Below are positions 1 to 64,000 of a stretch of DNA of 64,000 nucleotides, one piece after another. Made by a program: the position numbers and the translations under genes. This DNA comes from Roseomonas sp. (GTDB lineage: Bacteria; Pseudomonadota; Alphaproteobacteria; Acetobacterales; Acetobacteraceae). Location: positions 1 to 64,000 of the forward strand of contig JADCEV010000041.1 in NCBI GenBank assembly GCA_020249865.1, read 5' to 3'. Each line of letters opens with the position of its first letter. The stretch's first letter is position 1. The notes under the pieces were generated by a model, which did no database searches, was not told the origin of the DNA, and worked only from the letters and a program-made list of their open reading frames with translations.

Positions 1-45
1 GGCAAAGCCGATCCAGCTTGGGTGGGAACGCGCGCGGAAATCCAT
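1..45 (-). CDS. 5' end of next gene (probably FAD-binding flavoprotein subunit of the SDH/FRD-like complex), truncated by window edge
   Basis: ATG at 45..43 overlaps the TGA of the upstream membrane-subunit ORF (ATGA); open frame MDFRARSHPSWIGFA to the window edge; product inferred from operon context only. Confidence 0.45.
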   Translation of the reverse strand, partial: MDFRARSHPSWIGFA

Positions 46-407
46 CAGGCGTAAAGCCCGAAGGCAGCACGGATACCAAAAGCCGCTGTCAGGAGGCCAA
101 GCCCAAGCCAGCAGAAATCCAATCCCCGCCCGCGCCAACCAAGCGTCTCGCCCGCGATGTTGCGGAGCCCAATCGCACCATGCAGCCCAGCCGCCAGCGC
201 AAAGATCACATAAAAGATCAGCCAGGCTTCGGAGCCCTGAGTGCGCGCCAAAATCTCCCGCGCGGAAAGCCCGCCGCGCACGGCGGTGATGATGGTGATC
301 AGATGCACCAGCACCGCAAGCGCCAGGATCATGGCGGTGATGCGCTGCACCACCCAAAGATGCGCCTGACCACGTGCGTCCCTATCAGCCATGGCGTTTG
401 CCGCCAA
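45..407 (-). CDS. Succinate dehydrogenase/fumarate reductase-like cytochrome b membrane subunit
   Basis: 120 aa, hydrophobic helices, HLWVVQRITAMILALAVLVHL and GLHGAIGLRNI typical of SdhC/FrdC-like anchors; adjacent to FeS subunit. Confidence 0.7.
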   Translation of the reverse strand: MAANAMADRDARGQAHLWVVQRITAMILALAVLVHLITIITAVRGGLSAREILARTQGSEAWLIFYVIFALAAGLHGAIGLRNIAGETLGWRGRGLDFCWLGLGLLTAAFGIRAAFGLYA

Positions 408-1122
408 ACAGGCTCTCCCAGAACAAAGTGCGCTTCAGCCCGGCAATGGCGCCTGATGGGTCAATCTGCTTCGGGCAGCGTTCCGTGCAGGAACGGGTGG
501 AATGGCAGGAATGGCAACCCGCATCGCCCGCCACCGCATCCAGCCTTTCGCCGCGTGCGCCATCCCGCGCATCATTCACCAAGGTCCAGGCGCGGTTGAG
601 TGCCGCCGGCCCCAGATAATCGCCATTCCAGGCGACAATATCGCATGAAGCGTAGCAGACGGCGCAGCCGATGCATTCAATGCCGGCATCGGCTTCGCGC
701 CTGGCCTTGCTGCCGGGGGCGACCACGGCAAATTCATCCGGCACGGCGCCATCCGCCGCGTCCTTTGGTTGAAAAAACCCTTGCGCGCGCTGCCATTTGT
801 CGAAGAAGGGCGCCAGATCAGCCGCCAGGTCGCGGATCACCGGCAGATTGGCCAAGGGGCGCAGTTCCAAAGCGCCATCGGCGCCCACCACTTTCCGCAC
901 ATGCGTCCGACAGGTCCAGCGCGCACGGCCATTCACTGTCATGGCACAAGACCCGCACATGCCAACGCGGCAGGCGAAGCGATAGGCCAGGCTCGGGTCC
1001 AATTCGCGCTGGATATGCGTGACGACATCCAGCACGGTCTGATTGTCGCGCGCCGGCACATCGTAGCGCGCAAAACCGCCCGCATCCTCGCCACGCCAGA
1101 CGCTGACCTTCAGCTGTTCCAT
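385..1122 (-). CDS. Succinate dehydrogenase/fumarate reductase iron-sulfur subunit
   Basis: 2Fe-2S motif CRVGMCGSCAMTVNGRARWTC, 4Fe-4S motif CIGCAVCYASC, CHSCHSTRSCTERCP; start taken at MEQLKVSV, not the long ORF start at 1770. Confidence 0.85.
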   Translation of the reverse strand: MEQLKVSVWRGEDAGGFARYDVPARDNQTVLDVVTHIQRELDPSLAYRFACRVGMCGSCAMTVNGRARWTCRTHVRKVVGADGALELRPLANLPVIRDLAADLAPFFDKWQRAQGFFQPKDAADGAVPDEFAVVAPGSKARREADAGIECIGCAVCYASCDIVAWNGDYLGPAALNRAWTLVNDARDGARGERLDAVAGDAGCHSCHSTRSCTERCPKQIDPSGAIAGLKRTLFWESLFGGKRHG

Positions 1123-1194
1123 GAACGCCAGAGTAAGGCCACTGGACAGCCTGTCCAGCCCATGGCCTGCTGCATGTAACAGGAGGAAGCAGGC

Positions 1195-2823
1195 ATGGAA
1201 CAACGCGGGGCGGATATTCTGGTGGCGGCGCTGAAGCGCGCTGGCGTCAGCCGCATTTTCACGCTTTCGGGCAATCACATCATGACAATCTTCGATGCCT
1301 TGCTCGGCAGCGGGATTGAGCTTGTGCATACCCGCCAGGAAGCCGCCGCGGTGCATATGGCCGATGCTTGGGCAAGGCTGACGGGCGAGGTTGGTGTGGC
1401 GATGGTGACGGGCGGCCAGGGCCATACCAATGCCATCGCTGCCATGCCGACTGCCATGGCGGGTGAGGTGCCGGTGGTATTGCTCTCCGGCCATGCGCCC
1501 TTGCGCGAATTGGGCATGGGCAGTTTCCAGGAAATGCGCCAGGCAGATATCGCCGAGCCGCTGACAAAACTCTCCTTCACCGCATCCAGCACGGCGGGGA
1601 TTGGCGCCGATGTGGCCCGCGCCTTTCGTGTCGCGCGGTCTGGCCGCCCTGGCCCGGTGCATCTCAGCCTGCCGACCGATTTGATGGATGTGCGCATCGC
1701 GGCCCCCGCTTTGCCCGATGCGGCGGCCTTCGGCGCTGAGCCCATGCCGCTTGGCGCCGGCACAGCGCACGCCATTGCGGGGATGATTGCCGAAGCAGCG
1801 CGGCCCATCATCCTGGCGCCGCCCGCCCTATGCAGCCCGCGCGGCAAGCCGCTGCTCGCTGCGCTTGGTGCCGCCGCCGGCCTGCCTGTGATCCCGATGG
1901 AAAGCCCGCGCGGGCTGAATGATCCCTCGCTTGGCGCCTATGCCGGGGTGCTGGCGGAGGCGGATCTGGTTGTGCTGGGGGGCAAGGCGCTTGATTTCTC
2001 GCTCCGATTCGGACGCACGCCGGGGATTTCGGCGGAAGCGCGCTTCATCCAGATTGACCCTGATGCCGGTGTGATCGCGCGTGGCGCGAAGGCCTTGCCG
2101 GGGCGCATTGCATTGGCAGCGGTGGCAAGTGCTGCGGAGGCAGCCGAGGCACTGACCCGCGCCATGAAACCCCATGCCAATCAGGCATGGGCGGAGCGGC
2201 TTGCAGCAGCCATTGCGTTCCGCCCACCCGGCTGGGCGGCCTTGGCGGGCGCGACCGGTGGCCCGATCCATCCCGCCACATTGTTCCAGGCGGCCAAGCC
2301 CTTTTTGGAGCAAAGCGCGGAGTCTGTCCTGATCAGCGATGGCGGGGAAATCGGCCAATGGGCGCAGGCGATCCTTGCCGCGCCAACGCGCATCATCAAT
2401 GGCCTGGCCGGCGCTATCGGGCCTTCCATCCCCTTCGCCATGGCCGCGCGCGCGGCCAAGCCTGATGCGCGCATTCTGGCGATCATGGGCGATGGCACTT
2501 TCGGCTTTCACATGGCGGAATTCGATACCGCCTGCCGCCACCAGCTGCCCTTCGTTGCCGTCGTTGGCAATGATTCCCGCTGGAATGCCGAATATGAAAT
2601 CCAGAAGCGCGATTACGGCGCCAACCGCACCCATGGCTGCGAATTGGCCCCCGGCACGCGTTATGATCTGGTGGCGGTGGCGCTGGGTGGGCACGGCGAA
2701 TACGTCACGCGCGCCGAAGATATCGCGCCTGCACTGGAACGCGCCTTTGCCTCCGGCAAGCCCGCTTGCGTGAATGTGGTGATTGAAGGCCAGCCCGCGC
2801 CCAATATCAGGATGGGTGGCTAA
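1195..2823 (+). CDS. Thiamine pyrophosphate-binding protein, acetolactate synthase-like
   Basis: 542 aa; TPP enzyme N-term ADILVAALKRAGVSRIFTLSGNHIM, GDGTFGFHMAEFDTA TPP motif; SD GGAGGAAG upstream. Confidence 0.88.
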   Translation: MEQRGADILVAALKRAGVSRIFTLSGNHIMTIFDALLGSGIELVHTRQEAAAVHMADAWARLTGEVGVAMVTGGQGHTNAIAAMPTAMAGEVPVVLLSGHAPLRELGMGSFQEMRQADIAEPLTKLSFTASSTAGIGADVARAFRVARSGRPGPVHLSLPTDLMDVRIAAPALPDAAAFGAEPMPLGAGTAHAIAGMIAEAARPIILAPPALCSPRGKPLLAALGAAAGLPVIPMESPRGLNDPSLGAYAGVLAEADLVVLGGKALDFSLRFGRTPGISAEARFIQIDPDAGVIARGAKALPGRIALAAVASAAEAAEALTRAMKPHANQAWAERLAAAIAFRPPGWAALAGATGGPIHPATLFQAAKPFLEQSAESVLISDGGEIGQWAQAILAAPTRIINGLAGAIGPSIPFAMAARAAKPDARILAIMGDGTFGFHMAEFDTACRHQLPFVAVVGNDSRWNAEYEIQKRDYGANRTHGCELAPGTRYDLVAVALGGHGEYVTRAEDIAPALERAFASGKPACVNVVIEGQPAPNIRMGG

Positions 2824-2897
2824 CCCGCGCTGCCGTCATCCCTTGTTTGATCGAATATTTCGGGGGGCAGCAACTGCATCCACTTGGGTGAGGCCCC

Positions 2898-3539
2898 TCA
2901 ACCCCGCCCATACCCCGCGAAATGCTTGGCCGCTTCGGCCAATTGCGCATCCGTCAACAAGACGGGCTTCAGCCCCGCCGCCAATAGATCGAGGTATTGG
3001 CCGGCAAGATTCTCAACCTCCAAGGCCAAGGCATGCGCTGCACCCAGCGTCGCCCCCACCGCCACCACACCATGATTGGCAAGCAGTGCCGCCCGCCGTC
3101 CGGCTAAGGCACGCAGCGCATTTTCCGCCAGCGCCTGCGTGCCTGCGGTGGCGTGATCCGCGCAGGCAATCGGCCCACCCGCCAGCAGCACCATGTAATG
3201 CAAGGGCGGGATGCCCTTCCGCGCACAGGAAAGTGCGGTCGCGCGCGGCGAATGGGTATGCACCACGGCCGCCACATCAGGCCGCGCGGCGTAAATCGTC
3301 GCATGCAGGCGCCATTCCGATGAAGGCCGATGTCGTGCGCGGCCCAGCGGGCTGCCATCCAAGCCGGTAGTCACCAGATCAGCCACCGTGGTCCGCGCAT
3401 AGGGCAGGCCAGCCGGCGTGATGATGAAACCCTTGGCATCACGCACCGATACATTGCCGGATTTGGAGGGCATCATGCCCGCCTGATCAAGCGCTTGCGC
3501 GACGCGCAGAACCTCCCGCTTCGCCTCGGCGCGGGTCAC
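2898..3539 (-). CDS. Class II aldolase/adducin family protein
   Basis: SGNVSVRDAKGFIITPAG, PSSEWRLHATIYAARPDVAAVVHTHSPRATALS motif; GTG start overlaps upstream TGA (GTGA). Confidence 0.88.
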   Translation of the reverse strand: MTRAEAKREVLRVAQALDQAGMMPSKSGNVSVRDAKGFIITPAGLPYARTTVADLVTTGLDGSPLGRARHRPSSEWRLHATIYAARPDVAAVVHTHSPRATALSCARKGIPPLHYMVLLAGGPIACADHATAGTQALAENALRALAGRRAALLANHGVVAVGATLGAAHALALEVENLAGQYLDLLAAGLKPVLLTDAQLAEAAKHFAGYGRG

Positions 3540-5071
3540 ATGGTTGCTCCCAGCATCCAGGGGGCGAATTCCTGCGCGCCGAAACCAAGCGCCTCGCTTT
3601 TGGTGGGCTCGCCGGAAGCCGTGCGCAGCATCAGATCGAAAATGCGCTGGCCGCATTCCTGCACGCTTTCACCGCCTGTCAGGATGGTGCCGCAATTGAT
3701 GTCCATGTCTTCCGACAGGCGATCATACATGGTGGTATTGGTAGCAAGCTTGATGGAAGGTGCCGGCTTCATGCCAAAAACGCTGCCGCGCCCCGTGGTG
3801 AAACACACCAGATTGGCGCCACCCGCCACCTGGCCGGTCGCCCCCACCGGGTCATAGCCAGGCGTATCCATGAAAACAAAACCCTTGGCGGTGACGGGTT
3901 CGGCATAGCGATAGACCTCCACCAGATTGGTGGTGCCGGCCTTGGCCATGGCGCCGAGTGATTTTTCCAGAATGGTCGTGAGGCCGCCCGCCTTATTGCC
4001 CGGCGATGGGTTGGCATTCATCTCGGCACCTTGGCGGGCGGTGTAATCCTCCCACCAATGCATCACATCCACGAGTTTTTGGCCGACCTCGCGCGAAACG
4101 GCGCGGCGTGTCAGCAAATGTTCCGCGCCATAGGTCTCCGGGCTTTCGGACAGGATCACCGTGCCACCATGGCGCACGAGCAGATCAGATGCAGCACCAA
4201 GTGCAGGATTGGCGGTGATGCCTGAATAGCCATCCGAACCGCCGCATTGAAGTGCGACGCAAAGTTCTGATGCGGGGACGGCTTCGCGCTTGGCGGTGTT
4301 GGATTCCGTCAGCACTTCCTTCACGAAATCAATGCCCTTCATCACGGTCGCGCGCGCGCCGCTATCCTGAATATCCATGCTGCGCAGCCGACCGGTCAGG
4401 CGCTGTTCTTCCAGCATGGGGCCAAGCTGATTGACTTCACAGCCCAAGCCAATCGCAATCACATGGGAAAAATTCGCATGCCGCGCGAAGCCCGCCAGGG
4501 TGCGGCGCAGCAGCCGCAGCGGTTCATCCATGGTCATGCCGCAGCCGGTTTTATGCGTCAGCGCCACCACGCCATCCACATTGCCCCAGGCGGCCAAAGG
4601 ATCCTCGCCGGTGATGGGGTTTTTCTCAAACTGGCGTGCAATCAATTCCGCGACATGGGCGGAACAATTCACCGATGTGATAATGCCGATGTAATTGCGG
4701 GTTGCGACACGGCCATCGGCACGGCGAATACCCATGAAGCTTGCCGGCACATCCACATAATCGGTAGGCTTCGCATCCTGGCCCCAGGCGTAATCGCGCG
4801 CGAAATCGCCCATTTCGCAATTATGCGTATGCACCCAGGCGCCAGGTTCAATCGTATCCGTGGCAAAGCCGATGATCTGGCCATAGCGCTTGATGGGCTC
4901 GCCCTTCGCATGCGGGCGGATCGCGATCTTATGACCAGGCGGGATGCGCCTTTCGCCGACGCTGATGCCAGGGGCGACTTCTGTGCCGGGCGTGAGTGGA
5001 ATGCGCGCAATCACCACGCCATCACCGGGATGCAAGCGAATGACAGGCGGCAGGGTGGTGGTGCTGGACAT
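3536..5071 (-). CDS. UxaA family hydrolase / altronate (galactarate) dehydratase-like
   Basis: N-terminal SAF-like segment plus NYIGIITSVNCSAHVAELIA, GLGCEVNQLGPM, ALQCGGSDGYSGITANPALG. Confidence 0.88.
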   Translation of the reverse strand: MSSTTTLPPVIRLHPGDGVVIARIPLTPGTEVAPGISVGERRIPPGHKIAIRPHAKGEPIKRYGQIIGFATDTIEPGAWVHTHNCEMGDFARDYAWGQDAKPTDYVDVPASFMGIRRADGRVATRNYIGIITSVNCSAHVAELIARQFEKNPITGEDPLAAWGNVDGVVALTHKTGCGMTMDEPLRLLRRTLAGFARHANFSHVIAIGLGCEVNQLGPMLEEQRLTGRLRSMDIQDSGARATVMKGIDFVKEVLTESNTAKREAVPASELCVALQCGGSDGYSGITANPALGAASDLLVRHGGTVILSESPETYGAEHLLTRRAVSREVGQKLVDVMHWWEDYTARQGAEMNANPSPGNKAGGLTTILEKSLGAMAKAGTTNLVEVYRYAEPVTAKGFVFMDTPGYDPVGATGQVAGGANLVCFTTGRGSVFGMKPAPSIKLATNTTMYDRLSEDMDINCGTILTGGESVQECGQRIFDLMLRTASGEPTKSEALGFGAQEFAPWMLGATM

Positions 5072-5177
5072 GGGCGATCCCCCTTTGGCGAATGTTACGC
5101 CCCTTCTACCCCCGAGCGCGCCCCCTGCGCCACCGCCGCCCTTGCGCAAGCCTGCGTGAGGGCGCAATTAAATACCT

Positions 5178-5272
5178 GAGACACCTGGGGGAGCCCTTTT
5201 GGGGCTGAGAGGCGGGCTTCACCCGCGACCCCTGGAACCTGACCCGGTTCGGACCGGCGTAGGGAAGGGTGC
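5178..5272 (+). promoter_or_regulatory. TPP riboswitch (THI element)
   Basis: Signature CTGAGA (5205-5210) and GAACCTGACCCGGTTCGGACCGGCGTAGGGAAG (5235-5267), matching THI-box consensus; on + strand upstream of the SBP gene. Confidence 0.94.
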
Positions 5273-5371
5273 ATCGCCTGCGCGCTTACGTTTTGCCCCT
5301 ATCCGGGGCTGGCGCAGCCCAGGCCAAAGCCCCCTTCCCACGTTGGCCGACAGGAAGCGAAGGAATTGGGG

Positions 5372-6949
5372 ATGTATCGTCGTTCACTTCTCGCCACCGC
5401 TTTGGCCGCACCTTTGGCGCGCCCTGCCCTGGCCCAGCCCAGCCGCGCGCGCACGCTGCGCTTCATGCCGCAGGCCGCACTCGCCAATCTGGACCCGATC
5501 TTCAGCCCCAGCACCATCATCACGACGCATGCCTATTGCGTGTTTGATACGCTCTATGGCGCCAATCGCGCGCTGCAACCGCGCCCGCAAATGGCGGAAG
5601 GCCATAGCGTGGAAGATGACGGCAAGCGCGTGAAAATCCGCCTGCGCGATGGCCTGCGCTGGCATGATGGTGAGCCCGTGCGCGCCGCCGATTGCGTGGC
5701 GAGCATCCGGCGCTGGGCGAGCCGCGATGGCTTTGGCCAAATCCTGATGCGCGCCACCGCCGAGCTTTCCGCCGCCGATGATCGCACCATCGAATTCCGC
5801 CTGCATCGGCGCTTTCCTGCGCTGTTTGATGCCTTGGCCAAACCCGGTGCGTCACCCTGCTTCATGATGCCGGAACGCATTGCGAATAATCCTGGCGATC
5901 GGTCGCTTGGGCTGGAACACATGATCGGCAGCGGGCCGTGGCGCTTTATTGCCAATGAATACGTGCAAGGTGCCCGCAGCCATTATGCGCGCAATGACGA
6001 TTACGTGCCGCGCGATGAACCGGCCGAAGCTGCCTCAGGCGGCAAGCGCGTGTATCTTGATCGGCTGGAGATGATCTGGATTCCGGATGGCGGCACGGCG
6101 GCGGCGGCACTCCGCACCGGGGAAATTGACTGGATCGAATACCCGCTGCCCGATCTGGTGCCGGTGCTGGAACGGGACCGGAATACGCAGACACAGATTT
6201 ATGACCCGAACGGGTTTTTGGGTTTTCTGCGCTTCAATCATCTGCATGCGCCTTTCAATGATGTGCGGGTGCGCCGCGCCATTCGTGATGTGATTGTGCA
6301 ATCGGATTTCATGTCGGCGGTGGCGCTGCCAGGTGACTGGCAGGAATGCCACGCCATGTTCCCCTGCGGCCTGCCAGGCGTGGTGGAATTCCCGCCCGCC
6401 GCGCGCGGTGAAGCAGCGATGGAGCGCGCCCGCGCCGCGCTGCGCGAAGCCGGCTATGCCGGGGAGCCGATCATCCACATCAACCCGAGCGATTTTCCTG
6501 CCGTGACGCAGCAGGGCCGCCTGACGGTAGAATTGATGCGCAGGCTTGGCGTGAATATGCAGCCGATTGAATCAGATTGGGCAAGCATTCTGGCGCGGCG
6601 CAATAACCGCAACCCGCCGGCGCAAGGCGGCTGGCATTTGCACAATACCAATGGCCCGGCGGCGACCATCGCCAATCCCGCCGTCAGCTTCGCCATTCGT
6701 ATGAATGGGCAAGCCGCCTGGCCCGGCTGGCCAACAGATGCGGATGCGGAAGCGCAGGTGGAAGCCTGGATCAATGCCGATGATCAGGCGGCGCAGGATG
6801 CGGCGATGCGGCGCTTGCAGGAAATTAGCTGGGAATCGCTGCCCTTCGCGCCGACAGGTTTATTCCGGCTACGCACAGCCTTCCGGCGCGACCTGACAGG
6901 CGTTTTGCAGGGGCCGAATCCCTTTCTATGGAATCTGCGGCGGGCGTGA
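5372..6949 (+). CDS. ABC transporter substrate-binding protein, family 5 (peptide/nickel/opine-type)
   Basis: Signal peptide MYRRSLLATALAAPLARPALAQ; FDTLYGANRALQPRPQMAEGHSVEDDGKRVKIRLRDGLRWHDGEPVRAADC; SD AAGGAA 6 nt before ATG 5372 (track used in-frame TTG 5366). Confidence 0.9.
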   Translation: MYRRSLLATALAAPLARPALAQPSRARTLRFMPQAALANLDPIFSPSTIITTHAYCVFDTLYGANRALQPRPQMAEGHSVEDDGKRVKIRLRDGLRWHDGEPVRAADCVASIRRWASRDGFGQILMRATAELSAADDRTIEFRLHRRFPALFDALAKPGASPCFMMPERIANNPGDRSLGLEHMIGSGPWRFIANEYVQGARSHYARNDDYVPRDEPAEAASGGKRVYLDRLEMIWIPDGGTAAAALRTGEIDWIEYPLPDLVPVLERDRNTQTQIYDPNGFLGFLRFNHLHAPFNDVRVRRAIRDVIVQSDFMSAVALPGDWQECHAMFPCGLPGVVEFPPAARGEAAMERARAALREAGYAGEPIIHINPSDFPAVTQQGRLTVELMRRLGVNMQPIESDWASILARRNNRNPPAQGGWHLHNTNGPAATIANPAVSFAIRMNGQAAWPGWPTDADAEAQVEAWINADDQAAQDAAMRRLQEISWESLPFAPTGLFRLRTAFRRDLTGVLQGPNPFLWNLRRA

Positions 6950-6955
6950 CCCGCT

Positions 6956-7801
6956 TCAGCAGCCGCCCGGCGCTTCTTCCAGCCGCACCAGCTTGGCGCG
7001 CACGGTGAAATCGCCGAAATCCATGATCATCTCATCCGCCACGCCATTTTCGAAATAGCGGAGCGAGACCTCATAGGATGGCGTGCGCGCCCCGCCGGCC
7101 TGTTCGGCATCGGGCTCAAAAAAGGCGATGCGCATGCGCGATGATCCAAGCGTGGAAAGGCTCGGCGCTTCGGGCATCGGCTGAGGCCCCTGCCAGGGTG
7201 AGACCACCGTTGTGGTCTGCTGGGCGCCATCGGCGGTGGTGCCGTCAAAGATCGGCGCGACCAGCAGGCGCTGGCCGGCACGCGCGGCATTCAGCGCGGC
7301 GATGGTATGCGCATTGGGCAAAAGCGTGCCGGGCGGGATGGGCAGTTCCTTCGCTTCCGGTTCGCTGTAGCGCGCGACACCGCTGCCATCGGCGCCAAGC
7401 TCCGCCTGACCGACGACGCGGCTGCTGACCGCGCCCTGCGTTACCTGCGTCAGGCTGAAGCGTAGGTTCCGGCCATCCATGGATTCCAGCGTGGCGTAAT
7501 CGGACCCAGTTTCAAGTTCCGTGCCTTCGCGGTTGCGCAGCGTCATGCTGAAGCGCTGACGCGTCGTCCAGCTTTCGCAGGCGTCAATCAATTCATAGAG
7601 CATGGCGCCAGAAACCTCGACAATCCCGGCATTCTCCCGCGCGCGATCCAGTGTGAGGTCGTAAATGCCGCGATGGGAGGCGAGTGCACTTGCCGTGAGT
7701 GGCGCAAGCGGCGCGGCAGCCGGCGCATCCTTGGCCCCCTGGGTGAAGCCAGGCGTGGCGGGCAGGATCAGCGCAAGGGCGAGAAGGGCAGGAAACCGCA
7801 T
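6956..7801 (-). CDS. EipB/DUF1849-like cell envelope integrity protein
   Basis: Signal peptide MRFPALLALALILPATPGFTQ; HRGIYDLTLDRARENAGIVEVSGAMLYELIDACESWTTRQRF. Confidence 0.8.
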   Translation of the reverse strand: MRFPALLALALILPATPGFTQGAKDAPAAAPLAPLTASALASHRGIYDLTLDRARENAGIVEVSGAMLYELIDACESWTTRQRFSMTLRNREGTELETGSDYATLESMDGRNLRFSLTQVTQGAVSSRVVGQAELGADGSGVARYSEPEAKELPIPPGTLLPNAHTIAALNAARAGQRLLVAPIFDGTTADGAQQTTTVVSPWQGPQPMPEAPSLSTLGSSRMRIAFFEPDAEQAGGARTPSYEVSLRYFENGVADEMIMDFGDFTVRAKLVRLEEAPGGC

Positions 7802-7842
7802 CGGATACTCCGGGCGGCAGGGGCCGCTGCCGTCTGATACAG

Positions 7843-7871
7843 CCGATTCCGCCGCGACGGAATCGGTTTTT
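7843..7871 (+). terminator. Hairpin with T-tail, + strand orientation
   Basis: Perfect 9-bp stem CCGATTCCG-CCGCGA-CGGAATCGG followed by TTTTT; lies between two minus-strand genes. Confidence 0.6.
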
Positions 7872-7896
7872 CGTAACAAAATTTGGCGGCGGGGGA

Positions 7897-9702
7897 TCAG
7901 CCCGGCTTGGCACCCTTCACCGGCGGCAGGTCCAACTTGATGTGCAATTCCCTGAGCCGCTCCGGCGGCACGCGGGCCGGGGCGCCCATCATCAAATCCT
8001 CGGCCTGCTGGTTCATCGGGAAGAGGATCACTTCGCGGATCGCGGGTTCATCGGCGATCAGCATCACAATCCGGTCAATGCCGGGCGCCGAGCCACCATG
8101 CGGCGGCGCGCCATAGCGGAAGGCATTCAACATGCCGCCGAAGCGATGCTCCACCTCCTCCGCCGGATAGCCGGCGATTTCAAAGGCGCGGATCATGATA
8201 TCCGGGCGATGATTGCGGATGGCGCCGGAGGAAAGCTCAATCCCGTTGCAGACAATGTCGTATTGGAAGGCCTTGATGTCCAAGGGGTCCATGGAATTGA
8301 GCGCTTCCAGCCCGCCTTGCGGCATGGAAAACGGGTTATGGCTGAATTCGATCTGGCCGGTGTCTTCATTCCGTTCATACATCGGAAAATCCGTCACCCA
8401 GCAAAAGCGATAGGCGTTTTCTTCCAAAAGCCCCAGATCACGACCAACGCGGTTGCGCACGGCGCCCGAGAATTTCGCGGCCTCCGCTTCCTTATTCGCG
8501 ACAAAGAACACCGCATCACCCGCACCAAGCCCGCAAGCGGCGGCAATGGCGGCCACACGATCAGCTTCCAGGTTCTTCGCAATCGGCCCCTTCGCGCCAT
8601 CCGCATCCCAGGCGATATAGCCAAGCCCGCCTTGGCCTTCGGCACGCGCCCATTCATTCAACCCATCAAAGAAAGATCGCGGCCGGCCGGCCGCGCCGGG
8701 TGCGGGAATGGCGCGCACCACGCCACCCGATGCGGTGACCTTCGCAAACAAGCCAAAGCCACCCCCGGCGAAATGCGTGCTGACATCGGTGATCTTGATC
8801 GGGTTGCGCAAATCAGGCTTGTCCGAACCATATTCCAGCATCGCCTGCTGATAGGGAATGCGCGGGAAGGGTGCCGGCGTCACGGCGCGCTTCGTGCCGG
8901 TCCAATCAGAAAATTCCTCAAACACGCCAGCCAGCACAGGCTCGATCGCGGCGAAGACATCTTCCTGCGTCACAAAGGACATTTCGAAATCAAGCTGATA
9001 GAATTCGCCCGGGGACCGATCCGCGCGCGACGCCTCATCCCGGAAGCAGGGCGCGATCTGGAAGTAGCGATCAAACCCGGCAACCATGCATAGCTGCTTG
9101 AATTGCTGCGGCGCCTGCGGCAGCGCATAGAATTTGCCCGGATGCAGCCGAGCGGGGACCAAGAAGTCGCGAGCGCCTTCAGGGCTTGAAGCCGTCAGGA
9201 TCGGGGTTTGGAATTCGGTAAAGCCCTGATCAATCATCCGCCGCCGGATGGAAGAAATCACCTGGCTCCTCAGCATCAGATTGCGATGCTGGCGATCCCG
9301 CCGCAAATCCAAAAAGCGATAACGCAGGCGCAGCTCCTCGGGGAATTCCGCATCACCGGCCACCTGAATCGGCAGTACTTCGGCCGCGGATTGTACTTCC
9401 ACCTCACGCACACGCAGTTCAATCTCACCCGTCGGCAGCTTGGCATTCACCGTGCCGGCCTCGCGCGGCACCACATCGCCGGTCACGGTAATCACGCTTT
9501 CGGGGCGCAGTTCTTCCAAAAGCTTCAGCACGGGCGAGCCCTGCGCCACCACGCATTGCGTCATGCCGTAATGGTCGCGCAAATCAATGAACAGCAAGCC
9601 GCCATGGTCGCGCTTGCGGTGCACCCAGCCGGAAAGCCGCGCGGTGGAGCCGGCATCGGTGGCGCGGAGCGCGCCGCAATGATGGGTACGATAGGCATGC
9701 AT
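7897..9702 (-). CDS. aspS: Aspartyl-tRNA synthetase (bacterial type)
   Basis: 601 aa; [94 protein letters not shown]. Confidence 0.97.
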
Positions 9703-9811
9703 GGCGAAAATTCATCCTAAATGGCGGAAAGGCGGGGGAAAGCGCCCCAGGGCGTGGCTTCTGTCAACCCCACCGCTTTCCCAGGCGCCGCTGCCCCTGT
9801 AAGAAACCGGT

Positions 9812-10999
9812 ATGAATCGCCGCCATGCCGCCCCGGCAGCCGACCAAAGCCCCACCCTGATCACGGATACCGGCAGCCTCGCCGCGCTATGTGACCGGCT
9901 GAAGCATGAGCCCTTCGTGACCGTGGACACGGAATTCATGCGCGAACGCACCTATTGGCCGGAGCTCTGCCTGGTGCAATTGGCCGGCCAGCATGAGGTA
10001 GCCGAGGTTGATGCCCTGGCGCCGGGGCTTGATCTTGGCCCGCTCGGCGAATTGATGGCCAATCCCCATGTAGTGAAGGTGTTTCACGCCGCCCGGCAGG
10101 ATGTGGAAATCTTTTTGCTGAAATTCGGCGCCGTGCCCTATCCGATATTTGATACCCAAATCGCCGCCATGGTGGCCGGTTTCGGCGATCAGGCTTCCTA
10201 TGATTCGCTTTGCCGGTCCCTCGCGGGGGTGCAGATCGACAAGGCCCATCGCTTCAGCGATTGGTCGGCAAGGCCCCTGTCAGAGAGCCAATTGGCCTAT
10301 GCGGCGGCGGATGTGACGCATTTGCGCAAGATTTTCGTCTCGCTCACGCTCAGGCTGGAACGGGAAGGCCGGATTGACTGGGTGGGGCAGGAAATGGCCG
10401 CGCTGGCCGATCCCGCAACCTATTTGACCGACCCGGACACGGCCTGGGAAAAGCTTCGCCCGCGCACGTCAAACCGGCGGTTTCTCGGCGTTTTGCGCGC
10501 CATCGCCGCATGGCGGGAACGCGAAGCCCAGCGCATCAATATCCCGCGCCAGCGGCTGGTGAAGGATGATACGCTGCTGGAGATCGCGGCCACCATGCCC
10601 GATAGCCCGGCGGAGCTCACCCGCGCACGGGGCATTTCGGAGAATTTCGCCAAGGGCAAATCCGGTGAGGGGCTGCTCGCCGCCATCCGCCTGGCGCGCG
10701 CGCTGCGGGAAGAAGAATTACCACAATTGCAGAAGGACAAGCCGGGCCCGCCGCCCTCCCCCGCGCTGGTTGCCTTGCTCAAGGTGCTTCTCTCGGCGAA
10801 GTCTGAGGAGCATGATGTGGCGCCGCGCTTGCTTGCTTCCAGCGATGATCTGGAAAAGCTCGCCACGGGACAGGATAATGTGCCGGCGCTGCATGGCTGG
10901 CGGCGGGAAGTCTTTGGGGATGCCGCGCTGGCGCTGCGCTCCGGCAAATTGGCGCTAGGCGTGGATGGTCGCCGGGTGAAGCTGATCCCGGCGGGTTAA
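9812..10999 (+). CDS. rnd: Ribonuclease D
   Basis: FVTVDTEFMRERTYWPELCLVQLA, VFHAARQDVEIF, FDTQIAAM, HRDC-like C-terminal region. Confidence 0.95.
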   Translation: MNRRHAAPAADQSPTLITDTGSLAALCDRLKHEPFVTVDTEFMRERTYWPELCLVQLAGQHEVAEVDALAPGLDLGPLGELMANPHVVKVFHAARQDVEIFLLKFGAVPYPIFDTQIAAMVAGFGDQASYDSLCRSLAGVQIDKAHRFSDWSARPLSESQLAYAAADVTHLRKIFVSLTLRLEREGRIDWVGQEMAALADPATYLTDPDTAWEKLRPRTSNRRFLGVLRAIAAWREREAQRINIPRQRLVKDDTLLEIAATMPDSPAELTRARGISENFAKGKSGEGLLAAIRLARALREEELPQLQKDKPGPPPSPALVALLKVLLSAKSEEHDVAPRLLASSDDLEKLATGQDNVPALHGWRREVFGDAALALRSGKLALGVDGRRVKLIPAG

Positions 11000-11340
11000 C
11001 CAGTAGGACCCAACCCCTCCAGGAAGATGATCGCGGTCGCCGCCAGACCCAATCCGCAAAACAGCATGGACAGCATCGGCCAGGCATTGCGCGGGCCGCG
11101 CATGGCAATCACCGCATTGCCGACCAGGGACACCATCACCGCCGCCACCGGCTGGGACCAATGCAATTCGCGAAAGCCCCAGACAATAAGGGCGATCCAG
11201 GCGATGAAGGCCGCGCGCGCAAGCCAATGCCAGAAGATGGACGCGGCTTCGGAAGCCGGGCGCATTTCCGGCGCCCCGCTTTTGGATTGGATGAAGGCGC
11301 CGATCGAAAGCAGCACCATGGCGGCGTAATAAAGCGTCAC
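10996..11340 (-). CDS. Small hypothetical membrane protein
   Basis: GTG start VTLYYAAMVLLSIGAF with upstream AAGG; several hydrophobic segments; shares the TTAA stop with rnd. Confidence 0.6.
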   Translation of the reverse strand: MTLYYAAMVLLSIGAFIQSKSGAPEMRPASEAASIFWHWLARAAFIAWIALIVWGFRELHWSQPVAAVMVSLVGNAVIAMRGPRNAWPMLSMLFCGLGLAATAIIFLEGLGPTG

Positions 11341-11433
11341 AGCGCCTTCATTGCCGCCCCTCCCGCCCGGCTGCAAGGGGTTTTATCGCGCGCGATGGTC
11401 GCCCTCCGCCCCATTCCGCGCTAACCCTGCCCC

Positions 11434-12567
11434 ATGCCCGCCGCACCCCCCGCCCTATTGCAAGTACTGCCCGCGCTCCGCTCTGGCGGCGTGGAGCGCG
11501 GCACGCTGGAGATTGCCGAGGCGCAAATCGCCGCTGGCTTCCGCGCCATTGTGGCTTCAGCGGGCGGCGAAATGGTGCCGGCGTTGGAAGCACTTGGGGC
11601 CAGGCACGTCACCTTGCCGCTGACGGCGAAATCGCCCTTGGCCATCTGGCGCAATGCGGCGGCAATCGCGGCGCTGGCGCGGGCGGAAGGGGTGGCGCTG
11701 ATCCATGCGCGGTCCCGCGCGCCCGCCTGGTCGGCGCTGATCGCCGCCAGACGCACAGACCTACCCTTCGTCACCACCTATCATGGCGCCTATAATGAGG
11801 GTTTTCCCGGCAAGCGGCTTTACAATTCCGTGATGGCGCGGGGCGACCGCGTGATCGCGATAAGCCATTTCATCGCCGATCTGATCCGCACCCGGCATGG
11901 CGTGGCGGAAGCGCGGTTGCGCGTGATCCCGCGCGGTGTGGACCCTCGGCGTTTTGATCCCGCCCTGGTCAGCGCTGAAAGGCTCGAAAAACTGCGCGCT
12001 GCCTGGAAGCTGCCGGAGAGACGAGCCATCATCATGCTGCCGGCGCGCATCACGCGCTGGAAGGGCCAAATGGTGCTGGTGGAGGCCATGGCGCGGCTGC
12101 CTGGGGATTCGCTTGCGCTGCTGGTGGGGGACGCGGAAGAACGCCCGGCGTTCAAGGCGGAATTGCTGGCGCGCATCGAAAGCCTGGGGCTGAAAGACCG
12201 CGTGCGGCTGGTGGGCCACGCCAATGACATGCCGGCGGCGCTGATGCTCGCGGATGTCGTTATCCATGCCTCGACCGATGCGGAAGCCTTTGGCCGCACG
12301 GTGATCGAAGCCCAGGCCATGGCGCGACCCGTCATCGCGAGTGACCTTGGCGCACCGCGCGAAACCGTGGCGGAGGGCATCACCGGCTGGCGCATCCCGC
12401 CCGGTGATGCGGCGGCACTTGCAGAAGCCATTGGCAAGGCGCTGGCCCTGCCACCCGCCGAAGGCGCCGCGCTTGGTGCCAGGGCACGGGCAGCGGTGCT
12501 GTCGGGCTATACGACCGAAGCCATGCAGGCCGCGACCATCGCCGTCTATCGGGAATTGATCGGATGA
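11434..12567 (+). CDS. Glycosyltransferase family 4
   Basis: LPALRSGGVERGTLEIAEAQIAAGFRAIVASAGGEM, RVIPRGVD, ASTDAEAFGRTVIEAQAMARPVIASDLGAPRE. Confidence 0.92.
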   Translation: MPAAPPALLQVLPALRSGGVERGTLEIAEAQIAAGFRAIVASAGGEMVPALEALGARHVTLPLTAKSPLAIWRNAAAIAALARAEGVALIHARSRAPAWSALIAARRTDLPFVTTYHGAYNEGFPGKRLYNSVMARGDRVIAISHFIADLIRTRHGVAEARLRVIPRGVDPRRFDPALVSAERLEKLRAAWKLPERRAIIMLPARITRWKGQMVLVEAMARLPGDSLALLVGDAEERPAFKAELLARIESLGLKDRVRLVGHANDMPAALMLADVVIHASTDAEAFGRTVIEAQAMARPVIASDLGAPRETVAEGITGWRIPPGDAAALAEAIGKALALPPAEGAALGARARAAVLSGYTTEAMQAATIAVYRELIG

Positions 12568-13490
12568 CGCCGCGCATCCTGGTGATCAAGCTGGGTGCCT
12601 TGGGGGATTTCGCCCAGGCTTTCGGGCCTTTTGCGGCGATCCGCGCGCATCATCCCGGCGCCGAGATCACCCTGCTGACCACGCCGCCCTTCGCGCCGCT
12701 GGCGCGGCAGGCGCCCTGGTTTGACCAAGTTTGGGACAATGGCCGGCCCAGGGGCCTGGCCGCGCTTTGGGCACTGGGGCGGAAGCTGCGCGCGGCGCGG
12801 TTTGACCGGGTTTATGATTTGCAGACCTCGGATCGGTCATCGCGCTATCGCTGGCTGGTCGGGCGCAACGTTGAATGGTCCGGCATCGCCGCCGGCGCGT
12901 CCCACCCGCATGCCAATCCGCGCCGCGATTTCATGCACACGGTCGAACGCCAGCGGGAGCAATTGGAAATGGCCGGCATCAACCATTTCCCGGCCCCTGA
13001 ACTCGCTTGGCTAGATGCCGATATCACGCGCTTCGCCCTGCCAGAACGCTTTGCGCTGTTGATCCCAGGCGCCTCCCCCGGTCGCCCGGCCAAGCGTTGG
13101 CCCGTCGCGCATTTCGGCGCCTTGGCGGCAGCGCTGGATATCCCCGCCGTGATCCTGGGTGGCCCGGCTGAAGCGGCTTTGGGTGCCGCCATCACGCAGA
13201 CCTGCCCCGGCGCGCGCGACCTGACCGGTAAGACCAGCTTCGCCGATATCGCCGCACTCGCCCGGCGCGCAGCCTTTTGCATCGGCAATGACACGGGCCC
13301 GACTCATCTCGCCGCCGTGGCCGGCTGCCCAACGCTTGCGCTATTCGGTGAGGATAGCGACCCCGCGCTTTGCGCCCCGCGTGGCCCCTGCGTCGCCGTG
13401 CTGCGCCACCAGCCGCTTGCTGCCCTGACGCTGGCTGAGGTACGGGCGGCGCTTCAGGATTTGATCACTCACCCCGCCACCATGGCTTGA
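12564..13490 (+). CDS. Glycosyltransferase family 9 (heptosyltransferase-like)
   Basis: ILVIKLGALGDFAQAFGPFAAIRAHHPGAEITLLT, FCIGNDTGPTHLAAVAGCPTLALFG; ATGA overlap with upstream GT4. Confidence 0.92.
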   Translation: MTPRILVIKLGALGDFAQAFGPFAAIRAHHPGAEITLLTTPPFAPLARQAPWFDQVWDNGRPRGLAALWALGRKLRAARFDRVYDLQTSDRSSRYRWLVGRNVEWSGIAAGASHPHANPRRDFMHTVERQREQLEMAGINHFPAPELAWLDADITRFALPERFALLIPGASPGRPAKRWPVAHFGALAAALDIPAVILGGPAEAALGAAITQTCPGARDLTGKTSFADIAALARRAAFCIGNDTGPTHLAAVAGCPTLALFGEDSDPALCAPRGPCVAVLRHQPLAALTLAEVRAALQDLITHPATMA

Positions 13491-13547
13491 CCCGGAAGTG
13501 GCCTCTGCCCATGGTCCGGCCTTTCTGCAACCCATAGGACGCTGTTC

Positions 13548-15482
13548 ATGCCCGCGATTACCCTGCCCGATGGTTCCATCCGCCACTTTGACGGCGCGGT
13601 GACGGGCACCACTATCGCGGCGGCGATTGGCCCTGGCCTCGCCAAGGCAGCGCTGGCCATGGAAGTGGATGGCAAGCTGCGCGATCTTTCCGCGACCATC
13701 GAAAAGGACGCGAAGCTGCGCTTCATCACGCGGCGCGATCCCGAAGCGTTGGAAATGATCCGCCATGATTGCGCCCATGTGCTGGCGGAAGCCGTGCAGG
13801 CGCTTTATCCGGGCACGCAGGTCACGATCGGCCCTTCGATTGAAAACGGTTTCTATTACGATTTCGCGCGCAATGAGCCCTTCAAGCCCGAGGATTTCGC
13901 CGCCATTGAAGCGAAAATGCGTGAGATCATCGCGCGCAATGATGCTTTTGTGCGCGAAGAATGGGACCGTGAGGACGCGATCCGCTTCTTCACCGACAAG
14001 GGTGAACGCTACAAGGCGGAATTGATTCAGGATTTACCGAAATCCGAAATCATCAGCATCTACAAGCAAGGTGCCTGGACGGATCTTTGCCGCGGCCCGC
14101 ATATGCGCGGCACGGGCGATATCGGCACTGCCTTTAAGCTGATGAAAGTGGCCGGCGCCTATTGGCGCGGCGATCATCGCAACGCGATGTTGAGCCGCAT
14201 TTACGGCACTGCATGGCGCGACCAGAAGGAACTCGACGCCTATTTGTTGCAGTTGGAAGAAGCGGAAAAGCGCGACCACCGCAAGATCGGCAAGGAAATG
14301 GGGCTGTTTCACCTCCAGGATGAGGCGGTCGGTTCGGTCTTCTGGCATCCCAAGGGCTGGCGGCTTTATCGCACCGTGGAAGCCTATATGCGCCGGCGGC
14401 TTGATATCGCCGAATATCAGGAAGTGAAGACGCCGCAGCTGGTGGATCGCAAGCTTTGGGAAGCTTCCGGGCATTGGGAAAAATTCCGCGAAAACATGTT
14501 CGTCGCGCGCGTGGAAGACGAAGATGAAAAGGACCGCGTGCTGGCGCTGAAGCCGATGAATTGCCCCTGCCATGTGCAGATTTTCAATCAGGGCTTGCGT
14601 TCCTATCGCGAATTGCCTTTGCGCATGGCGGAATTCGGCGCTTGCCACCGCTATGAACCCTCGGGCGCCTTGCATGGCATCATGCGGGTGCGCAGTTTTG
14701 TCCAGGATGATGCGCATATCTTCTGCGCCGAAGAACAGATCGCCGATGAAACGGTGCGCTTTGTGGCGCTACTGTCTTCCATCTATCGCGATTTCGGCTT
14801 TACCGAATTCCGCGTGAAATTCTCCGACCGCCCGGCGCGGCGCGCGGGGACGGATGCGGTGTGGGATCAGGCGGAAGGTGCGCTGAAAGACGCCTGCCGC
14901 ATCGCGGGCGTTGAGTATGAATTGAACCCTGGCGAGGGCGCCTTCTACGGCCCCAAGCTGGAATTCGTGCTGCGCGATGCGATTGGCCGCGATTGGCAAT
15001 GCGGCACGCTGCAGGTGGATTTCGTGCTGCCGGAACGGCTGGATGCGGAATATGTCGCGGAAGACGGCACCCGGCGCCGGCCGGTCATGCTGCACCGGGC
15101 CATTCTGGGGTCCTTTGAGCGCTTCCTGGGTATTTTGATCGAAGAACATGCAGGGCGCTTCCCGCTTTGGCTTGCCCCGGTTCAGGTCGTGGTCGCGACC
15201 ATTGTGGATGAAGCCGCCCCCTTCGCCCGAGAAGCCGCCGCCGCCTTGCAAAAGGCCGGGGTCGCGGTTTCGCTTGATCTCAGAAACGAGAAAATCAACC
15301 GCAAGGTGGTGGATCATATTGACCAGCGCGTGCCCGTGCTGGCCGTGATTGGCCGGCGAGAGGCTGAAGAAGGCACCATTGTGCTCCGCCGCCTGCCCGG
15401 CCGGGATCAGGAAACGCTGAAGCTTGCGGATGCCGTGGCGCTACTGGCGGCTGAGGCAACGCCGCCTGATCTGCGCGCCTGA
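13548..15482 (+). CDS. thrS: Threonyl-tRNA synthetase
   Basis: 644 aa; TGS domain, [67 protein letters not shown]. Confidence 0.98.
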
Positions 15483-15599
15483 CGCCACAGCCACGAAAGA
15501 TTTAGCAACACCGGGGCCGCAAACCCCGGGTAAAACTTGCGGCGCGCCGCCCAAAAGCCCATAAATGCGTCGTTCTGATAATCTCGACAGGAGAGTACC

Positions 15600-16145
15600 A
15601 TAGCTCGACCCCCTATGCCCGCCGCCCAGCAGGCCCCCGCGCGTGAAGGCCCGCGTATCAATGATGAAATCCGCGTCCCGCAGGTTCGCCTGATTGATGA
15701 CCGCGGAGAAATGCTCGGCGTCATGTCCGCCCGCGAAGCGCTGATCCGCGCTTATGATGTGGGCCTGGACCTTGTCGAAATCTCACCCAATGCGGTGCCG
15801 CCTGTCTGCAAGATCCTGGATTACGGGAAGTACAAATACGAACAGCAGAAAAAGGCGAATGAGGCGCGCAAGAAGCAGAAGGTCGTCGAAATCAAGGAAA
15901 TCAAGGTTCGCCCGAATATTGATGACCATGATTACGACGTGAAGATGAAGCAGATGAAGAACTTCATCGGCGAAGGCGACAAGGTGAAGGTCACACTCCG
16001 CTTCCGTGGCCGCGAAATGGCGCACCAGGAATTGGGCGTGAAGGTGCTGGAACGTATCCGCAATGACCTGATTGAATTGGTCAAGGTCGAACAAATGCCC
16101 AAGCTGGAAAACCGCCAAATGGTCATGGTGGTGGCGCCGAAATAG
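15600..16145 (+). CDS. infC: Translation initiation factor IF-3 (probable AUA start at 15600; ATG alternative at 15615)
   Basis: [82 protein letters not shown] (15589-15593) is 6 nt before in-frame ATA 15600. Confidence 0.96.
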
Positions 16146-16159
16146 GCAGCGCCCCCGGC

Positions 16160-16186
16160 GGCGTGGTCCGAAAGCCGGACCGCGCC
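16160..16186 (+). terminator. Stem-loop downstream of infC, possible terminator without U-tract
   Basis: GGCGTGGTCCG-AAAGC-CGGACCGCGCC, 11-bp stem with one G-U pair; no T-tail. Confidence 0.4.
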
Positions 16187-16295
16187 CCAAGCTGTAGCCT
16201 AGCTGGGCGCATGCGCCTTGCCGCGCGGTGGCTTGCGGCGTCGGATGTGGCCGACCATAACGCCCGCCTAACCTTCTGCCCGTGCGAAGCACCCC

Positions 16296-18167
16296 ATGCC
16301 AGAAAGCGCCCTCGCGAGCCTTGAGAACACCGCCGCCCGCAACCCCGCAGGCGCGCTGGAGGCATTGCTCGGCACCCTACGGCGCCTTGCGGCAGGAACC
16401 AGCCTTGAGGATCTTGCCGCACCCGAGGCGCCACAACCGGTTGAGGTTTTGGCAACCCGGCTTGCTGCGGCCATGGCACGCATTCTGACCGATCCGGCCA
16501 TTCCCTTTAACGACAATGCTGCGCTGCGCCTTGCCGCCATTGGACGGGTCGCGGATCATCTGCATGCGATCAGCGGCTTTGGCAGTTCGGATCACATCCT
16601 TCGCATACTCGGCGCGGGCGATACGGATGGCCTCAGGCGCCTTTTCCAGCAGGATCGCCAGGCTTTCGCCAAGGCCTGGCTGGTTTTTTCGATAGATTCG
16701 GCGCTGCCCATTGATGTCCGCGCCCTGTTGGAGGCTCCCGCACCGCTCGCGCTGCTGGTCGCCATGAGCCTGGTGTCGCAAAAACCCATTCTGACCCAAA
16801 CCGGGCATGAACGCCGCGAAGCGCTGGTAAGCCTCGCCAGCCGGCTCACGCCCGTGCCCCTACCGCTTTCACTCGATCATCTGGTGCTGCTCTCGGCCGC
16901 CTGGATGCTCTGTTCCTATGCCGGGGCGCGCGACAAGCACGCCATCAAGCCTGTCCTGAACCGCGTATTGCGCCATTGGGGGGGGAATATCGGCCTCAGC
17001 GATGCCCCCCTGCCCGCCATCCGCGCGCTGAAGACCCGGCCGACATTGCTGATCGCGGCTGAGATCATGCACTCCAACCATGTGCAATACCGCTATTTCG
17101 GCCAGTATCTGCGCCAGCTGCGCCAGCGCTTCCGGCTGGTGCTGCTGACCGAGGAATCCCAGGCCGACAGCAATGCCCGCGCCCTTTATGATGAGGTGCA
17201 TGTCTTCAAACGCGAAGGCGATACAGGGTATTTCAACAAGGTGGTGGAGGTGATCAAATCCATTGCCCCGCATGTGATTTTCTGGATCAGTGTCGGCATG
17301 CGGCATTGGGGGCCGGTGCTGGCCAATTTCCGGCTCGCCCCCATTCAACTGGCGGGTTTCGGCCATGCGGCATCCACCTATTGCGAAACGATGGATTATT
17401 ACTTCACCCGCGAAGGCTATGTCGGTGACCCGTCGCTCTTGTCCGAACAATTGATCCTGCTGCCCGATTCCGGGCTGCGCTTCGAAAGATCGCCCTTTTA
17501 TACGCCCTTGCAGCCCGATATCCGGGAAACAGCATCGCCACTGCGCATTGCGCTGCCATCCAACCTGTTGAAGCTCAACCCGCATTTCATCGGCGTCTTG
17601 CGGCGCATTCGCGATAAGGCCGGCCGGCCCTTGGAATTCCATGTCTTCCCCAATGTTTCGGGGCTGGAGCTGATCGCGACCAGGCGCGTTTTTGATCAGA
17701 ACTTGCCGGGCAGCATCGTGCATCCTGTCATGGCCTATAACCCGTATCTCGCGGCGCTGAACGCCTGTGATCTTAACTTGAGCCCCTTTCCCTTTGGCGC
17801 CTTGCACAGCGTTGTCGATTCGCTGCGCCAGGGCATTCCCGTGGTGGCGATGGATGGGCTTGATTTGCATGAACGCCCGGACCCGATGCTGCTCCGCCGG
17901 GTCGGGATGCCCGAATGGCTGATTGCCCAGGATGAGGAAGCCTATATCGCCACAGCGCTGCGCATCATTGACAATGACGCTGAGCGCCTTGCCTTGAGCC
18001 GTCAGGCCCTGGCCTTGGACCTTGACCGTACCCTGTTCGGGGACGCGACCACGCCGCTTGGCAGCGATGTGGTGGAGGCGATGTGGTGGGTTTACCAGAA
18101 TCATGAGGCGATCAAGGCTTCCGGCCGCAAGGTGTTTCGCGCGGAAGATCGCAGGGCGCCAGCCTGA
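16296..18167 (+). CDS. HMW1C-like cytosolic glycosyltransferase (GT41, N-glycosyltransferase-like)
   Basis: AWMLCSYAGARDKHAIKPVLNRVLRHW, HSNHVQYRYFGQYLRQLRQRFRLVLLTEE, LSPFPFGALHSVVDSLRQGIPVVAMDGLDLHERPDPMLLRRVGMPEWLIAQDEEAYI, all HMW1C-like. Confidence 0.82.
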   Translation: MPESALASLENTAARNPAGALEALLGTLRRLAAGTSLEDLAAPEAPQPVEVLATRLAAAMARILTDPAIPFNDNAALRLAAIGRVADHLHAISGFGSSDHILRILGAGDTDGLRRLFQQDRQAFAKAWLVFSIDSALPIDVRALLEAPAPLALLVAMSLVSQKPILTQTGHERREALVSLASRLTPVPLPLSLDHLVLLSAAWMLCSYAGARDKHAIKPVLNRVLRHWGGNIGLSDAPLPAIRALKTRPTLLIAAEIMHSNHVQYRYFGQYLRQLRQRFRLVLLTEESQADSNARALYDEVHVFKREGDTGYFNKVVEVIKSIAPHVIFWISVGMRHWGPVLANFRLAPIQLAGFGHAASTYCETMDYYFTREGYVGDPSLLSEQLILLPDSGLRFERSPFYTPLQPDIRETASPLRIALPSNLLKLNPHFIGVLRRIRDKAGRPLEFHVFPNVSGLELIATRRVFDQNLPGSIVHPVMAYNPYLAALNACDLNLSPFPFGALHSVVDSLRQGIPVVAMDGLDLHERPDPMLLRRVGMPEWLIAQDEEAYIATALRIIDNDAERLALSRQALALDLDRTLFGDATTPLGSDVVEAMWWVYQNHEAIKASGRKVFRAEDRRAPA

Positions 18168-18209
18168 TAAACAGGGCGGGTGCTTTCAGCCGGGCGATGC
18201 AGGCATTAG

Positions 18210-19655
18210 ATGCAGGCCATGCCCAATCCCGCCCTTATCTGGTTCCGCCAGGATCTGCGCCTTGCCGATAACCCGGCCCTGCATGCCGTGGCCGATCGGC
18301 CCATCCTGCCGGTCTTTGTCTTGGACCCGGCAGCCGCCGGCGCCTGGGCGGAAGGCGGCGCTTCCCGCTGGTGGCTGCATCACAGCCTTGCCTCCCTATC
18401 GCGCGACGTGAAGGCGCTTGGGGCACCACTTCTGGTACTGCGCGGCGCGGCTTTGGACCTTTTGCCCAAGCTGGCCGCCGAGATCGGCGCCGATGAAATC
18501 CATGCCGGGCGCCTGACCGAGCCCTGGGCGCGCGCGCGGGACGCCAAGTTGGCGGAGGCTCTGCAAGGGGTGGGGCGGAAGCTGGTGCTGCATCGTTCTG
18601 CCCTGCTGCATGAACCGCATCTGGTGCGCACCGGGGCGGGCAAGCCCTATGCGGTCTATACGCCCTTCTCCCGCACGCTATTCGGCTTTGGCGACCCCGC
18701 GGCGCCGATCCCGGCGCCCAAGCGCTTGCGTTTGGCCGCCGCTGCTCCGGCGGGGCTGGACATTCCTGCCCTTGGCCTGCTGCCACGCCCGCCAGAACCC
18801 GATTGGGCGGCGGGCTTTGGCGCCGTCTGGCAGCCTGGGGAAGCGGGGGCCGCGCGGCGGCTGGCGGATTTTTTGGCCTCAGGCGTCAATGCCTATGCGG
18901 ATCGGCGCAATGAACCAGCGGCCAAGGGCGGGACCTCTGGCCTCTCGCCCCATTTGCATTTCGGGGAAATCTCGCCCCGCCAGGTTTGGGTCGCGGCGCG
19001 GGCGGCGGTGCCCAAGGGTGGGGCGGGGCTGGAGACCTTCCTCAAGGAAGTGCTGTGGCGGGAGTTTTCGCATCATCTGCTCTGGCATCGCCCGGAAATG
19101 CCGGAAGCGCCGCTGCGCGCCGAATTCGCCGCTTTCCCCTGGGCGCCGGATGCCGCGCTGCTCCGCGCCTGGCAGCGTGGCCAGACGGGCTACCCCATTG
19201 TTGATGCCGGCATGCGTCAGCTTTGGCAGACCGGCTGGATGCATAACCGCGTGCGCATGATCACGGCTTCGTTTCTCGTGAAACATTTGCTGCAACCCTG
19301 GCAGGATGGCGAGGCCTGGTTCTGGGATACGCTGGTGGATGCGGACCTCGCGGCGAATAGCGCGTCCTGGCAATGGGTTGCGGGCTGCGGGGCAGATGCC
19401 GCGCCCTATTTCCGCATTTTCAACCCAGTCTTGCAGGGTGAGAAATTCGACCCGGAGGGTGAGTATATCCGCGCCTGGTGCCCGGAATTGGCCAAGCTGC
19501 CCGCGCGCTTCATCCACAAACCCTTCGAAGCGCCAGAGATGATCCTGCGCGGCGCCGGCGTTGCGCTTGGCCAAACCTACCCGAAGCCGGTGATTGACCT
19601 GGCAGAAGGCCGGGCACGCGCCTTGGCGGCCTTTGCGGGGCTGCGCAAGGCATGA
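18210..19655 (+). CDS. phr: Deoxyribodipyrimidine photolyase (CPD class I)
   Basis: IWFRQDLRLADNPAL N-term; LHFGEISPRQVW, WRQFSHH-like WREFSHHLLWHRPEMP, GYPIVDAGMRQLWQTGWMHNRVRMITASFLVKHLLQPWQDGEAWFWDTLVDADLAANSASWQWVAGCGADAAPYFRIFNP. Confidence 0.97.
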   Translation: MQAMPNPALIWFRQDLRLADNPALHAVADRPILPVFVLDPAAAGAWAEGGASRWWLHHSLASLSRDVKALGAPLLVLRGAALDLLPKLAAEIGADEIHAGRLTEPWARARDAKLAEALQGVGRKLVLHRSALLHEPHLVRTGAGKPYAVYTPFSRTLFGFGDPAAPIPAPKRLRLAAAAPAGLDIPALGLLPRPPEPDWAAGFGAVWQPGEAGAARRLADFLASGVNAYADRRNEPAAKGGTSGLSPHLHFGEISPRQVWVAARAAVPKGGAGLETFLKEVLWREFSHHLLWHRPEMPEAPLRAEFAAFPWAPDAALLRAWQRGQTGYPIVDAGMRQLWQTGWMHNRVRMITASFLVKHLLQPWQDGEAWFWDTLVDADLAANSASWQWVAGCGADAAPYFRIFNPVLQGEKFDPEGEYIRAWCPELAKLPARFIHKPFEAPEMILRGAGVALGQTYPKPVIDLAEGRARALAAFAGLRKA

Positions 19656-20416
19656 TCACAGCGCGGAGACTGCGTGACGCCGGCTTTTCCGGGCTGCGCG
19701 TTGTGGGCGACGTGCATGGTGAGGCCGAAGCCTTTGAGGCTGCCATTGCCGGCGCGGAATCGCTTGGCCTTTTCATCATCCAGCTTGGCGATCTGGTGGA
19801 TTACGGGCCGGATAGCCCCGGCGTCTTGCGCCGCGCCTTCGCCATGCTGGATGCCAGGCGCGGCATTTTCCTGCTTGGCAATCACGAACATAAGCTGAGG
19901 CGCGCGCTGATCGGCCATGCCAGCGCCAAGCTATTCGTGGCCCCCGAGGGTCTCGGCAAAACGCTTGAGCAATTGAACGCTGCCCCGGATCGGGAGGCTT
20001 TGGCAGCGCGTGCCGTGGCGGAGATTGCCCGTGCGCCCGCCTGGCTCCGGCTTGGGCAGGCCATGTTCATCCATGCCGCCTATCATGACGCGATGCTGTT
20101 CCGCGCGCCGCCCGAGGATGCCGGGGTGCGTCGCCCCGATGGCCCGCTATCGCGCGCCCTTTATGGCGAGGTGACCGGCCAGCGCGGGCCGGATGGCTAC
20201 CCGATGCGCGCCACACGCTGGGTTGGGCGCATCCCCCATGGCATCACGGCCTATGTCGGGCATGACAATCGTTCCACCAATGGGCGGCCGCATGAGATGC
20301 GCGGCGCGCTGGGTGGGCGGGCGATTTTCCTTGATACCGGCGCGGGCAAGGGCGGCGCGCTGGCCTGGATTGATCTGCCGTTTGAGGCGCTGGAGTCGGC
20401 TAGTTCAACTCCATAA
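19652..20416 (+). CDS. Metallophosphoesterase
   Basis: VVGDVHGEAEAFEAAI, IQLGDLVDYGPDSPGVL, FLLGNHEHKLRRAL, TAYVGHDNRS, IFLDTGAGKGGALAWIDL; ATGA overlap with phr. Confidence 0.92.
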   Translation: MITARRLRDAGFSGLRVVGDVHGEAEAFEAAIAGAESLGLFIIQLGDLVDYGPDSPGVLRRAFAMLDARRGIFLLGNHEHKLRRALIGHASAKLFVAPEGLGKTLEQLNAAPDREALAARAVAEIARAPAWLRLGQAMFIHAAYHDAMLFRAPPEDAGVRRPDGPLSRALYGEVTGQRGPDGYPMRATRWVGRIPHGITAYVGHDNRSTNGRPHEMRGALGGRAIFLDTGAGKGGALAWIDLPFEALESASSTP

Positions 20417-21178
20417 CTTCGGGTTCGCCAAATCCCGCGCAATGCGTTCCGCGGCGGCATCCAATAGCGCCTCACCTTTCGCAGCCGTCGCGCTGCGCGC
20501 ATCACCAATCACGCCATTGGCGCTGAGTTCCTTGAAGGAACGCCGCCGCGCGAGTGCTGCCGGCTGGCCTTCAACCCGCGTGCTATGCGGGCCATGCTGT
20601 TCCGAAAGCCGCTCGGGGCGCACCGCTTCGGGCATCAGGGTCATGACCATGGAAGCCTCAGCCTCACAGGCATGCAGCACATTGGATTGGCGTTCCAGAA
20701 TGGGCGCGAAGGCGTCGCCCGCCATGTGCCAATAGGTCGCGGCGGCAACCGGAATGCCGCTTTCGGCCTGCGCATCAACGGCGGCAACGACCACCGCTTC
20801 TGCATTGCCGCCATGGCCATTCAGCAGCATGGCGCGCTTGAAGCCGGCGCGCGCGGCGGAACGCACAATGCCGCGCAGTACCGCACCGAAAGCCGCGTAA
20901 TCCAGCGTGACCGTGCCGCCGAAAGGCACGTGATGCTCGGCCAAACCGGTCCAGACGCAGGGGGTGACCACCACCTGTTCGCCAGCTGCCAGCATGCGTT
21001 GCGCGACGCGATGCGCGACACCGGTCGCGCAGATGATGTCAACGCCGGTCGCCAATGCCGGCCCGTGCTGTTCCAGGGATGCCACCGGGATGATCACCAA
21101 TGCCCCCGCCGCAGCGCGGGCATTGAGTTCTTCGGAGGTCATTTTCATCCATTCGATTTCGGTCGTCATGGGTATCAC
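20405..21178 (-). CDS. Creatininase family protein
   Basis: GALVIIPVASLEQHGPALATGVDI, LNGHGGNAEAV, HACEAEASMVM; start could be ATG 21169. Confidence 0.9.
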   Translation of the reverse strand: MIPMTTEIEWMKMTSEELNARAAAGALVIIPVASLEQHGPALATGVDIICATGVAHRVAQRMLAAGEQVVVTPCVWTGLAEHHVPFGGTVTLDYAAFGAVLRGIVRSAARAGFKRAMLLNGHGGNAEAVVVAAVDAQAESGIPVAAATYWHMAGDAFAPILERQSNVLHACEAEASMVMTLMPEAVRPERLSEQHGPHSTRVEGQPAALARRRSFKELSANGVIGDARSATAAKGEALLDAAAERIARDLANPKLWS

Positions 21179-22164
21179 TCTGCGGTTGCGCCAGATTGCT
21201 GCACCAGATCGCGCCAGATGGGTTCTTGCGCGCGCCAGAATTCGCCGAAGGCGGCGGGGGTTGCATCGGTGGCGGGCTGGAAGCTCATGGGCCTCAGCCG
21301 TGCCGCCAAGGCCTCATCGGCCATCACACGGGTCAGTGCGGCATGCAGCGTATTGATCACCGGGGCAGGCGTGCCGGCGGGGGCCACGACAGACCACCAA
21401 TTCAGCGCATCAAAGCCCTTGCCGGGCAGTGCCTCATCCATGCCGGGCACATTGGCGATTTCCGGCACATAGGTGATGCGCTCAGCGCTGCCCACTACCA
21501 GCGGCCGGAAGCGACCTTCGCGCACATGCGGCAGAAGTGCGGGGATGGCATCGAACATCATATCAATCGTGCCCGAGGCAAGATCCTGAATGGCGAGAGA
21601 GCCTCCACGATACGGCACATGGGTGATTTGAATGCCGGCGGCGCGATTGAGCTTTTCCAGAAATAAATGGCTGATCGTACCCGTGCCGGAGGACCCCATG
21701 GTGACGCGGCCCGGATTGGCGCGGGCGAATTCAATCAATTCGCCAAGCGTGCGATAGGGGCGCTGGCTATTCACCACCAACAGGATGCTGCCCACCGCAA
21801 CGCGCGTGATGGGCGCCAGATCGCGCATCGGATCAAGCGGCATTTGCGTGCGATACAAATACTTGTTTGCCACCAGCACATTGGCCGAGGTGAAAAGCAG
21901 CGTATGCCCATCCTTCTCCGCCTGCGCGACCGCCAGGGCGCCAAGATTACCGCCGGCGCCAGGGCGGTTATCCACCACTACGGGCTGACCCAGCACAGGC
22001 GCCAGCCGTTCGGCAATCATGCGCGCGATAATGTCATTGGCGCCACCAGGCGCGATGGGCACAATGAGCCGCACGGGACGCGTTGGGAAATTCTGTGCCT
22101 GTGCGGCGCTGGCGGCGAAGATGGCGCTGGCACCAATCAGCGCGGCGCGACGGGAAAAGCTCAT
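21175..22164 (-). CDS. Tripartite tricarboxylate transporter substrate-binding protein (Bug/TctC family)
   Basis: FPTRPVRLIVPIAPGGANDIIARMIAERLAPVLGQPVVVDNRPGAGGNLGALAVAQAEKDGHTLLFTSA. Confidence 0.95.
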   Translation of the reverse strand: MSFSRRAALIGASAIFAASAAQAQNFPTRPVRLIVPIAPGGANDIIARMIAERLAPVLGQPVVVDNRPGAGGNLGALAVAQAEKDGHTLLFTSANVLVANKYLYRTQMPLDPMRDLAPITRVAVGSILLVVNSQRPYRTLGELIEFARANPGRVTMGSSGTGTISHLFLEKLNRAAGIQITHVPYRGGSLAIQDLASGTIDMMFDAIPALLPHVREGRFRPLVVGSAERITYVPEIANVPGMDEALPGKGFDALNWWSVVAPAGTPAPVINTLHAALTRVMADEALAARLRPMSFQPATDATPAAFGEFWRAQEPIWRDLVQQSGATAE

Positions 22165-22229
22165 GGGGGGACCTCCGGCTTGAGACAGTGAAGGCTAAGC
22201 CGGAAAGGGGCTGGAAGAAAACAGGCGCC

Positions 22230-23771
22230 TCAGCCCCGCATCGCCGGCCCATCCAGAAATTCCCGCGCCTTGGCGCGCATGGCGGCGAGCTTTTCGGGCT
22301 TCAGCTTGCGCAGCCCCATTACCGGCATCGCCATGCGCGGGTTGCGCGCAAACTCCTCCGCATGGCGGGCGATGAAATCCCAATAGAGGAAGTTGAACGG
22401 ACAGGCGCGCGGCCCCACCGCATTCTTCGCATCATGCGCGCAGCCGCGGCAATAATCGCCCATGCGGTTGATATAGGCGGCAGACGCCGCGTAGGGCTTG
22501 GACGCCATGACCCCGCCATCGGCGTAAAGCGCCATGCCCTGGGTATTGGGCAATTCCACCCAATCAAAGGCATCGGCGTAGACGGACAGATACCAGCGAT
22601 TGACTTCGGCCGGATCAAGCCCCGCGATCAGCGCGAAATTCCCGGTGATCATCAGGCGTTGGATGTGATGCGCATAGGCGTGATCGCGCGTCTGCCCCAC
22701 GGCTTGCGACATGCAGCGCATGGAGGTCTCCGCCCCCCAATAGAACGCCGGCAAGGGGCGCTTGGCGGACAGCGCATTGCCTTCCGCATAGCCTGGCATC
22801 AGCAGCCAATAGAGCCCGCGCACATATTCGCGCCAGCCAATGATCTGGCGAATGAACCCCTCAACCGCATTGAGCGGGGCCTTGCCATCGCGCCAGGCTT
22901 GCTCGGCCGCGATGCAAATCGCGCGCGGATCAAGCAGACCGATATTGAGGCTGGTGGAAATCAGCGAATGGAACAGGAAAGGCTGCCCCGCCGCCATGGC
23001 GTCCTGGTAATCGCCAAAGCGCGGCAAACGGTCGCGGATGAAGGCCGCCAGCGCGGCCTCCGCATCGCGGGCGGTGACGGGCCAGGCAAAGCCCTCTGCT
23101 GCGCCGAAATGCGTGCCGAAACGCGTGCTGACTAAGGCAATGACATCACGCGTGATGTCATCCGGCGCAAAGCGCGGCGCGACGGGCGGTGTCACGCCGG
23201 CAGGCAGCGCCGCGCGGTTTTCGGCATCGTAATTCCAGGCGCCGCCGGCAGGTTCATCGCCTTCCATCAGCAGGCCGGTTTCGCGGCGCATTTCGCGATA
23301 GAAGAATTCCATGCGGTATTGCTTGCGCCCCTTGGCCCAGGCGCGAAAGCGCGGCAAGTCGCAAATGAAGCGATGATCGGGACGGATTTCGACCGGCAGG
23401 CCAAACGCTTTTTCCCAAGCCTCCATATCCTGCAAGACGCGCCATTCACCGGGATGGGTCGCAATGATGCGCTCTGGGCGATGGCGCGCGACGGCACGCG
23501 CCACTTCGCCGGCAAAGCTTTGCGTATTCGCCGGATCATCCAGGCGGATGTAATCCACCTTGACGCCACGTGCTTCGAGTGCGTGCGCGAAATGGCGCAT
23601 GGCCGATAGGATCAGGATGATCTTTTGCGGGTGATGGGGCACATGGGTGCATTCCGCCATCACCTCCATCATCAATACGCGATCCCGTTTGGGGTCGAGG
23701 CCTTCAAGCGCCGAAACACCGGGCGTCAATTGATCGCCCAGCACCACGCGCAGCGCGGCGGTTTTGGTCAT
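22230..23771 (-). CDS. Cryptochrome/photolyase family protein, [4Fe-4S] FeS-BCP/PhrB-like
   Basis: LRVVLGDQLTPGVSALEGLDPKRDRVLMMEVMAECTHVPHHPQKI; Cys pattern MRCMSQAVGQTRDHAYAHHIQRLMITGNFAL ... GDYCRGCAHDAKNAVGPRACPFNFLYWDF. Confidence 0.94.
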   Translation of the reverse strand: MTKTAALRVVLGDQLTPGVSALEGLDPKRDRVLMMEVMAECTHVPHHPQKIILILSAMRHFAHALEARGVKVDYIRLDDPANTQSFAGEVARAVARHRPERIIATHPGEWRVLQDMEAWEKAFGLPVEIRPDHRFICDLPRFRAWAKGRKQYRMEFFYREMRRETGLLMEGDEPAGGAWNYDAENRAALPAGVTPPVAPRFAPDDITRDVIALVSTRFGTHFGAAEGFAWPVTARDAEAALAAFIRDRLPRFGDYQDAMAAGQPFLFHSLISTSLNIGLLDPRAICIAAEQAWRDGKAPLNAVEGFIRQIIGWREYVRGLYWLLMPGYAEGNALSAKRPLPAFYWGAETSMRCMSQAVGQTRDHAYAHHIQRLMITGNFALIAGLDPAEVNRWYLSVYADAFDWVELPNTQGMALYADGGVMASKPYAASAAYINRMGDYCRGCAHDAKNAVGPRACPFNFLYWDFIARHAEEFARNPRMAMPVMGLRKLKPEKLAAMRAKAREFLDGPAMRG

Positions 23772-24370
23772 CCGATCAGCTCATAGGTAACGGCGCTGCC
23801 ATCCTCGCCCTTGGTGGCAAGCGCCACCCAGCGGCCTGCGGCATCATAGCGCGCCACGGCTTCAACCGCGCCATTCAGGGTGAATTGTACGCCGCCATTT
23901 GGCACTGCGCTCCGCGCGGCAGCACCGGGGATCAGCGTGCAGGTCAGCGGGCGGATCAAGGGGCGGGCGAAATGCGCGCCATTCCACCAGGTGAGTGGCG
24001 CAGCATTAGCCGGCAGGCGTGCGGCACCCTCCGGCCCCTCAGCCATTAAAGCGCCGCCTTCAGCCACCACGCGCGCTTCGGTCACGGTGCCGTTGCGATC
24101 ATGGCGCGATGTCAGGCGCTGCAGCCGGTCATTCGCCCATTCCTCGGCGATATCATGGCGCAGGCGAAACACGGTGAAGCCGGCAAGCTTCACCTGCAAG
24201 GCGATTTCGGTCTGCACGGAAAGCTTTGCGGTATTTCCAGAAAGCCGCACCTGATGCGTGCCAATCTCGCGGCCTTCGCGCAGCACACGAAACCGCACCG
24301 GGCCGGGCGCGGCGAAGGTGGCGGCGGGCAGCAGGATGCCAGGCAAGGCGAGCAAGGCACGACGCAACAT
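23768..24370 (-). CDS. DUF6134-like secreted protein of unknown function
   Basis: Signal peptide MLRRALLALPGILLPAATFA; VRFRVLREGREIGTHQVRLSG, LTWWNGAHFARPL; ATGA-type overlaps on both sides. Confidence 0.65.
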   Translation of the reverse strand: MLRRALLALPGILLPAATFAAPGPVRFRVLREGREIGTHQVRLSGNTAKLSVQTEIALQVKLAGFTVFRLRHDIAEEWANDRLQRLTSRHDRNGTVTEARVVAEGGALMAEGPEGAARLPANAAPLTWWNGAHFARPLIRPLTCTLIPGAAARSAVPNGGVQFTLNGAVEAVARYDAAGRWVALATKGEDGSAVTYELIG

Positions 24371-25098
24371 CAACCACGGCTCCTCAGCGTGGAACGGCCG
24401 CCATCCACGGCCATGATCTGGCCGGTAATCCAGCCGGCCTGATCCGATAGCAGAAAATCGGCGAGTGCAGCGGCATCCTCGCCCTCTCCCAGTCTTGGGA
24501 TCGGGTGTTGCTTGGCAATCGCATCGGCCATTTGCGCGTTCGCCAGCAGGGGTGCCGCCATAGTGCTGCGCGTGAGTGATGGCGCGATGCAATTGATGCG
24601 AATGGCAGGCGCCAATTCGGCGGCGAGGGCGACCGTCAGCCCTTCCACCGCGCCCTTGGCGGCGGCAATCGCAGCGTGGTTAGTGAAGCCCGCCCGCGCC
24701 GCAATGGACGAAAACAGCACGACCGAACCGCGGCCTGCCGCCAGCGCATCCTGCGCGGCCTGGATGGCAAACAACGCCCCCAAAGCATTCAGGCGAAAGG
24801 CGCCAATCATATCCGCCTCGGTCACGCGCTTGAGCGGCTTCAGCGCAATCGAACCCACGCAATAGGCCAAGCCCGCCAAGGGCGTGCCGGCCGCAGCCAC
24901 CGCGCTCCGCAAGGCGGCCGTGTCTTCCACATCGGCTGGGATCGAGAGGCTGCCTGGGATTTCGGCGGCAAGGGCAGCCAGCCGCGCGCCATCGCGCGCC
25001 ACCAGCACCGGGCGCTGCCCGCGCGCCGCCACGCGCCGCGCGAGCGCTGCCCCCACCGCGCCGGTCGCGCCCAGGATCAGGATTGATGCTTCAGCCAT
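24370..25098 (-). CDS. SDR family oxidoreductase
   Basis: ILILGATGAVGAALARRVAARGQRPVLVARD, AAIAAAKGAVEGLTVALAAELAPAIRINCIAP. Confidence 0.92.
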   Translation of the reverse strand: MAEASILILGATGAVGAALARRVAARGQRPVLVARDGARLAALAAEIPGSLSIPADVEDTAALRSAVAAAGTPLAGLAYCVGSIALKPLKRVTEADMIGAFRLNALGALFAIQAAQDALAAGRGSVVLFSSIAARAGFTNHAAIAAAKGAVEGLTVALAAELAPAIRINCIAPSLTRSTMAAPLLANAQMADAIAKQHPIPRLGEGEDAAALADFLLSDQAGWITGQIMAVDGGRSTLRSRG

Positions 25099-25191
25099 GC
25101 TGCCCTCCAACTACCTGTCACCAAATAGTCATGCGCGGGAAAAGCGCGAGGGGCGCGACAAGCCCGCCGTGCCGTGCCAATATGTGGGGCG

Positions 25192-25722
25192 ATGCGTCAA
25201 CTCCTTCTGCTGCGCCATGCCAAATCCGCCTGGGATGACCCGGCGCTGGCTGATCATGCGCGGCCCCTGAATGGGCGGGGCCGGCGCGCGGCGGCGGCGA
25301 TGGCAAATGCGATGCGCGGCCTTGGGCTTTCGCCCGATGTGGTGCTGGTGTCTTCCGCCAGGCGCACACTACAAACGCTGGAAGCGCTTTCGCCCTTGCC
25401 CGATAGCCCGATCATTGAGCCGATGGATGAGCTTTATTTGGCATCCTGGCAGAATCTGCTTGGGCTCTTGCATCGGGTGCCGGAAACGGCGCGGAGCGTC
25501 CTGCTGATTGGCCATAACCCCGGCCTGCATGATCTGGCGCTCGCTTTGACTGGCGCGGACGCCATGGCGCGCAACCCGGAAGCGCGGCGCATGGCCAGCG
25601 CCTTCCCAACCGCGGCCTTGGCCGAATTCAGCATCTCCAGCCCCTGGGCGAGCCTTGCGGAAGGCGGCGGGCGGCTGGTGCGTTTCATGATCCCGGCTGA
25701 TTTGCCGGAAATGGCGGAATGA
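25192..25722 (+). CDS. SixA-like histidine phosphatase
   Basis: MRQLLLLRHAKSAWDDPALADHARPLNGRGRRAA, VLLIGHNPGLHDLA. Confidence 0.92.
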   Translation: MRQLLLLRHAKSAWDDPALADHARPLNGRGRRAAAAMANAMRGLGLSPDVVLVSSARRTLQTLEALSPLPDSPIIEPMDELYLASWQNLLGLLHRVPETARSVLLIGHNPGLHDLALALTGADAMARNPEARRMASAFPTAALAEFSISSPWASLAEGGGRLVRFMIPADLPEMAE

Positions 25723-27263
25723 GCCCCGAAGGCCGAGAGACCGTCGGGGCTGGGACCGAAGCATCGGAACCAGCGCCGGAGCTGCCGCTTAGTCTGGAAT
25801 TTGTTCTGCCCGCGACGGAAGCGGCGCGGCTCGCGCGCTTTCCCATCCTGGCCGCGCTGCGCCAGGGGCGCATCAGCACCAGCACGGAAGAATTGCGCTG
25901 GCTGGATACGCCAAGCGGCGCCCTGGCAGATGACGGCAAGCTGCTTGAGGCGCCGAAGCGCGGGCCACGGCGGCTGATTGCCCTTGCCCCCAAAACCGAC
26001 GCGCCCTGGCATCCGGGCAAGCTGCTGCCGCCCCTCGCGCTGCCTGGCCCCGATGAGCTGCCTGAGGGGATTGCAGGGGAAGCGCTGACTGCCCTTGCCG
26101 CCTTCAGCGGCAAAAGGCGCAGCCAGCGCCTGCTGATCGGGGATGCGGTGGTGCTGCTGAGCCTGATCGAAGGCCAGTTGCGCGCCGTGGCAGCCGAACG
26201 CGCCCAGGCGCGGGTGATCCTTTCCGGTCCCACCCAAGCGGTGCTTGATCTCGCCCGGCGCTTGACCGCGGCCCTGCCCTTGCTGCTGCCCAGCCAAAGC
26301 CTGGGCGCCGAGGCGCTCAGCCTCGCCACTGGCCGCATCGCCGGCCCACGCCGCCGCGGCGCCCCCGATACCTCAGCGGCCGCCAGCGCCGAGGCCTGCT
26401 TCACCCTGGCGATCGGGCATTTGCTGGAAGTGGCGCTGCATTATGCGCCCATGGCCCGCGCCGGGCTGGATCCGGAAGGGGTGCATCAGCTTCGCGTTGC
26501 GCTTCGGCGGCTGCGGTCTCTGCTCAAGGTCTTCCGCCCGATCACCGGCGGCAAGCAAGCCCGCGCGTTCGATGGCGCACTTAAGGAAATGCTGGGGCTT
26601 TTGGGGCCGGCGCGGGATTGGGATGTGTTTATGGGCGGAATCGGCGCTGACATGGCGGCGCTTCTGCCTGAGGATAAGCGCCTGACATCCCTGCTACAGG
26701 CGGCGGATGCCAAGCGGCAGGCGGCCTATCAGGCGCTGGCCGACGCGCTGGATGGGCCAGTCTGGCGGCAAATGCTGGTGGCCGGCATCGCCTTTCTGCT
26801 CGAAAAACCCTGGCGCCATGGGGCGGATGCGGAACGGCTTGAATGGCTGAATGGCCCGCCACAGCACTTTGCCGCCCGCGTCTTGGAAAAGCGCTGGCGG
26901 AAGCTCTGCGATGACGGGGCGGAGATCGAAACCCTGCCGGCCGAGGCGTTGCATGAGCTTCGCCTGGACGCCAAGCGCCTTCGTTACGCGGCCGAGGTCT
27001 TCGCCCCGGTCTACCCGCAGAAATCGGCGCGACGCTTTCAGCGGCGGCTGGCCGGCTTGCAGGAAGAATTGGGCCGCAGCAATGACGCTGCGGTGGCGAC
27101 GGGCCTGGTGCAGGGCCTGGCACGGGAGAAGGATGAGGCGCGCAGCTTTGCCATTGGCCTGGTGGAAGGCTGGTGTCTTGCCCGGTCTGCGATGGACCGA
27201 AAAGCCGTGCTGGCGGCCTGGAAAAAATTATTGGCCAAAGAATCATTCTGGTCAGCGGATTAG
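25719..27263 (+). CDS. CYTH and CHAD domain-containing protein
   Basis: CHAD motifs EGVHQLRVALRRLRSLLKVFRP and ALHELRLDAKRLRYAAEVFAPVY; N-terminal CYTH-like region; ATGA overlap with sixA. Confidence 0.88.
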   Translation: MSPEGRETVGAGTEASEPAPELPLSLEFVLPATEAARLARFPILAALRQGRISTSTEELRWLDTPSGALADDGKLLEAPKRGPRRLIALAPKTDAPWHPGKLLPPLALPGPDELPEGIAGEALTALAAFSGKRRSQRLLIGDAVVLLSLIEGQLRAVAAERAQARVILSGPTQAVLDLARRLTAALPLLLPSQSLGAEALSLATGRIAGPRRRGAPDTSAAASAEACFTLAIGHLLEVALHYAPMARAGLDPEGVHQLRVALRRLRSLLKVFRPITGGKQARAFDGALKEMLGLLGPARDWDVFMGGIGADMAALLPEDKRLTSLLQAADAKRQAAYQALADALDGPVWRQMLVAGIAFLLEKPWRHGADAERLEWLNGPPQHFAARVLEKRWRKLCDDGAEIETLPAEALHELRLDAKRLRYAAEVFAPVYPQKSARRFQRRLAGLQEELGRSNDAAVATGLVQGLAREKDEARSFAIGLVEGWCLARSAMDRKAVLAAWKKLLAKESFWSAD

Positions 27264-27356
27264 GTGCATCTCTTCGCCTTTTGCGTGAGTATGACGTGGA
27301 TTTTTTGCTGTCTTGGCAGTTGTAACACGCCGTAAAATTCGGTTATCCCGCACCTG

Positions 27357-27905
27357 ATGCGAGAACCAAGGCGCATATTCAAGGGAAGGCAATACGGCCC
27401 CCGCTTCGGCGGTTCCGGGCTGGGCGTGGCTTGCGCGGTTGTCGCGGCGCTTGTCCTTGGTTTTGGCTTGCCTTCCAACCTGTTCGGCTCTGCCCCCGCA
27501 GATCGGCCCATCACGGCGGAAGCCGCACAAATCCGCGTTTTTGATGGGGAAACACTCGGCCTTGGGGATCGCATCATCCGGCTTTCCGGCATAGCCGCGC
27601 CTGCACGGGGTGAGGCCTGCGGCGATGCCGCGCGCGGTGATTGCGGCGCTGCCGCGGCTGCGGCCCTGGCCGGGCTGGTGCATGGCCAGGCGGTGACCTG
27701 CCGGATTGAAGGGCATGATGGGTTTCGCCGCGGGCTGGCGCGCTGCATTGCCGGCGGGCGCGATGTGAATGCCGCCATGGTGGAAACGGGCTTCGCGCTG
27801 GCTTCCGTTCCAGTACTGCGCCACCTGGAAGTGGCGGCGCGCGATGGGCGGCAAGGGCTTTGGGCCGATGCCAGCCTGATGCCGGCCGATTGGCGCCGGC
27901 GCTGA
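27357..27905 (+). CDS. Thermonuclease (SNc-like) family protein
   Basis: IRVFDGETLGLGDRIIRLSGIAAPARGEACG, VNAAMVETGFALA. Confidence 0.75.
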   Translation: MREPRRIFKGRQYGPRFGGSGLGVACAVVAALVLGFGLPSNLFGSAPADRPITAEAAQIRVFDGETLGLGDRIIRLSGIAAPARGEACGDAARGDCGAAAAAALAGLVHGQAVTCRIEGHDGFRRGLARCIAGGRDVNAAMVETGFALASVPVLRHLEVAARDGRQGLWADASLMPADWRRR

Positions 27906-28107
27906 GCGCCTTTGCCGAGCCTTGGATGGCCGGGACGCTACGCTTTACCCCAATGTTCAAGGGCGGTTTACGCTTCGGCGTTAGGGTTTGGCTGTCTGCC
28001 GGCCACGGGGTTTGCCAATCTGCCCGCTCCCCCCTTATCCTGCACCGCACCATGATTAATCGCCCCCGCTTGTGCTGGTGGCGTGACCGTTTTTGAGGAA
28101 GACAAGC

Positions 28108-29415
28108 ATGACCACGAAGGCCCAGGGGTCCATCACCATCACCTTGGATGGCACGAACAAGAGCACGACGCTGCCCCTGCTGGGCGGTACGCTTGGCCCG
28201 CAAGTTGCGGATATTCGCAAGCTTTATGGCGATCTTGGGATTTTCACCTTCGACCCCGGCTATGGCGCGACCGCTTCCTGCGAAAGCACCATCACCTATA
28301 TTGATGGCGATGCCGGCATCCTGCTCTATCGCGGCTATCCCATTGAGCAATTGGCCGAAAAATCGAGCTTCCTCGAAATCTCCTACCTGCTGCTGAATGG
28401 CGAATTGCCCAATGCCGCGCAATATGAGGAATTCCGCAAGGGTGTGACCTATCACACCATGCTGCATGAACAGCTGCGCCGCTTCTTCGATGGCTTCCGC
28501 CGCGATGCGCACCCGATGGCGGTGATGTGCGGCGTGGTGGGCGCGCTGGCCGCCTTCTATCACGACAATCTGGACATCAATGATCCGCGCCAACGCGAAA
28601 TCGCGGCCTTCCGGCTGATTGCGAAAGTGCCGACCATTGCGGCCTGGGCCTATAAGTATTCCATCGGCCAGCCCTTCATGTATCCGCGCAATGATCTGAG
28701 CTATGCGGAAAACTTCCTTTACATGCTGAACGCCGTGCCGGCCGAGCCCTGGGTGAATAACCCGATTTTGGCGCGCGCAATGGACCGCATCCTGATCCTG
28801 CATGCGGATCACGAACAGAATGCGTCCACCAGCACGGTGCGGCTGGCCGGTTCAACCGGTGCCAATCCCTTCGCCTGCATCGCCGCCGGCATCGCTGCCC
28901 TTTGGGGTCCGGCGCATGGTGGCGCCAATGAAGCCGTGCTGAAAATGCTGGGCGAGATCGGGCACCCCAAGAATATTCCTGCCTTCATCAGCGAAGTGAA
29001 GGACAAGAACAGCCACACCAAGCTGATGGGCTTCGGCCACCGCGTCTATAAGAATTTTGACCCGCGCGCGAAGATCATGAAGGAAACCTGCCACGAAGTG
29101 CTGGCGGAGCTTGGCATCAAGAATGAGCCGCTGTTGGACATGGCGATGGAAATGGAGCGCATCGCGCTTTCCGATGATTACTTTGTCAGCCGCAAGCTTT
29201 ATCCGAATGTGGATTTCTATTCGGGCATCATCCTGAAGGCCATGGGCATTCCGACCCATATGTTCACCGTGTTGTTTGCCGTGGCGCGCACGGTGGGCTG
29301 GGTGAGCCAGTGGAAGGAATTGATCGAAGACCCAAGCCAGCGGATCGGCCGCCCCCGGCAGGTTTATTCCGGCGCAGCGGAACGGCCCTTCGTGCCGATG
29401 GCGCTCAGGCCCTGA
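28108..29415 (+). CDS. gltA: Citrate synthase
   Basis: [100 protein letters not shown]. Confidence 0.98.
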
Positions 29416-29425
29416 AAGGTGACTT

Positions 29426-29458
29426 GCCCCCCTCTGGTTGATGACGGAGGGGGGCTTT
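29426..29458 (+). terminator. Rho-independent terminator of gltA
   Basis: GCCCCCCTC-TGGTTGATGACG-GAGGGGGGC then TTT; 11 nt after the gltA stop. Confidence 0.8.
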
Positions 29459-29637
29459 AACCCCCTGGCAGTACAAAACAGGCCAATTTTTTAAGGCGTC
29501 CATGCAATCATGCGTGTATGGACGCTGCCGACACGATCAACCAGAAGCCGAAGATCAGGCTGAAATTGACGCCGCTTGTGCAGAGCGCCGGCTCGGCGTT
29601 AACCTTTCATTCATCTTTAGGGCCTAAGGTTCACTCT

Positions 29638-29844
29638 ATGCTCAGCTTGAACTCAGTTGCTGCCGTCTCCCAGGAAATCGCGGCCAAGGCCGGGATCATC
29701 CAGGCGCGTTCTCCGGTTCAGCCGGTGGATGCGCTGGGCAATAACCGCCAGGGCCAGCCCTCGCCGCAGCGTTCGCTCGAAGCCGTGCCCCCCGCGCCGC
29801 CCTCACCGATGCCGCGCGGGTCGCTGCTCGATCTTCGGGTCTGA
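29638..29844 (+). CDS. Small hypothetical protein (~68 aa), Pro-rich C-terminus
   Basis: MLSLNSVAAVSQEIAAKAGIIQARSPVQPVDALGNNRQGQPSPQRSLEAVPPAPPSPMPRGSLLDLRV; start uncertain (longer ORF from 29518). Confidence 0.45.
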   Translation: MLSLNSVAAVSQEIAAKAGIIQARSPVQPVDALGNNRQGQPSPQRSLEAVPPAPPSPMPRGSLLDLRV

Positions 29845-29880
29845 CGAAGTCTTCCTAAAGTCTGTCGGGTTTGTGCGGCG

Positions 29881-30522
29881 CTATTCGCCTTTAAGCGCCG
29901 CCATCACGCCTGCCATCGCCGCCTGAAACATCTCCGGCGTCAGGCGCCGCGTTGAGGTGTTGTAGCGGCTGACATGATAGGAATCCGCCAGGATCAGCCC
30001 ATCGGGCAGGCGATGCTGTGCGCCATGCGCGAAGGCGAAGCGTGAAGCCGGAATGCCCTTGGCGCGCAGCACCGCGTTATGCGCCACCACACCCAGCGCC
30101 AGAACGACGCGCAGGCCCGGCATGCCGGCAAGCTCCGCCTTCAGGAAGCCATTGCAGGCGCGGATTTCTACCGGCAGCGGCAGGTTTTCCGGCGGCACGC
30201 AGCGTACCGCATTGGCAATCCGGCAGCCGGTGAGTTCCATGCCATCCTTGGGGTCTTCGCCATAGGCGCCGCGCGCCAGGCCATATTCCAGCAAGGTCGC
30301 ATAGAGCAGTTTGCCCGCATAATCCCCGGTGAAGGGCCGCCCGGTGCGATTGGCGCCGCGCACACCGGGCGCCAGGCCCAATACCAGCAACGGCGCCTCG
30401 CGCGGCCCCCAGGATGGCACGGGCGCGTTATGCCAGCCTGGTTCCTTGGCGCGATTGGCGGCGCGATATTCGGCAAGCCTTGGGCATAGCGCGCAATCGC
30501 GCCCCGGTGCCGTCGTGCTCAT
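29881..30522 (-). CDS. Uracil-DNA glycosylase, family 5 (UdgB-like)
   Basis: CALCPRLAEYR, VLGLAPGVRGANRTGRPFTGDYAGKLLY, NAVRCVPPENLP, SYHVSRYNTSTRRLTPEMF. Confidence 0.9.
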   Translation of the reverse strand: MSTTAPGRDCALCPRLAEYRAANRAKEPGWHNAPVPSWGPREAPLLVLGLAPGVRGANRTGRPFTGDYAGKLLYATLLEYGLARGAYGEDPKDGMELTGCRIANAVRCVPPENLPLPVEIRACNGFLKAELAGMPGLRVVLALGVVAHNAVLRAKGIPASRFAFAHGAQHRLPDGLILADSYHVSRYNTSTRRLTPEMFQAAMAGVMAALKGE

Positions 30523-31181
30523 TCAGGCTCGATATCCGGCGCCTCACCATAAGGGTCGGCCGGGGTGGCGCGGCTTGGTCGTGCCGGGGCGGCGGCAGGC
30601 GGCGGTGCGGCACGCGGGGCCCGGGCTTCAGGCGGCGGGCGGCGAGCGATCTCAGGGCCGATATCGGCCAATTCCAGAAAGCCATCGGCCTGGCGGCGCA
30701 ATTCATCGGCGATCATGGGTGGTTGGCTTTCCATGGTGGAGACCACCGTCACCTTCACCCCCTGGCGCTGCACGGCTTCCACCACGCGGCGGAAATCGCC
30801 ATCGCCGGAAACCAGCACCGCGTGATCCAGATGCGGGGCGAGTTCCATCATATCCACCGCCAATTCGATATCCATATTGCCCTTGATCCGCCGCCGCCCG
30901 GTCGGGTCTGCCTGTTCCTTGGCGGGCTTCGTCACCACGCGCCAACCATTATAGGCCAGCCAATCGGTCAGCGGGCGAAGGGGGGAGTAATCCTCGGTCT
31001 CGATCAGGGCGGTGTAGTAGCAGGCGCGCACCAGATAGGTTGAGCCGCCGAAAAACCGCAGCATGGCGGCGAAATCAACCTCGAACCCCAGGGCCCTTGT
31101 GGCGTAATAGAGATTGGCGCCATCAACGAACAGGCCAACGCGTTCCAGGCCAGCCTGGCGCCGAGCAATATGAGCAGACAT
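30519..31181 (-). CDS. NYN domain-containing protein (LabA/DUF88 type)
   Basis: VGLFVDGANLYYATRALGFEVDF, KGNMDIELAVDMME, HAVLVSGDGDFRRVVEAVQRQGVKVTVVS. Confidence 0.92.
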   Translation of the reverse strand: MSAHIARRQAGLERVGLFVDGANLYYATRALGFEVDFAAMLRFFGGSTYLVRACYYTALIETEDYSPLRPLTDWLAYNGWRVVTKPAKEQADPTGRRRIKGNMDIELAVDMMELAPHLDHAVLVSGDGDFRRVVEAVQRQGVKVTVVSTMESQPPMIADELRRQADGFLELADIGPEIARRPPPEARAPRAAPPPAAAPARPSRATPADPYGEAPDIEPE

Positions 31182-31255
31182 CAAATGATCCTCAAAGGTT
31201 TGAAACGAGCGTTCAATTACAGACAAGGGCTTTATATCAAATTGCCAATCCTGTC

Positions 31256-31756
31256 ATGCCCCATACCCTGATCGCCATTGGCGCCAACCTGCCGGCGGGC
31301 GATGGCGCGCCGCCGCTGGAAAGCTGCAAGGCCGCGCTGGCGGTGCTGGCCGCCCTGCCGGGGCTGCGGCTGGTGGCAGCGTCAAGCTGGTGGGAAAGCG
31401 CGCCGATCCCGCCCGATCCAGCCTCCCCGCGCTACATCAATGGCGTGGCCTTGCTGGAAGGTGCGGTGGAACCGGCCGGGCTGCTCGCCGCGCTGCAAGC
31501 CATTGAAAACGCGGCCGGGCGCACCCGCCCCTATCCCAATGCGCCGCGCGTTTTGGACCTTGATATCATTGATCTGGATGGGAGGGTGCGCGATGCGCCG
31601 GACCCGGTGCTGCCCCATCCGCGCGCCCATTTGCGCGGTTTTGTGCTTTATCCCTTGGCCGAGGTAGCTCCGGATTGGGTGCATCCGCGCCTGAAGCAGC
31701 CCGTCGCCGAACTGATCGCGGCCCTGCCGGCGCAGGATGTCAGGCCCCTGCCCTGA
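31256..31756 (+). CDS. folK: 2-amino-4-hydroxy-6-hydroxymethyldihydropteridine diphosphokinase
   Basis: HTLIAIGANLP, ASSWWESAPIPPDPASPRYINGVALLEG, RPYPNAPRVLDLDIIDLDG, LPHPRAHLRGFVLYPLAEVAP. Confidence 0.95.
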   Translation: MPHTLIAIGANLPAGDGAPPLESCKAALAVLAALPGLRLVAASSWWESAPIPPDPASPRYINGVALLEGAVEPAGLLAALQAIENAAGRTRPYPNAPRVLDLDIIDLDGRVRDAPDPVLPHPRAHLRGFVLYPLAEVAPDWVHPRLKQPVAELIAALPAQDVRPLP

Positions 31757-31782
31757 CCTGACGCGCGAGGCGCTTGAAATCC

Positions 31783-31811
31783 TTGCAAAGCAGCGCCGAG
31801 GCGACTATTTG
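31783..31811 (+). promoter_or_regulatory. Candidate sigma70-type promoter upstream of rpoZ
   Basis: TTGCAA-N17-TATTTG, 68 nt upstream of rpoZ ATG. Confidence 0.4.
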
Positions 31812-31878
31812 AAACCTATAACCGGTTCAGCCGGGCGCCCGGCCCCCGCCGCGCGCCCCTTTTGTCTTTGGAGCCCTC

Positions 31879-32271
31879 ATGGCGCGCGTTACCGTTGAAG
31901 ACTGCATCGAAAAGATCCCGAACCGCTTTGAACTCGTGCTGATGGCCGCGCAGCGTGCGCGCAATATCAGCCGGGGTGAGCAGATCGCGGTGGATCGCGA
32001 CAATGACAAGAACCCGGTCGTGGCGCTGCGCGAAATCGCCGAGGAAAAGGCCGATCTCCCCGCGCTGGAAGCTGATCTGATCAAGTCCCTGCAGCGTGCG
32101 CCGGAACCGGAGCCCGCCGAGGAAGAGGTGATTGACCTGATTGCCACGGATGAAAACATCTTCGGCATCATGGATGTGCAGGAAGAAGCCCTGCCTGAGG
32201 CCGGCGCCGAGGACATGGCGCCCGATGATCTGGAAGCCGCCATCGCCGCTGAGCTTGGCGGCAAACGATAG
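31879..32271 (+). CDS. rpoZ: DNA-directed RNA polymerase omega subunit
   Basis: [57 protein letters not shown]. Confidence 0.97.
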
Positions 32272-32273
32272 GA

Positions 32274-34559
32274 ATGCCGATGGGGCGAAGCAACAGGACC
32301 CGCTTCCCCCCGGATTTTCCCCGCGCGCCTGAAGGTCTGGCCGCGGGGCGCGCCCTTTCGCCCGGCGCTGAGCTTGCTTCCCATGTTGTTGCCTATGATC
32401 CGCGCGCCGATGCTGCGCTGATTACAGCCGCCTATGATCTGGCCGCCGAAGCCCATGCGCCGCAGAAGCGTGATGATGGGCAGCCCTATATCGTGCATCC
32501 CTTGGCAGTGGCCGAAATCCTGGCCGGCTATCGGCTTGATCCCGGTTCCATCATCACCGCGCTGTTGCATGACACGGTTGAGGATACGCCGCTCAAGCTT
32601 GCTGATATTGAAAGCCGCTTCGGCAAGGAAGTGGCGCGGCTGGTGGATGGTGTCACCAAGCTGACGCGGCTTGAACTGCAATCCGAACGCACCAAACAGG
32701 CCGAGAATTTCCGCAAACTTGTCCTTGCCATGAGCGAGGATATCCGCGTGCTGCTCATCAAGCTCGCGGATCGGCTGCATAATATGCGCACCATTTCCGG
32801 CATGCCGCAGCCGGAACGCCGCCGCAAACAGGCGCGCGAAACCTTGGAAATCTACGCGCCGCTCGCTGAGCGCATCGGCATGGATGCGCTGAAGACTGAA
32901 CTGGAAACCCTTTCCTTCCGCGAAATGAATGCGGAAGCCTGGCAGACCATTGCCGCGCGGCTGACCTATCTGCGCGGTCAGGGTGCCGATTTGATTGCGG
33001 AGATTGAGGCTGATCTGCGCCGTGTGCTTGCTGATGCTGGCGTAACAGTGGTGGATATTCAGGGGCGGGAGAAATCGCCCTATTCCATCTGGCTCAAGAT
33101 GCAGAAGAAGAATGTCGCCTTCGAGCAATTATCCGACATCATGGCCTTTCGCATCATCGTGCCGGAAAAGGGCGATTGCTACGCGGCACTCGGCGCCATT
33201 CATTCCGCCTATCGCGTGGTGCCGGGGCGCTTCAAGGATTGGATTTCAACGCCCAAGACCAATGGCTATCAAAGCCTGCATACCGGCGTGACGGTGCCGG
33301 AACGGCGCAATGCCAAGATCGAAGTGCAAATCCGCACCAAGGAAATGCATGATATCGCGGAAAATGGCGTCGCCGCGCATTGGAGCTACAAGCAAGGGCC
33401 CGGATCTTCGCGTGATCAGAAGCGCTATCCCTGGGTGCGCGACCTTTTGGAAATTCTGGAAAACGCGGCTGAGCCTCAGGAATTTCTGGAACATACCAAG
33501 CTTGAATTGCATCGTGATCGGGTTTTCTGCTTCACGCCCAAGGGTGATCTGATCGAATTGCCGCGTGGTGCCACGCCGGTTGACTTCGCCTATGAGGTGC
33601 ATAGCCAGGTTGGCGATACCACTGTTGGCGCCAAGGTGAATGGCAAGATTGTGCCGCTCCGCCATGTGCTGGAAAATGGCGATCAGGTGGAAATCATCAC
33701 CGCGCGCGGCGGCACGCCCAATCCGGGGTGGGAGCGTTTTGTTGTCACCGGCAAGGCACGTTCGCGTATTCGCCGTGTCAATCACGCGCGGCAGCGTTCG
33801 GAACAGCGCGAAGAAGGCCGCAGCGCCATTGCCAAGGCGTTCCGCGCCGCCGGTCTCGATTTTTCGGAAAAGCTTGCGGAACCCGCCTTGAAGCCGCTGA
33901 AGCAGGCGGATTTTGAGGCGATGTGCATCGCGGTCGCGAGCGGCAACCTCTCGCCGCGCGATGTGCTGCATGCCGCCGTGCCGGAATTGCGCGCCGCGCC
34001 ACGCGGGGCGGACCCGTTGCCACTCGCGAGGCCAAGGGGGCGGCTTGGCGCGGGGCCAACCCTCATGCCGGGCAAGGCGGAACGGCAATCATCGGCCAAG
34101 CGCGATGCGGCGCTTGGGCTGCGCGGCCTGGTCACCGGCATGGCCGTCAGCTTCGCCGGCTGCTGCCACCCGCTGCCCGGGGATCGGATTTTGGGCATTG
34201 TCACCACCGGGCGTGGGGTCACGATCCATCGGCAGGATTGCCATGGCTTGCAGGCTTTTGCCGCGACGCCCGAACGCTTCATTGACGTGGATTGGGATTA
34301 TGATGGCGCGACCAAGGGCACCCATGTCGCGCGGGTGGAGCTGGTCGCGGAAAACCGCCCGGATGCGCTGGCGGGCGTCACCACGGCCATCGCGCGGCAG
34401 GAAGGAGTGGTGAACAGCCTTCGCATCACCAACCGTGCCGAGGATTGGTGCGAAGTGCTGGTGGATGTGGAAGTGCGCGATATTTCCCACCTGACCGCAG
34501 TGCTGGCCGCTTTGCGCGCCTGCCCCGGCATCACCCAGGTGGAACGCGGCAAGGGATAG
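32274..34559 (+). CDS. spoT: Bifunctional (p)ppGpp synthetase/hydrolase (RelA/SpoT family)
   Basis: HD ([21 protein letters not shown]), RelA synthetase ([25 protein letters not shown]), TGS and ACT domains. Confidence 0.96.
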
Positions 34560-34567
34560 GGCAGCGC

Positions 34568-34975
34568 ATGATCATCGGTATCGGGTCGGATATCCTGGAT
34601 ATCCGGCGCATTGAGCGCACCATTGAACGCCATGGGGAGCGTTTTCTGGAACGCATTTTCACCCAGGCAGAGCGCGCCAAGGCGGAAAAGCGCACGGAGC
34701 GCATCCGCGCCGCCACCTATGCCAAGCGCTTTGCCGCGAAGGAAGCCGCTTCCAAGGCGCTTGGCACCGGCTTTCGCGCCGGCGTGTTCTGGCGCGATCT
34801 GGGGGTGGTGAATTTGCCCTCTGGCCAGCCGACTTTGCGCCTGACCGGGGGGGCGGCGGAGCGCTTGAAGGCCATAACGCCGGCGGGTCATGGCGCGGTA
34901 ATCGCGCTCACCATGACCGATGAATTTCCCTATGCCCAGGCAATGGTGGTGATCACCGCCGTGCCGCTTCCTTGA
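34568..34975 (+). CDS. acpS: Holo-[acyl-carrier-protein] synthase
   Basis: [53 protein letters not shown]. Confidence 0.96.
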
Positions 34976-35065
34976 CAGGGCGCGCCGCGCCGCTATGCCC
35001 TGCCCTGCCCCGGTATCCTCGCCAGGGTTTTGTCGCGCCATTTCGGCGATATTCTTGGAAGTGAC

Positions 35066-35818
35066 ATGGCCTCGAAAAAATCCGGCGGCTGGCTGGAAAG
35101 CGTCAAAACCATTGTCTATGCCGCCGCGATTGCGATTGGCATTCGTACTGTCGCGTTTGAGCCCTTCAATATTCCTTCAGGGTCCATGATCCCTTCCTTG
35201 CAGGTCGGGGATTATCTTTTCGTCTCCAAATACTCCTATGGCTATTCGCGCCATTCGATGCCCTTCAGCCCGCCGCTTTTTGAGGGGCGGATTTTCGGGT
35301 CCATGCCGAAGCGCGGCGATGTCGCGGTGTTCAAGCTGCCGCGTGATGGCAGCACGGATTACATCAAGCGCATCATTGGCCTGCCTGGGGATCGCGTACA
35401 GATGCGCGGTGGTGTCTTGCATTTGAATGGTGCACCGGTGCGGCGCGAATTGCTTGGCCCCTATACGGTGGAAGGCGATGGGCCGCGCATCACGGTGCGG
35501 CGCTTCCGCGAATTCCTGCCCGCGATTGATGGCGCGCCGGGCGTGGCGCATGACATTCTGGAAGCATCCGATGATGCGCCGCTGGACAATACGCCGGAAT
35601 TTCGTGTGCCGCCCGGCCATGTTTTCGCCATGGGCGATAATCGCGACAATAGCCTTGATAGCCGCGCGATGAATGCGGTGGGCTTCATCCCAATCGAGAA
35701 TCTGGTGGGCCGCGCGGAGATCATTTTCTTTTCCGTGGATGGCTCGGCCGCCTGGTGGCAGGTGTGGAATTGGCCCTTTGCCATTCGCTGGTCTCGGCTA
35801 TTCAGCACGGTCAAGTGA
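35066..35818 (+). CDS. lepB: Signal peptidase I
   Basis: EPFNIPSGSMIPSLQVGDYLFVSKYSYG, RGDVAVFKLPRDGSTDYIKRIIGLPGDRVQMR, VFAMGDNRDNSLDSR. Confidence 0.97.
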   Translation: MASKKSGGWLESVKTIVYAAAIAIGIRTVAFEPFNIPSGSMIPSLQVGDYLFVSKYSYGYSRHSMPFSPPLFEGRIFGSMPKRGDVAVFKLPRDGSTDYIKRIIGLPGDRVQMRGGVLHLNGAPVRRELLGPYTVEGDGPRITVRRFREFLPAIDGAPGVAHDILEASDDAPLDNTPEFRVPPGHVFAMGDNRDNSLDSRAMNAVGFIPIENLVGRAEIIFFSVDGSAAWWQVWNWPFAIRWSRLFSTVK

Positions 35819-35834
35819 TGCGCTGTTGCGTCCA

Positions 35835-36506
35835 ATGAGCGCGGAATTGGAAGCACGGTTGGGCCATCACTTCGCCAGACCAGAATTGCTGACCCGCGCA
35901 TTGACCCATAGCACCGATGCGGAAAGCCGCGGTGAGGGTTTGCTTTCCAATGAACGGCTGGAATTCGTGGGCGACCGCGTGCTTGGCCTTTGCATCGCCG
36001 AATGGCTGGCCGAGCGTTTCCCGGATGAGCGTGAGGGCGATTTGGCGAAGCGGCTTTCCATGCTGGTTTCTGCCGATACGCTCTGCAAGGTGGCGGAAGA
36101 ATTGGGGCTGGGTGCGGATTTGCGCATGCCTGCGCGGTATCGCGCGACGGGGCTGATGGGGCCACGCAATCTGCTTTCTGATGCTTTTGAAGCGGTGCTT
36201 GGCGCGATTTACTTGGATGGTGGTATCGCCCCCGCGCGCGCCCTAGTGCGGCGCTGCTTTGCCGGGTTGATGGAGGCGGATTTGCGCCCGCCAACCTCGG
36301 CCAAAAACCGTTTGCAGGAATGGACTTTGGGGCGCGGCCTTGGTTTGCCGGCCTATGGGTTGGTGCAATCAAGCGGCCCCGCCCATGCGCCGCGCTTTGT
36401 CATCAGCGTGCTGGCGGCGGGGCGGGAAGCGCAGGGTGAGGGTGACAGCAAACGCGCCGCCGAACAGGCAGCGGCGGAGGCCTGGTTGAAGGGTTTGGAA
36501 ACATGA
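35835..36506 (+). CDS. rnc: Ribonuclease III
   Basis: HFARPELLTRALTHSTDAESRGEGLLSNERLEFVGDRVLGL, DAFEAVLGAIYLDGG, C-terminal dsRBD. Confidence 0.96.
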   Translation: MSAELEARLGHHFARPELLTRALTHSTDAESRGEGLLSNERLEFVGDRVLGLCIAEWLAERFPDEREGDLAKRLSMLVSADTLCKVAEELGLGADLRMPARYRATGLMGPRNLLSDAFEAVLGAIYLDGGIAPARALVRRCFAGLMEADLRPPTSAKNRLQEWTLGRGLGLPAYGLVQSSGPAHAPRFVISVLAAGREAQGEGDSKRAAEQAAAEAWLKGLET

Positions 36507-37396
36507 CAACGCGTTGCGGGTTGATTGCCATTCTGGGCGCGCCCAATGCCGGCAAATCCACGCTGGTGAATAGGCTTGCCGGCAGCAAGGTGACGATTGT
36601 CTCACCCAAGCCGCAGACAACGCGCTTTCGCGTGCGCGCCGTGGTGATGCGCGGTGAAAGCCAATTGGTATTGGTGGATACGCCTGGCATTTTCACGCCG
36701 CGCCGGCGGCTGGACCGCGCCATGGTCGCCGCCGCCTGGGGTGGCGCGCAGGATGCCGATATCTCACTGCTGATTGTGGATGCGCGTGCTGGGCTGACCG
36801 AACCCTTGCGTGGCATTATCGAAAAACTCGGCAAGACACGCCGGCCGATTTGGCTAGTGCTGAACAAGACCGATCTGATCCCGCGTGAGCAATTGCTGCC
36901 GCTGACCGCGGAATTGCACAAGCTGTTGCCCTTCGCCGAGACCTTCATGATCTCCGCCGAAAAGGGCGAAGGGCTGGACCGGCTGCTGGATCGGCTGGCG
37001 GAAGCGGTGCCGCCCGGCCCTTATCTTTTCCCGGAAGATGATCTGACCGATTTGCCGAACCGCATGCTGGCCGCCGAGATTGTGCGCGAACAAATCCTAC
37101 GTCAGACGCATCAGGAAGTGCCGCATCATGCCTCGGTTGAAACCGAAACCTGGACGGAAAAGCCCGATGGATCGGTGCGCATTGATTGCACCATCTACAT
37201 CGCGCGCGCCTCTCAAAAGGCGATCCTGATTGGCGACAAGGGCAGCCGCATTCGTGAAATTGGGCGGCTGGCGCGGCTGGAATTGACAAAGCTTTTGGAA
37301 CGCCCGGTGCATCTTTTTCTGAATGTGAAGGAAAAGCCCGATTGGGACGAAACCGCCGCGCGCATCCGCGCCATTGGGCTTGAGGATGCCGGTTAA
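36503..37396 (+). CDS. era: GTPase Era
   Basis: CGLIAILGAPNAGKSTLVNRLAGSKVTIVSPKPQTTRFRVRA, VLVDTPGIF, KH domain ILIGDKGSRIREIGRLAR. Confidence 0.97.
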   Translation: MTTRCGLIAILGAPNAGKSTLVNRLAGSKVTIVSPKPQTTRFRVRAVVMRGESQLVLVDTPGIFTPRRRLDRAMVAAAWGGAQDADISLLIVDARAGLTEPLRGIIEKLGKTRRPIWLVLNKTDLIPREQLLPLTAELHKLLPFAETFMISAEKGEGLDRLLDRLAEAVPPGPYLFPEDDLTDLPNRMLAAEIVREQILRQTHQEVPHHASVETETWTEKPDGSVRIDCTIYIARASQKAILIGDKGSRIREIGRLARLELTKLLERPVHLFLNVKEKPDWDETAARIRAIGLEDAG

Positions 37397-37408
37397 GCCC
37401 CGCCTGTC

Positions 37409-38149
37409 ATGAGCATTGAATGGCAGGCCCCGGCGGTGGTGCTTGATCTACGCCCACATGGTGAAGGAGGCGCGGTGGTAACGGTGCTGACCGAAGCGCA
37501 TGGCCGCCATGCGGGCTTGGTGAAGGGTGGCGGTTCGCGTGCTCAGGCGGGGCTATGGCTGCCGGGCAATTTGATTGAGGCGCGTTGGGTCGCAAGACTC
37601 TCCGATCAATTGGGCAGCCTGAGTGGCGAATTGGTCCACCCGGCGGCGGCGCTTGCCATGGATGAACCGCTGGCGCTCGCGCTTTTGTCTTCTGCCTGCG
37701 CCATTGCCGCTGATGCGCTGCCGGAACGCGAAGCCCATCCGCGCGCCTTTGCCGGGCTGGTTTCCCTGATTGGCCATTTGGCCGGCGGCGCTGAGGGCGT
37801 GGTCGCGGATTATGTGCGCTTTGAAGCGCTGATCCTGGCCGAGCTTGGCTATGGGCTTGATCTTGCGACCTGCGCCGTGACTGGCGTGCATGAGGGGCTG
37901 ACGCATGTCTCACCTCGCACGGGCCGGGCGGTCAGCGCGGGTGCGGCGGCGCCTTATCTGGACAAGCTGCTGCCCCTGCCCGCTTTTTTGCGCGATGCGG
38001 AAAGCCTGGGGGAAGCTTCGTCCTGGGTGGCAGGGCTGAAACTGACCGGGTATTTTTTGGAACGCGATGCCTTCGGCGCGCGCCACCGCCCGCTACCCGA
38101 AGCACGGTTCAGATTGGCAGAGCGAATTGCGGGATTGATGGCCGATTGA
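37409..38149 (+). CDS. recO: DNA repair protein RecO
   Basis: EWQAPAVVLDLRPHGEGGAVVTVLTEAHGRHAGLVKGGGSRAQAG; follows era. Confidence 0.94.
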   Translation: MSIEWQAPAVVLDLRPHGEGGAVVTVLTEAHGRHAGLVKGGGSRAQAGLWLPGNLIEARWVARLSDQLGSLSGELVHPAAALAMDEPLALALLSSACAIAADALPEREAHPRAFAGLVSLIGHLAGGAEGVVADYVRFEALILAELGYGLDLATCAVTGVHEGLTHVSPRTGRAVSAGAAAPYLDKLLPLPAFLRDAESLGEASSWVAGLKLTGYFLERDAFGARHRPLPEARFRLAERIAGLMAD

Positions 38150-38480
38150 CTTGGTAATGCATGACGCCGGTTTGCCCGCACATGGCGGCTTCACAGATTT
38201 CGTGAAACTCCTCTGGCAGGGCGTATAGTCTTTCGGGGTTCAGCGGCACGCCGCTTTGGGTTGCCACGTGATTCCAGCCGAGGTTGCGGAGTGTCATTTC
38301 TGTCCGTTGCGCCGCCGCTTCTGCGCCGTGGGCCAGGGTAAAGACCAGGAAGCAGCGGAACTCCCCGCGCGGGGCGATTGTGGCGGGCCCGGCGATACCC
38401 TCAGCCCAGGTGATCCAGACGGCGGGCATGGGCTCGGGCACATAATTTTGCCGTGCGGGGGCGATGGCCAAATTCATCAT
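38109..38480 (-). CDS. Hypothetical protein (~123 aa) overlapping the recO 3' end antisense
   Basis: MMNLAIAPARQNYVPEPMPAVWITWAEGIAGPATIAPRGEFRCFLVFTLAHGAEAAAQRTEMTLRNLGWNHVATQ; fills the recO-parC gap; start chosen by position, no homology check. Confidence 0.45.
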   Translation of the reverse strand: MMNLAIAPARQNYVPEPMPAVWITWAEGIAGPATIAPRGEFRCFLVFTLAHGAEAAAQRTEMTLRNLGWNHVATQSGVPLNPERLYALPEEFHEICEAAMCGQTGVMHYQVNRPSIPQFALPI

Positions 38481-38582
38481 GAGGGAAAGGATACGGCAAG
38501 AATGCTTTACGAAGTCTTGAAGCCTTTGCAGCGCGCGGGCCGCAGGGTTAGACCGGTAGCCGATTAAGGATGCGATTCGCCC

Positions 38583-40814
38583 ATGCCTGATGATGTAAAA
38601 ACCCTGGCGCCCGGCGGGGCAGAGCGTGAAACGCGACTCGCGGATGCGCTTTCCGAACGCTATCTGGCCTATGCGCTTTCCACCATTACGGCGCGGTCCC
38701 TGCCGGATGTGCGTGATGGGTTGAAGCCCGTGCATCGGCGCCTGCTGTGGGCGATGCGGCAATTGCGGCTTGATCCGGAAGCGGGTTTCAAGAAATGCGC
38801 GCGCATCGTGGGCGATGTGATGGGTAAATACCATCCGCATGGCGATGCCGCGATTTATGAGGCGATGGTGCGGCTCGCGCAGGATTTTGCGGCGCGTTAT
38901 CCCCTGGTCGAAGGACAGGGCAATTTCGGCAATATTGATGGCGATAACCCGGCTGCCATGCGCTACACGGAAGCGCGGCTGACGGAAGTGGCGCAGGCGC
39001 TGCTGGAAGGGATTGAGGAAGACGCGGTTGATTTCCGCGCGACCTATGATGGCGAAGAACGCGAACCCATCGTGCTGCCGGCAGCCTTTCCGCATCTGCT
39101 CGCCAATGGCGCGGCGGGGATTGCGGTGGGTATGGCAACATCTATCCCGCCGCATAATGCCGGGGAGCTTTGCGCCGCAGCGCTTGAATTGGTGCGCAAC
39201 CCGAACGCGGGGACGGATCAGCTGCTGCGCCACATCAAGGGGCCGGATTTCCCGACCGGTGGCATTCTGGTGGAAAGCGCCGAGGCGATGCGCGAAGCCT
39301 ATGAAACCGGCCGCGGCGGGTTTCGTGTGCGCGCGAAATGGGAAGTGGAAAAGGGCAAGGCCGGAAGCTGGGTGATCATTGTCACCGAAATTCCCTATCA
39401 GGTGCAGAAGGCGCGGCTGATCGAACAGATCGCGCAATTGCTGGAAGAAAAAAAGCTGCCGCTACTGGCCGATTTGCGTGATGAAAGCACGGAACAGGTG
39501 CGCATCGTGCTGGAACCCAAATCGCGCAATGTGGAACCGGCGGTGCTGATGGAAACGCTGTTCCGTGCCACAGCTTTGGAATCGCGCTTTTCACTCAACA
39601 TGAATGTGCTGGATGCGGATCGCACGCCGCGTGTGATGAGCTTGAAGGAAGTGCTGCGCGCCTGGCTGGATCATCGGCATGAGGTTTTGCAGCGGCGCAC
39701 CAATCATCGGCTGGGCGCGATTGCGCGGCGGCTTGAGATTCTGGACGGTTATCTGATTGCGTATCTGAACCTGGATGAGGTGATCCGCATCATCCGGGAA
39801 GAAGATGAACCAAAGCCGCGCCTGATGGAACGCTTTGGCCTGACCGATACGCAGGCCGAGGCCATCCTGAACATGCGGCTGCGCGCGCTCAGGCGCCTTG
39901 AGGAAATGGAAATCCGCAAGGAGCATAAGAAGCTTTCTGCGGAACAGAAAAAGCTGCAAGCGCTGATGAAATCCGAAGCCGCGCGCTGGGAAGCGATTGC
40001 GGAAGAAATTGAAAGCATGCAGGCGCGTTTTGGTGGCGGCGCGCTTGGCACACGGCGCACCGCGACCGGCGCGGCGCTGCCGGAAGTGGTGGTGGATGAA
40101 GCCGCCTTTGTGGAGCGTGAACCGATTACCGTGATCCTGTCGGAGAAAGGCTGGATCAGGGCGCAGAAGGGGCATGTGTCCTTGGATGCTGAATTGCGCT
40201 TCAAGGAAGGCGATAGCCTTTTCATCGCACTCCATGCGGAAACCACGGATCGGCTGGTGCTATTTGCCACCAATGGCAAGGCCTTCACACTCAAGGCCGA
40301 TACCATTCCGCGCGGGCGGGGTGATGGGCAGCCGGTGCGGCTGATGCTTGATCTGACGAATGAGGATGCGGTGGTTGCGCTATTCGTGCATCGCGAAGGG
40401 CTGCGCTATCTGGTCGCGGCGTCAGACGGCAAGGGCTTTCTGGTGAAGGCCGAGGATTTGCTCGCGGAAAAGCGCACCGGCAAGCAGGTGCTGAATGTGG
40501 ACCCGCCGGCGGAAGCGGCGGTCTGTGCGCCGGCGGAAGGAGATTCGATCGCGGTGGTTGGCGAGAATCGCAAATTGCTGATTTTCCCGATTGACCAGGT
40601 ACCGGAAATGACGCGCGGTCGCGGCGTGCAATTGCAAAGCTATCGCGATGGCGGGCTTGCGGATGCCAAGGTATTCACCCGCAAGGAAGGGCTTTCCTGG
40701 GTGCTTGGTGAGAGAACGCGGACCGAGACGGATTTGCGCGCCTGGGTCGGCAATCGTGCCGGTGCGGGCAAGGCGCCGCCCAATGGCTTCCCGCGGTCCA
40801 ATCGCTTTGAATGA
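38583..40814 (+). CDS. parC: DNA topoisomerase IV subunit A
   Basis: [85 protein letters not shown]. Confidence 0.95.
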
Positions 40815-40850
40815 AAAAACCCCAGTGTGATTGCTCACACTGGGGCCATT
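40815..40850. terminator. Bidirectional Rho-independent terminator between convergent parC and BMP operon
   Basis: Perfect 11-bp stem CCCCAGTGTGA-TTGC-TCACACTGGGG (40820-40845), preceded by AAAAAA (U-tract on - strand). Confidence 0.88.
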
Positions 40851-40872
40851 GTTTCAGCGGCGAAAACGCGCC

Positions 40873-41949
40873 TTACGGCATCGCGACATCAATGCCCTGA
40901 TAGAAGTAGTTCTGCGCGCGGATTTCATCATCCGAAAGGCGCCGGCCGGCCGGGAGCACCACAGTACCATCCTGGCGCGTGATCGGGCCTTCAAAGGGAT
41001 GCAGCGTGCCGGCGGCGATGGCGTCGCGGATGCGCGTTGCCTCGCTCACTTCCTCGGGCGTCATATTGGTGAAGGGGGCCATGCGGAACATGCCGCTGCC
41101 AAGCCCACCCCAGGTATCCGTCGGGCGCCAGGTGCCATCCAGCACGGCCCTCGCACGTTCGGCATAATAATCGCCCCAGTTGTTCACGCTGCTGGTCAGA
41201 TGGGCGCGCGGGGCGAAGCGCGTCATGTCCGATGCTTGGCCAAAGCCGAAAATGCCGCGCTGTTCGGCCAATTGCAGTGGCGCCGGGCCATCGGTGTGGC
41301 TGCACAGCACATCACAGCCCTGGTCAATCAGGGCGCGGGCCGCATCAGCCTCACGCGCCGGGTTCGACCAGGCATTCACCCACACAACGCGCACCTTCAT
41401 GGAAGGGTCCACAGACCAGGCGCCGCGCATGACGGTATTGATGGCGCTGATCACTTCCGGCACCGGGAAGGTGGCAACATAGCCGATGGTCTTGGAACGG
41501 GACTTGCGCGCGGCGATCACGCCCTGGATGTAGCGGCCTTCATAGAAGCGGGCATTGTAGATCGCCATATTCGGCAGCGTTGTCGGACCCGTCGCGTTTT
41601 CGAAGAACACGCCCGGATGCTGCGGCGCCATGCGCTGCGTCGGGGCGAAATAGGAAAAGCTGGTGGTGAAGATCAGCCGATGGCCGGTGCGGACAAGCTG
41701 CGTCACCACACGGTCGAAATCGGGCGGGGCCACGGATTCGACCGTGGTGGCATTGACGCGGTCGCCCAGTACCTCGGCCATGCGGCGGCGGCCCTGGTCA
41801 TGCATATGCGACCAGCCGAAATCGCCGACCGGCCCGATCAGGACGACGCCGACGCTAAGGCGCGACTGCGCTTCGGCCTGCTGACCAGCCAGCGCAGCGC
41901 CGGCAAGACCGGCAGAGCCGGCCATAAGATGACGACGGGTGATGTTCAT
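40873..41949 (-). CDS. BMP family ABC transporter substrate-binding protein (nucleoside-type)
   Basis: SVGVVLIGPVGDFGWSHMHDQGRRRMAEVLGDRV, GVFFENATGPTTLPNMAIYNARFYEGRYIQGVIAARKSRSKTIGYVATFPVPEV. Confidence 0.95.
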   Translation of the reverse strand: MNITRRHLMAGSAGLAGAALAGQQAEAQSRLSVGVVLIGPVGDFGWSHMHDQGRRRMAEVLGDRVNATTVESVAPPDFDRVVTQLVRTGHRLIFTTSFSYFAPTQRMAPQHPGVFFENATGPTTLPNMAIYNARFYEGRYIQGVIAARKSRSKTIGYVATFPVPEVISAINTVMRGAWSVDPSMKVRVVWVNAWSNPAREADAARALIDQGCDVLCSHTDGPAPLQLAEQRGIFGFGQASDMTRFAPRAHLTSSVNNWGDYYAERARAVLDGTWRPTDTWGGLGSGMFRMAPFTNMTPEEVSEATRIRDAIAAGTLHPFEGPITRQDGTVVLPAGRRLSDDEIRAQNYFYQGIDVAMP

Positions 41950-42007
41950 GAAGCTCTCCCTGAAAAGCGGTTTGGGTTAAGCAAATTTAATACCAAGACG
42001 GAAGGGG

Positions 42008-42925
42008 CTATCTGTCAGGCACGAAGGGCACGCCGAGGGAAGCCGGCCCCGCCGCCCCGCCGCGCCTTGCCCGCATAATGAGCACGAGTACCAGGATCGT
42101 GATCAGATAAGGCAAGGCCGCCAGAAACTGCGATGGCAGCGGCACGCCGGCCGATTGCGCATGCAATTGCAGGATGGTCAGTGCGCCAAACAGATAGGCG
42201 CCGATCATCGCCCTGAAGGGCAGCCAGGAGGCAAAAACCACGATGGCCAGTGCAATCCAGCCCCGCCCTGCGGTCATACCGCTGGTCCAGAAGGGCGTCA
42301 GGACCAAGGACATATAAGCCCCCGCCAGCCCTGCACAGCCGCCGCCGAACAGGATGGCGAGCAGGCGGATGCGCCGCACCGGATAGCCAAGCGCATGCGC
42401 TGCTGCGTGGTTTTCACCAACCGCGCGCAAAACCAGCCCGGCGCGGCTTTTGGTGAGGAACCACCAGACGGCAACCACCAACGCCACCGAGGCATAGACA
42501 AAGGGGTCCTGGCGGAACAGCAGCGGTCCGAGGAAAGGAATTTCGGACAGCCAAGGGATCTCTATCTTGCCGATGCCGGCGCGCTGCACGCCGACAAAGG
42601 GCGCGCCGATCACGCCCGAAAGCCCAAGCCCCAGAATGGCCAAGGCGAGCCCCGCCGCGACCTGATTGGCGGCAAGGCCCAAGACAAGTGCGGCAAACAC
42701 CAGCGACAGCGCCATGCCAGCCAGCACCGCCACCAGCACGCCAAAACTGGAAGACCCGGTGGCGATGGCAGCCGCAATACCGGCGGCAGCGCCGATGACC
42801 ATCATGCCCTCCACGCCCAGGTTCAAGACGCCGGCGCGTTCCACCACCAATTCGCCAATCGCCGCAATCAGCAGCGGCGTTGAAGCCGTGATGATGGTCA
42901 GGATGATGGCTTCGAATAGCGTCAT
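42008..42925 (-). CDS. ABC transporter permease (nucleoside uptake, BMP-associated)
   Basis: STPLLIAAIGELVVERAGVLNLGVEGMMVIGA, NHAAAHALGYPVRRIRLLAILFGGGCAGLAGAYMSL. Confidence 0.94.
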   Translation of the reverse strand: MTLFEAIILTIITASTPLLIAAIGELVVERAGVLNLGVEGMMVIGAAAGIAAAIATGSSSFGVLVAVLAGMALSLVFAALVLGLAANQVAAGLALAILGLGLSGVIGAPFVGVQRAGIGKIEIPWLSEIPFLGPLLFRQDPFVYASVALVVAVWWFLTKSRAGLVLRAVGENHAAAHALGYPVRRIRLLAILFGGGCAGLAGAYMSLVLTPFWTSGMTAGRGWIALAIVVFASWLPFRAMIGAYLFGALTILQLHAQSAGVPLPSQFLAALPYLITILVLVLIMRARRGGAAGPASLGVPFVPDR

Positions 42926-43995
42926 GCGGCGGCACCCCGCAGCAGGCGGAAGCGATACAAAAGCATACTATCGCAGACCAGCACGAAGAATAGCAAAAGC
43001 CCTTGCAGCACGCGTGTGGCATCCAAAGGCAGGCGCAGCATGATTTGCGCATTCTCGCCACCGATGAAGGTGATGGCGATGAAGATGCCGGCGAAGAGAC
43101 AGCCAATGGGATTAAGCCGCCCGAGGAAGGCAACAATGATGGCGGTGAAGCCATAGCCAGGTGAAATGCCGGGCTGCAATTGTTTGACCGTGCCCGCGGC
43201 TTCCAGCACACCGGCAAGCCCGGCCAGCGCGCCCGAGATCATGAAAACCGTGATGATCAAACGGGTTTCGGAAAACCCGGCAAAGCGCGCGGCGCGTGGT
43301 GCTTCACCCACCAGGCGAATTTCAAACCCCTTCAGCGTGCGCCCCATCAGCAGCATGAAGGCAAACACAACGGCGATCATGATCGGCGTGCCGATATTGA
43401 GCCGCCCGTCCGCCATCAGCAGCGGCAGCGTCGCTTCTGCTTCGAACACCACGCTATTGGGCATGTTGAAGCCGGCCGGGTCGCGCCAGGGGCCGCGCAC
43501 CAGGTAATCCAGCAGCAATTCCGCGACATAAACCAGCATCAGGCTGGTGAGAATCTCATTGGCGCCGAAATGCGTGCGCAGCAATGCCGGGATCAGCGCG
43601 AAACAGGCGCCGGCCATGGCGCCTGCCAGCAGCATCACCGGCAAAAGCCACGGGCCTTGCGTGCTGCCATGGGTGATGATGGCGACATAACCACCCGCCA
43701 TGGCGCCGAACAGGAATTGCCCCTCGGCGCCGATATTCCAGACCTTGGCGCGATAACAAACCGCAAGCCCCACCGCGATCAGCACCAGCGGTGTCGCCTT
43801 CACCGCCACTTCCTGCAAGCCCCAGGAATCCGAGAGCGGATCAAGGAAATAGGTTTGCAGCGCCGCCACCGGATCCTTGCCGAGCAGCGCAAACATGATG
43901 GCCGCCGATATCATGGTCAGCGCCACCGCAATCATTGGGGAGATCAGCATCAGGCTGATTGGCGTTTCGCTGCGCCTTTCCATAACCAGTCTCAT
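42922..43995 (-). CDS. ABC transporter permease (nucleoside uptake, BMP-associated)
   Basis: YRAKVWNIGAEGQFLFGAMAGGYVAI, GANEILTSLMLVYVAELLLDYLVRGPWRDPAGFN; ATGA overlap with ATPase gene. Confidence 0.93.
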   Translation of the reverse strand: MRLVMERRSETPISLMLISPMIAVALTMISAAIMFALLGKDPVAALQTYFLDPLSDSWGLQEVAVKATPLVLIAVGLAVCYRAKVWNIGAEGQFLFGAMAGGYVAIITHGSTQGPWLLPVMLLAGAMAGACFALIPALLRTHFGANEILTSLMLVYVAELLLDYLVRGPWRDPAGFNMPNSVVFEAEATLPLLMADGRLNIGTPIMIAVVFAFMLLMGRTLKGFEIRLVGEAPRAARFAGFSETRLIITVFMISGALAGLAGVLEAAGTVKQLQPGISPGYGFTAIIVAFLGRLNPIGCLFAGIFIAITFIGGENAQIMLRLPLDATRVLQGLLLFFVLVCDSMLLYRFRLLRGAAA

Positions 43996-45512
43996 CACGC
44001 CGCCATCCCCGCCCCGCCCATCAATAGGCCGAGCGATTCTCGAGTGGCTTGCGAAGTTGGCATGGCAGGCGAAAGCCGGCCCATGAAAATGACGCAAAGC
44101 CGGTCTGAGATTTCCAGCAGCTCATCCAAATCCTGGCTGATCACCAGAACAGCGCTGCCCGCGCGCGCCAGATCCATCAGCGCCTGGCGAATGGTGGAAG
44201 CGGCACCCGCATCCACGCCCCAGCTTGGCTGCGCCACGACCAAAAGGCCGGGGCGACGCGCGATTTCGCGGCCAATGACGAATTTCTGCAAATTCCCGCC
44301 GGATAGCGCGCGGGCTTCCGGATCGGCGGGGCCTTTGCGTACGTCAAAGGCGCGCACGACTTTTCCAACGAAGTCCGTCAGCTTGGCGCGATCCACCAGG
44401 CCATGGCGCAAAAAACCATTCGTGGCATGGCCCGAGAGCAGCGCGTTTTCCGTGAGCCGCATGGCAGGCGCCGCGCCATGGCCAAGCCGTTCTTCCGGCA
44501 CAAAGGCGGCACCACGCCGGCGGCGTTCATTGATGCCGGCAAGGCCAACCGCGACACCATCCATGACAATGGCCGCGTCATGCGGCGCCAATTCTTCGCC
44601 GCTGAGGGCTGCAAAAAGCTCATCCTGGCCATTGCCGGCGACGCCCGCGATGCCCAGAACCTCACCGGCGCGGAGTTCCAGGCTGATCCTGTCCAGCGCA
44701 ATGCCATGCGCGTGAAGCGGCGGGAGTGACAGTGCCGAGACCGCCAGCCGCACCGGGCCTTGCGCTTCAATCACATCATGACGGATGGGCACTACATCAC
44801 CGCCCATCATCATGCGCGCGAGGCTTGCCGCGGTTTCCGCGCGCGGGTCGCAATGCGCCACCACTTGCCCGCCGCGCAGAATGGTCGCGGCTTCGCAAAT
44901 GCGCCGCACTTCTTCCAGTTTGTGGGAAATGTAGAGCACCGAACGCCCCTCGGCGCGCAGCCGGGCGAGCGTCGCAAAAAGCCCCTCGGCTTCCTGAGGG
45001 GTGAGTACGGAAGTGGGTTCATCAAGGATCAGCAGGCTTGGGTCCTGCATCAGGCAGCGCATGATCTCCACGCGCTGGCGTTCACCCACGGAAAGCCGCC
45101 AGACTTCGCGCCTGGGATCAAGCGGCAGGCCATAGGCGCGGCTGGTTTCGGCAAGGCGTTCGGCGATCTCTTCCAAGGCGCCCGCGCCATCAAGCGCGAG
45201 GGCGACATTTTCCGCGACCGTCAGCGCCTCAAACAATGAGAAATGCTGAAACACCATGCCTATGCCCAACGCGCGGGCGGCGCGGGGGCTTTCCACCTGA
45301 ACCGGCGCGCCACGCCAGACCAGCCGGCCCGCATCCGGGCGCAGCAGGCCATAGATGATTTTGACGAGCGTGGATTTGCCGGCGCCATTTTCACCAAGCA
45401 GGGCATGGATTTCGCCCGGCGCCACTTTCAGGTCCACGGCGTTATTGGCCACCAGCGCGCCGAAGCGCTTGGTAATGCCCTCAGCGGCCAAAAGCGGGGG
45501 GGAAGCCTGCAT
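43995..45512 (-). CDS. ABC transporter ATP-binding protein (tandem ATPase, BMP-associated)
   Basis: [70 protein letters not shown], second ATPase half. Confidence 0.96.
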
Positions 45513-45577
45513 GACAGGCGTGTAACCTTTTTCGTCTGTCCTGTCGCCGGGGTTGTGCGGCTTCGGCGGGCAGAAAA

Positions 45578-46240
45578 TCAGCCCGGCAAAGCAAAGGCGG
45601 AAAGTTCAGCCCGCAATTCGGGAATGCCCTGCCCGGTTTCGCTGCTGGTCACCATCACCACCGGATGGCCTGCGGTATGGCGCCGGGCGAGACCTTCAAC
45701 CTCGGCCAGGCGCTTGGCCAATTGGGCGGGCGGCACGTCGTCCGCCTTGGTCAGCACGATCTGGAAGGCGACGGCAGCATCATCCAACAGCTTCATCGCA
45801 GCAAGATCGGCGGATTTGGTTTCAATCCGCGCATCCATCAGCAGCAGCACGCGACCAAGATTGGGCCGGCCGCGCAGATATTCGAACATCATGCCCTGCC
45901 AATCGGCCTGCAATTCCTTGGATGCCTTGGCATAGCCGTAGCCCGGCATATCCACGAGTGCCAGCCGATCACCGAGGTTGAAGAAATTGAGCTGGCGCGT
46001 GCGCCCCGGCGTGTTGGAAACCCGCGCCAGAGCATTGCGCCCCGTCAGCGCATTCAGCAGGGATGATTTGCCGACATTGGAACGGCCGCAAAAGGCAATT
46101 TCCGGCAAGCCGGGTGGTGGCACTTGTTCAAGTTTTTGGGCGCCGAAGTAGAAATCACAAGGCCGCGCAAAAAGCAGCCGCCCCGCTTCAAGCAGGGCGG
46201 CGCGGGCTTCTTCATCAGATGTTTCGGCAGCGCCGTTCAT
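45578..46240 (-). CDS. engB: Ribosome biogenesis GTP-binding protein YihA/YsxC (EngB)
   Basis: [64 protein letters not shown]. Confidence 0.97.
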
Positions 46241-46262
46241 CACGCAAACCCGGCAATCGGCA

Positions 46263-48053
46263 TCACGCCTTCTTGCCGCCTGCCTTGGCCGCGCGATTGG
46301 CCGCGCGTTCATGGCGCATGATGTAGTATTGCTGGCCGACGGAAAGCGTATTGTTCCAAGCCCAATAGATGATCAGCCCCGCCGGGAAGGATGCCAGCAT
46401 GAAGGTGAAGATCACTGGCATCCAGGCGAAGATTTTCGCCTGAATTGGATCGGGCGGCTGCGGATTGAGCTTCTGCTGCACCCACATGGTCAGGCCCATG
46501 ATCAAAGCCCAGGCCGGCATATGGAGGAAGGTGCTCCAGGCCGCGGGATCAAAGGGCAGCAGGCCAAACAGATTGAACAGATTGGTCGGATCAGGCGCGG
46601 ACAAATCCTTGATCCAGCCAAAGAAGGGCTGGTGGCGCATTTCGATGGTGACGAACAGCACCTTATAGAGCGCGAAGAACACCGGGATCTGGATCAGGAT
46701 GGGCAAGCAGCCGGAGGCAGGATTGACCTTCTCACTCCGGTAAAGCGCCATCATTTCGACCTGCGCCTTTTGCGGATCATCCTTGTAGCGTTCCTTGAGC
46801 TCGGCCATTTTGGGCGCAAGCACCTTCATCTTCGCCATGGATTTATAGGCCTTATTGGCCAGCGGGAAGAAGACGATCTTGATGGCAAGCGTGAAGACCA
46901 GAATGGCAACGCCGAAATTGCCGAAAAGCTGGAATAGCCAATCCAGCGCGTAGAAGAAGGGCTTGGTCAGAAAGTAGAACCAGCCGAAATCAATCGCCTT
47001 GTCGAAATCCCTGATACCAAGGCGTGCGGCGTAATCATCCAGCAGATGCACTTCCTTGGCGCCGGCAAACAGGCGGCTTTTGAAACCATCAGAGGCTCCA
47101 GGCGCGATCTGCTGCGCGGCGGGGGCAGCGATATCCACCTGCCAACGCTCACCAGCCGTTCCGGGGGCTTCGCTGACAAAGCGATAGGCCGCGCGCATCG
47201 GCTGATCCGGCGCGGCGGGCATCAATGCAGCGAGCCAATACTTGTCGGTAATGCCAACCCAGCCGCCGACATCTTCCTGTTCAAAGGCAGGGCCGCGCCG
47301 CTTCTGCGCCTCAGACTTCGCGTCGGAATAGGTTACCTCATTCAAGCGGCCACCGATCACGCCGGTGAAGCCTTCATGCAGGATGAAGAAGCCTTCCACC
47401 TTCGGCGTCACTTCGCGCCGCACCCGCGCCCAGGGCAGCACCGCGACCGTATCGCCGCTGGTATTGCGCATGCGCTGTTCGGCGGAGAACATGTAATTCT
47501 CATCGAGACTTAGCTGGATTTCGAAAACCTGGCCCTGGCCATTATCCCAAGTGAGCGTGACCGGCTTGCCGGGCGCGAGCGGCCCGCCACTGATCTGCCA
47601 ATCCGTATCGCCATCCGGCACGCGGGTACGGCCATCGGCTGCCGTCCAGCCCCATTGCGCGAAATAGGGGGCAGCGGAATCGCGCGGCGCGAAAAGCCGC
47701 ACCGGCGCCGAGCCAGGATCGGTGGTTTCGCGATAGCGCAGCAGCACCAGATCATCGAGCCGCGCACCGCGCAGGTTGAGATTGCCGGAAAGGGTTGCGC
47801 TTTCGATCGGGATGCGACGCGCCGGCGCGCGCGCGGCAGGCGCGGGTTCTTGCGGTGTTGGCGCGGTCAGCACCGGGGTTGCCGGCACGGGCGCGCCGGA
47901 AGCCGCCGGCGCAGGGACGGCCGGGGCGGGCGTGGCCTGCTGCGTGATCGGCGCCGGCGCTTCCGGCGGCATGGTCATGCGCTTATAGACATCGAACAGC
48001 AGCAGAATGCCGATTGAAATCGCAATCGCGGCGAACAGACGCTTCTGATCCAT
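46263..48053 (-). CDS. yidC: Membrane protein insertase YidC
   Basis: MDQKRLFAAIAISIGILLLFDVYKR, GVAILVFTLAIKIVFFPLANKAYKSMAKMKVLAPKMAELKERYKDDPQKAQVEMMALYRSEKVNPASGCLPILIQIPVFFALYKVL. Confidence 0.98.
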   Translation of the reverse strand: MDQKRLFAAIAISIGILLLFDVYKRMTMPPEAPAPITQQATPAPAVPAPAASGAPVPATPVLTAPTPQEPAPAARAPARRIPIESATLSGNLNLRGARLDDLVLLRYRETTDPGSAPVRLFAPRDSAAPYFAQWGWTAADGRTRVPDGDTDWQISGGPLAPGKPVTLTWDNGQGQVFEIQLSLDENYMFSAEQRMRNTSGDTVAVLPWARVRREVTPKVEGFFILHEGFTGVIGGRLNEVTYSDAKSEAQKRRGPAFEQEDVGGWVGITDKYWLAALMPAAPDQPMRAAYRFVSEAPGTAGERWQVDIAAPAAQQIAPGASDGFKSRLFAGAKEVHLLDDYAARLGIRDFDKAIDFGWFYFLTKPFFYALDWLFQLFGNFGVAILVFTLAIKIVFFPLANKAYKSMAKMKVLAPKMAELKERYKDDPQKAQVEMMALYRSEKVNPASGCLPILIQIPVFFALYKVLFVTIEMRHQPFFGWIKDLSAPDPTNLFNLFGLLPFDPAAWSTFLHMPAWALIMGLTMWVQQKLNPQPPDPIQAKIFAWMPVIFTFMLASFPAGLIIYWAWNNTLSVGQQYYIMRHERAANRAAKAGGKKA

Positions 48054-48062
48054 GGCGGGTGC

Positions 48063-48302
48063 TCAGCCTTTGGTGTTTTTGGGGCGGGGAACGGGGTCGT
48101 AGCCGCCAGGGGTCCAGGGGTTGCAGCGCAGAATGCGCCGCGTGGTCAGCCAGGTGCCGCGCGCGGCGCCATGTGTGTCGAGCGCCTCCAGCGCATAATC
48201 ACTGCAGGTCGGGTAATGGCGGCAATGGCTGCCGATAATGCCACGCAGCGTATAGCGATAGGCATGCACGCAGCCCTTGAGCGCAACGGCAGGCAGGCTC
48301 AT
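48063..48302 (-). CDS. yidD: Membrane protein insertion efficiency factor YidD
   Basis: [63 protein letters not shown]. Confidence 0.97.
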
Positions 48303-48679
48303 GGCGCCACACCGGCTTGGCGGAGTGCCGCGCGCAAATCCTCAATCAGCAAGGGGAATGGGCGCTCGGCGGTCGCATCACGCCCGATCAGCACCAGATC
48401 CCAGCCGGAAAGCGCCATGCCGGGCAGCGTCAGCCGCGCAGCTTCCTTGAGGCGCCGACGCGCGCGATTGCGGATCACGGCATTGCCGATTTTCTTCGTC
48501 ACGGTGAAGCCAAGCCTGAGCGAGGGTTCCGGCACGGCAAGCGCCTGCAGCACCAGCCCGGGCCTTGCGGCGCGTTTGCCCCGCGCCGCAGCGCGCAGAA
48601 ATTCCCGCCGTTTCTTGAGCCTTGCGAGCCCGGGTGTCGCGGGCGGCAGCGAAGCGGCGCAGGGTTCAAGCCGCTCCAT
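48299..48679 (-). CDS. rnpA: Ribonuclease P protein component
   Basis: [55 protein letters not shown]. Confidence 0.95.
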
Positions 48680-48704
48680 CACGCCACCCCGCGCGAGGCT
48701 CTGA

Positions 48705-48839
48705 TCAGGCGGAAAGACGCTTGCGGCCCTTGGCGCGGCGATTGGCCAGCACCTTGCGGCCGCCCACGGTCGAAAGACGGGAGCGAAAGCCATGGCGACG
48801 CTTCCGGACGAGCTTGGAGGGCTGATAGGTACGCTTCAC
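48705..48839 (-). CDS. rpmH: 50S ribosomal protein L34 (GTG start)
   Basis: [44 protein letters not shown]. Confidence 0.98.
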
Positions 48840-48928
48840 GATACTTCTCCCAGGGGGTCGTAGCCATAAGGCAAAGAAAGAGCGCCGGCGGCGGGCCATT
48901 GGCTGGCCGCCCCGGCGGGATGGCGCTC

Positions 48929-48957
48929 GTATAGGGAGAGCAGGCGCATTCCGTCAA
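48929..48957 (-). promoter_or_regulatory. Sigma70-type promoter of the rpmH operon
   Basis: On - strand TTGACG-N17-CTATAC, ~90 nt upstream of the rpmH GTG. Confidence 0.75.
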
Positions 48958-49063
48958 CCATAAGCGGGGCCAAAAGCGATTGACGCTGGCGGAAACCGGC
49001 CCGCATCATCCCTGGAATGGCTCGGGCGCGGTGGGCTCTGCCGCGCCGAAGGGGAGGATGGGC

Positions 49064-50284
49064 ATGGCTGAAGCGCCCTATGACACGGTTTTGCAGAATT
49101 TCCGCCTGGCCGATGGCGGGCCGCCCGGGCGGCGCCTGGCGCTGAAGGATGGGCGGATTGCGGCCATCCTGCCCGCCGAGGCGCCGCTGCCCCCAGCCGG
49201 GCAGGTGCTGGATTTGGGTGGGGATTTGCTGCTGCCGGGCCTGGTGGATGGCCATATGCATCTGGATAAGACCCTATTCGGCCTGCCCTGGACACCCCAT
49301 GCCGCCGAGCCCTTCCGCATGAGCCGGATCGCGACCGATGCGAAGCTGCTGCCTTCCCTGCCCCTGGATACGGCAGCGCGGGCCGGCGCGCTGATCCGGC
49401 GCTGTGTTGCCAATGGCACGGCGCATATCCGCACCCATGCCGATATCACGCCCGCCTTTGGCCTTTCCGCGCTGGAAGGCGTGCTGGCGGCGCGGGAGGC
49501 GCATCAAGGCGCCGCCACCGTGCAGATAGTGGCCTTCCCCCAGGCCGGTGTCATGCGCGCCGGGGGGAAGCCCGTGCTTGATCTTCTGGATGCCGCGATT
49601 GGCGCCGGTGCGGAACTGGTGGGCGGCATTGACCCCTGTGAGGTGGATCGCGACCCGCGCGGGCAATTGGATGGCATTTTCGCCATTGCGGAAAAGCGCG
49701 GCGTTGGCGTGGATATCCATTTGCATGAACCAGGCGAGCTTGGCCTGTTCAGCCTGCTTGAAATCTGCGCCCGTGTGCGCGCGCATGGCATGGCGGGCCG
49801 GGCCACAATCAGCCATGGGTTCTGCCTGGGTGGCATTGCGGAATCAAAACAGAAAGCGGCCGCCGAGATGATGGCATCTTGTGGCGTTGCTTTGGTGACG
49901 CATGGTGCCGGCAGTGCGACCATGCCGCCGCTTATGCTGCTGCGCCGCGCCGGTGTGCGTATTTTTTGTGGCAATGATGATGTGCGCGATACCTGGAGCC
50001 CCTATGGCAATGCCGATATGCTTGAACGCGCTTCCGTGATCGGCTGGCGGGAGGATTTGCGCCATGATCCGTTGATCCTGGAATTATTCAGCATGGTGTC
50101 TTCCGAAGGCGCGGCGGCGCTGGGTATTGCGGAATATGGCATCGCGCCCGGCAATCCGGCGCATTTCTTCAGCATTGGTGCCGAGAATATCCCGGATGCG
50201 ATTGGCGCACATCCGCCGCGCCGGCGCGTCTTTCACGCGGGGCGCCTGGTGGCGGCGGGCGGGCAATGGGGGAACGCGGCATGA
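49064..50284 (+). CDS. Amidohydrolase family protein (cytosine deaminase-like)
   Basis: GDLLLPGLVDGHMHLDKTLFGLPW, GTAHIRTHADI, VDIHLHEPGELGLFSL, FCGNDDVRDTWSPYGNADML. Confidence 0.92.
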   Translation: MAEAPYDTVLQNFRLADGGPPGRRLALKDGRIAAILPAEAPLPPAGQVLDLGGDLLLPGLVDGHMHLDKTLFGLPWTPHAAEPFRMSRIATDAKLLPSLPLDTAARAGALIRRCVANGTAHIRTHADITPAFGLSALEGVLAAREAHQGAATVQIVAFPQAGVMRAGGKPVLDLLDAAIGAGAELVGGIDPCEVDRDPRGQLDGIFAIAEKRGVGVDIHLHEPGELGLFSLLEICARVRAHGMAGRATISHGFCLGGIAESKQKAAAEMMASCGVALVTHGAGSATMPPLMLLRRAGVRIFCGNDDVRDTWSPYGNADMLERASVIGWREDLRHDPLILELFSMVSSEGAAALGIAEYGIAPGNPAHFFSIGAENIPDAIGAHPPRRRVFHAGRLVAAGGQWGNAA

Positions 50285-51906
50285 CCGAAGAAGCGGGGGT
50301 ATTCGATTTTATTGTCTCGGGTGCCGGTTCTGCTGGTGCGGCGGTGGCGGCGCGGCTTTCGGAGGATGGGCGTTATTCGGTATGCCTGCTGGAAGCCGGG
50401 CCACCGGATCGCAACCCTTGGATTCACATTCCGCTTGGTTTTGCGAAAGTCTATGCCAATCCGGCGATCAATTGGTGCTTCGAAAGCCAGCCGCAGAAGC
50501 AATTGAATGATCGCAAATTCTTTGTGCCGCGCGGGAAGACCCTAGGTGGAACAAGTTCCATCAATGGCATGGTCTATATGCGCGGCAATCCGCGCGATTA
50601 TGATTCCTGGCGCCAGCGGGGCTGCACGGGTTGGGATTACGATTCTGTGCTGCCCTTCTTCAAAAAAAGTGAAAACCAGACGCGCGGCGCGGATGAATTC
50701 CATGGTGTTGGTGGGCCGGTCACGGTTTCAGACCATGTGGCCACCACGGAATTGACGGAGGCTATGATCAGCGCCGCCGAACAGGCCGGCATACCGCGCA
50801 ACCGGGATTTCAATGGCAAGGTTCAGGAAGGCACCGGGTATTATCAATCCACCACGGGCGCCAATCGGCGCTGGAGCACCGCGCGCGCTTATCTGGTGCC
50901 CGCGAAGGGCCGCGCCAATCTGGATATTCGCACCAATGCCCATGCGACGCGCGTGGTGATCGAAAATGGACGGGCGATCGGCGTTGAGTATCGCGACCCG
51001 GGCGGGCTTAAGCGCGTCCGCGCGCGGCGGGAAGTGATTGTCTCGGGCGGGGCTTATGGGTCCCCGCAATTGTTGCAATTGTCAGGGCTGGGGCCGGCGG
51101 AGCATTTGCAGGCCATGGGCATTCCGGTGCTGCGCGATATGCCGGCGGTGGGCGCCAATCTGCATGATCATTTCTGCGTCTATCTGATGTGGCGCTGCGC
51201 GAAGCCCCTCACCTTCAATGATCTCGAAAAAAGCTGGCCGCGCAAGATTGCCGCTGCCCTGCAATATGGCTTGTTTCGCAGTGGGCCCATGGCAGTGAAT
51301 GCGGTGCGCACGGGGCTTTTTACGCGGTCTGATCCCAGGCTGGAGCAGCCCGATTTGCAGATCAATCTGCTGGAATGGAGCACGCTGGAGCGCAACAAAA
51401 AGGGTGTCATTCCGCATCCTTTTTCGGGCTTCACGCTAAGCCCGGTGCATCTGGCGCCCGAAGGGCGCGGCACGGTCAGGCTGGCAAGCCCTGATCCCTT
51501 CGCAGCACCGGCGATTACCTTCGGTTTTCTCGCGACCGATTATGATATGCGTGCGATGATGAATGGCATCAAGCTGGTGCGGCGCCTGGTGGAACAACCA
51601 GCATTGAAACCCTTTGCGCTTGGGGAATTGGTGCCGGGCAATGCCATGGAAAGTGAAGCCGATATGGAACGCTTCGTGCGCGAAACCGGTACGACAAATC
51701 ACCACCCATCCAGCAGCTGCGCCATGGGTATTGGCAGCAATAGCGTGGTGGACCCGCAGCTTCGCGTACACGGCGTGGCGGGGTTGCGCGTGGCGGATGC
51801 TTCCATCATGCCATCCGTGGTGGCGGGCAATACCAATGCGCCTTCCATCATGATTGGCGAGAAAGCAGCGGCGATGATTCTGGAAGATGCGCGGGCAGCA
51901 GCCTGA
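50281..51906 (+). CDS. GMC family oxidoreductase (choline dehydrogenase-like)
   Basis: [101 protein letters not shown]. Confidence 0.96.
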
Positions 51907-51916
51907 AAGGACGGAT

Positions 51917-52303
51917 ATGATTTCCCTGCTTGGCACCTGGCAATTGCTGCGCGTGCGCGCCACCGATGCGGCGGGCCAACCGCTGGAAGATCATCAATAT
52001 GGGCCGGAGCCAACCGGCATTGTACAATTTGGCCCGAAGCGCATGCAGGCTGCCACGGGTGATGGCCGGGCGGTACTGCCGCCTAGCGTGAAGCGCTTCT
52101 GGTCCGCCTATACGGGCAATTACACCTTCGATGGTCAAACGCTGATCACGCGCGTTGATGACAGCAATCTGGCCGAGCGGATTGGTGGCGATCAGGTCCG
52201 CCAGGTGCGCGCGGAAGGTGCTGGCGTTTGGCTGAAGCCGCCACCACGCATCGTGGATGGCGCCATGCAGCAGTTGGAATTGTATTGGGAGAGGATCGGC
52301 TGA
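51917..52303 (+). CDS. Lipocalin-like domain-containing protein
   Basis: [48 protein letters not shown] ... [19 protein letters not shown]. Confidence 0.8.
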
Positions 52304-52324
52304 AGCTGCCGCTTTCTTGCCGGT

Positions 52325-53545
52325 TTACGCAAAAGCCTGCTGGCGGCGGTTGAGCCGCCACATCAGCCAAAGCGCAATGGATAGATTGACCAGATTCCAA
52401 GCAATGCCGTTCAGCATCGCCGCCGTATAGCCGCCGGTTGCATCAAACAGCGCCCCCGCCATCCAGCCGCCCACCGCCATGCCGACCATGGTGGAAGACA
52501 GCGCCATGCCAACGCGGCTGCCGGCTTCTGATGGAGGGAAATTCTCACGCACGATCATGGCATAGCAAGGCACCAGCCCGCCCTGGAACAGGCCGAACAT
52601 GAAGGACACCAGGAACAGCGCCGCCAGCCCATCAGAGGGCAGGAACATCAGCAGTGCCACACCTTGCAACAAGGAAGCGAGCACGAGCGTTCTGACGCCA
52701 CCAATACGATCCATGATAAAGCCAAATATGAGGCGAGAAGCGATGCCGCTGGCGAGCATGACGGAGAGCATTTGCGCGCCGCGCGCTGCGCCGAAACCAA
52801 GGTCCACGCAATAGGCAACGATATGCACCTGCGGCATGGCCATGGCGATGCAGCAGGTGATGCCGGCCAGGATGATCAGGGTCTGCAGGACATTCGGCGG
52901 AAGCCCGAGCGCCATGGGGTTGCGCGGCGCAATGATGCCAGGCGCGGCTGGCGCTGGCATGGGCGCACGGGTGCGCAGCAAAAGCGCGAGTGGCACCAGG
53001 GTGATGAAACTTGCTATGCCCATGATCAGATGCGCCTGACGCCAGCCAATGGTAGAAATGCCCCATTGCAGCAAAGTGGGCCAAAAAGCGCCGGCAAAGT
53101 AATTGCCGGAAGCTGCCAGTGCCATGGCAATACCGCGGCGCTTTTCAAACCAAAGCGAGACATCGGCGATCAGGGGGCTGAATACCGCCGCCGCGCCAAA
53201 GCAACTGAACAACACGCCATAGGCAAGACCGAAGGTGAAAAGGCTCGGTGCGAAATAGGTCGCGATGCCGCCAAGCCCAATGGAAGTCGCGCCAATCAGC
53301 ACCGGCACCATAACGCCGAAGCGGTCCGATAGCTTGCCCATCAGCACGCCACCCACCACGAAGCCCACCATGGTCATGGTGTAAGGCAGCGCAGCACCGG
53401 CGCGGAGCGTGCCGAATTCCGCTTGCACCGCGGGCAGCACCACCACCACTGTCCACATCGGCGCGCTGCCGATCATGCTGATCAGCAAAGCAATCGCCAA
53501 ACGTGTCCAGGCAGCGCGGCCATCCAAGCGGCTGTCACGCATCAT
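52325..53545 (-). CDS. MFS transporter
   Basis: 12-TM-like pattern, MGKLSDRFGVMVPVLIGA, RLIFGFIMDRIGGVRTLVLASLLQGVALL. Confidence 0.95.
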   Translation of the reverse strand: MMRDSRLDGRAAWTRLAIALLISMIGSAPMWTVVVVLPAVQAEFGTLRAGAALPYTMTMVGFVVGGVLMGKLSDRFGVMVPVLIGATSIGLGGIATYFAPSLFTFGLAYGVLFSCFGAAAVFSPLIADVSLWFEKRRGIAMALAASGNYFAGAFWPTLLQWGISTIGWRQAHLIMGIASFITLVPLALLLRTRAPMPAPAAPGIIAPRNPMALGLPPNVLQTLIILAGITCCIAMAMPQVHIVAYCVDLGFGAARGAQMLSVMLASGIASRLIFGFIMDRIGGVRTLVLASLLQGVALLMFLPSDGLAALFLVSFMFGLFQGGLVPCYAMIVRENFPPSEAGSRVGMALSSTMVGMAVGGWMAGALFDATGGYTAAMLNGIAWNLVNLSIALWLMWRLNRRQQAFA

Positions 53546-53623
53546 GATGGCGTTGCTTCATTCTGGGTTTCCTCGCCCGGCATTTGGCTCAGGCTGGCAG
53601 TTTTATACGTGCCGCGCCAGAGG

Positions 53624-54466
53624 CTATTTCACACCAGGAGACCAGCGATAGGCGCGCGCAGTGGCTTCACCCATCAGCATGGCGCGATCACTCTCCGAAA
53701 GCCGATCCGATTTCAGGAAGGCATCCACACCTTCGGCATAAGTCATCAACTCCACCGCGCGCGTCCAATCCGTGCCCCAAAGGCAGCGCTGCAAACTGAA
53801 GGCATCGAATATGCGCGCGAGAGGTTCCCAGATATCGGGGTAAGGGTATTCACCACGCGATAGCGTGCAGGCGCCGGTGATTTTCACGACGATATTGGGA
53901 AAGGCCGCGAGCGCCAGCAGCTTCGGTAATTCGGCAAAGCCGTTTTCCATCCGCGGCCGTTCAAAGGGCTGTTGCAGGCCAAGGTGATCAATCACCAGCC
54001 GCGTATCCGGATTGCGCCGCGCCAATTCATGCACCTGATCAAGCCTGCCCCAACACAGCAGATTGACCGGCAGGTCACGCTTCGCAGCCGTTGCCAGCAC
54101 ATGATTGATGCCAGGATCGGCGGGATCGGCCGAAACATCGCCGCGCATCATGATGCGAATGCCAACGGCGCCAGGGGTGGCCTGCCAATCGGCGATGGTA
54201 TCCGCAACCGCCGGATCATTGGGATCAACCGGCTTCACCAGGGCAAGGCGATCCGGATAGGCATTGCGGACAGAAACGGCATAGCTTGCGTCAAAGCGAT
54301 ACATGGTGAAGGCGGAAACCAGAATCGCGCCATCCATGCCGACGTCATTCATGGCCTTGACCATGTCGGCGCCAGTGACCTCTGGAGGGCCATGTAGCAC
54401 CGCATGCCAGGGGCGGCCCGGATGGTTGCGTTCATAGGCATGAACTTGCGCGTCAATGATCGGCAT
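53624..54466 (-). CDS. Amidohydrolase family protein (amidohydrolase_2 type)
   Basis: MPIIDAQVHAYERNHPGRPW, LVIDHLGLQQPFERP, CLWGTDWTRAVELMTYAEGV. Confidence 0.9.
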   Translation of the reverse strand: MPIIDAQVHAYERNHPGRPWHAVLHGPPEVTGADMVKAMNDVGMDGAILVSAFTMYRFDASYAVSVRNAYPDRLALVKPVDPNDPAVADTIADWQATPGAVGIRIMMRGDVSADPADPGINHVLATAAKRDLPVNLLCWGRLDQVHELARRNPDTRLVIDHLGLQQPFERPRMENGFAELPKLLALAAFPNIVVKITGACTLSRGEYPYPDIWEPLARIFDAFSLQRCLWGTDWTRAVELMTYAEGVDAFLKSDRLSESDRAMLMGEATARAYRWSPGVK

Positions 54467-54596
54467 GGCGGTTCCCTTGGGGCGTTTCTTGAGACACAGC
54501 CTAGGCGCGGGACGCTGGCGCAGCAAGGCGCAGGTATTGGTGGCGCGCGCGATTCGATCTAGCGTGGCGCATCATCACCTTGATCGAGGAAATATC

Positions 54597-55454
54597 ATGA
54601 CCCCGCCTAAGAGAATGCGCGCCTTGCTCGCCAAGCCTGATTTCGTTGTCATGCCCGCCGTATGGGATGGGCTTTCCGCCAAGATGGCGGCCGGCGCAGG
54701 GTTTGAGACCGCCTTTCTGTCCGGTTCCTGCGTTGCCGCAAGCCGCCTGGGCGGGCCGGATCTCGATTTGATTTCCTTCGCCGAGATGTTTGATAGTTTC
54801 AACATGGTGCGTGGTGCTGCGCCGAATACGCTTGTGCTGGCCGATGGTGATCATGGTTATGGCAATGCCATGAATGTGCAGCGCACCGTGCGCGCTTATG
54901 GGCGCGCCGGTGCTGCCGCTATCCTGATTGAAGACAAGATCACGCCGCGCGCGCTGACGGCTGCGGGCAAGCCCTGCCTGCCGCGCGAAGAAGCGCGCAT
55001 GAAAATCCGCGCGGCCGTTGAAGCCGCCAAGGAATCCGGCATTCTGATTCTGGCGCGCACGGATTGCCGCCCGACCGCCGGCATTGATGAAGCCGTGGCG
55101 CGCATTGAAATGTTTGTCGAAGAAGGCGCGGATATCCTGTTTCTGGATAGCCCTGCCGATAATGCGGAAATCCATCGCGCGGTTGCGGCCGCGAAGGGCC
55201 GGCCTTCCTTCGTGGTGCTTTCCCCCGGCGGGGCGCGCGCCACACCGACGCAGGCTGAAGCCAAGGCGCTTGGCTTCAAGATCGGTACTTTCCCCACAGG
55301 GATGCTCTCACCAGCCGCAGCCGGCATGAAGGCGGGCCTCGCCGCGCTGCAAGCCGGGCTTTCGGAAGCGGCCAGCGCCATGCCGCCAGCAGAATTGCGC
55401 GATACGCTTGGCTATGGCGATTACGACGCCAAGGCCAAGGCTTTCATTGTCTGA
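54597..55454 (+). CDS. Isocitrate lyase/PEP mutase family protein
   Basis: VVMPAVWDGLSAKMAAGAGFETAFLSGSCVAASRLGGPDLDLISFAEM, LADGDHGYGNAMNVQRTVRAYGRAGAAAILIEDKITPR. Confidence 0.95.
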   Translation: MTPPKRMRALLAKPDFVVMPAVWDGLSAKMAAGAGFETAFLSGSCVAASRLGGPDLDLISFAEMFDSFNMVRGAAPNTLVLADGDHGYGNAMNVQRTVRAYGRAGAAAILIEDKITPRALTAAGKPCLPREEARMKIRAAVEAAKESGILILARTDCRPTAGIDEAVARIEMFVEEGADILFLDSPADNAEIHRAVAAAKGRPSFVVLSPGGARATPTQAEAKALGFKIGTFPTGMLSPAAAGMKAGLAALQAGLSEAASAMPPAELRDTLGYGDYDAKAKAFIV

Positions 55455-55479
55455 TTGATACTGCGCCGGTCGGGTGCGA

Positions 55480-56877
55480 TCACCCGACCGGATCAATCGG
55501 CGTAATCGGCGCGCCGGCGGCTTCAATCACGGCGCCGGCTTGCAGCAGCAAATCTTCCCGGTAACGCCCGGCGAGCAATTGCACGCCAACCGGCACGCGC
55601 CCAACCGTGCCAGTGGTGACCGTAAGGCCGGGCAGCCCCATCAGCGGCAGTCCCACTTGCGTGAGTTGCGCTTCCATGATGCGGCGGAAGGTGGCCGGGC
55701 TTTCGACATCTTCCTGATCGCGGAAGGGCAATTCGCCGGAAACCGGCGTGATCGCCACCGGGAAGCGTTCAAAGAATTCCATCCAGAGCCGCACGAAATA
55801 GGAACGCTTCTGCAGCGCATCCATGAAGCTGTTCAGGTCCGGCGTTGGGCAAAGTTCTTCCATCTGCGCGAAGATGAAGCTGGCATCCGGATCACCTTCC
55901 TGATGCAAAGCGCTATTGAGGCCGCGGCGGCTTTCCGCAAGCCAGAGCATCGCTTGCAATTGCGCGGGTTCGCGCAGGGGCGGTGTGTCTGTCTCCTCAA
56001 TGGTCCAGCCGGCAGCTTCCAGGCGCTTTGCCGCATCACGCAAAGCGGCTTGCACTTCGGGTTGTAGCTTCATGCCATCCGGCGAAAGGCAAAGCGCGGC
56101 GCGCTTCGGCGCGGGCGGGCCTTCCATGGCGGCTTCCACCCACCAGGGGTCGCGAATATCGCGCGCGCACATGGCGCCAAAGCCAAGCTTCACATCGGCG
56201 ATGGTTCGCGCCAAAGGCCCGCTCACGGCCATGATCTGCCCGCCGACATGGCGTTCGGCACCGGAAGCATTCCAGGCCGGAATACGCCCAAGTGTGGGGC
56301 GCAGCCCGTGAATGCCGCAGGCATAGGCCGGGTAGCGGATGGAACCGCCAATATCCGTGCCGTGACCAATCGCACCAATGCCGGCCATGGTGGCCGCACC
56401 CGCACCACCGGAAGAACCACCCGGCGTAATGCTGGGGTCGCGCGGGTTTTTCGTATGACCATGCAGCGAATTGCGCGTGAACCAGCGTAACGAGAAAGCG
56501 GGCGTATTGGTGCGCCCGACAATCACCGCACCCGCCTTGCGCAAATTGGCAACAACGGGGCTGTCCTGGTTCGCGATCAGATCCTTTTGCAGACGCAAAC
56601 CATTCGTCGTCGCATAGCCCTGCTGGTCTGCATTCACCTTGATGGTGATGGGCACGCCAGCGAGCGGCCCTGCATCTTCGCCACGCGCGATCATGGCATC
56701 AATGCGCGCAGCTTCCGCGAGTGTTTCTGCCGGGCGGTGATCCACCACGGCATTGATCTTGGGGTTCACCGCATCAAGCCGCGCCAGCGCATCCTTCGCC
56801 GCTTCCGTGGCGGAGACCTGCTTGGACCGAATACGCGCCGCCAAATCGCTTGCGCTGAGCCGCCATAAATCGCTCAT
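55480..56877 (-). CDS. Amidase (amidase signature family)
   Basis: GPLAGVPITIKVNADQQGYATTNG, NPRDPSITPGGSSGGAGAATMAGIGAIGHGTDIGGSIRYPAYACGIHGLRPT. Confidence 0.97.
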   Translation of the reverse strand: MSDLWRLSASDLAARIRSKQVSATEAAKDALARLDAVNPKINAVVDHRPAETLAEAARIDAMIARGEDAGPLAGVPITIKVNADQQGYATTNGLRLQKDLIANQDSPVVANLRKAGAVIVGRTNTPAFSLRWFTRNSLHGHTKNPRDPSITPGGSSGGAGAATMAGIGAIGHGTDIGGSIRYPAYACGIHGLRPTLGRIPAWNASGAERHVGGQIMAVSGPLARTIADVKLGFGAMCARDIRDPWWVEAAMEGPPAPKRAALCLSPDGMKLQPEVQAALRDAAKRLEAAGWTIEETDTPPLREPAQLQAMLWLAESRRGLNSALHQEGDPDASFIFAQMEELCPTPDLNSFMDALQKRSYFVRLWMEFFERFPVAITPVSGELPFRDQEDVESPATFRRIMEAQLTQVGLPLMGLPGLTVTTGTVGRVPVGVQLLAGRYREDLLLQAGAVIEAAGAPITPIDPVG

Positions 56878-56904
56878 GGTCACTTCCTTCCTTTGAGCAC
56901 TGCC

Positions 56905-58068
56905 TCAGCCGGGCAGCGCGAGGACGTTCTTGCTGATGATATTGCGCTGGATTTCATTAGACCCGCCATAAATGGTCGAAGGCCGCGCCTGAATATAAAG
57001 CCCGGTCGGGTTCAGGTTGCGATTGCCTTCCATGGGGTCGAGCAAGCCAGCGTTTTCGCCACAGATTTCCAGCATGGTATCGGTGATGCGCTGAAAGAGT
57101 TCTGTCTGAAACACCTTCAGCATGGACACATCGGGGCCGAGGGTCTCACCGCGCCGGACCTTATCCACGAAAACGCCATAGAGCGATTTCAGGTCTTCCA
57201 GATCAAGCCGCAGCTTGGCGTAGGTATCCTGGAACACCGCATCTTCCCAAACCCCCATCCGTTCTGCGAGTTGCTTCAGGCGCGAAAACGCATAGGCTGA
57301 GAGGCGGGGTGAGCCGAGATAAATGCGTTCAAAGGAAAGCAATGCCTTCGCCATATCCCAGCCGCGATTGGGCGTGCCGACCAGATTGGCCGCGGGCACG
57401 CGGACATTATCGAAGAATACCTCACAGAATTCGTCGTGATATTCCAGATTGATGATCGGCTTCACGGTAATGCCGGGGCTGGTCATATCCACCAACAAGA
57501 AGGAAATGCCTTCCTGCTTTTTCGCATTCTTGTCCGTGCGCACCAGCAGGAAGCACCAATTGGCATCCATGGCGAGTGTGGTCCAGATCTTCTGGCCATT
57601 CACCACGTAATGATCGCCATCGAGTACCGCTTCAGTACGTAGCGCTGCCAAATCCGACCCCGCATTGGGTTCGGAATAGCCCTGGCACCAGATATGTTCG
57701 CCAGAGAGAATTTTCGGCAAGAAGAATTGCTGCTGTTCGCGCGTGCCGTGATTGATCAGCAGCGGGCCCACCATGACAATGCCATGGTCATTGGTGCGCG
57801 CGCAGCCATGGCGTTCGATTTCCTCGGTGAAGATGATCTGCTTCGCCGGGGAAAGCCCAAGCCCGCCAAATTCGCGCGGCCAGCCGGGGCAAAGCCAACC
57901 CTTTTCGGCCAGCTTGTAATACCAGACCTTGTTTTCATCCCAATGCAGGCGCTTTGGCGGATTGCGCAATTCGGCCGGGTAATGGGCTTCAATCCATTGG
58001 CGCACATGCAGGCGGAAGGCTTCATCTTCCAGCAGGTTCAGATCCTGGGTTTCGCGTGCTTCGATCAT
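56905..58068 (-). CDS. Acyl-CoA dehydrogenase family protein
   Basis: CQGYSEPNAGSDLAALRTEAVLDGDHYVVNGQKIWTTLAMDANWCFLLVRTD, STIYGGSNEIQRNIISKNVLALPG. Confidence 0.95.
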   Translation of the reverse strand: MIEARETQDLNLLEDEAFRLHVRQWIEAHYPAELRNPPKRLHWDENKVWYYKLAEKGWLCPGWPREFGGLGLSPAKQIIFTEEIERHGCARTNDHGIVMVGPLLINHGTREQQQFFLPKILSGEHIWCQGYSEPNAGSDLAALRTEAVLDGDHYVVNGQKIWTTLAMDANWCFLLVRTDKNAKKQEGISFLLVDMTSPGITVKPIINLEYHDEFCEVFFDNVRVPAANLVGTPNRGWDMAKALLSFERIYLGSPRLSAYAFSRLKQLAERMGVWEDAVFQDTYAKLRLDLEDLKSLYGVFVDKVRRGETLGPDVSMLKVFQTELFQRITDTMLEICGENAGLLDPMEGNRNLNPTGLYIQARPSTIYGGSNEIQRNIISKNVLALPG

Positions 58069-58071
58069 TTC

Positions 58072-58857
58072 TCAGCTTCCCGTAAAATTCGGCTTGCGCT
58101 TGGCGAAGAAGGCAGCGCGGCCTTCCTTGAAATCTTCCGTCGTGAATAGCGCGGCCTGATAGGTTTGTTCCTGCGCCAAAGCCTCATCCAGGCCATCGGC
58201 GAAGATTTGCTTGGTGAAGGCAATCGGGCCTGGCGCTTCGGCCGCCAGGAAGCGCGCCTTTTCCAAAGCGGCCTCCAAAGCCTTGCCAGGTGGTGCGATG
58301 TAATCGACCAAGCCAATGCGTTCGGCTTCCGGTGCGGCGATCACTTCATGGAAAAACAGAATGCGCCGCGCGCGGCCAATGCCGACCCGTGCAGGCAGGA
58401 AATGCGGCAAGCCCATATCGGACATCAGGCCAATCTTGTGAAAACCCGCCGTGAAACGCGCATCTTCGGCGGCGACAATCACATCACAGGCGCAAGCCAC
58501 CGCCATGCCCGCACCGGCTGCCCAGCCTTCCACCGCTGCCACCACGGGCTTGCCGCCCTTGGCCATGAGGCGCACGAGTTTATGGGTGCGGCGCATCCGT
58601 TCGCGCCCGGCGAGCGTGCTGTCGATATCCATCGAAGAGATATCGCCACCCGCGCAGAAAGTACCTTCGGCGCCCGTCACTACAATCGCGCGGATCGTAT
58701 CATCGCCATGGGCGCGTTCCATCACCTCTTCCATCGCGGTGCGCAGCACGGGGGCGATGGCGTTCTTACGCGATGGGCAATCAATGGTGACAATCAGCAC
58801 CGCGCCATCGCGTTCTTCCAGAATGCGTTGGCGCAAAGGTTCGGCGGCGGCACTCAT
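58072..58857 (-). CDS. Enoyl-CoA hydratase/isomerase family protein
   Basis: AIVVTGAEGTFCAGGDISSMD, GKPVVAAVEGWAAGAGMAVACACDVIVAAEDARFTAGFHKIGLMSDMG. Confidence 0.96.
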   Translation of the reverse strand: MSAAAEPLRQRILEERDGAVLIVTIDCPSRKNAIAPVLRTAMEEVMERAHGDDTIRAIVVTGAEGTFCAGGDISSMDIDSTLAGRERMRRTHKLVRLMAKGGKPVVAAVEGWAAGAGMAVACACDVIVAAEDARFTAGFHKIGLMSDMGLPHFLPARVGIGRARRILFFHEVIAAPEAERIGLVDYIAPPGKALEAALEKARFLAAEAPGPIAFTKQIFADGLDEALAQEQTYQAALFTTEDFKEGRAAFFAKRKPNFTGS

Positions 58858-59924
58858 TCCGCATCCTCCGGCGCCAGCGCCATGAAGCGGCGCCGATGCA
58901 GGGCGGCGGAGCCGAATTGATTGGCAATCACCATGCCACGGCGCAGATAAAGCCCGACATCATATTCATCCGTATAGCCAATGCCGCCATGGAGCTGAAT
59001 GCATTGGCGCAACACCATCAGCCCGCTTTCACCCGCGCGCGCCTTGGCCTTGGAAACGGCGGCCTTGCGCGCATCCCCTACCGCACCGCCATCCAAGGCC
59101 GCCGCTGCTGCTTCCACGGCTGCGCGCGTGAGCGAGAGATGGATTTTCAAATCCGCCGCGCGATGCTGCAAGGATTGGAAAGTGCCGATGATGCGGCCGA
59201 ATTGCTGGCGTGTTTTCAGATAGGAAAGCGTCATGTCAAAGGCGCGTTCCATCAGCCCGACCATGGCGCCGGCCGTTATCAGCGCAGCCTCATCCAAGGC
59301 AGCATCCAACACAGCGCTGATATCGGCAGCGACGCGTTGACCCTTCGCAGGGTCAGCGCGAAGCGTTCCGAAATAACCGCCATCCATGGTTTTTTCCAAG
59401 GCGAGATCAGCACCCGCCGCCGGCACGGCGTAAAGCGCGAGCCCCGCGCCTTCGCGCACCGGCAGCAGAAACACATCAGCGCCACCAGCTTGCGGGATGA
59501 AGACGCGCGGCGCGTCAGCATTACCAGGCGCCGCCAAGGTATCGGCGCGTTCCTGCCACGCCGTCAGCACCACTTGCTGGCCGGCCAGCAAAGGTCCGAG
59601 CAGCGCTTGATCATCCGCGCCCGCCAGCAAACGCGCGGAAAGCATTGCCGGGATCAGCGGTTCAGGCGCCAGGCCGCCCGCGAGTTCTTCCGTCAGCGCA
59701 ATCGCCTCACTCATGCCAAGGCCGGCGCCGCCGGCAGCTTCCTCCACCGCCAAGCCAATCCAGCCGAATTCACCCATCTGGGCAAAAACGCGCTTGTCAA
59801 AACCAGGTGCGGCAAAGCGGAGCCCACGTACGCGTTTGCTATCTCCGCCACGCGGCGCCACCGCACCCGCGCTATCGCGGATCATGCGAATGGATTCCGC
59901 CCGTTCTTCCAAAACCTCACTCAT
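58854..59924 (-). CDS. Acyl-CoA dehydrogenase family protein (small-subunit-like)
   Basis: FDKRVFAQMGEFGWIGLAVEEAAGGAGLGMSEAIALTEELAGGLAPEPLIP, MTLSYLKTRQQFGRIIGTFQSLQHRAADL, LHGGIGYTDEYDVGLYLRR. Confidence 0.93.
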   Translation of the reverse strand: MSEVLEERAESIRMIRDSAGAVAPRGGDSKRVRGLRFAAPGFDKRVFAQMGEFGWIGLAVEEAAGGAGLGMSEAIALTEELAGGLAPEPLIPAMLSARLLAGADDQALLGPLLAGQQVVLTAWQERADTLAAPGNADAPRVFIPQAGGADVFLLPVREGAGLALYAVPAAGADLALEKTMDGGYFGTLRADPAKGQRVAADISAVLDAALDEAALITAGAMVGLMERAFDMTLSYLKTRQQFGRIIGTFQSLQHRAADLKIHLSLTRAAVEAAAAALDGGAVGDARKAAVSKAKARAGESGLMVLRQCIQLHGGIGYTDEYDVGLYLRRGMVIANQFGSAALHRRRFMALAPEDAE

Positions 59925-59957
59925 GCCCGTTTCCTTATTGCCCTAAGGGGCGCCTTT

Positions 59958-60599
59958 TTAATTCGTATGTAGCTTGGCGCCGCTGGCGGCCTGGATTTGG
60001 TCAAAGGTCACACCAGGCGCCAGATCACGCACCACGAAGCCCTTGCCCTTCACCACATCCAAAACGCCAAGATTGGTATAGACGCGGCTGACCGCGCCAG
60101 GTGTGGTCAGCGGATAGGTGCAGCGTTCCACAATCTTGTGTCCGCCATCCTTCGTGGTGTGTTCCATCACCACCCAAAGCCGCTTGGCGCCGGCGCCAAG
60201 ATCCATCGCCCCACCCACGGCGGGTGCCGAGTCATTTTCGCTGGTGGCCCAATTGGCGATATCGCCATTGGCCGCGACTTCGAAGGCACCCAACACGCAA
60301 AGATCAATATGCCCGCCACGGATCATCGCGAAGCTATCGGCGTGATGGAAATAGGAACCTCCGGGGCGCAGCGTCACAGCCTGCTTGCCGGCATTGACCA
60401 GCCAGGGGTCCACCTTATCCGGCGCGGGCGCGGGGCCCATGCCCAGAATGCCGTTTTCCGAATGCAAAATCACTTCACGTTCCAGCGGCACGTAATTCGC
60501 AATCATGGTCCGAATACCAATACCAAGATTGACGAACCAGCCTTCCGGAATGTCTTCAGCGACACGGGCGGCCATTTGCTTGCGGTCAAAGCCATTCAT
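59958..60599 (-). CDS. 3-oxoacid CoA-transferase subunit B
   Basis: MNGFDRKQMAARVAEDIPEGWFVNLGIGIRTMIANYVPLEREVILHSENGILGMGP. Confidence 0.95.
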   Translation of the reverse strand: MNGFDRKQMAARVAEDIPEGWFVNLGIGIRTMIANYVPLEREVILHSENGILGMGPAPAPDKVDPWLVNAGKQAVTLRPGGSYFHHADSFAMIRGGHIDLCVLGAFEVAANGDIANWATSENDSAPAVGGAMDLGAGAKRLWVVMEHTTKDGGHKIVERCTYPLTTPGAVSRVYTNLGVLDVVKGKGFVVRDLAPGVTFDQIQAASGAKLHTN

Positions 60600-60627
60600 G
60601 GTCTGATCCCCCTTCTTTCCTGCCTGC

Positions 60628-61308
60628 TCATGCCCATGCCGGGCCGCGGTCAACATGCAATACGCGCTTCACGAAAATGCCGGGCGTATGCACATTTTCC
60701 GGCACAATCTCACCCAATTCGCGGATGTGGCTCACCTGCGCGATGGTCATATCGGCTGCCATGGCCATTACCGGGTTGAAGTTCCGCCCGCTGGAACGAT
60801 AGGTGAGGTTACCCCAGCGATCCCCTTCCCAGGCTTCCACCAGCGCCACATCGGCTTTCAGCGCATGTTCCATGACATAGGTGCGCCCATTGAATTCACG
60901 CTGTTCCTTGCCATTCGCGAGGATCGTGCCAACCGATGTCGCGGTAAAAAACGCCGGCACGCCAGCACCCGCCGCACGCATGCGTTCTGCCATCGTGCCT
61001 TGCGGCACAATCTCAAGCTCGATCTTGCCTTGGCGATAAAGCTCCTCAAACACCACCGAACCGGCGGAGCGAGGAAAGGAACAGATGATCTTGCGCACCC
61101 GGCCCAATTCCATGAGCCGCGCGAGGCCAATACGCCCCGTGCCGGCGTTATTCGCCACGCAAGTCAGATCCGTTGCACCCTGTTCGATCAGCCCTTCAAT
61201 CAATTGGTCAGGCTGGCCGACAGCGCCGAAACCGCCGATCAGAACGGTTGATCCATCCTTGATACCCGCCATGGCATCCGCCATGGATTGAACAATCTTG
61301 TTGATCAT
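60628..61308 (-). CDS. 3-oxoacid CoA-transferase subunit A
   Basis: DGSTVLIGGFGAVGQPDQLIEGLIEQGATDLTCVANNAGTGRIGLARLMELGRVRKIICSFPRSA. Confidence 0.95.
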   Translation of the reverse strand: MINKIVQSMADAMAGIKDGSTVLIGGFGAVGQPDQLIEGLIEQGATDLTCVANNAGTGRIGLARLMELGRVRKIICSFPRSAGSVVFEELYRQGKIELEIVPQGTMAERMRAAGAGVPAFFTATSVGTILANGKEQREFNGRTYVMEHALKADVALVEAWEGDRWGNLTYRSSGRNFNPVMAMAADMTIAQVSHIRELGEIVPENVHTPGIFVKRVLHVDRGPAWA

Positions 61309-61338
61309 GCGTCTTTTCCCATCATCATTCAGACGTGC

Positions 61339-62196
61339 TCAGGCAAAACGAAACAGGCCATTGCTGACGACCACCTTGTCGCGTTCCACAACGCGCGCGC
61401 GGAAGGCGGCACCACCAGCCTCATGCCAAATCTCGCTCCGGATCGTCTCACCAGGATAGACCGGCGAAGAAAAGCGCAAATCCATCTTGCCGAAGCGCGA
61501 CGTGTCGTAATTGCAGAGTGTTTTCAGCAGCGCATGGCAGACCGTGCCGAAGGTGCAAAGCCCATGCAGGATGGGGCGCGGAAAGCCGGCGGCAGCAGCT
61601 ATTTTCGGGTCTATATGCAGCGGGTTCAAATCCGTGTTCAGGCGATAGATCAGCGCTTGTTCCGGGCGCGTTGCCAGATCAAGCGAGATATCCGGCGCAC
61701 GGTCCGGTTCCGGATGCGGCTGCTTCACCGGCCCGCTCGGTCCGCCAAAACCACCATCGCCACGCAGGAAGGATGTGCTGGTGAGTGTGGCCAGCAAATC
61801 GCCTGTCTTCGCATCAATCACCTGGCGTTCGGAATACATGAGCGCGCCTTTGCCCTCACCGCGATCCACGAGGCCCGTCACGCGCGAACGCCCGATGATT
61901 TCGCCCTCAGTAGGCAGCGGCTTATGCAGAATCAAACCCTGTTCGCCATGGACAATCTTCACCCAATCCATGCCGGTATCAGGATTACGCGACCAAAATC
62001 CCGGCGCGCCCAGCACCACGGGCATGGAGGGCATGACTTTCAGCCGTGGTTCATAGAGAAAATCGAGCTGCTGTTCATCCATCGGGTCCTGGCCGAGCCC
62101 GACAGAAAAATTATACATCGCCACATCCTGCCAGCGCAGATGCTGGCGCATTTCCGGGATGGGGTAGTTCAGCAATTTTTCATAGACGATCGGCAT
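61339..62196 (-). CDS. MaoC-type enoyl-CoA hydratase/dehydratase
   Basis: IYRLNTDLNPLHIDPKIAAAAGFPRPILHGLCTFGTVCHALL hydratase-2 motif. Confidence 0.95.
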   Translation of the reverse strand: MPIVYEKLLNYPIPEMRQHLRWQDVAMYNFSVGLGQDPMDEQQLDFLYEPRLKVMPSMPVVLGAPGFWSRNPDTGMDWVKIVHGEQGLILHKPLPTEGEIIGRSRVTGLVDRGEGKGALMYSERQVIDAKTGDLLATLTSTSFLRGDGGFGGPSGPVKQPHPEPDRAPDISLDLATRPEQALIYRLNTDLNPLHIDPKIAAAAGFPRPILHGLCTFGTVCHALLKTLCNYDTSRFGKMDLRFSSPVYPGETIRSEIWHEAGGAAFRARVVERDKVVVSNGLFRFA

Positions 62197-62197
62197 T

Positions 62198-64000
62198 TCA
62201 ATGCCCTTCCTCAATTTCAATCACCGCATCCGCGGCAAAGGCGCCCTGCCCTGCCGGCAACACCAGCATGGGGTTCACATCAACCGATGCCAAACGCGGC
62301 CCCGCCGCCACGGCAAAACGCGATAGCGCGGCAAGCGCTTCCGACAGCGCCTTCACATCGGCCTTGGGTTTGCCACGTGCGCCATCCAGCAAGGGAAAAC
62401 CCTTGAGCGAACGGATCATGGCTTCCGCTTCGGTCGCATTGAAGGGGCAGCGGCGGAAGGCGACATCCTTCAGGATTTCGATGAAGACACCGCCAAGCCC
62501 CACCATGGCCACAGGACCAAACACAGGATCACGCAGCACACCAAGCGCCATTTCAACACCGCCGGTGATTTGCTTCGCAATCAGCACGCCTTCGATGCGC
62601 GCCTTGGGCGCGTGTTGCGCAGCGCGGGCGAGCAAGGTCGCATACGCCTCACGCACCGCAGCCGTGTCGGCCAAGTTCAGGATCACGCCACCGATTTCGC
62701 TCTTGTGCAGAATATCGGGGGAGAGGATTTTCGCCACCACCGGATAGCCCATGGCCTCCGCCACGCGCACCGCTTCTTCAACACTAGTGCAGGCTTGTTC
62801 CGGCACGGCAGGCACGCCCGCTTCGGCCAAAAGGCGCTTGGCTTCGGCTTCCGTTGGCGTTTGCGCGGGCAAGGACACATTCGGCAGCGCGCCCACAGCA
62901 CCCGCTTCCTGCCGCGCGAAATAAGCGCCGAAGCGGCCCATGGCGGCAATGGCATTCACCGCGCGCGTCGGGTCCTCGAAAACAATGAAGCCATCTTCTT
63001 CATATTCGCGCACCTTCTCACGCGAACAAATCGCCGACAGCACCCAAAGCCGATCCCGACGCTTTGCAATGGCATCGCGCATGAAGGGCCTGAGTTTCGG
63101 CGCCATGGAGGTTGAGCCCCCCGTCTGCGTCAAAAACACCAGAACGGAAGGATAGCCACCATCGCCGGCGGTGGCTTCCAGGAAGTCGCCGAAAAGCTCG
63201 GTCTGGTTCACCGCTTGCGCGGTGCAATCCACCGGGTTGCGCGGCGCGCAGAAGCTGATCAGGCCGCGCAGCTTATCCTGCGACGCCTGTGGCATTTCCG
63301 GCATGGGCAGGCCGACCGCTTCCGATGCATCGGAAATCAGCACACCGGCGCCGCCACTCACGGTCAGCACCCCAAGGGAATTATTGGCCGGATAAATGCG
63401 CCGCGATGCTGCGTAAGCGATATCGAGCATTTCTTCCGTGGTGCGCGCGCGCAAGACGCCGAATTCATCCAGCACCGCTTGCGTCACGGCATCATCACCC
63501 GCGATGGAAGCGGTGTGGGATTTCGCCGCCGCACCACCCAAAGCGCTGGCGCCGACCTTCATCATGATGACCGGCTTGCGGTTGCGCCGCGCCAGATCAA
63601 GGGCTGCGACAAAACCGGCACTTTCGCGAATACCCTCCGCATAGGCGCAGATCACTTCCACTTCCGGCGCCTGCGCCATCCAGCCAATCGCCTCACCCAG
63701 CGAAACATCGGCTTCATTGCCGGTCGTGACGCAAACCGTGGTGCCGAGCCCGCGCTGACGCGCAACCGCAAACACATGCGTGCCATAGGCGCCGGATTGG
63801 GAGGCGATGCCGATATTGCCGCGAATGGGCCAACCCTGTTCGAAGGAAAGGGAGAAGATCGGATAAAAACCAATCGCGGCATTGAACAACCCAAGGCAAT
63901 TCGGCCCCAGCATGCGCATGCCATGCCGACGCGCGGCGGCAACCAAGCGTTCCTGCATCGCGGCACCTGCCTCATCCACCTCCGCAAAACCTGCGGTGAA
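62198..64000 (-). CDS. Acetate--CoA ligase (ADP-forming)-like acyl-CoA synthetase, 5' end truncated by window
   Basis: MLGPNCLGLFNAAIGFYPIFS, GNIGIASQSGAYGTHVFAVA, ATP-grasp region GYPVVAKILSPDILHKSEIGGVILNL; frame stays open to 64000. Confidence 0.95.
   Translation of the reverse strand, partial: FTAGFAEVDEAGAAMQERLVAAARRHGMRMLGPNCLGLFNAAIGFYPIFSLSFEQGWPIRGNIGIASQSGAYGTHVFAVARQRGLGTTVCVTTGNEADVSLGEAIGWMAQAPEVEVICAYAEGIRESAGFVAALDLARRNRKPVIMMKVGASALGGAAAKSHTASIAGDDAVTQAVLDEFGVLRARTTEEMLDIAYAASRRIYPANNSLGVLTVSGGAGVLISDASEAVGLPMPEMPQASQDKLRGLISFCAPRNPVDCTAQAVNQTELFGDFLEATAGDGGYPSVLVFLTQTGGSTSMAPKLRPFMRDAIAKRRDRLWVLSAICSREKVREYEEDGFIVFEDPTRAVNAIAAMGRFGAYFARQEAGAVGALPNVSLPAQTPTEAEAKRLLAEAGVPAVPEQACTSVEEAVRVAEAMGYPVVAKILSPDILHKSEIGGVILNLADTAAVREAYATLLARAAQHAPKARIEGVLIAKQITGGVEMALGVLRDPVFGPVAMVGLGGVFIEILKDVAFRRCPFNATEAEAMIRSLKGFPLLDGARGKPKADVKALSEALAALSRFAVAAGPRLASVDVNPMLVLPAGQGAFAADAVIEIEEGH

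Follow-up and report, generated by a model that had tools for sequence, protein, structure and literature searches.

A conserved TPP riboswitch upstream of a solitary family-5 substrate-binding protein suggests a route for vitamin B1 precursor capture in Neoroseomonas

Results

A full-length TPP riboswitch lies upstream of the SBP gene

The window, i.e. the whole 64-kb stretch of DNA that was analysed, carries a TPP riboswitch aptamer (THI element; positions 5177-5283, + strand) followed on the same strand by a gene encoding a 525-aa family-5 (cluster C) substrate-binding protein (SBP; 5372-6949, + strand). A covariance-model search of the window with RF00059 returned a full-length match (model positions 1-105 of 105) that scored 70.3 bits against a gathering threshold of 54.3, with an E-value of 8.8e-12. 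The aptamer ends 88 nt before the ATG at 5372, which confirms the first-pass annotation, where a THI element had been placed about 100 nt upstream of the binding-protein gene. When the entire assembly (3.65 Mb in 154 contigs, rated 100% complete) was searched with the covariance model, this was the single TPP riboswitch found. Among the orthologous aptamers, the core (CUGAGA and GAACCUGA.CCGG) was invariant or almost so and helices P1 to P5 were present; in addition, an alignment of 23 orthologous aptamers revealed compensatory changes at 4 of 24 predicted pairs. The aptamer is an ordinary member of RF00059.

Upstream of the riboswitch, a galactarate/altronate dehydratase-like gene (3536-5167, - strand) is oriented divergently, and the next gene downstream of the SBP is EipB-like (PF08904; 6956-7879, - strand). 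No DppB or DppC homologue was found within the 64-kb window, and the earlier description of an SBP that has no permease or ATPase gene beside it and is followed by eipB on the opposite strand therefore holds. Likewise, no permease adjoins the SBP orthologues in any genus, and a separate dpp-like set lies about 5.6 kb from the orthologue at one locus only (L096). No neighbour gene was kept across genera among the loci examined; the orthologue neighbours are unrelated and, as named by reading their sequences, presumably include Maf-like and HemE/HemH proteins, a phosphoglycerate kinase-like protein, NhaA and a LysR-type regulator. The conserved unit is the riboswitch and the SBP, and nothing more.

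Some other transport genes were seen in passing. The window contains a complete BMP-family (nucleoside-type) ABC importer cluster (40873-45512, - strand), comprising a binding protein, two permeases and an ATPase, which has no riboswitch. At one locus (L134, G225:C19, downstream of position 6621), a second, distant DppA-like family-5 SBP directly follows the riboswitch-controlled SBP on the same strand, a tandem that was not seen in other genera.

The SBP has an ordinary family-5 fold and lacks the peptide-anchoring aspartate of DppA

PF00496 (E = 1.6e-57) is the only Pfam family of the SBP, and its N-terminus carries an RR-containing export signal (MYRRSLLATALA...). The start was taken at the ATG at 5372 because most orthologues align from there. 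An AlphaFold2 model (mean pLDDT 91, pTM 0.89) matched family-5 SBPs in Foldseek, in agreement with the cluster C fold. The closest solved structure is PDB 8vdx, a family-5 SBP from Bordetella bronchiseptica RB50 with the same fold (phmmer E = 3.7e-109, 38% identity), for which the depositors' title gives neither ligand nor function; the further PDB matches are opine-, glutathione-, sialic-acid-, nickel- and dipeptide-binding members of the family. Compared with Escherichia coli DppA, the model shares the cluster C fold (TM-score 0.78-0.81 to 1dpp), but sequence identity is only about 19% and the SBP has no surrounding dpp operon. Asp436 of DppA (precursor numbering; Asp408 in the mature protein) anchors the peptide N-terminus. 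This residue is replaced in the SBP, and none of 30 aligned subfamily members has an aspartate at this column. Residues including W190, Y257, Y277, N427 and W487 are fixed in the orthologue clade and not in the paralogues. As modelled, the SBP is of ordinary family-5 fold.

The riboswitch-SBP pair is conserved in Neoroseomonas and recurs across Acetobacteraceae

We examined a genus sample of 36 Neoroseomonas genomes and a family sample of 250 Acetobacteraceae genomes. An SBP orthologue (72-98% identity) was found in all 36 Neoroseomonas genomes and a TPP riboswitch in 35 of them. In every one of the 34 genomes that had both on one contig, the riboswitch immediately preceded the SBP in the same orientation; the other two are one genome with the elements at the ends of different contigs (G006) and one with the gene cut by a contig end (G019). 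Four Neoroseomonas genomes also carry a second riboswitch about 450 bp before their ThiC match. In the family sample, orthologues (cut-off, E at most 1e-190) were present in 37 of the 250 genomes, distributed over 12 genera, and 29 of the 37 had an upstream riboswitch, counting two in which the motif was present with a score under gathering. The THI element thus generally accompanies the orthologues across Acetobacteraceae, the reverse of the pattern that would have refuted the first-pass annotation. Furthermore, in an independent collection the motif preceded every orthologue of at least 72% identity with enough upstream sequence, and it preceded none of 12 more distant paralogues (37-46% identity). 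Because the pair recurs in 34 of 34 Neoroseomonas genomes and, among the 12 orthologue-bearing genera of the family, in the majority, we conclude that the pairing is not due to chance.

No riboswitch was recognisable at the remaining eight of the 37 orthologues using a gathering-level scan and a motif search. Weak detection was rejected as the cause at five of these loci, where cmscan was empty even at E up to 1; the assignment of the other three is based on the gathering-level scan and motif search. In a tree of 87 proteins, the 49 orthologues formed one clade with an SH-aLRT support of 100, and the riboswitch-less orthologues are nested inside it and therefore represent losses. All eight losses occurred in genomes keeping ThiC, and all 11 orthologue-bearing genomes without ThiC kept the switch on the SBP as their only TPP riboswitch. 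The chance probability of this split is approximately 0.04 by a hypergeometric calculation that ignores kinship, and the link between riboswitch loss and ThiC retention is suggestive only. At two of the riboswitch-less loci (L140 and L141, in G265 and G297), the orthologue is immediately followed by another, distant SBP5 gene in the opposite orientation.

Thiamine gene content predicts a requirement for HMP

ThiC makes the pyrimidine precursor. It was absent from the genome of the window and from 32 of the 36 Neoroseomonas genomes, including one assembled as a single contig. ThiG was present in all 36 genomes, thiS adjoins thiG in the genome of the window, and E. coli queries detected ThiD (45% identity), ThiL (43%) and ThiE (32%) there. 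With an intact thiazole branch and intact final steps but a broken pyrimidine branch, the organism is a predicted HMP auxotroph and appears, by its gene content within the sensitivity of these searches, to need the pyrimidine moiety (HMP) from outside. When ThiX, ThiY and PnuT served as tblastn queries against the 36 Neoroseomonas genomes, the matches listed were generic permeases and weak NMT1-like proteins of 36% identity or less, and no ThiY or PnuT orthologue was among them.

Thiamine pyrophosphokinase (PF04263) was found in none of the 36 genomes, and BLAST with the E. coli sequences of ThiM and ThiK, the latter from a diverse family whose members such a search may miss, gave no match in the genome of the window. 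With neither thiamine pyrophosphokinase nor a ThiK match, imported thiamine would not be directly phosphorylated by known routes. A TenA-family protein is encoded in the genome of the window; in principle it could free HMP from imported thiamine, which makes thiamine a less likely but conceivable cargo.

We also considered the SBP as a simple replacement for ThiC and rejected this, as 26 of the 37 orthologue-bearing genomes keep ThiC. A second candidate that we rejected was a solitary SBP5 paralogue (47% identity) beside thiSG in the genome of the window (L126, G000:C29:6104-9543). It lacks a riboswitch, and the gene after it is phosphotriesterase-like; it was therefore not retained as a B1 transporter. 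Proximity of an SBP to thiG, again with no riboswitch, was observed in several Neoroseomonas genomes.

In ThiC-less relatives that lack this SBP, the riboswitch precedes other uptake genes

ThiC-less Acetobacteraceae without the SBP place their riboswitch in front of other genes, whose families we assigned by reading the sequences. At four loci (L158, L162, L165 and L168) it precedes what we take to be ATPase-permease-ThiY operons. In other such relatives it lies before a presumed TonB receptor and a ThiY-like protein (L159, L160 and L167), and in a third arrangement before a TonB receptor and what we take to be a PnuT-like protein (L161 and L164). With the switch on ThiXYZ, ThiY or PnuT in these relatives, the family-5 SBP occupies the regulatory position of a canonical HMP importer. 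The SBP of Neoroseomonas thus resembles ThiXYZ, whose ThiY is an NMT1-type HMP-binding protein, in its TPP-riboswitch control; however, ThiY comes from a different SBP family and has its own permease and ATPase, whereas the SBP here is solitary.

Predicted leader folds are compatible with translational control

The leader between the aptamer and the start codon (5284-5371, + strand) was folded as the putative expression platform, for which we propose translational control. It contains a C-rich tract (CCCCCTTCCC at 5330-5339, + strand; 5330-5349 in the full-leader fold) with predicted alternative pairings and, before the ATG at 5372, a purine-rich Shine-Dalgarno region (GGAAGCGAAGGAATTGGGG, 5353-5371, + strand). 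In the minimum free energy fold of the full leader (z = -1.86), the C-rich tract is predicted to pair with the 3' half of the aptamer and to break the aptamer. In the fold of the post-aptamer leader alone, it pairs with the Shine-Dalgarno region, and this fold was no more stable than shuffled sequences (z = 0.44). The predicted aptamer-leader duplex in the window reached -37.1 kcal/mol, whereas shuffled sequences averaged -25.8 kcal/mol (p < 0.01). A family-wide aptamer-leader anti-structure was rejected (p = 0.57 versus shuffles), the pairing being seen in the window's own lineage only. Pairing between the Shine-Dalgarno region and the leader exceeded that of shuffles when 41 orthologues, which are related sequences, were pooled (Wilcoxon p = 8e-6), and for the window alone it was not above its shuffles. 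Transcription termination was also considered and rejected; one weak terminator-like site was detected, with 0.3 expected by chance, and there was no convincing intrinsic terminator.

These folds suggest that the leader can adopt alternative structures, an arrangement that we propose to act as a translational OFF switch. At low TPP, the C-rich tract would lie on the 3' half of the aptamer, leaving the ribosome-binding site free for the SBP to be made. When TPP is plentiful, TPP would hold the aptamer, the C-rich tract would be released and the ribosome-binding site would be covered. We infer this ON/OFF mechanism from the predicted structures.

SBP paralogues share Opp/Dpp-type permeases

Approximately 23 relatives of the SBP are encoded in its own 3.65-Mb genome. 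Among five paralogue loci inspected there, four were solitary. At the fifth (L130, G000:C82), genes for DppB (40% identity), DppC (38%) and, cut off by the contig end, the first part of DppD come after a pair of SBP paralogues (45% and 41%). At six loci in Roseomonas relatives, a single DppBCDF set accompanies three or four tandem SBPs from the same subfamily, and paralogues with a common permease set were also found at a further locus (L110). Tandem subfamily SBPs on single DppBCDF sets indicate that permease sharing is normal in this subfamily. A precedent is MppA of E. coli, an orphan OppA-like SBP served by the Opp permease (PMC10924461, PMC5736914). MppA is a solitary family-5 SBP that gives narrow specificity to a remote permease, and by analogy we propose the same here; the two differ in that the ligands of MppA are murein peptides and these papers do not present it as riboswitch-controlled (PMC10924461, PMC5736914), while the SBP does not have the peptide-anchoring aspartate of DppA. 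With the gene solitary in every genus and paralogues sharing one DppBC(D) set in the same genome, it is plausible that the SBP borrows a permease encoded elsewhere. The DppBCD set of L130 is a candidate partner, a link suggested by paralogy.

Discussion

Capture of a pyrimidine-side B1 precursor by the SBP

Taken together, these results make it very likely that the SBP has a role in B1 supply. Our preferred explanation, to which we assign a probability only slightly better than even (about 0.5), is that this solitary, TPP-repressed family-5 SBP captures a pyrimidine-side B1 precursor and docks on an Opp/Dpp-type permease encoded elsewhere. The stricter version, in which the protein is dedicated to an HMP-class B1 vitamer and serves, under riboswitch control, as a specificity module that a shared Opp-type permease can use, falls somewhat short of even odds. 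The original suggestion had been capture of thiamine or a thiamine precursor; genome context upholds the B1 link and narrows the choice, with an HMP-class cargo appearing likelier than thiamine because the genome lacks ThiC and the searches detected neither a thiamine kinase nor a pyrophosphokinase. Judged from gene content, HMP-class cargo would be the best single guess, and in this freshwater Neoroseomonas, a predicted HMP auxotroph, the SBP is probably the route for catching the missing pyrimidine half. Counted against our explanation are the 26 of 37 orthologue genomes that keep ThiC, and the eight ThiC-bearing ones that have no switch.

In this explanation, the cargo would most likely be HMP itself, or else an HMP-related compound or a product of thiamine degradation within reach of TenA and ThiD. 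Once exported, the SBP would hand its ligand over to an Opp/Dpp-type permease from another locus, in the manner of MppA and Opp. Inside the cell, ThiD would phosphorylate HMP, ThiE would join the product to the thiazole phosphate made through ThiG, and ThiL would make TPP. TPP would then control the binding protein alone and not the transporter.

Alternative explanations

The strongest competitor is capture of thiamine itself, or of its phosphates TMP and TPP, in place of a pyrimidine precursor. Thiamine transporters, ThiBPQ for example, are also among the targets of TPP riboswitches; moreover, TenA could hydrolyse imported thiamine to HMP and ThiL could use imported TMP. Yet thiamine pyrophosphokinase occurs in 0 of 36 genomes and ThiK gave no match, which leaves no direct phosphorylation by a known route, and the step missing from the pathway is ThiC, i.e. 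the supply of HMP. We consider this alternative a real but clearly less probable one.

Ligands of family-5 proteins are very varied (peptides, nickel chelates, glutathione, sialic acid and opines), and paralogues 45-50% identical to the SBP have no assigned ligand, in keeping with capture of a compound other than a B1 vitamer (a peptide, an opine or a sulfur source) whose uptake is merely raised at low TPP. This we regard as improbable, since several genera have kept the riboswitch, ThiC-less genomes have no other TPP switch, and the peptide-anchoring aspartate of DppA is absent.

It is more doubtful still that the SBP works without a permease, e.g. as a periplasmic reservoir or a sensor input. 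An adjacent permease is missing in every genus and many solitary SBPs of these genomes have no known partner; however, an HMP auxotroph must import the compound, and shared permeases are established for orphan family-5 SBPs, as for MppA on Opp (PMC10924461, PMC5736914). Finally, ThiC has been lost from the genome of the window and the neighbours of the SBP differ from genus to genus, as might be expected if the riboswitch were a relic of a lost thi operon that now stands by chance before an unrelated gene, but this is very unlikely, as aptamer and linkage are kept over 58-98% protein identity while other neighbours change, ThiC-bearing Neoroseomonas carry a separate riboswitch upstream of ThiC, and the aptamer shows compensatory changes.

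Relation to known B1 transport systems

Among marine microbes, B1 auxotrophy is described as most often taking the form of HMP auxotrophy (PMC11452348). Like the SBP in its predicted auxotroph, the SAR11 sodium:solute symporter ThiV is the one candidate for HMP uptake linked to a TPP riboswitch in an organism that needs external HMP; ThiV, however, is a complete membrane symporter (PMC11452348), and the SBP is a binding protein only. The main text of Sun et al. gives 19 transporter orthologue groups under TPP control and makes no mention there of oligopeptide or dipeptide systems (PMC3766115). In a search of freely accessible papers, none linking a family-5 SBP with a TPP riboswitch was found. 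What is new here is likely the combination of the two and the role that this combination may have.

HMP importers are known for some lineages only, and the SBP is a candidate importer component, open to testing, in a group of Acetobacteraceae that includes genomes from fresh water and soil and in which ThiC is frequently lost; in ThiC-less members of this group, it would be the only TPP-regulated gene. Were our preferred explanation to hold, one more protein family would join the B1 uptake repertoire, the many solitary family-5 SBPs of these genomes would gain an initial link to function, and the system would be a clear example of a vitamin regulating the specificity module instead of the complete transporter. 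As a separate observation, the riboswitch-controlled TonB-dependent receptors in the relatives without the SBP (L159, L160, L161, L164 and L167) are a likely outer-membrane route for B1.
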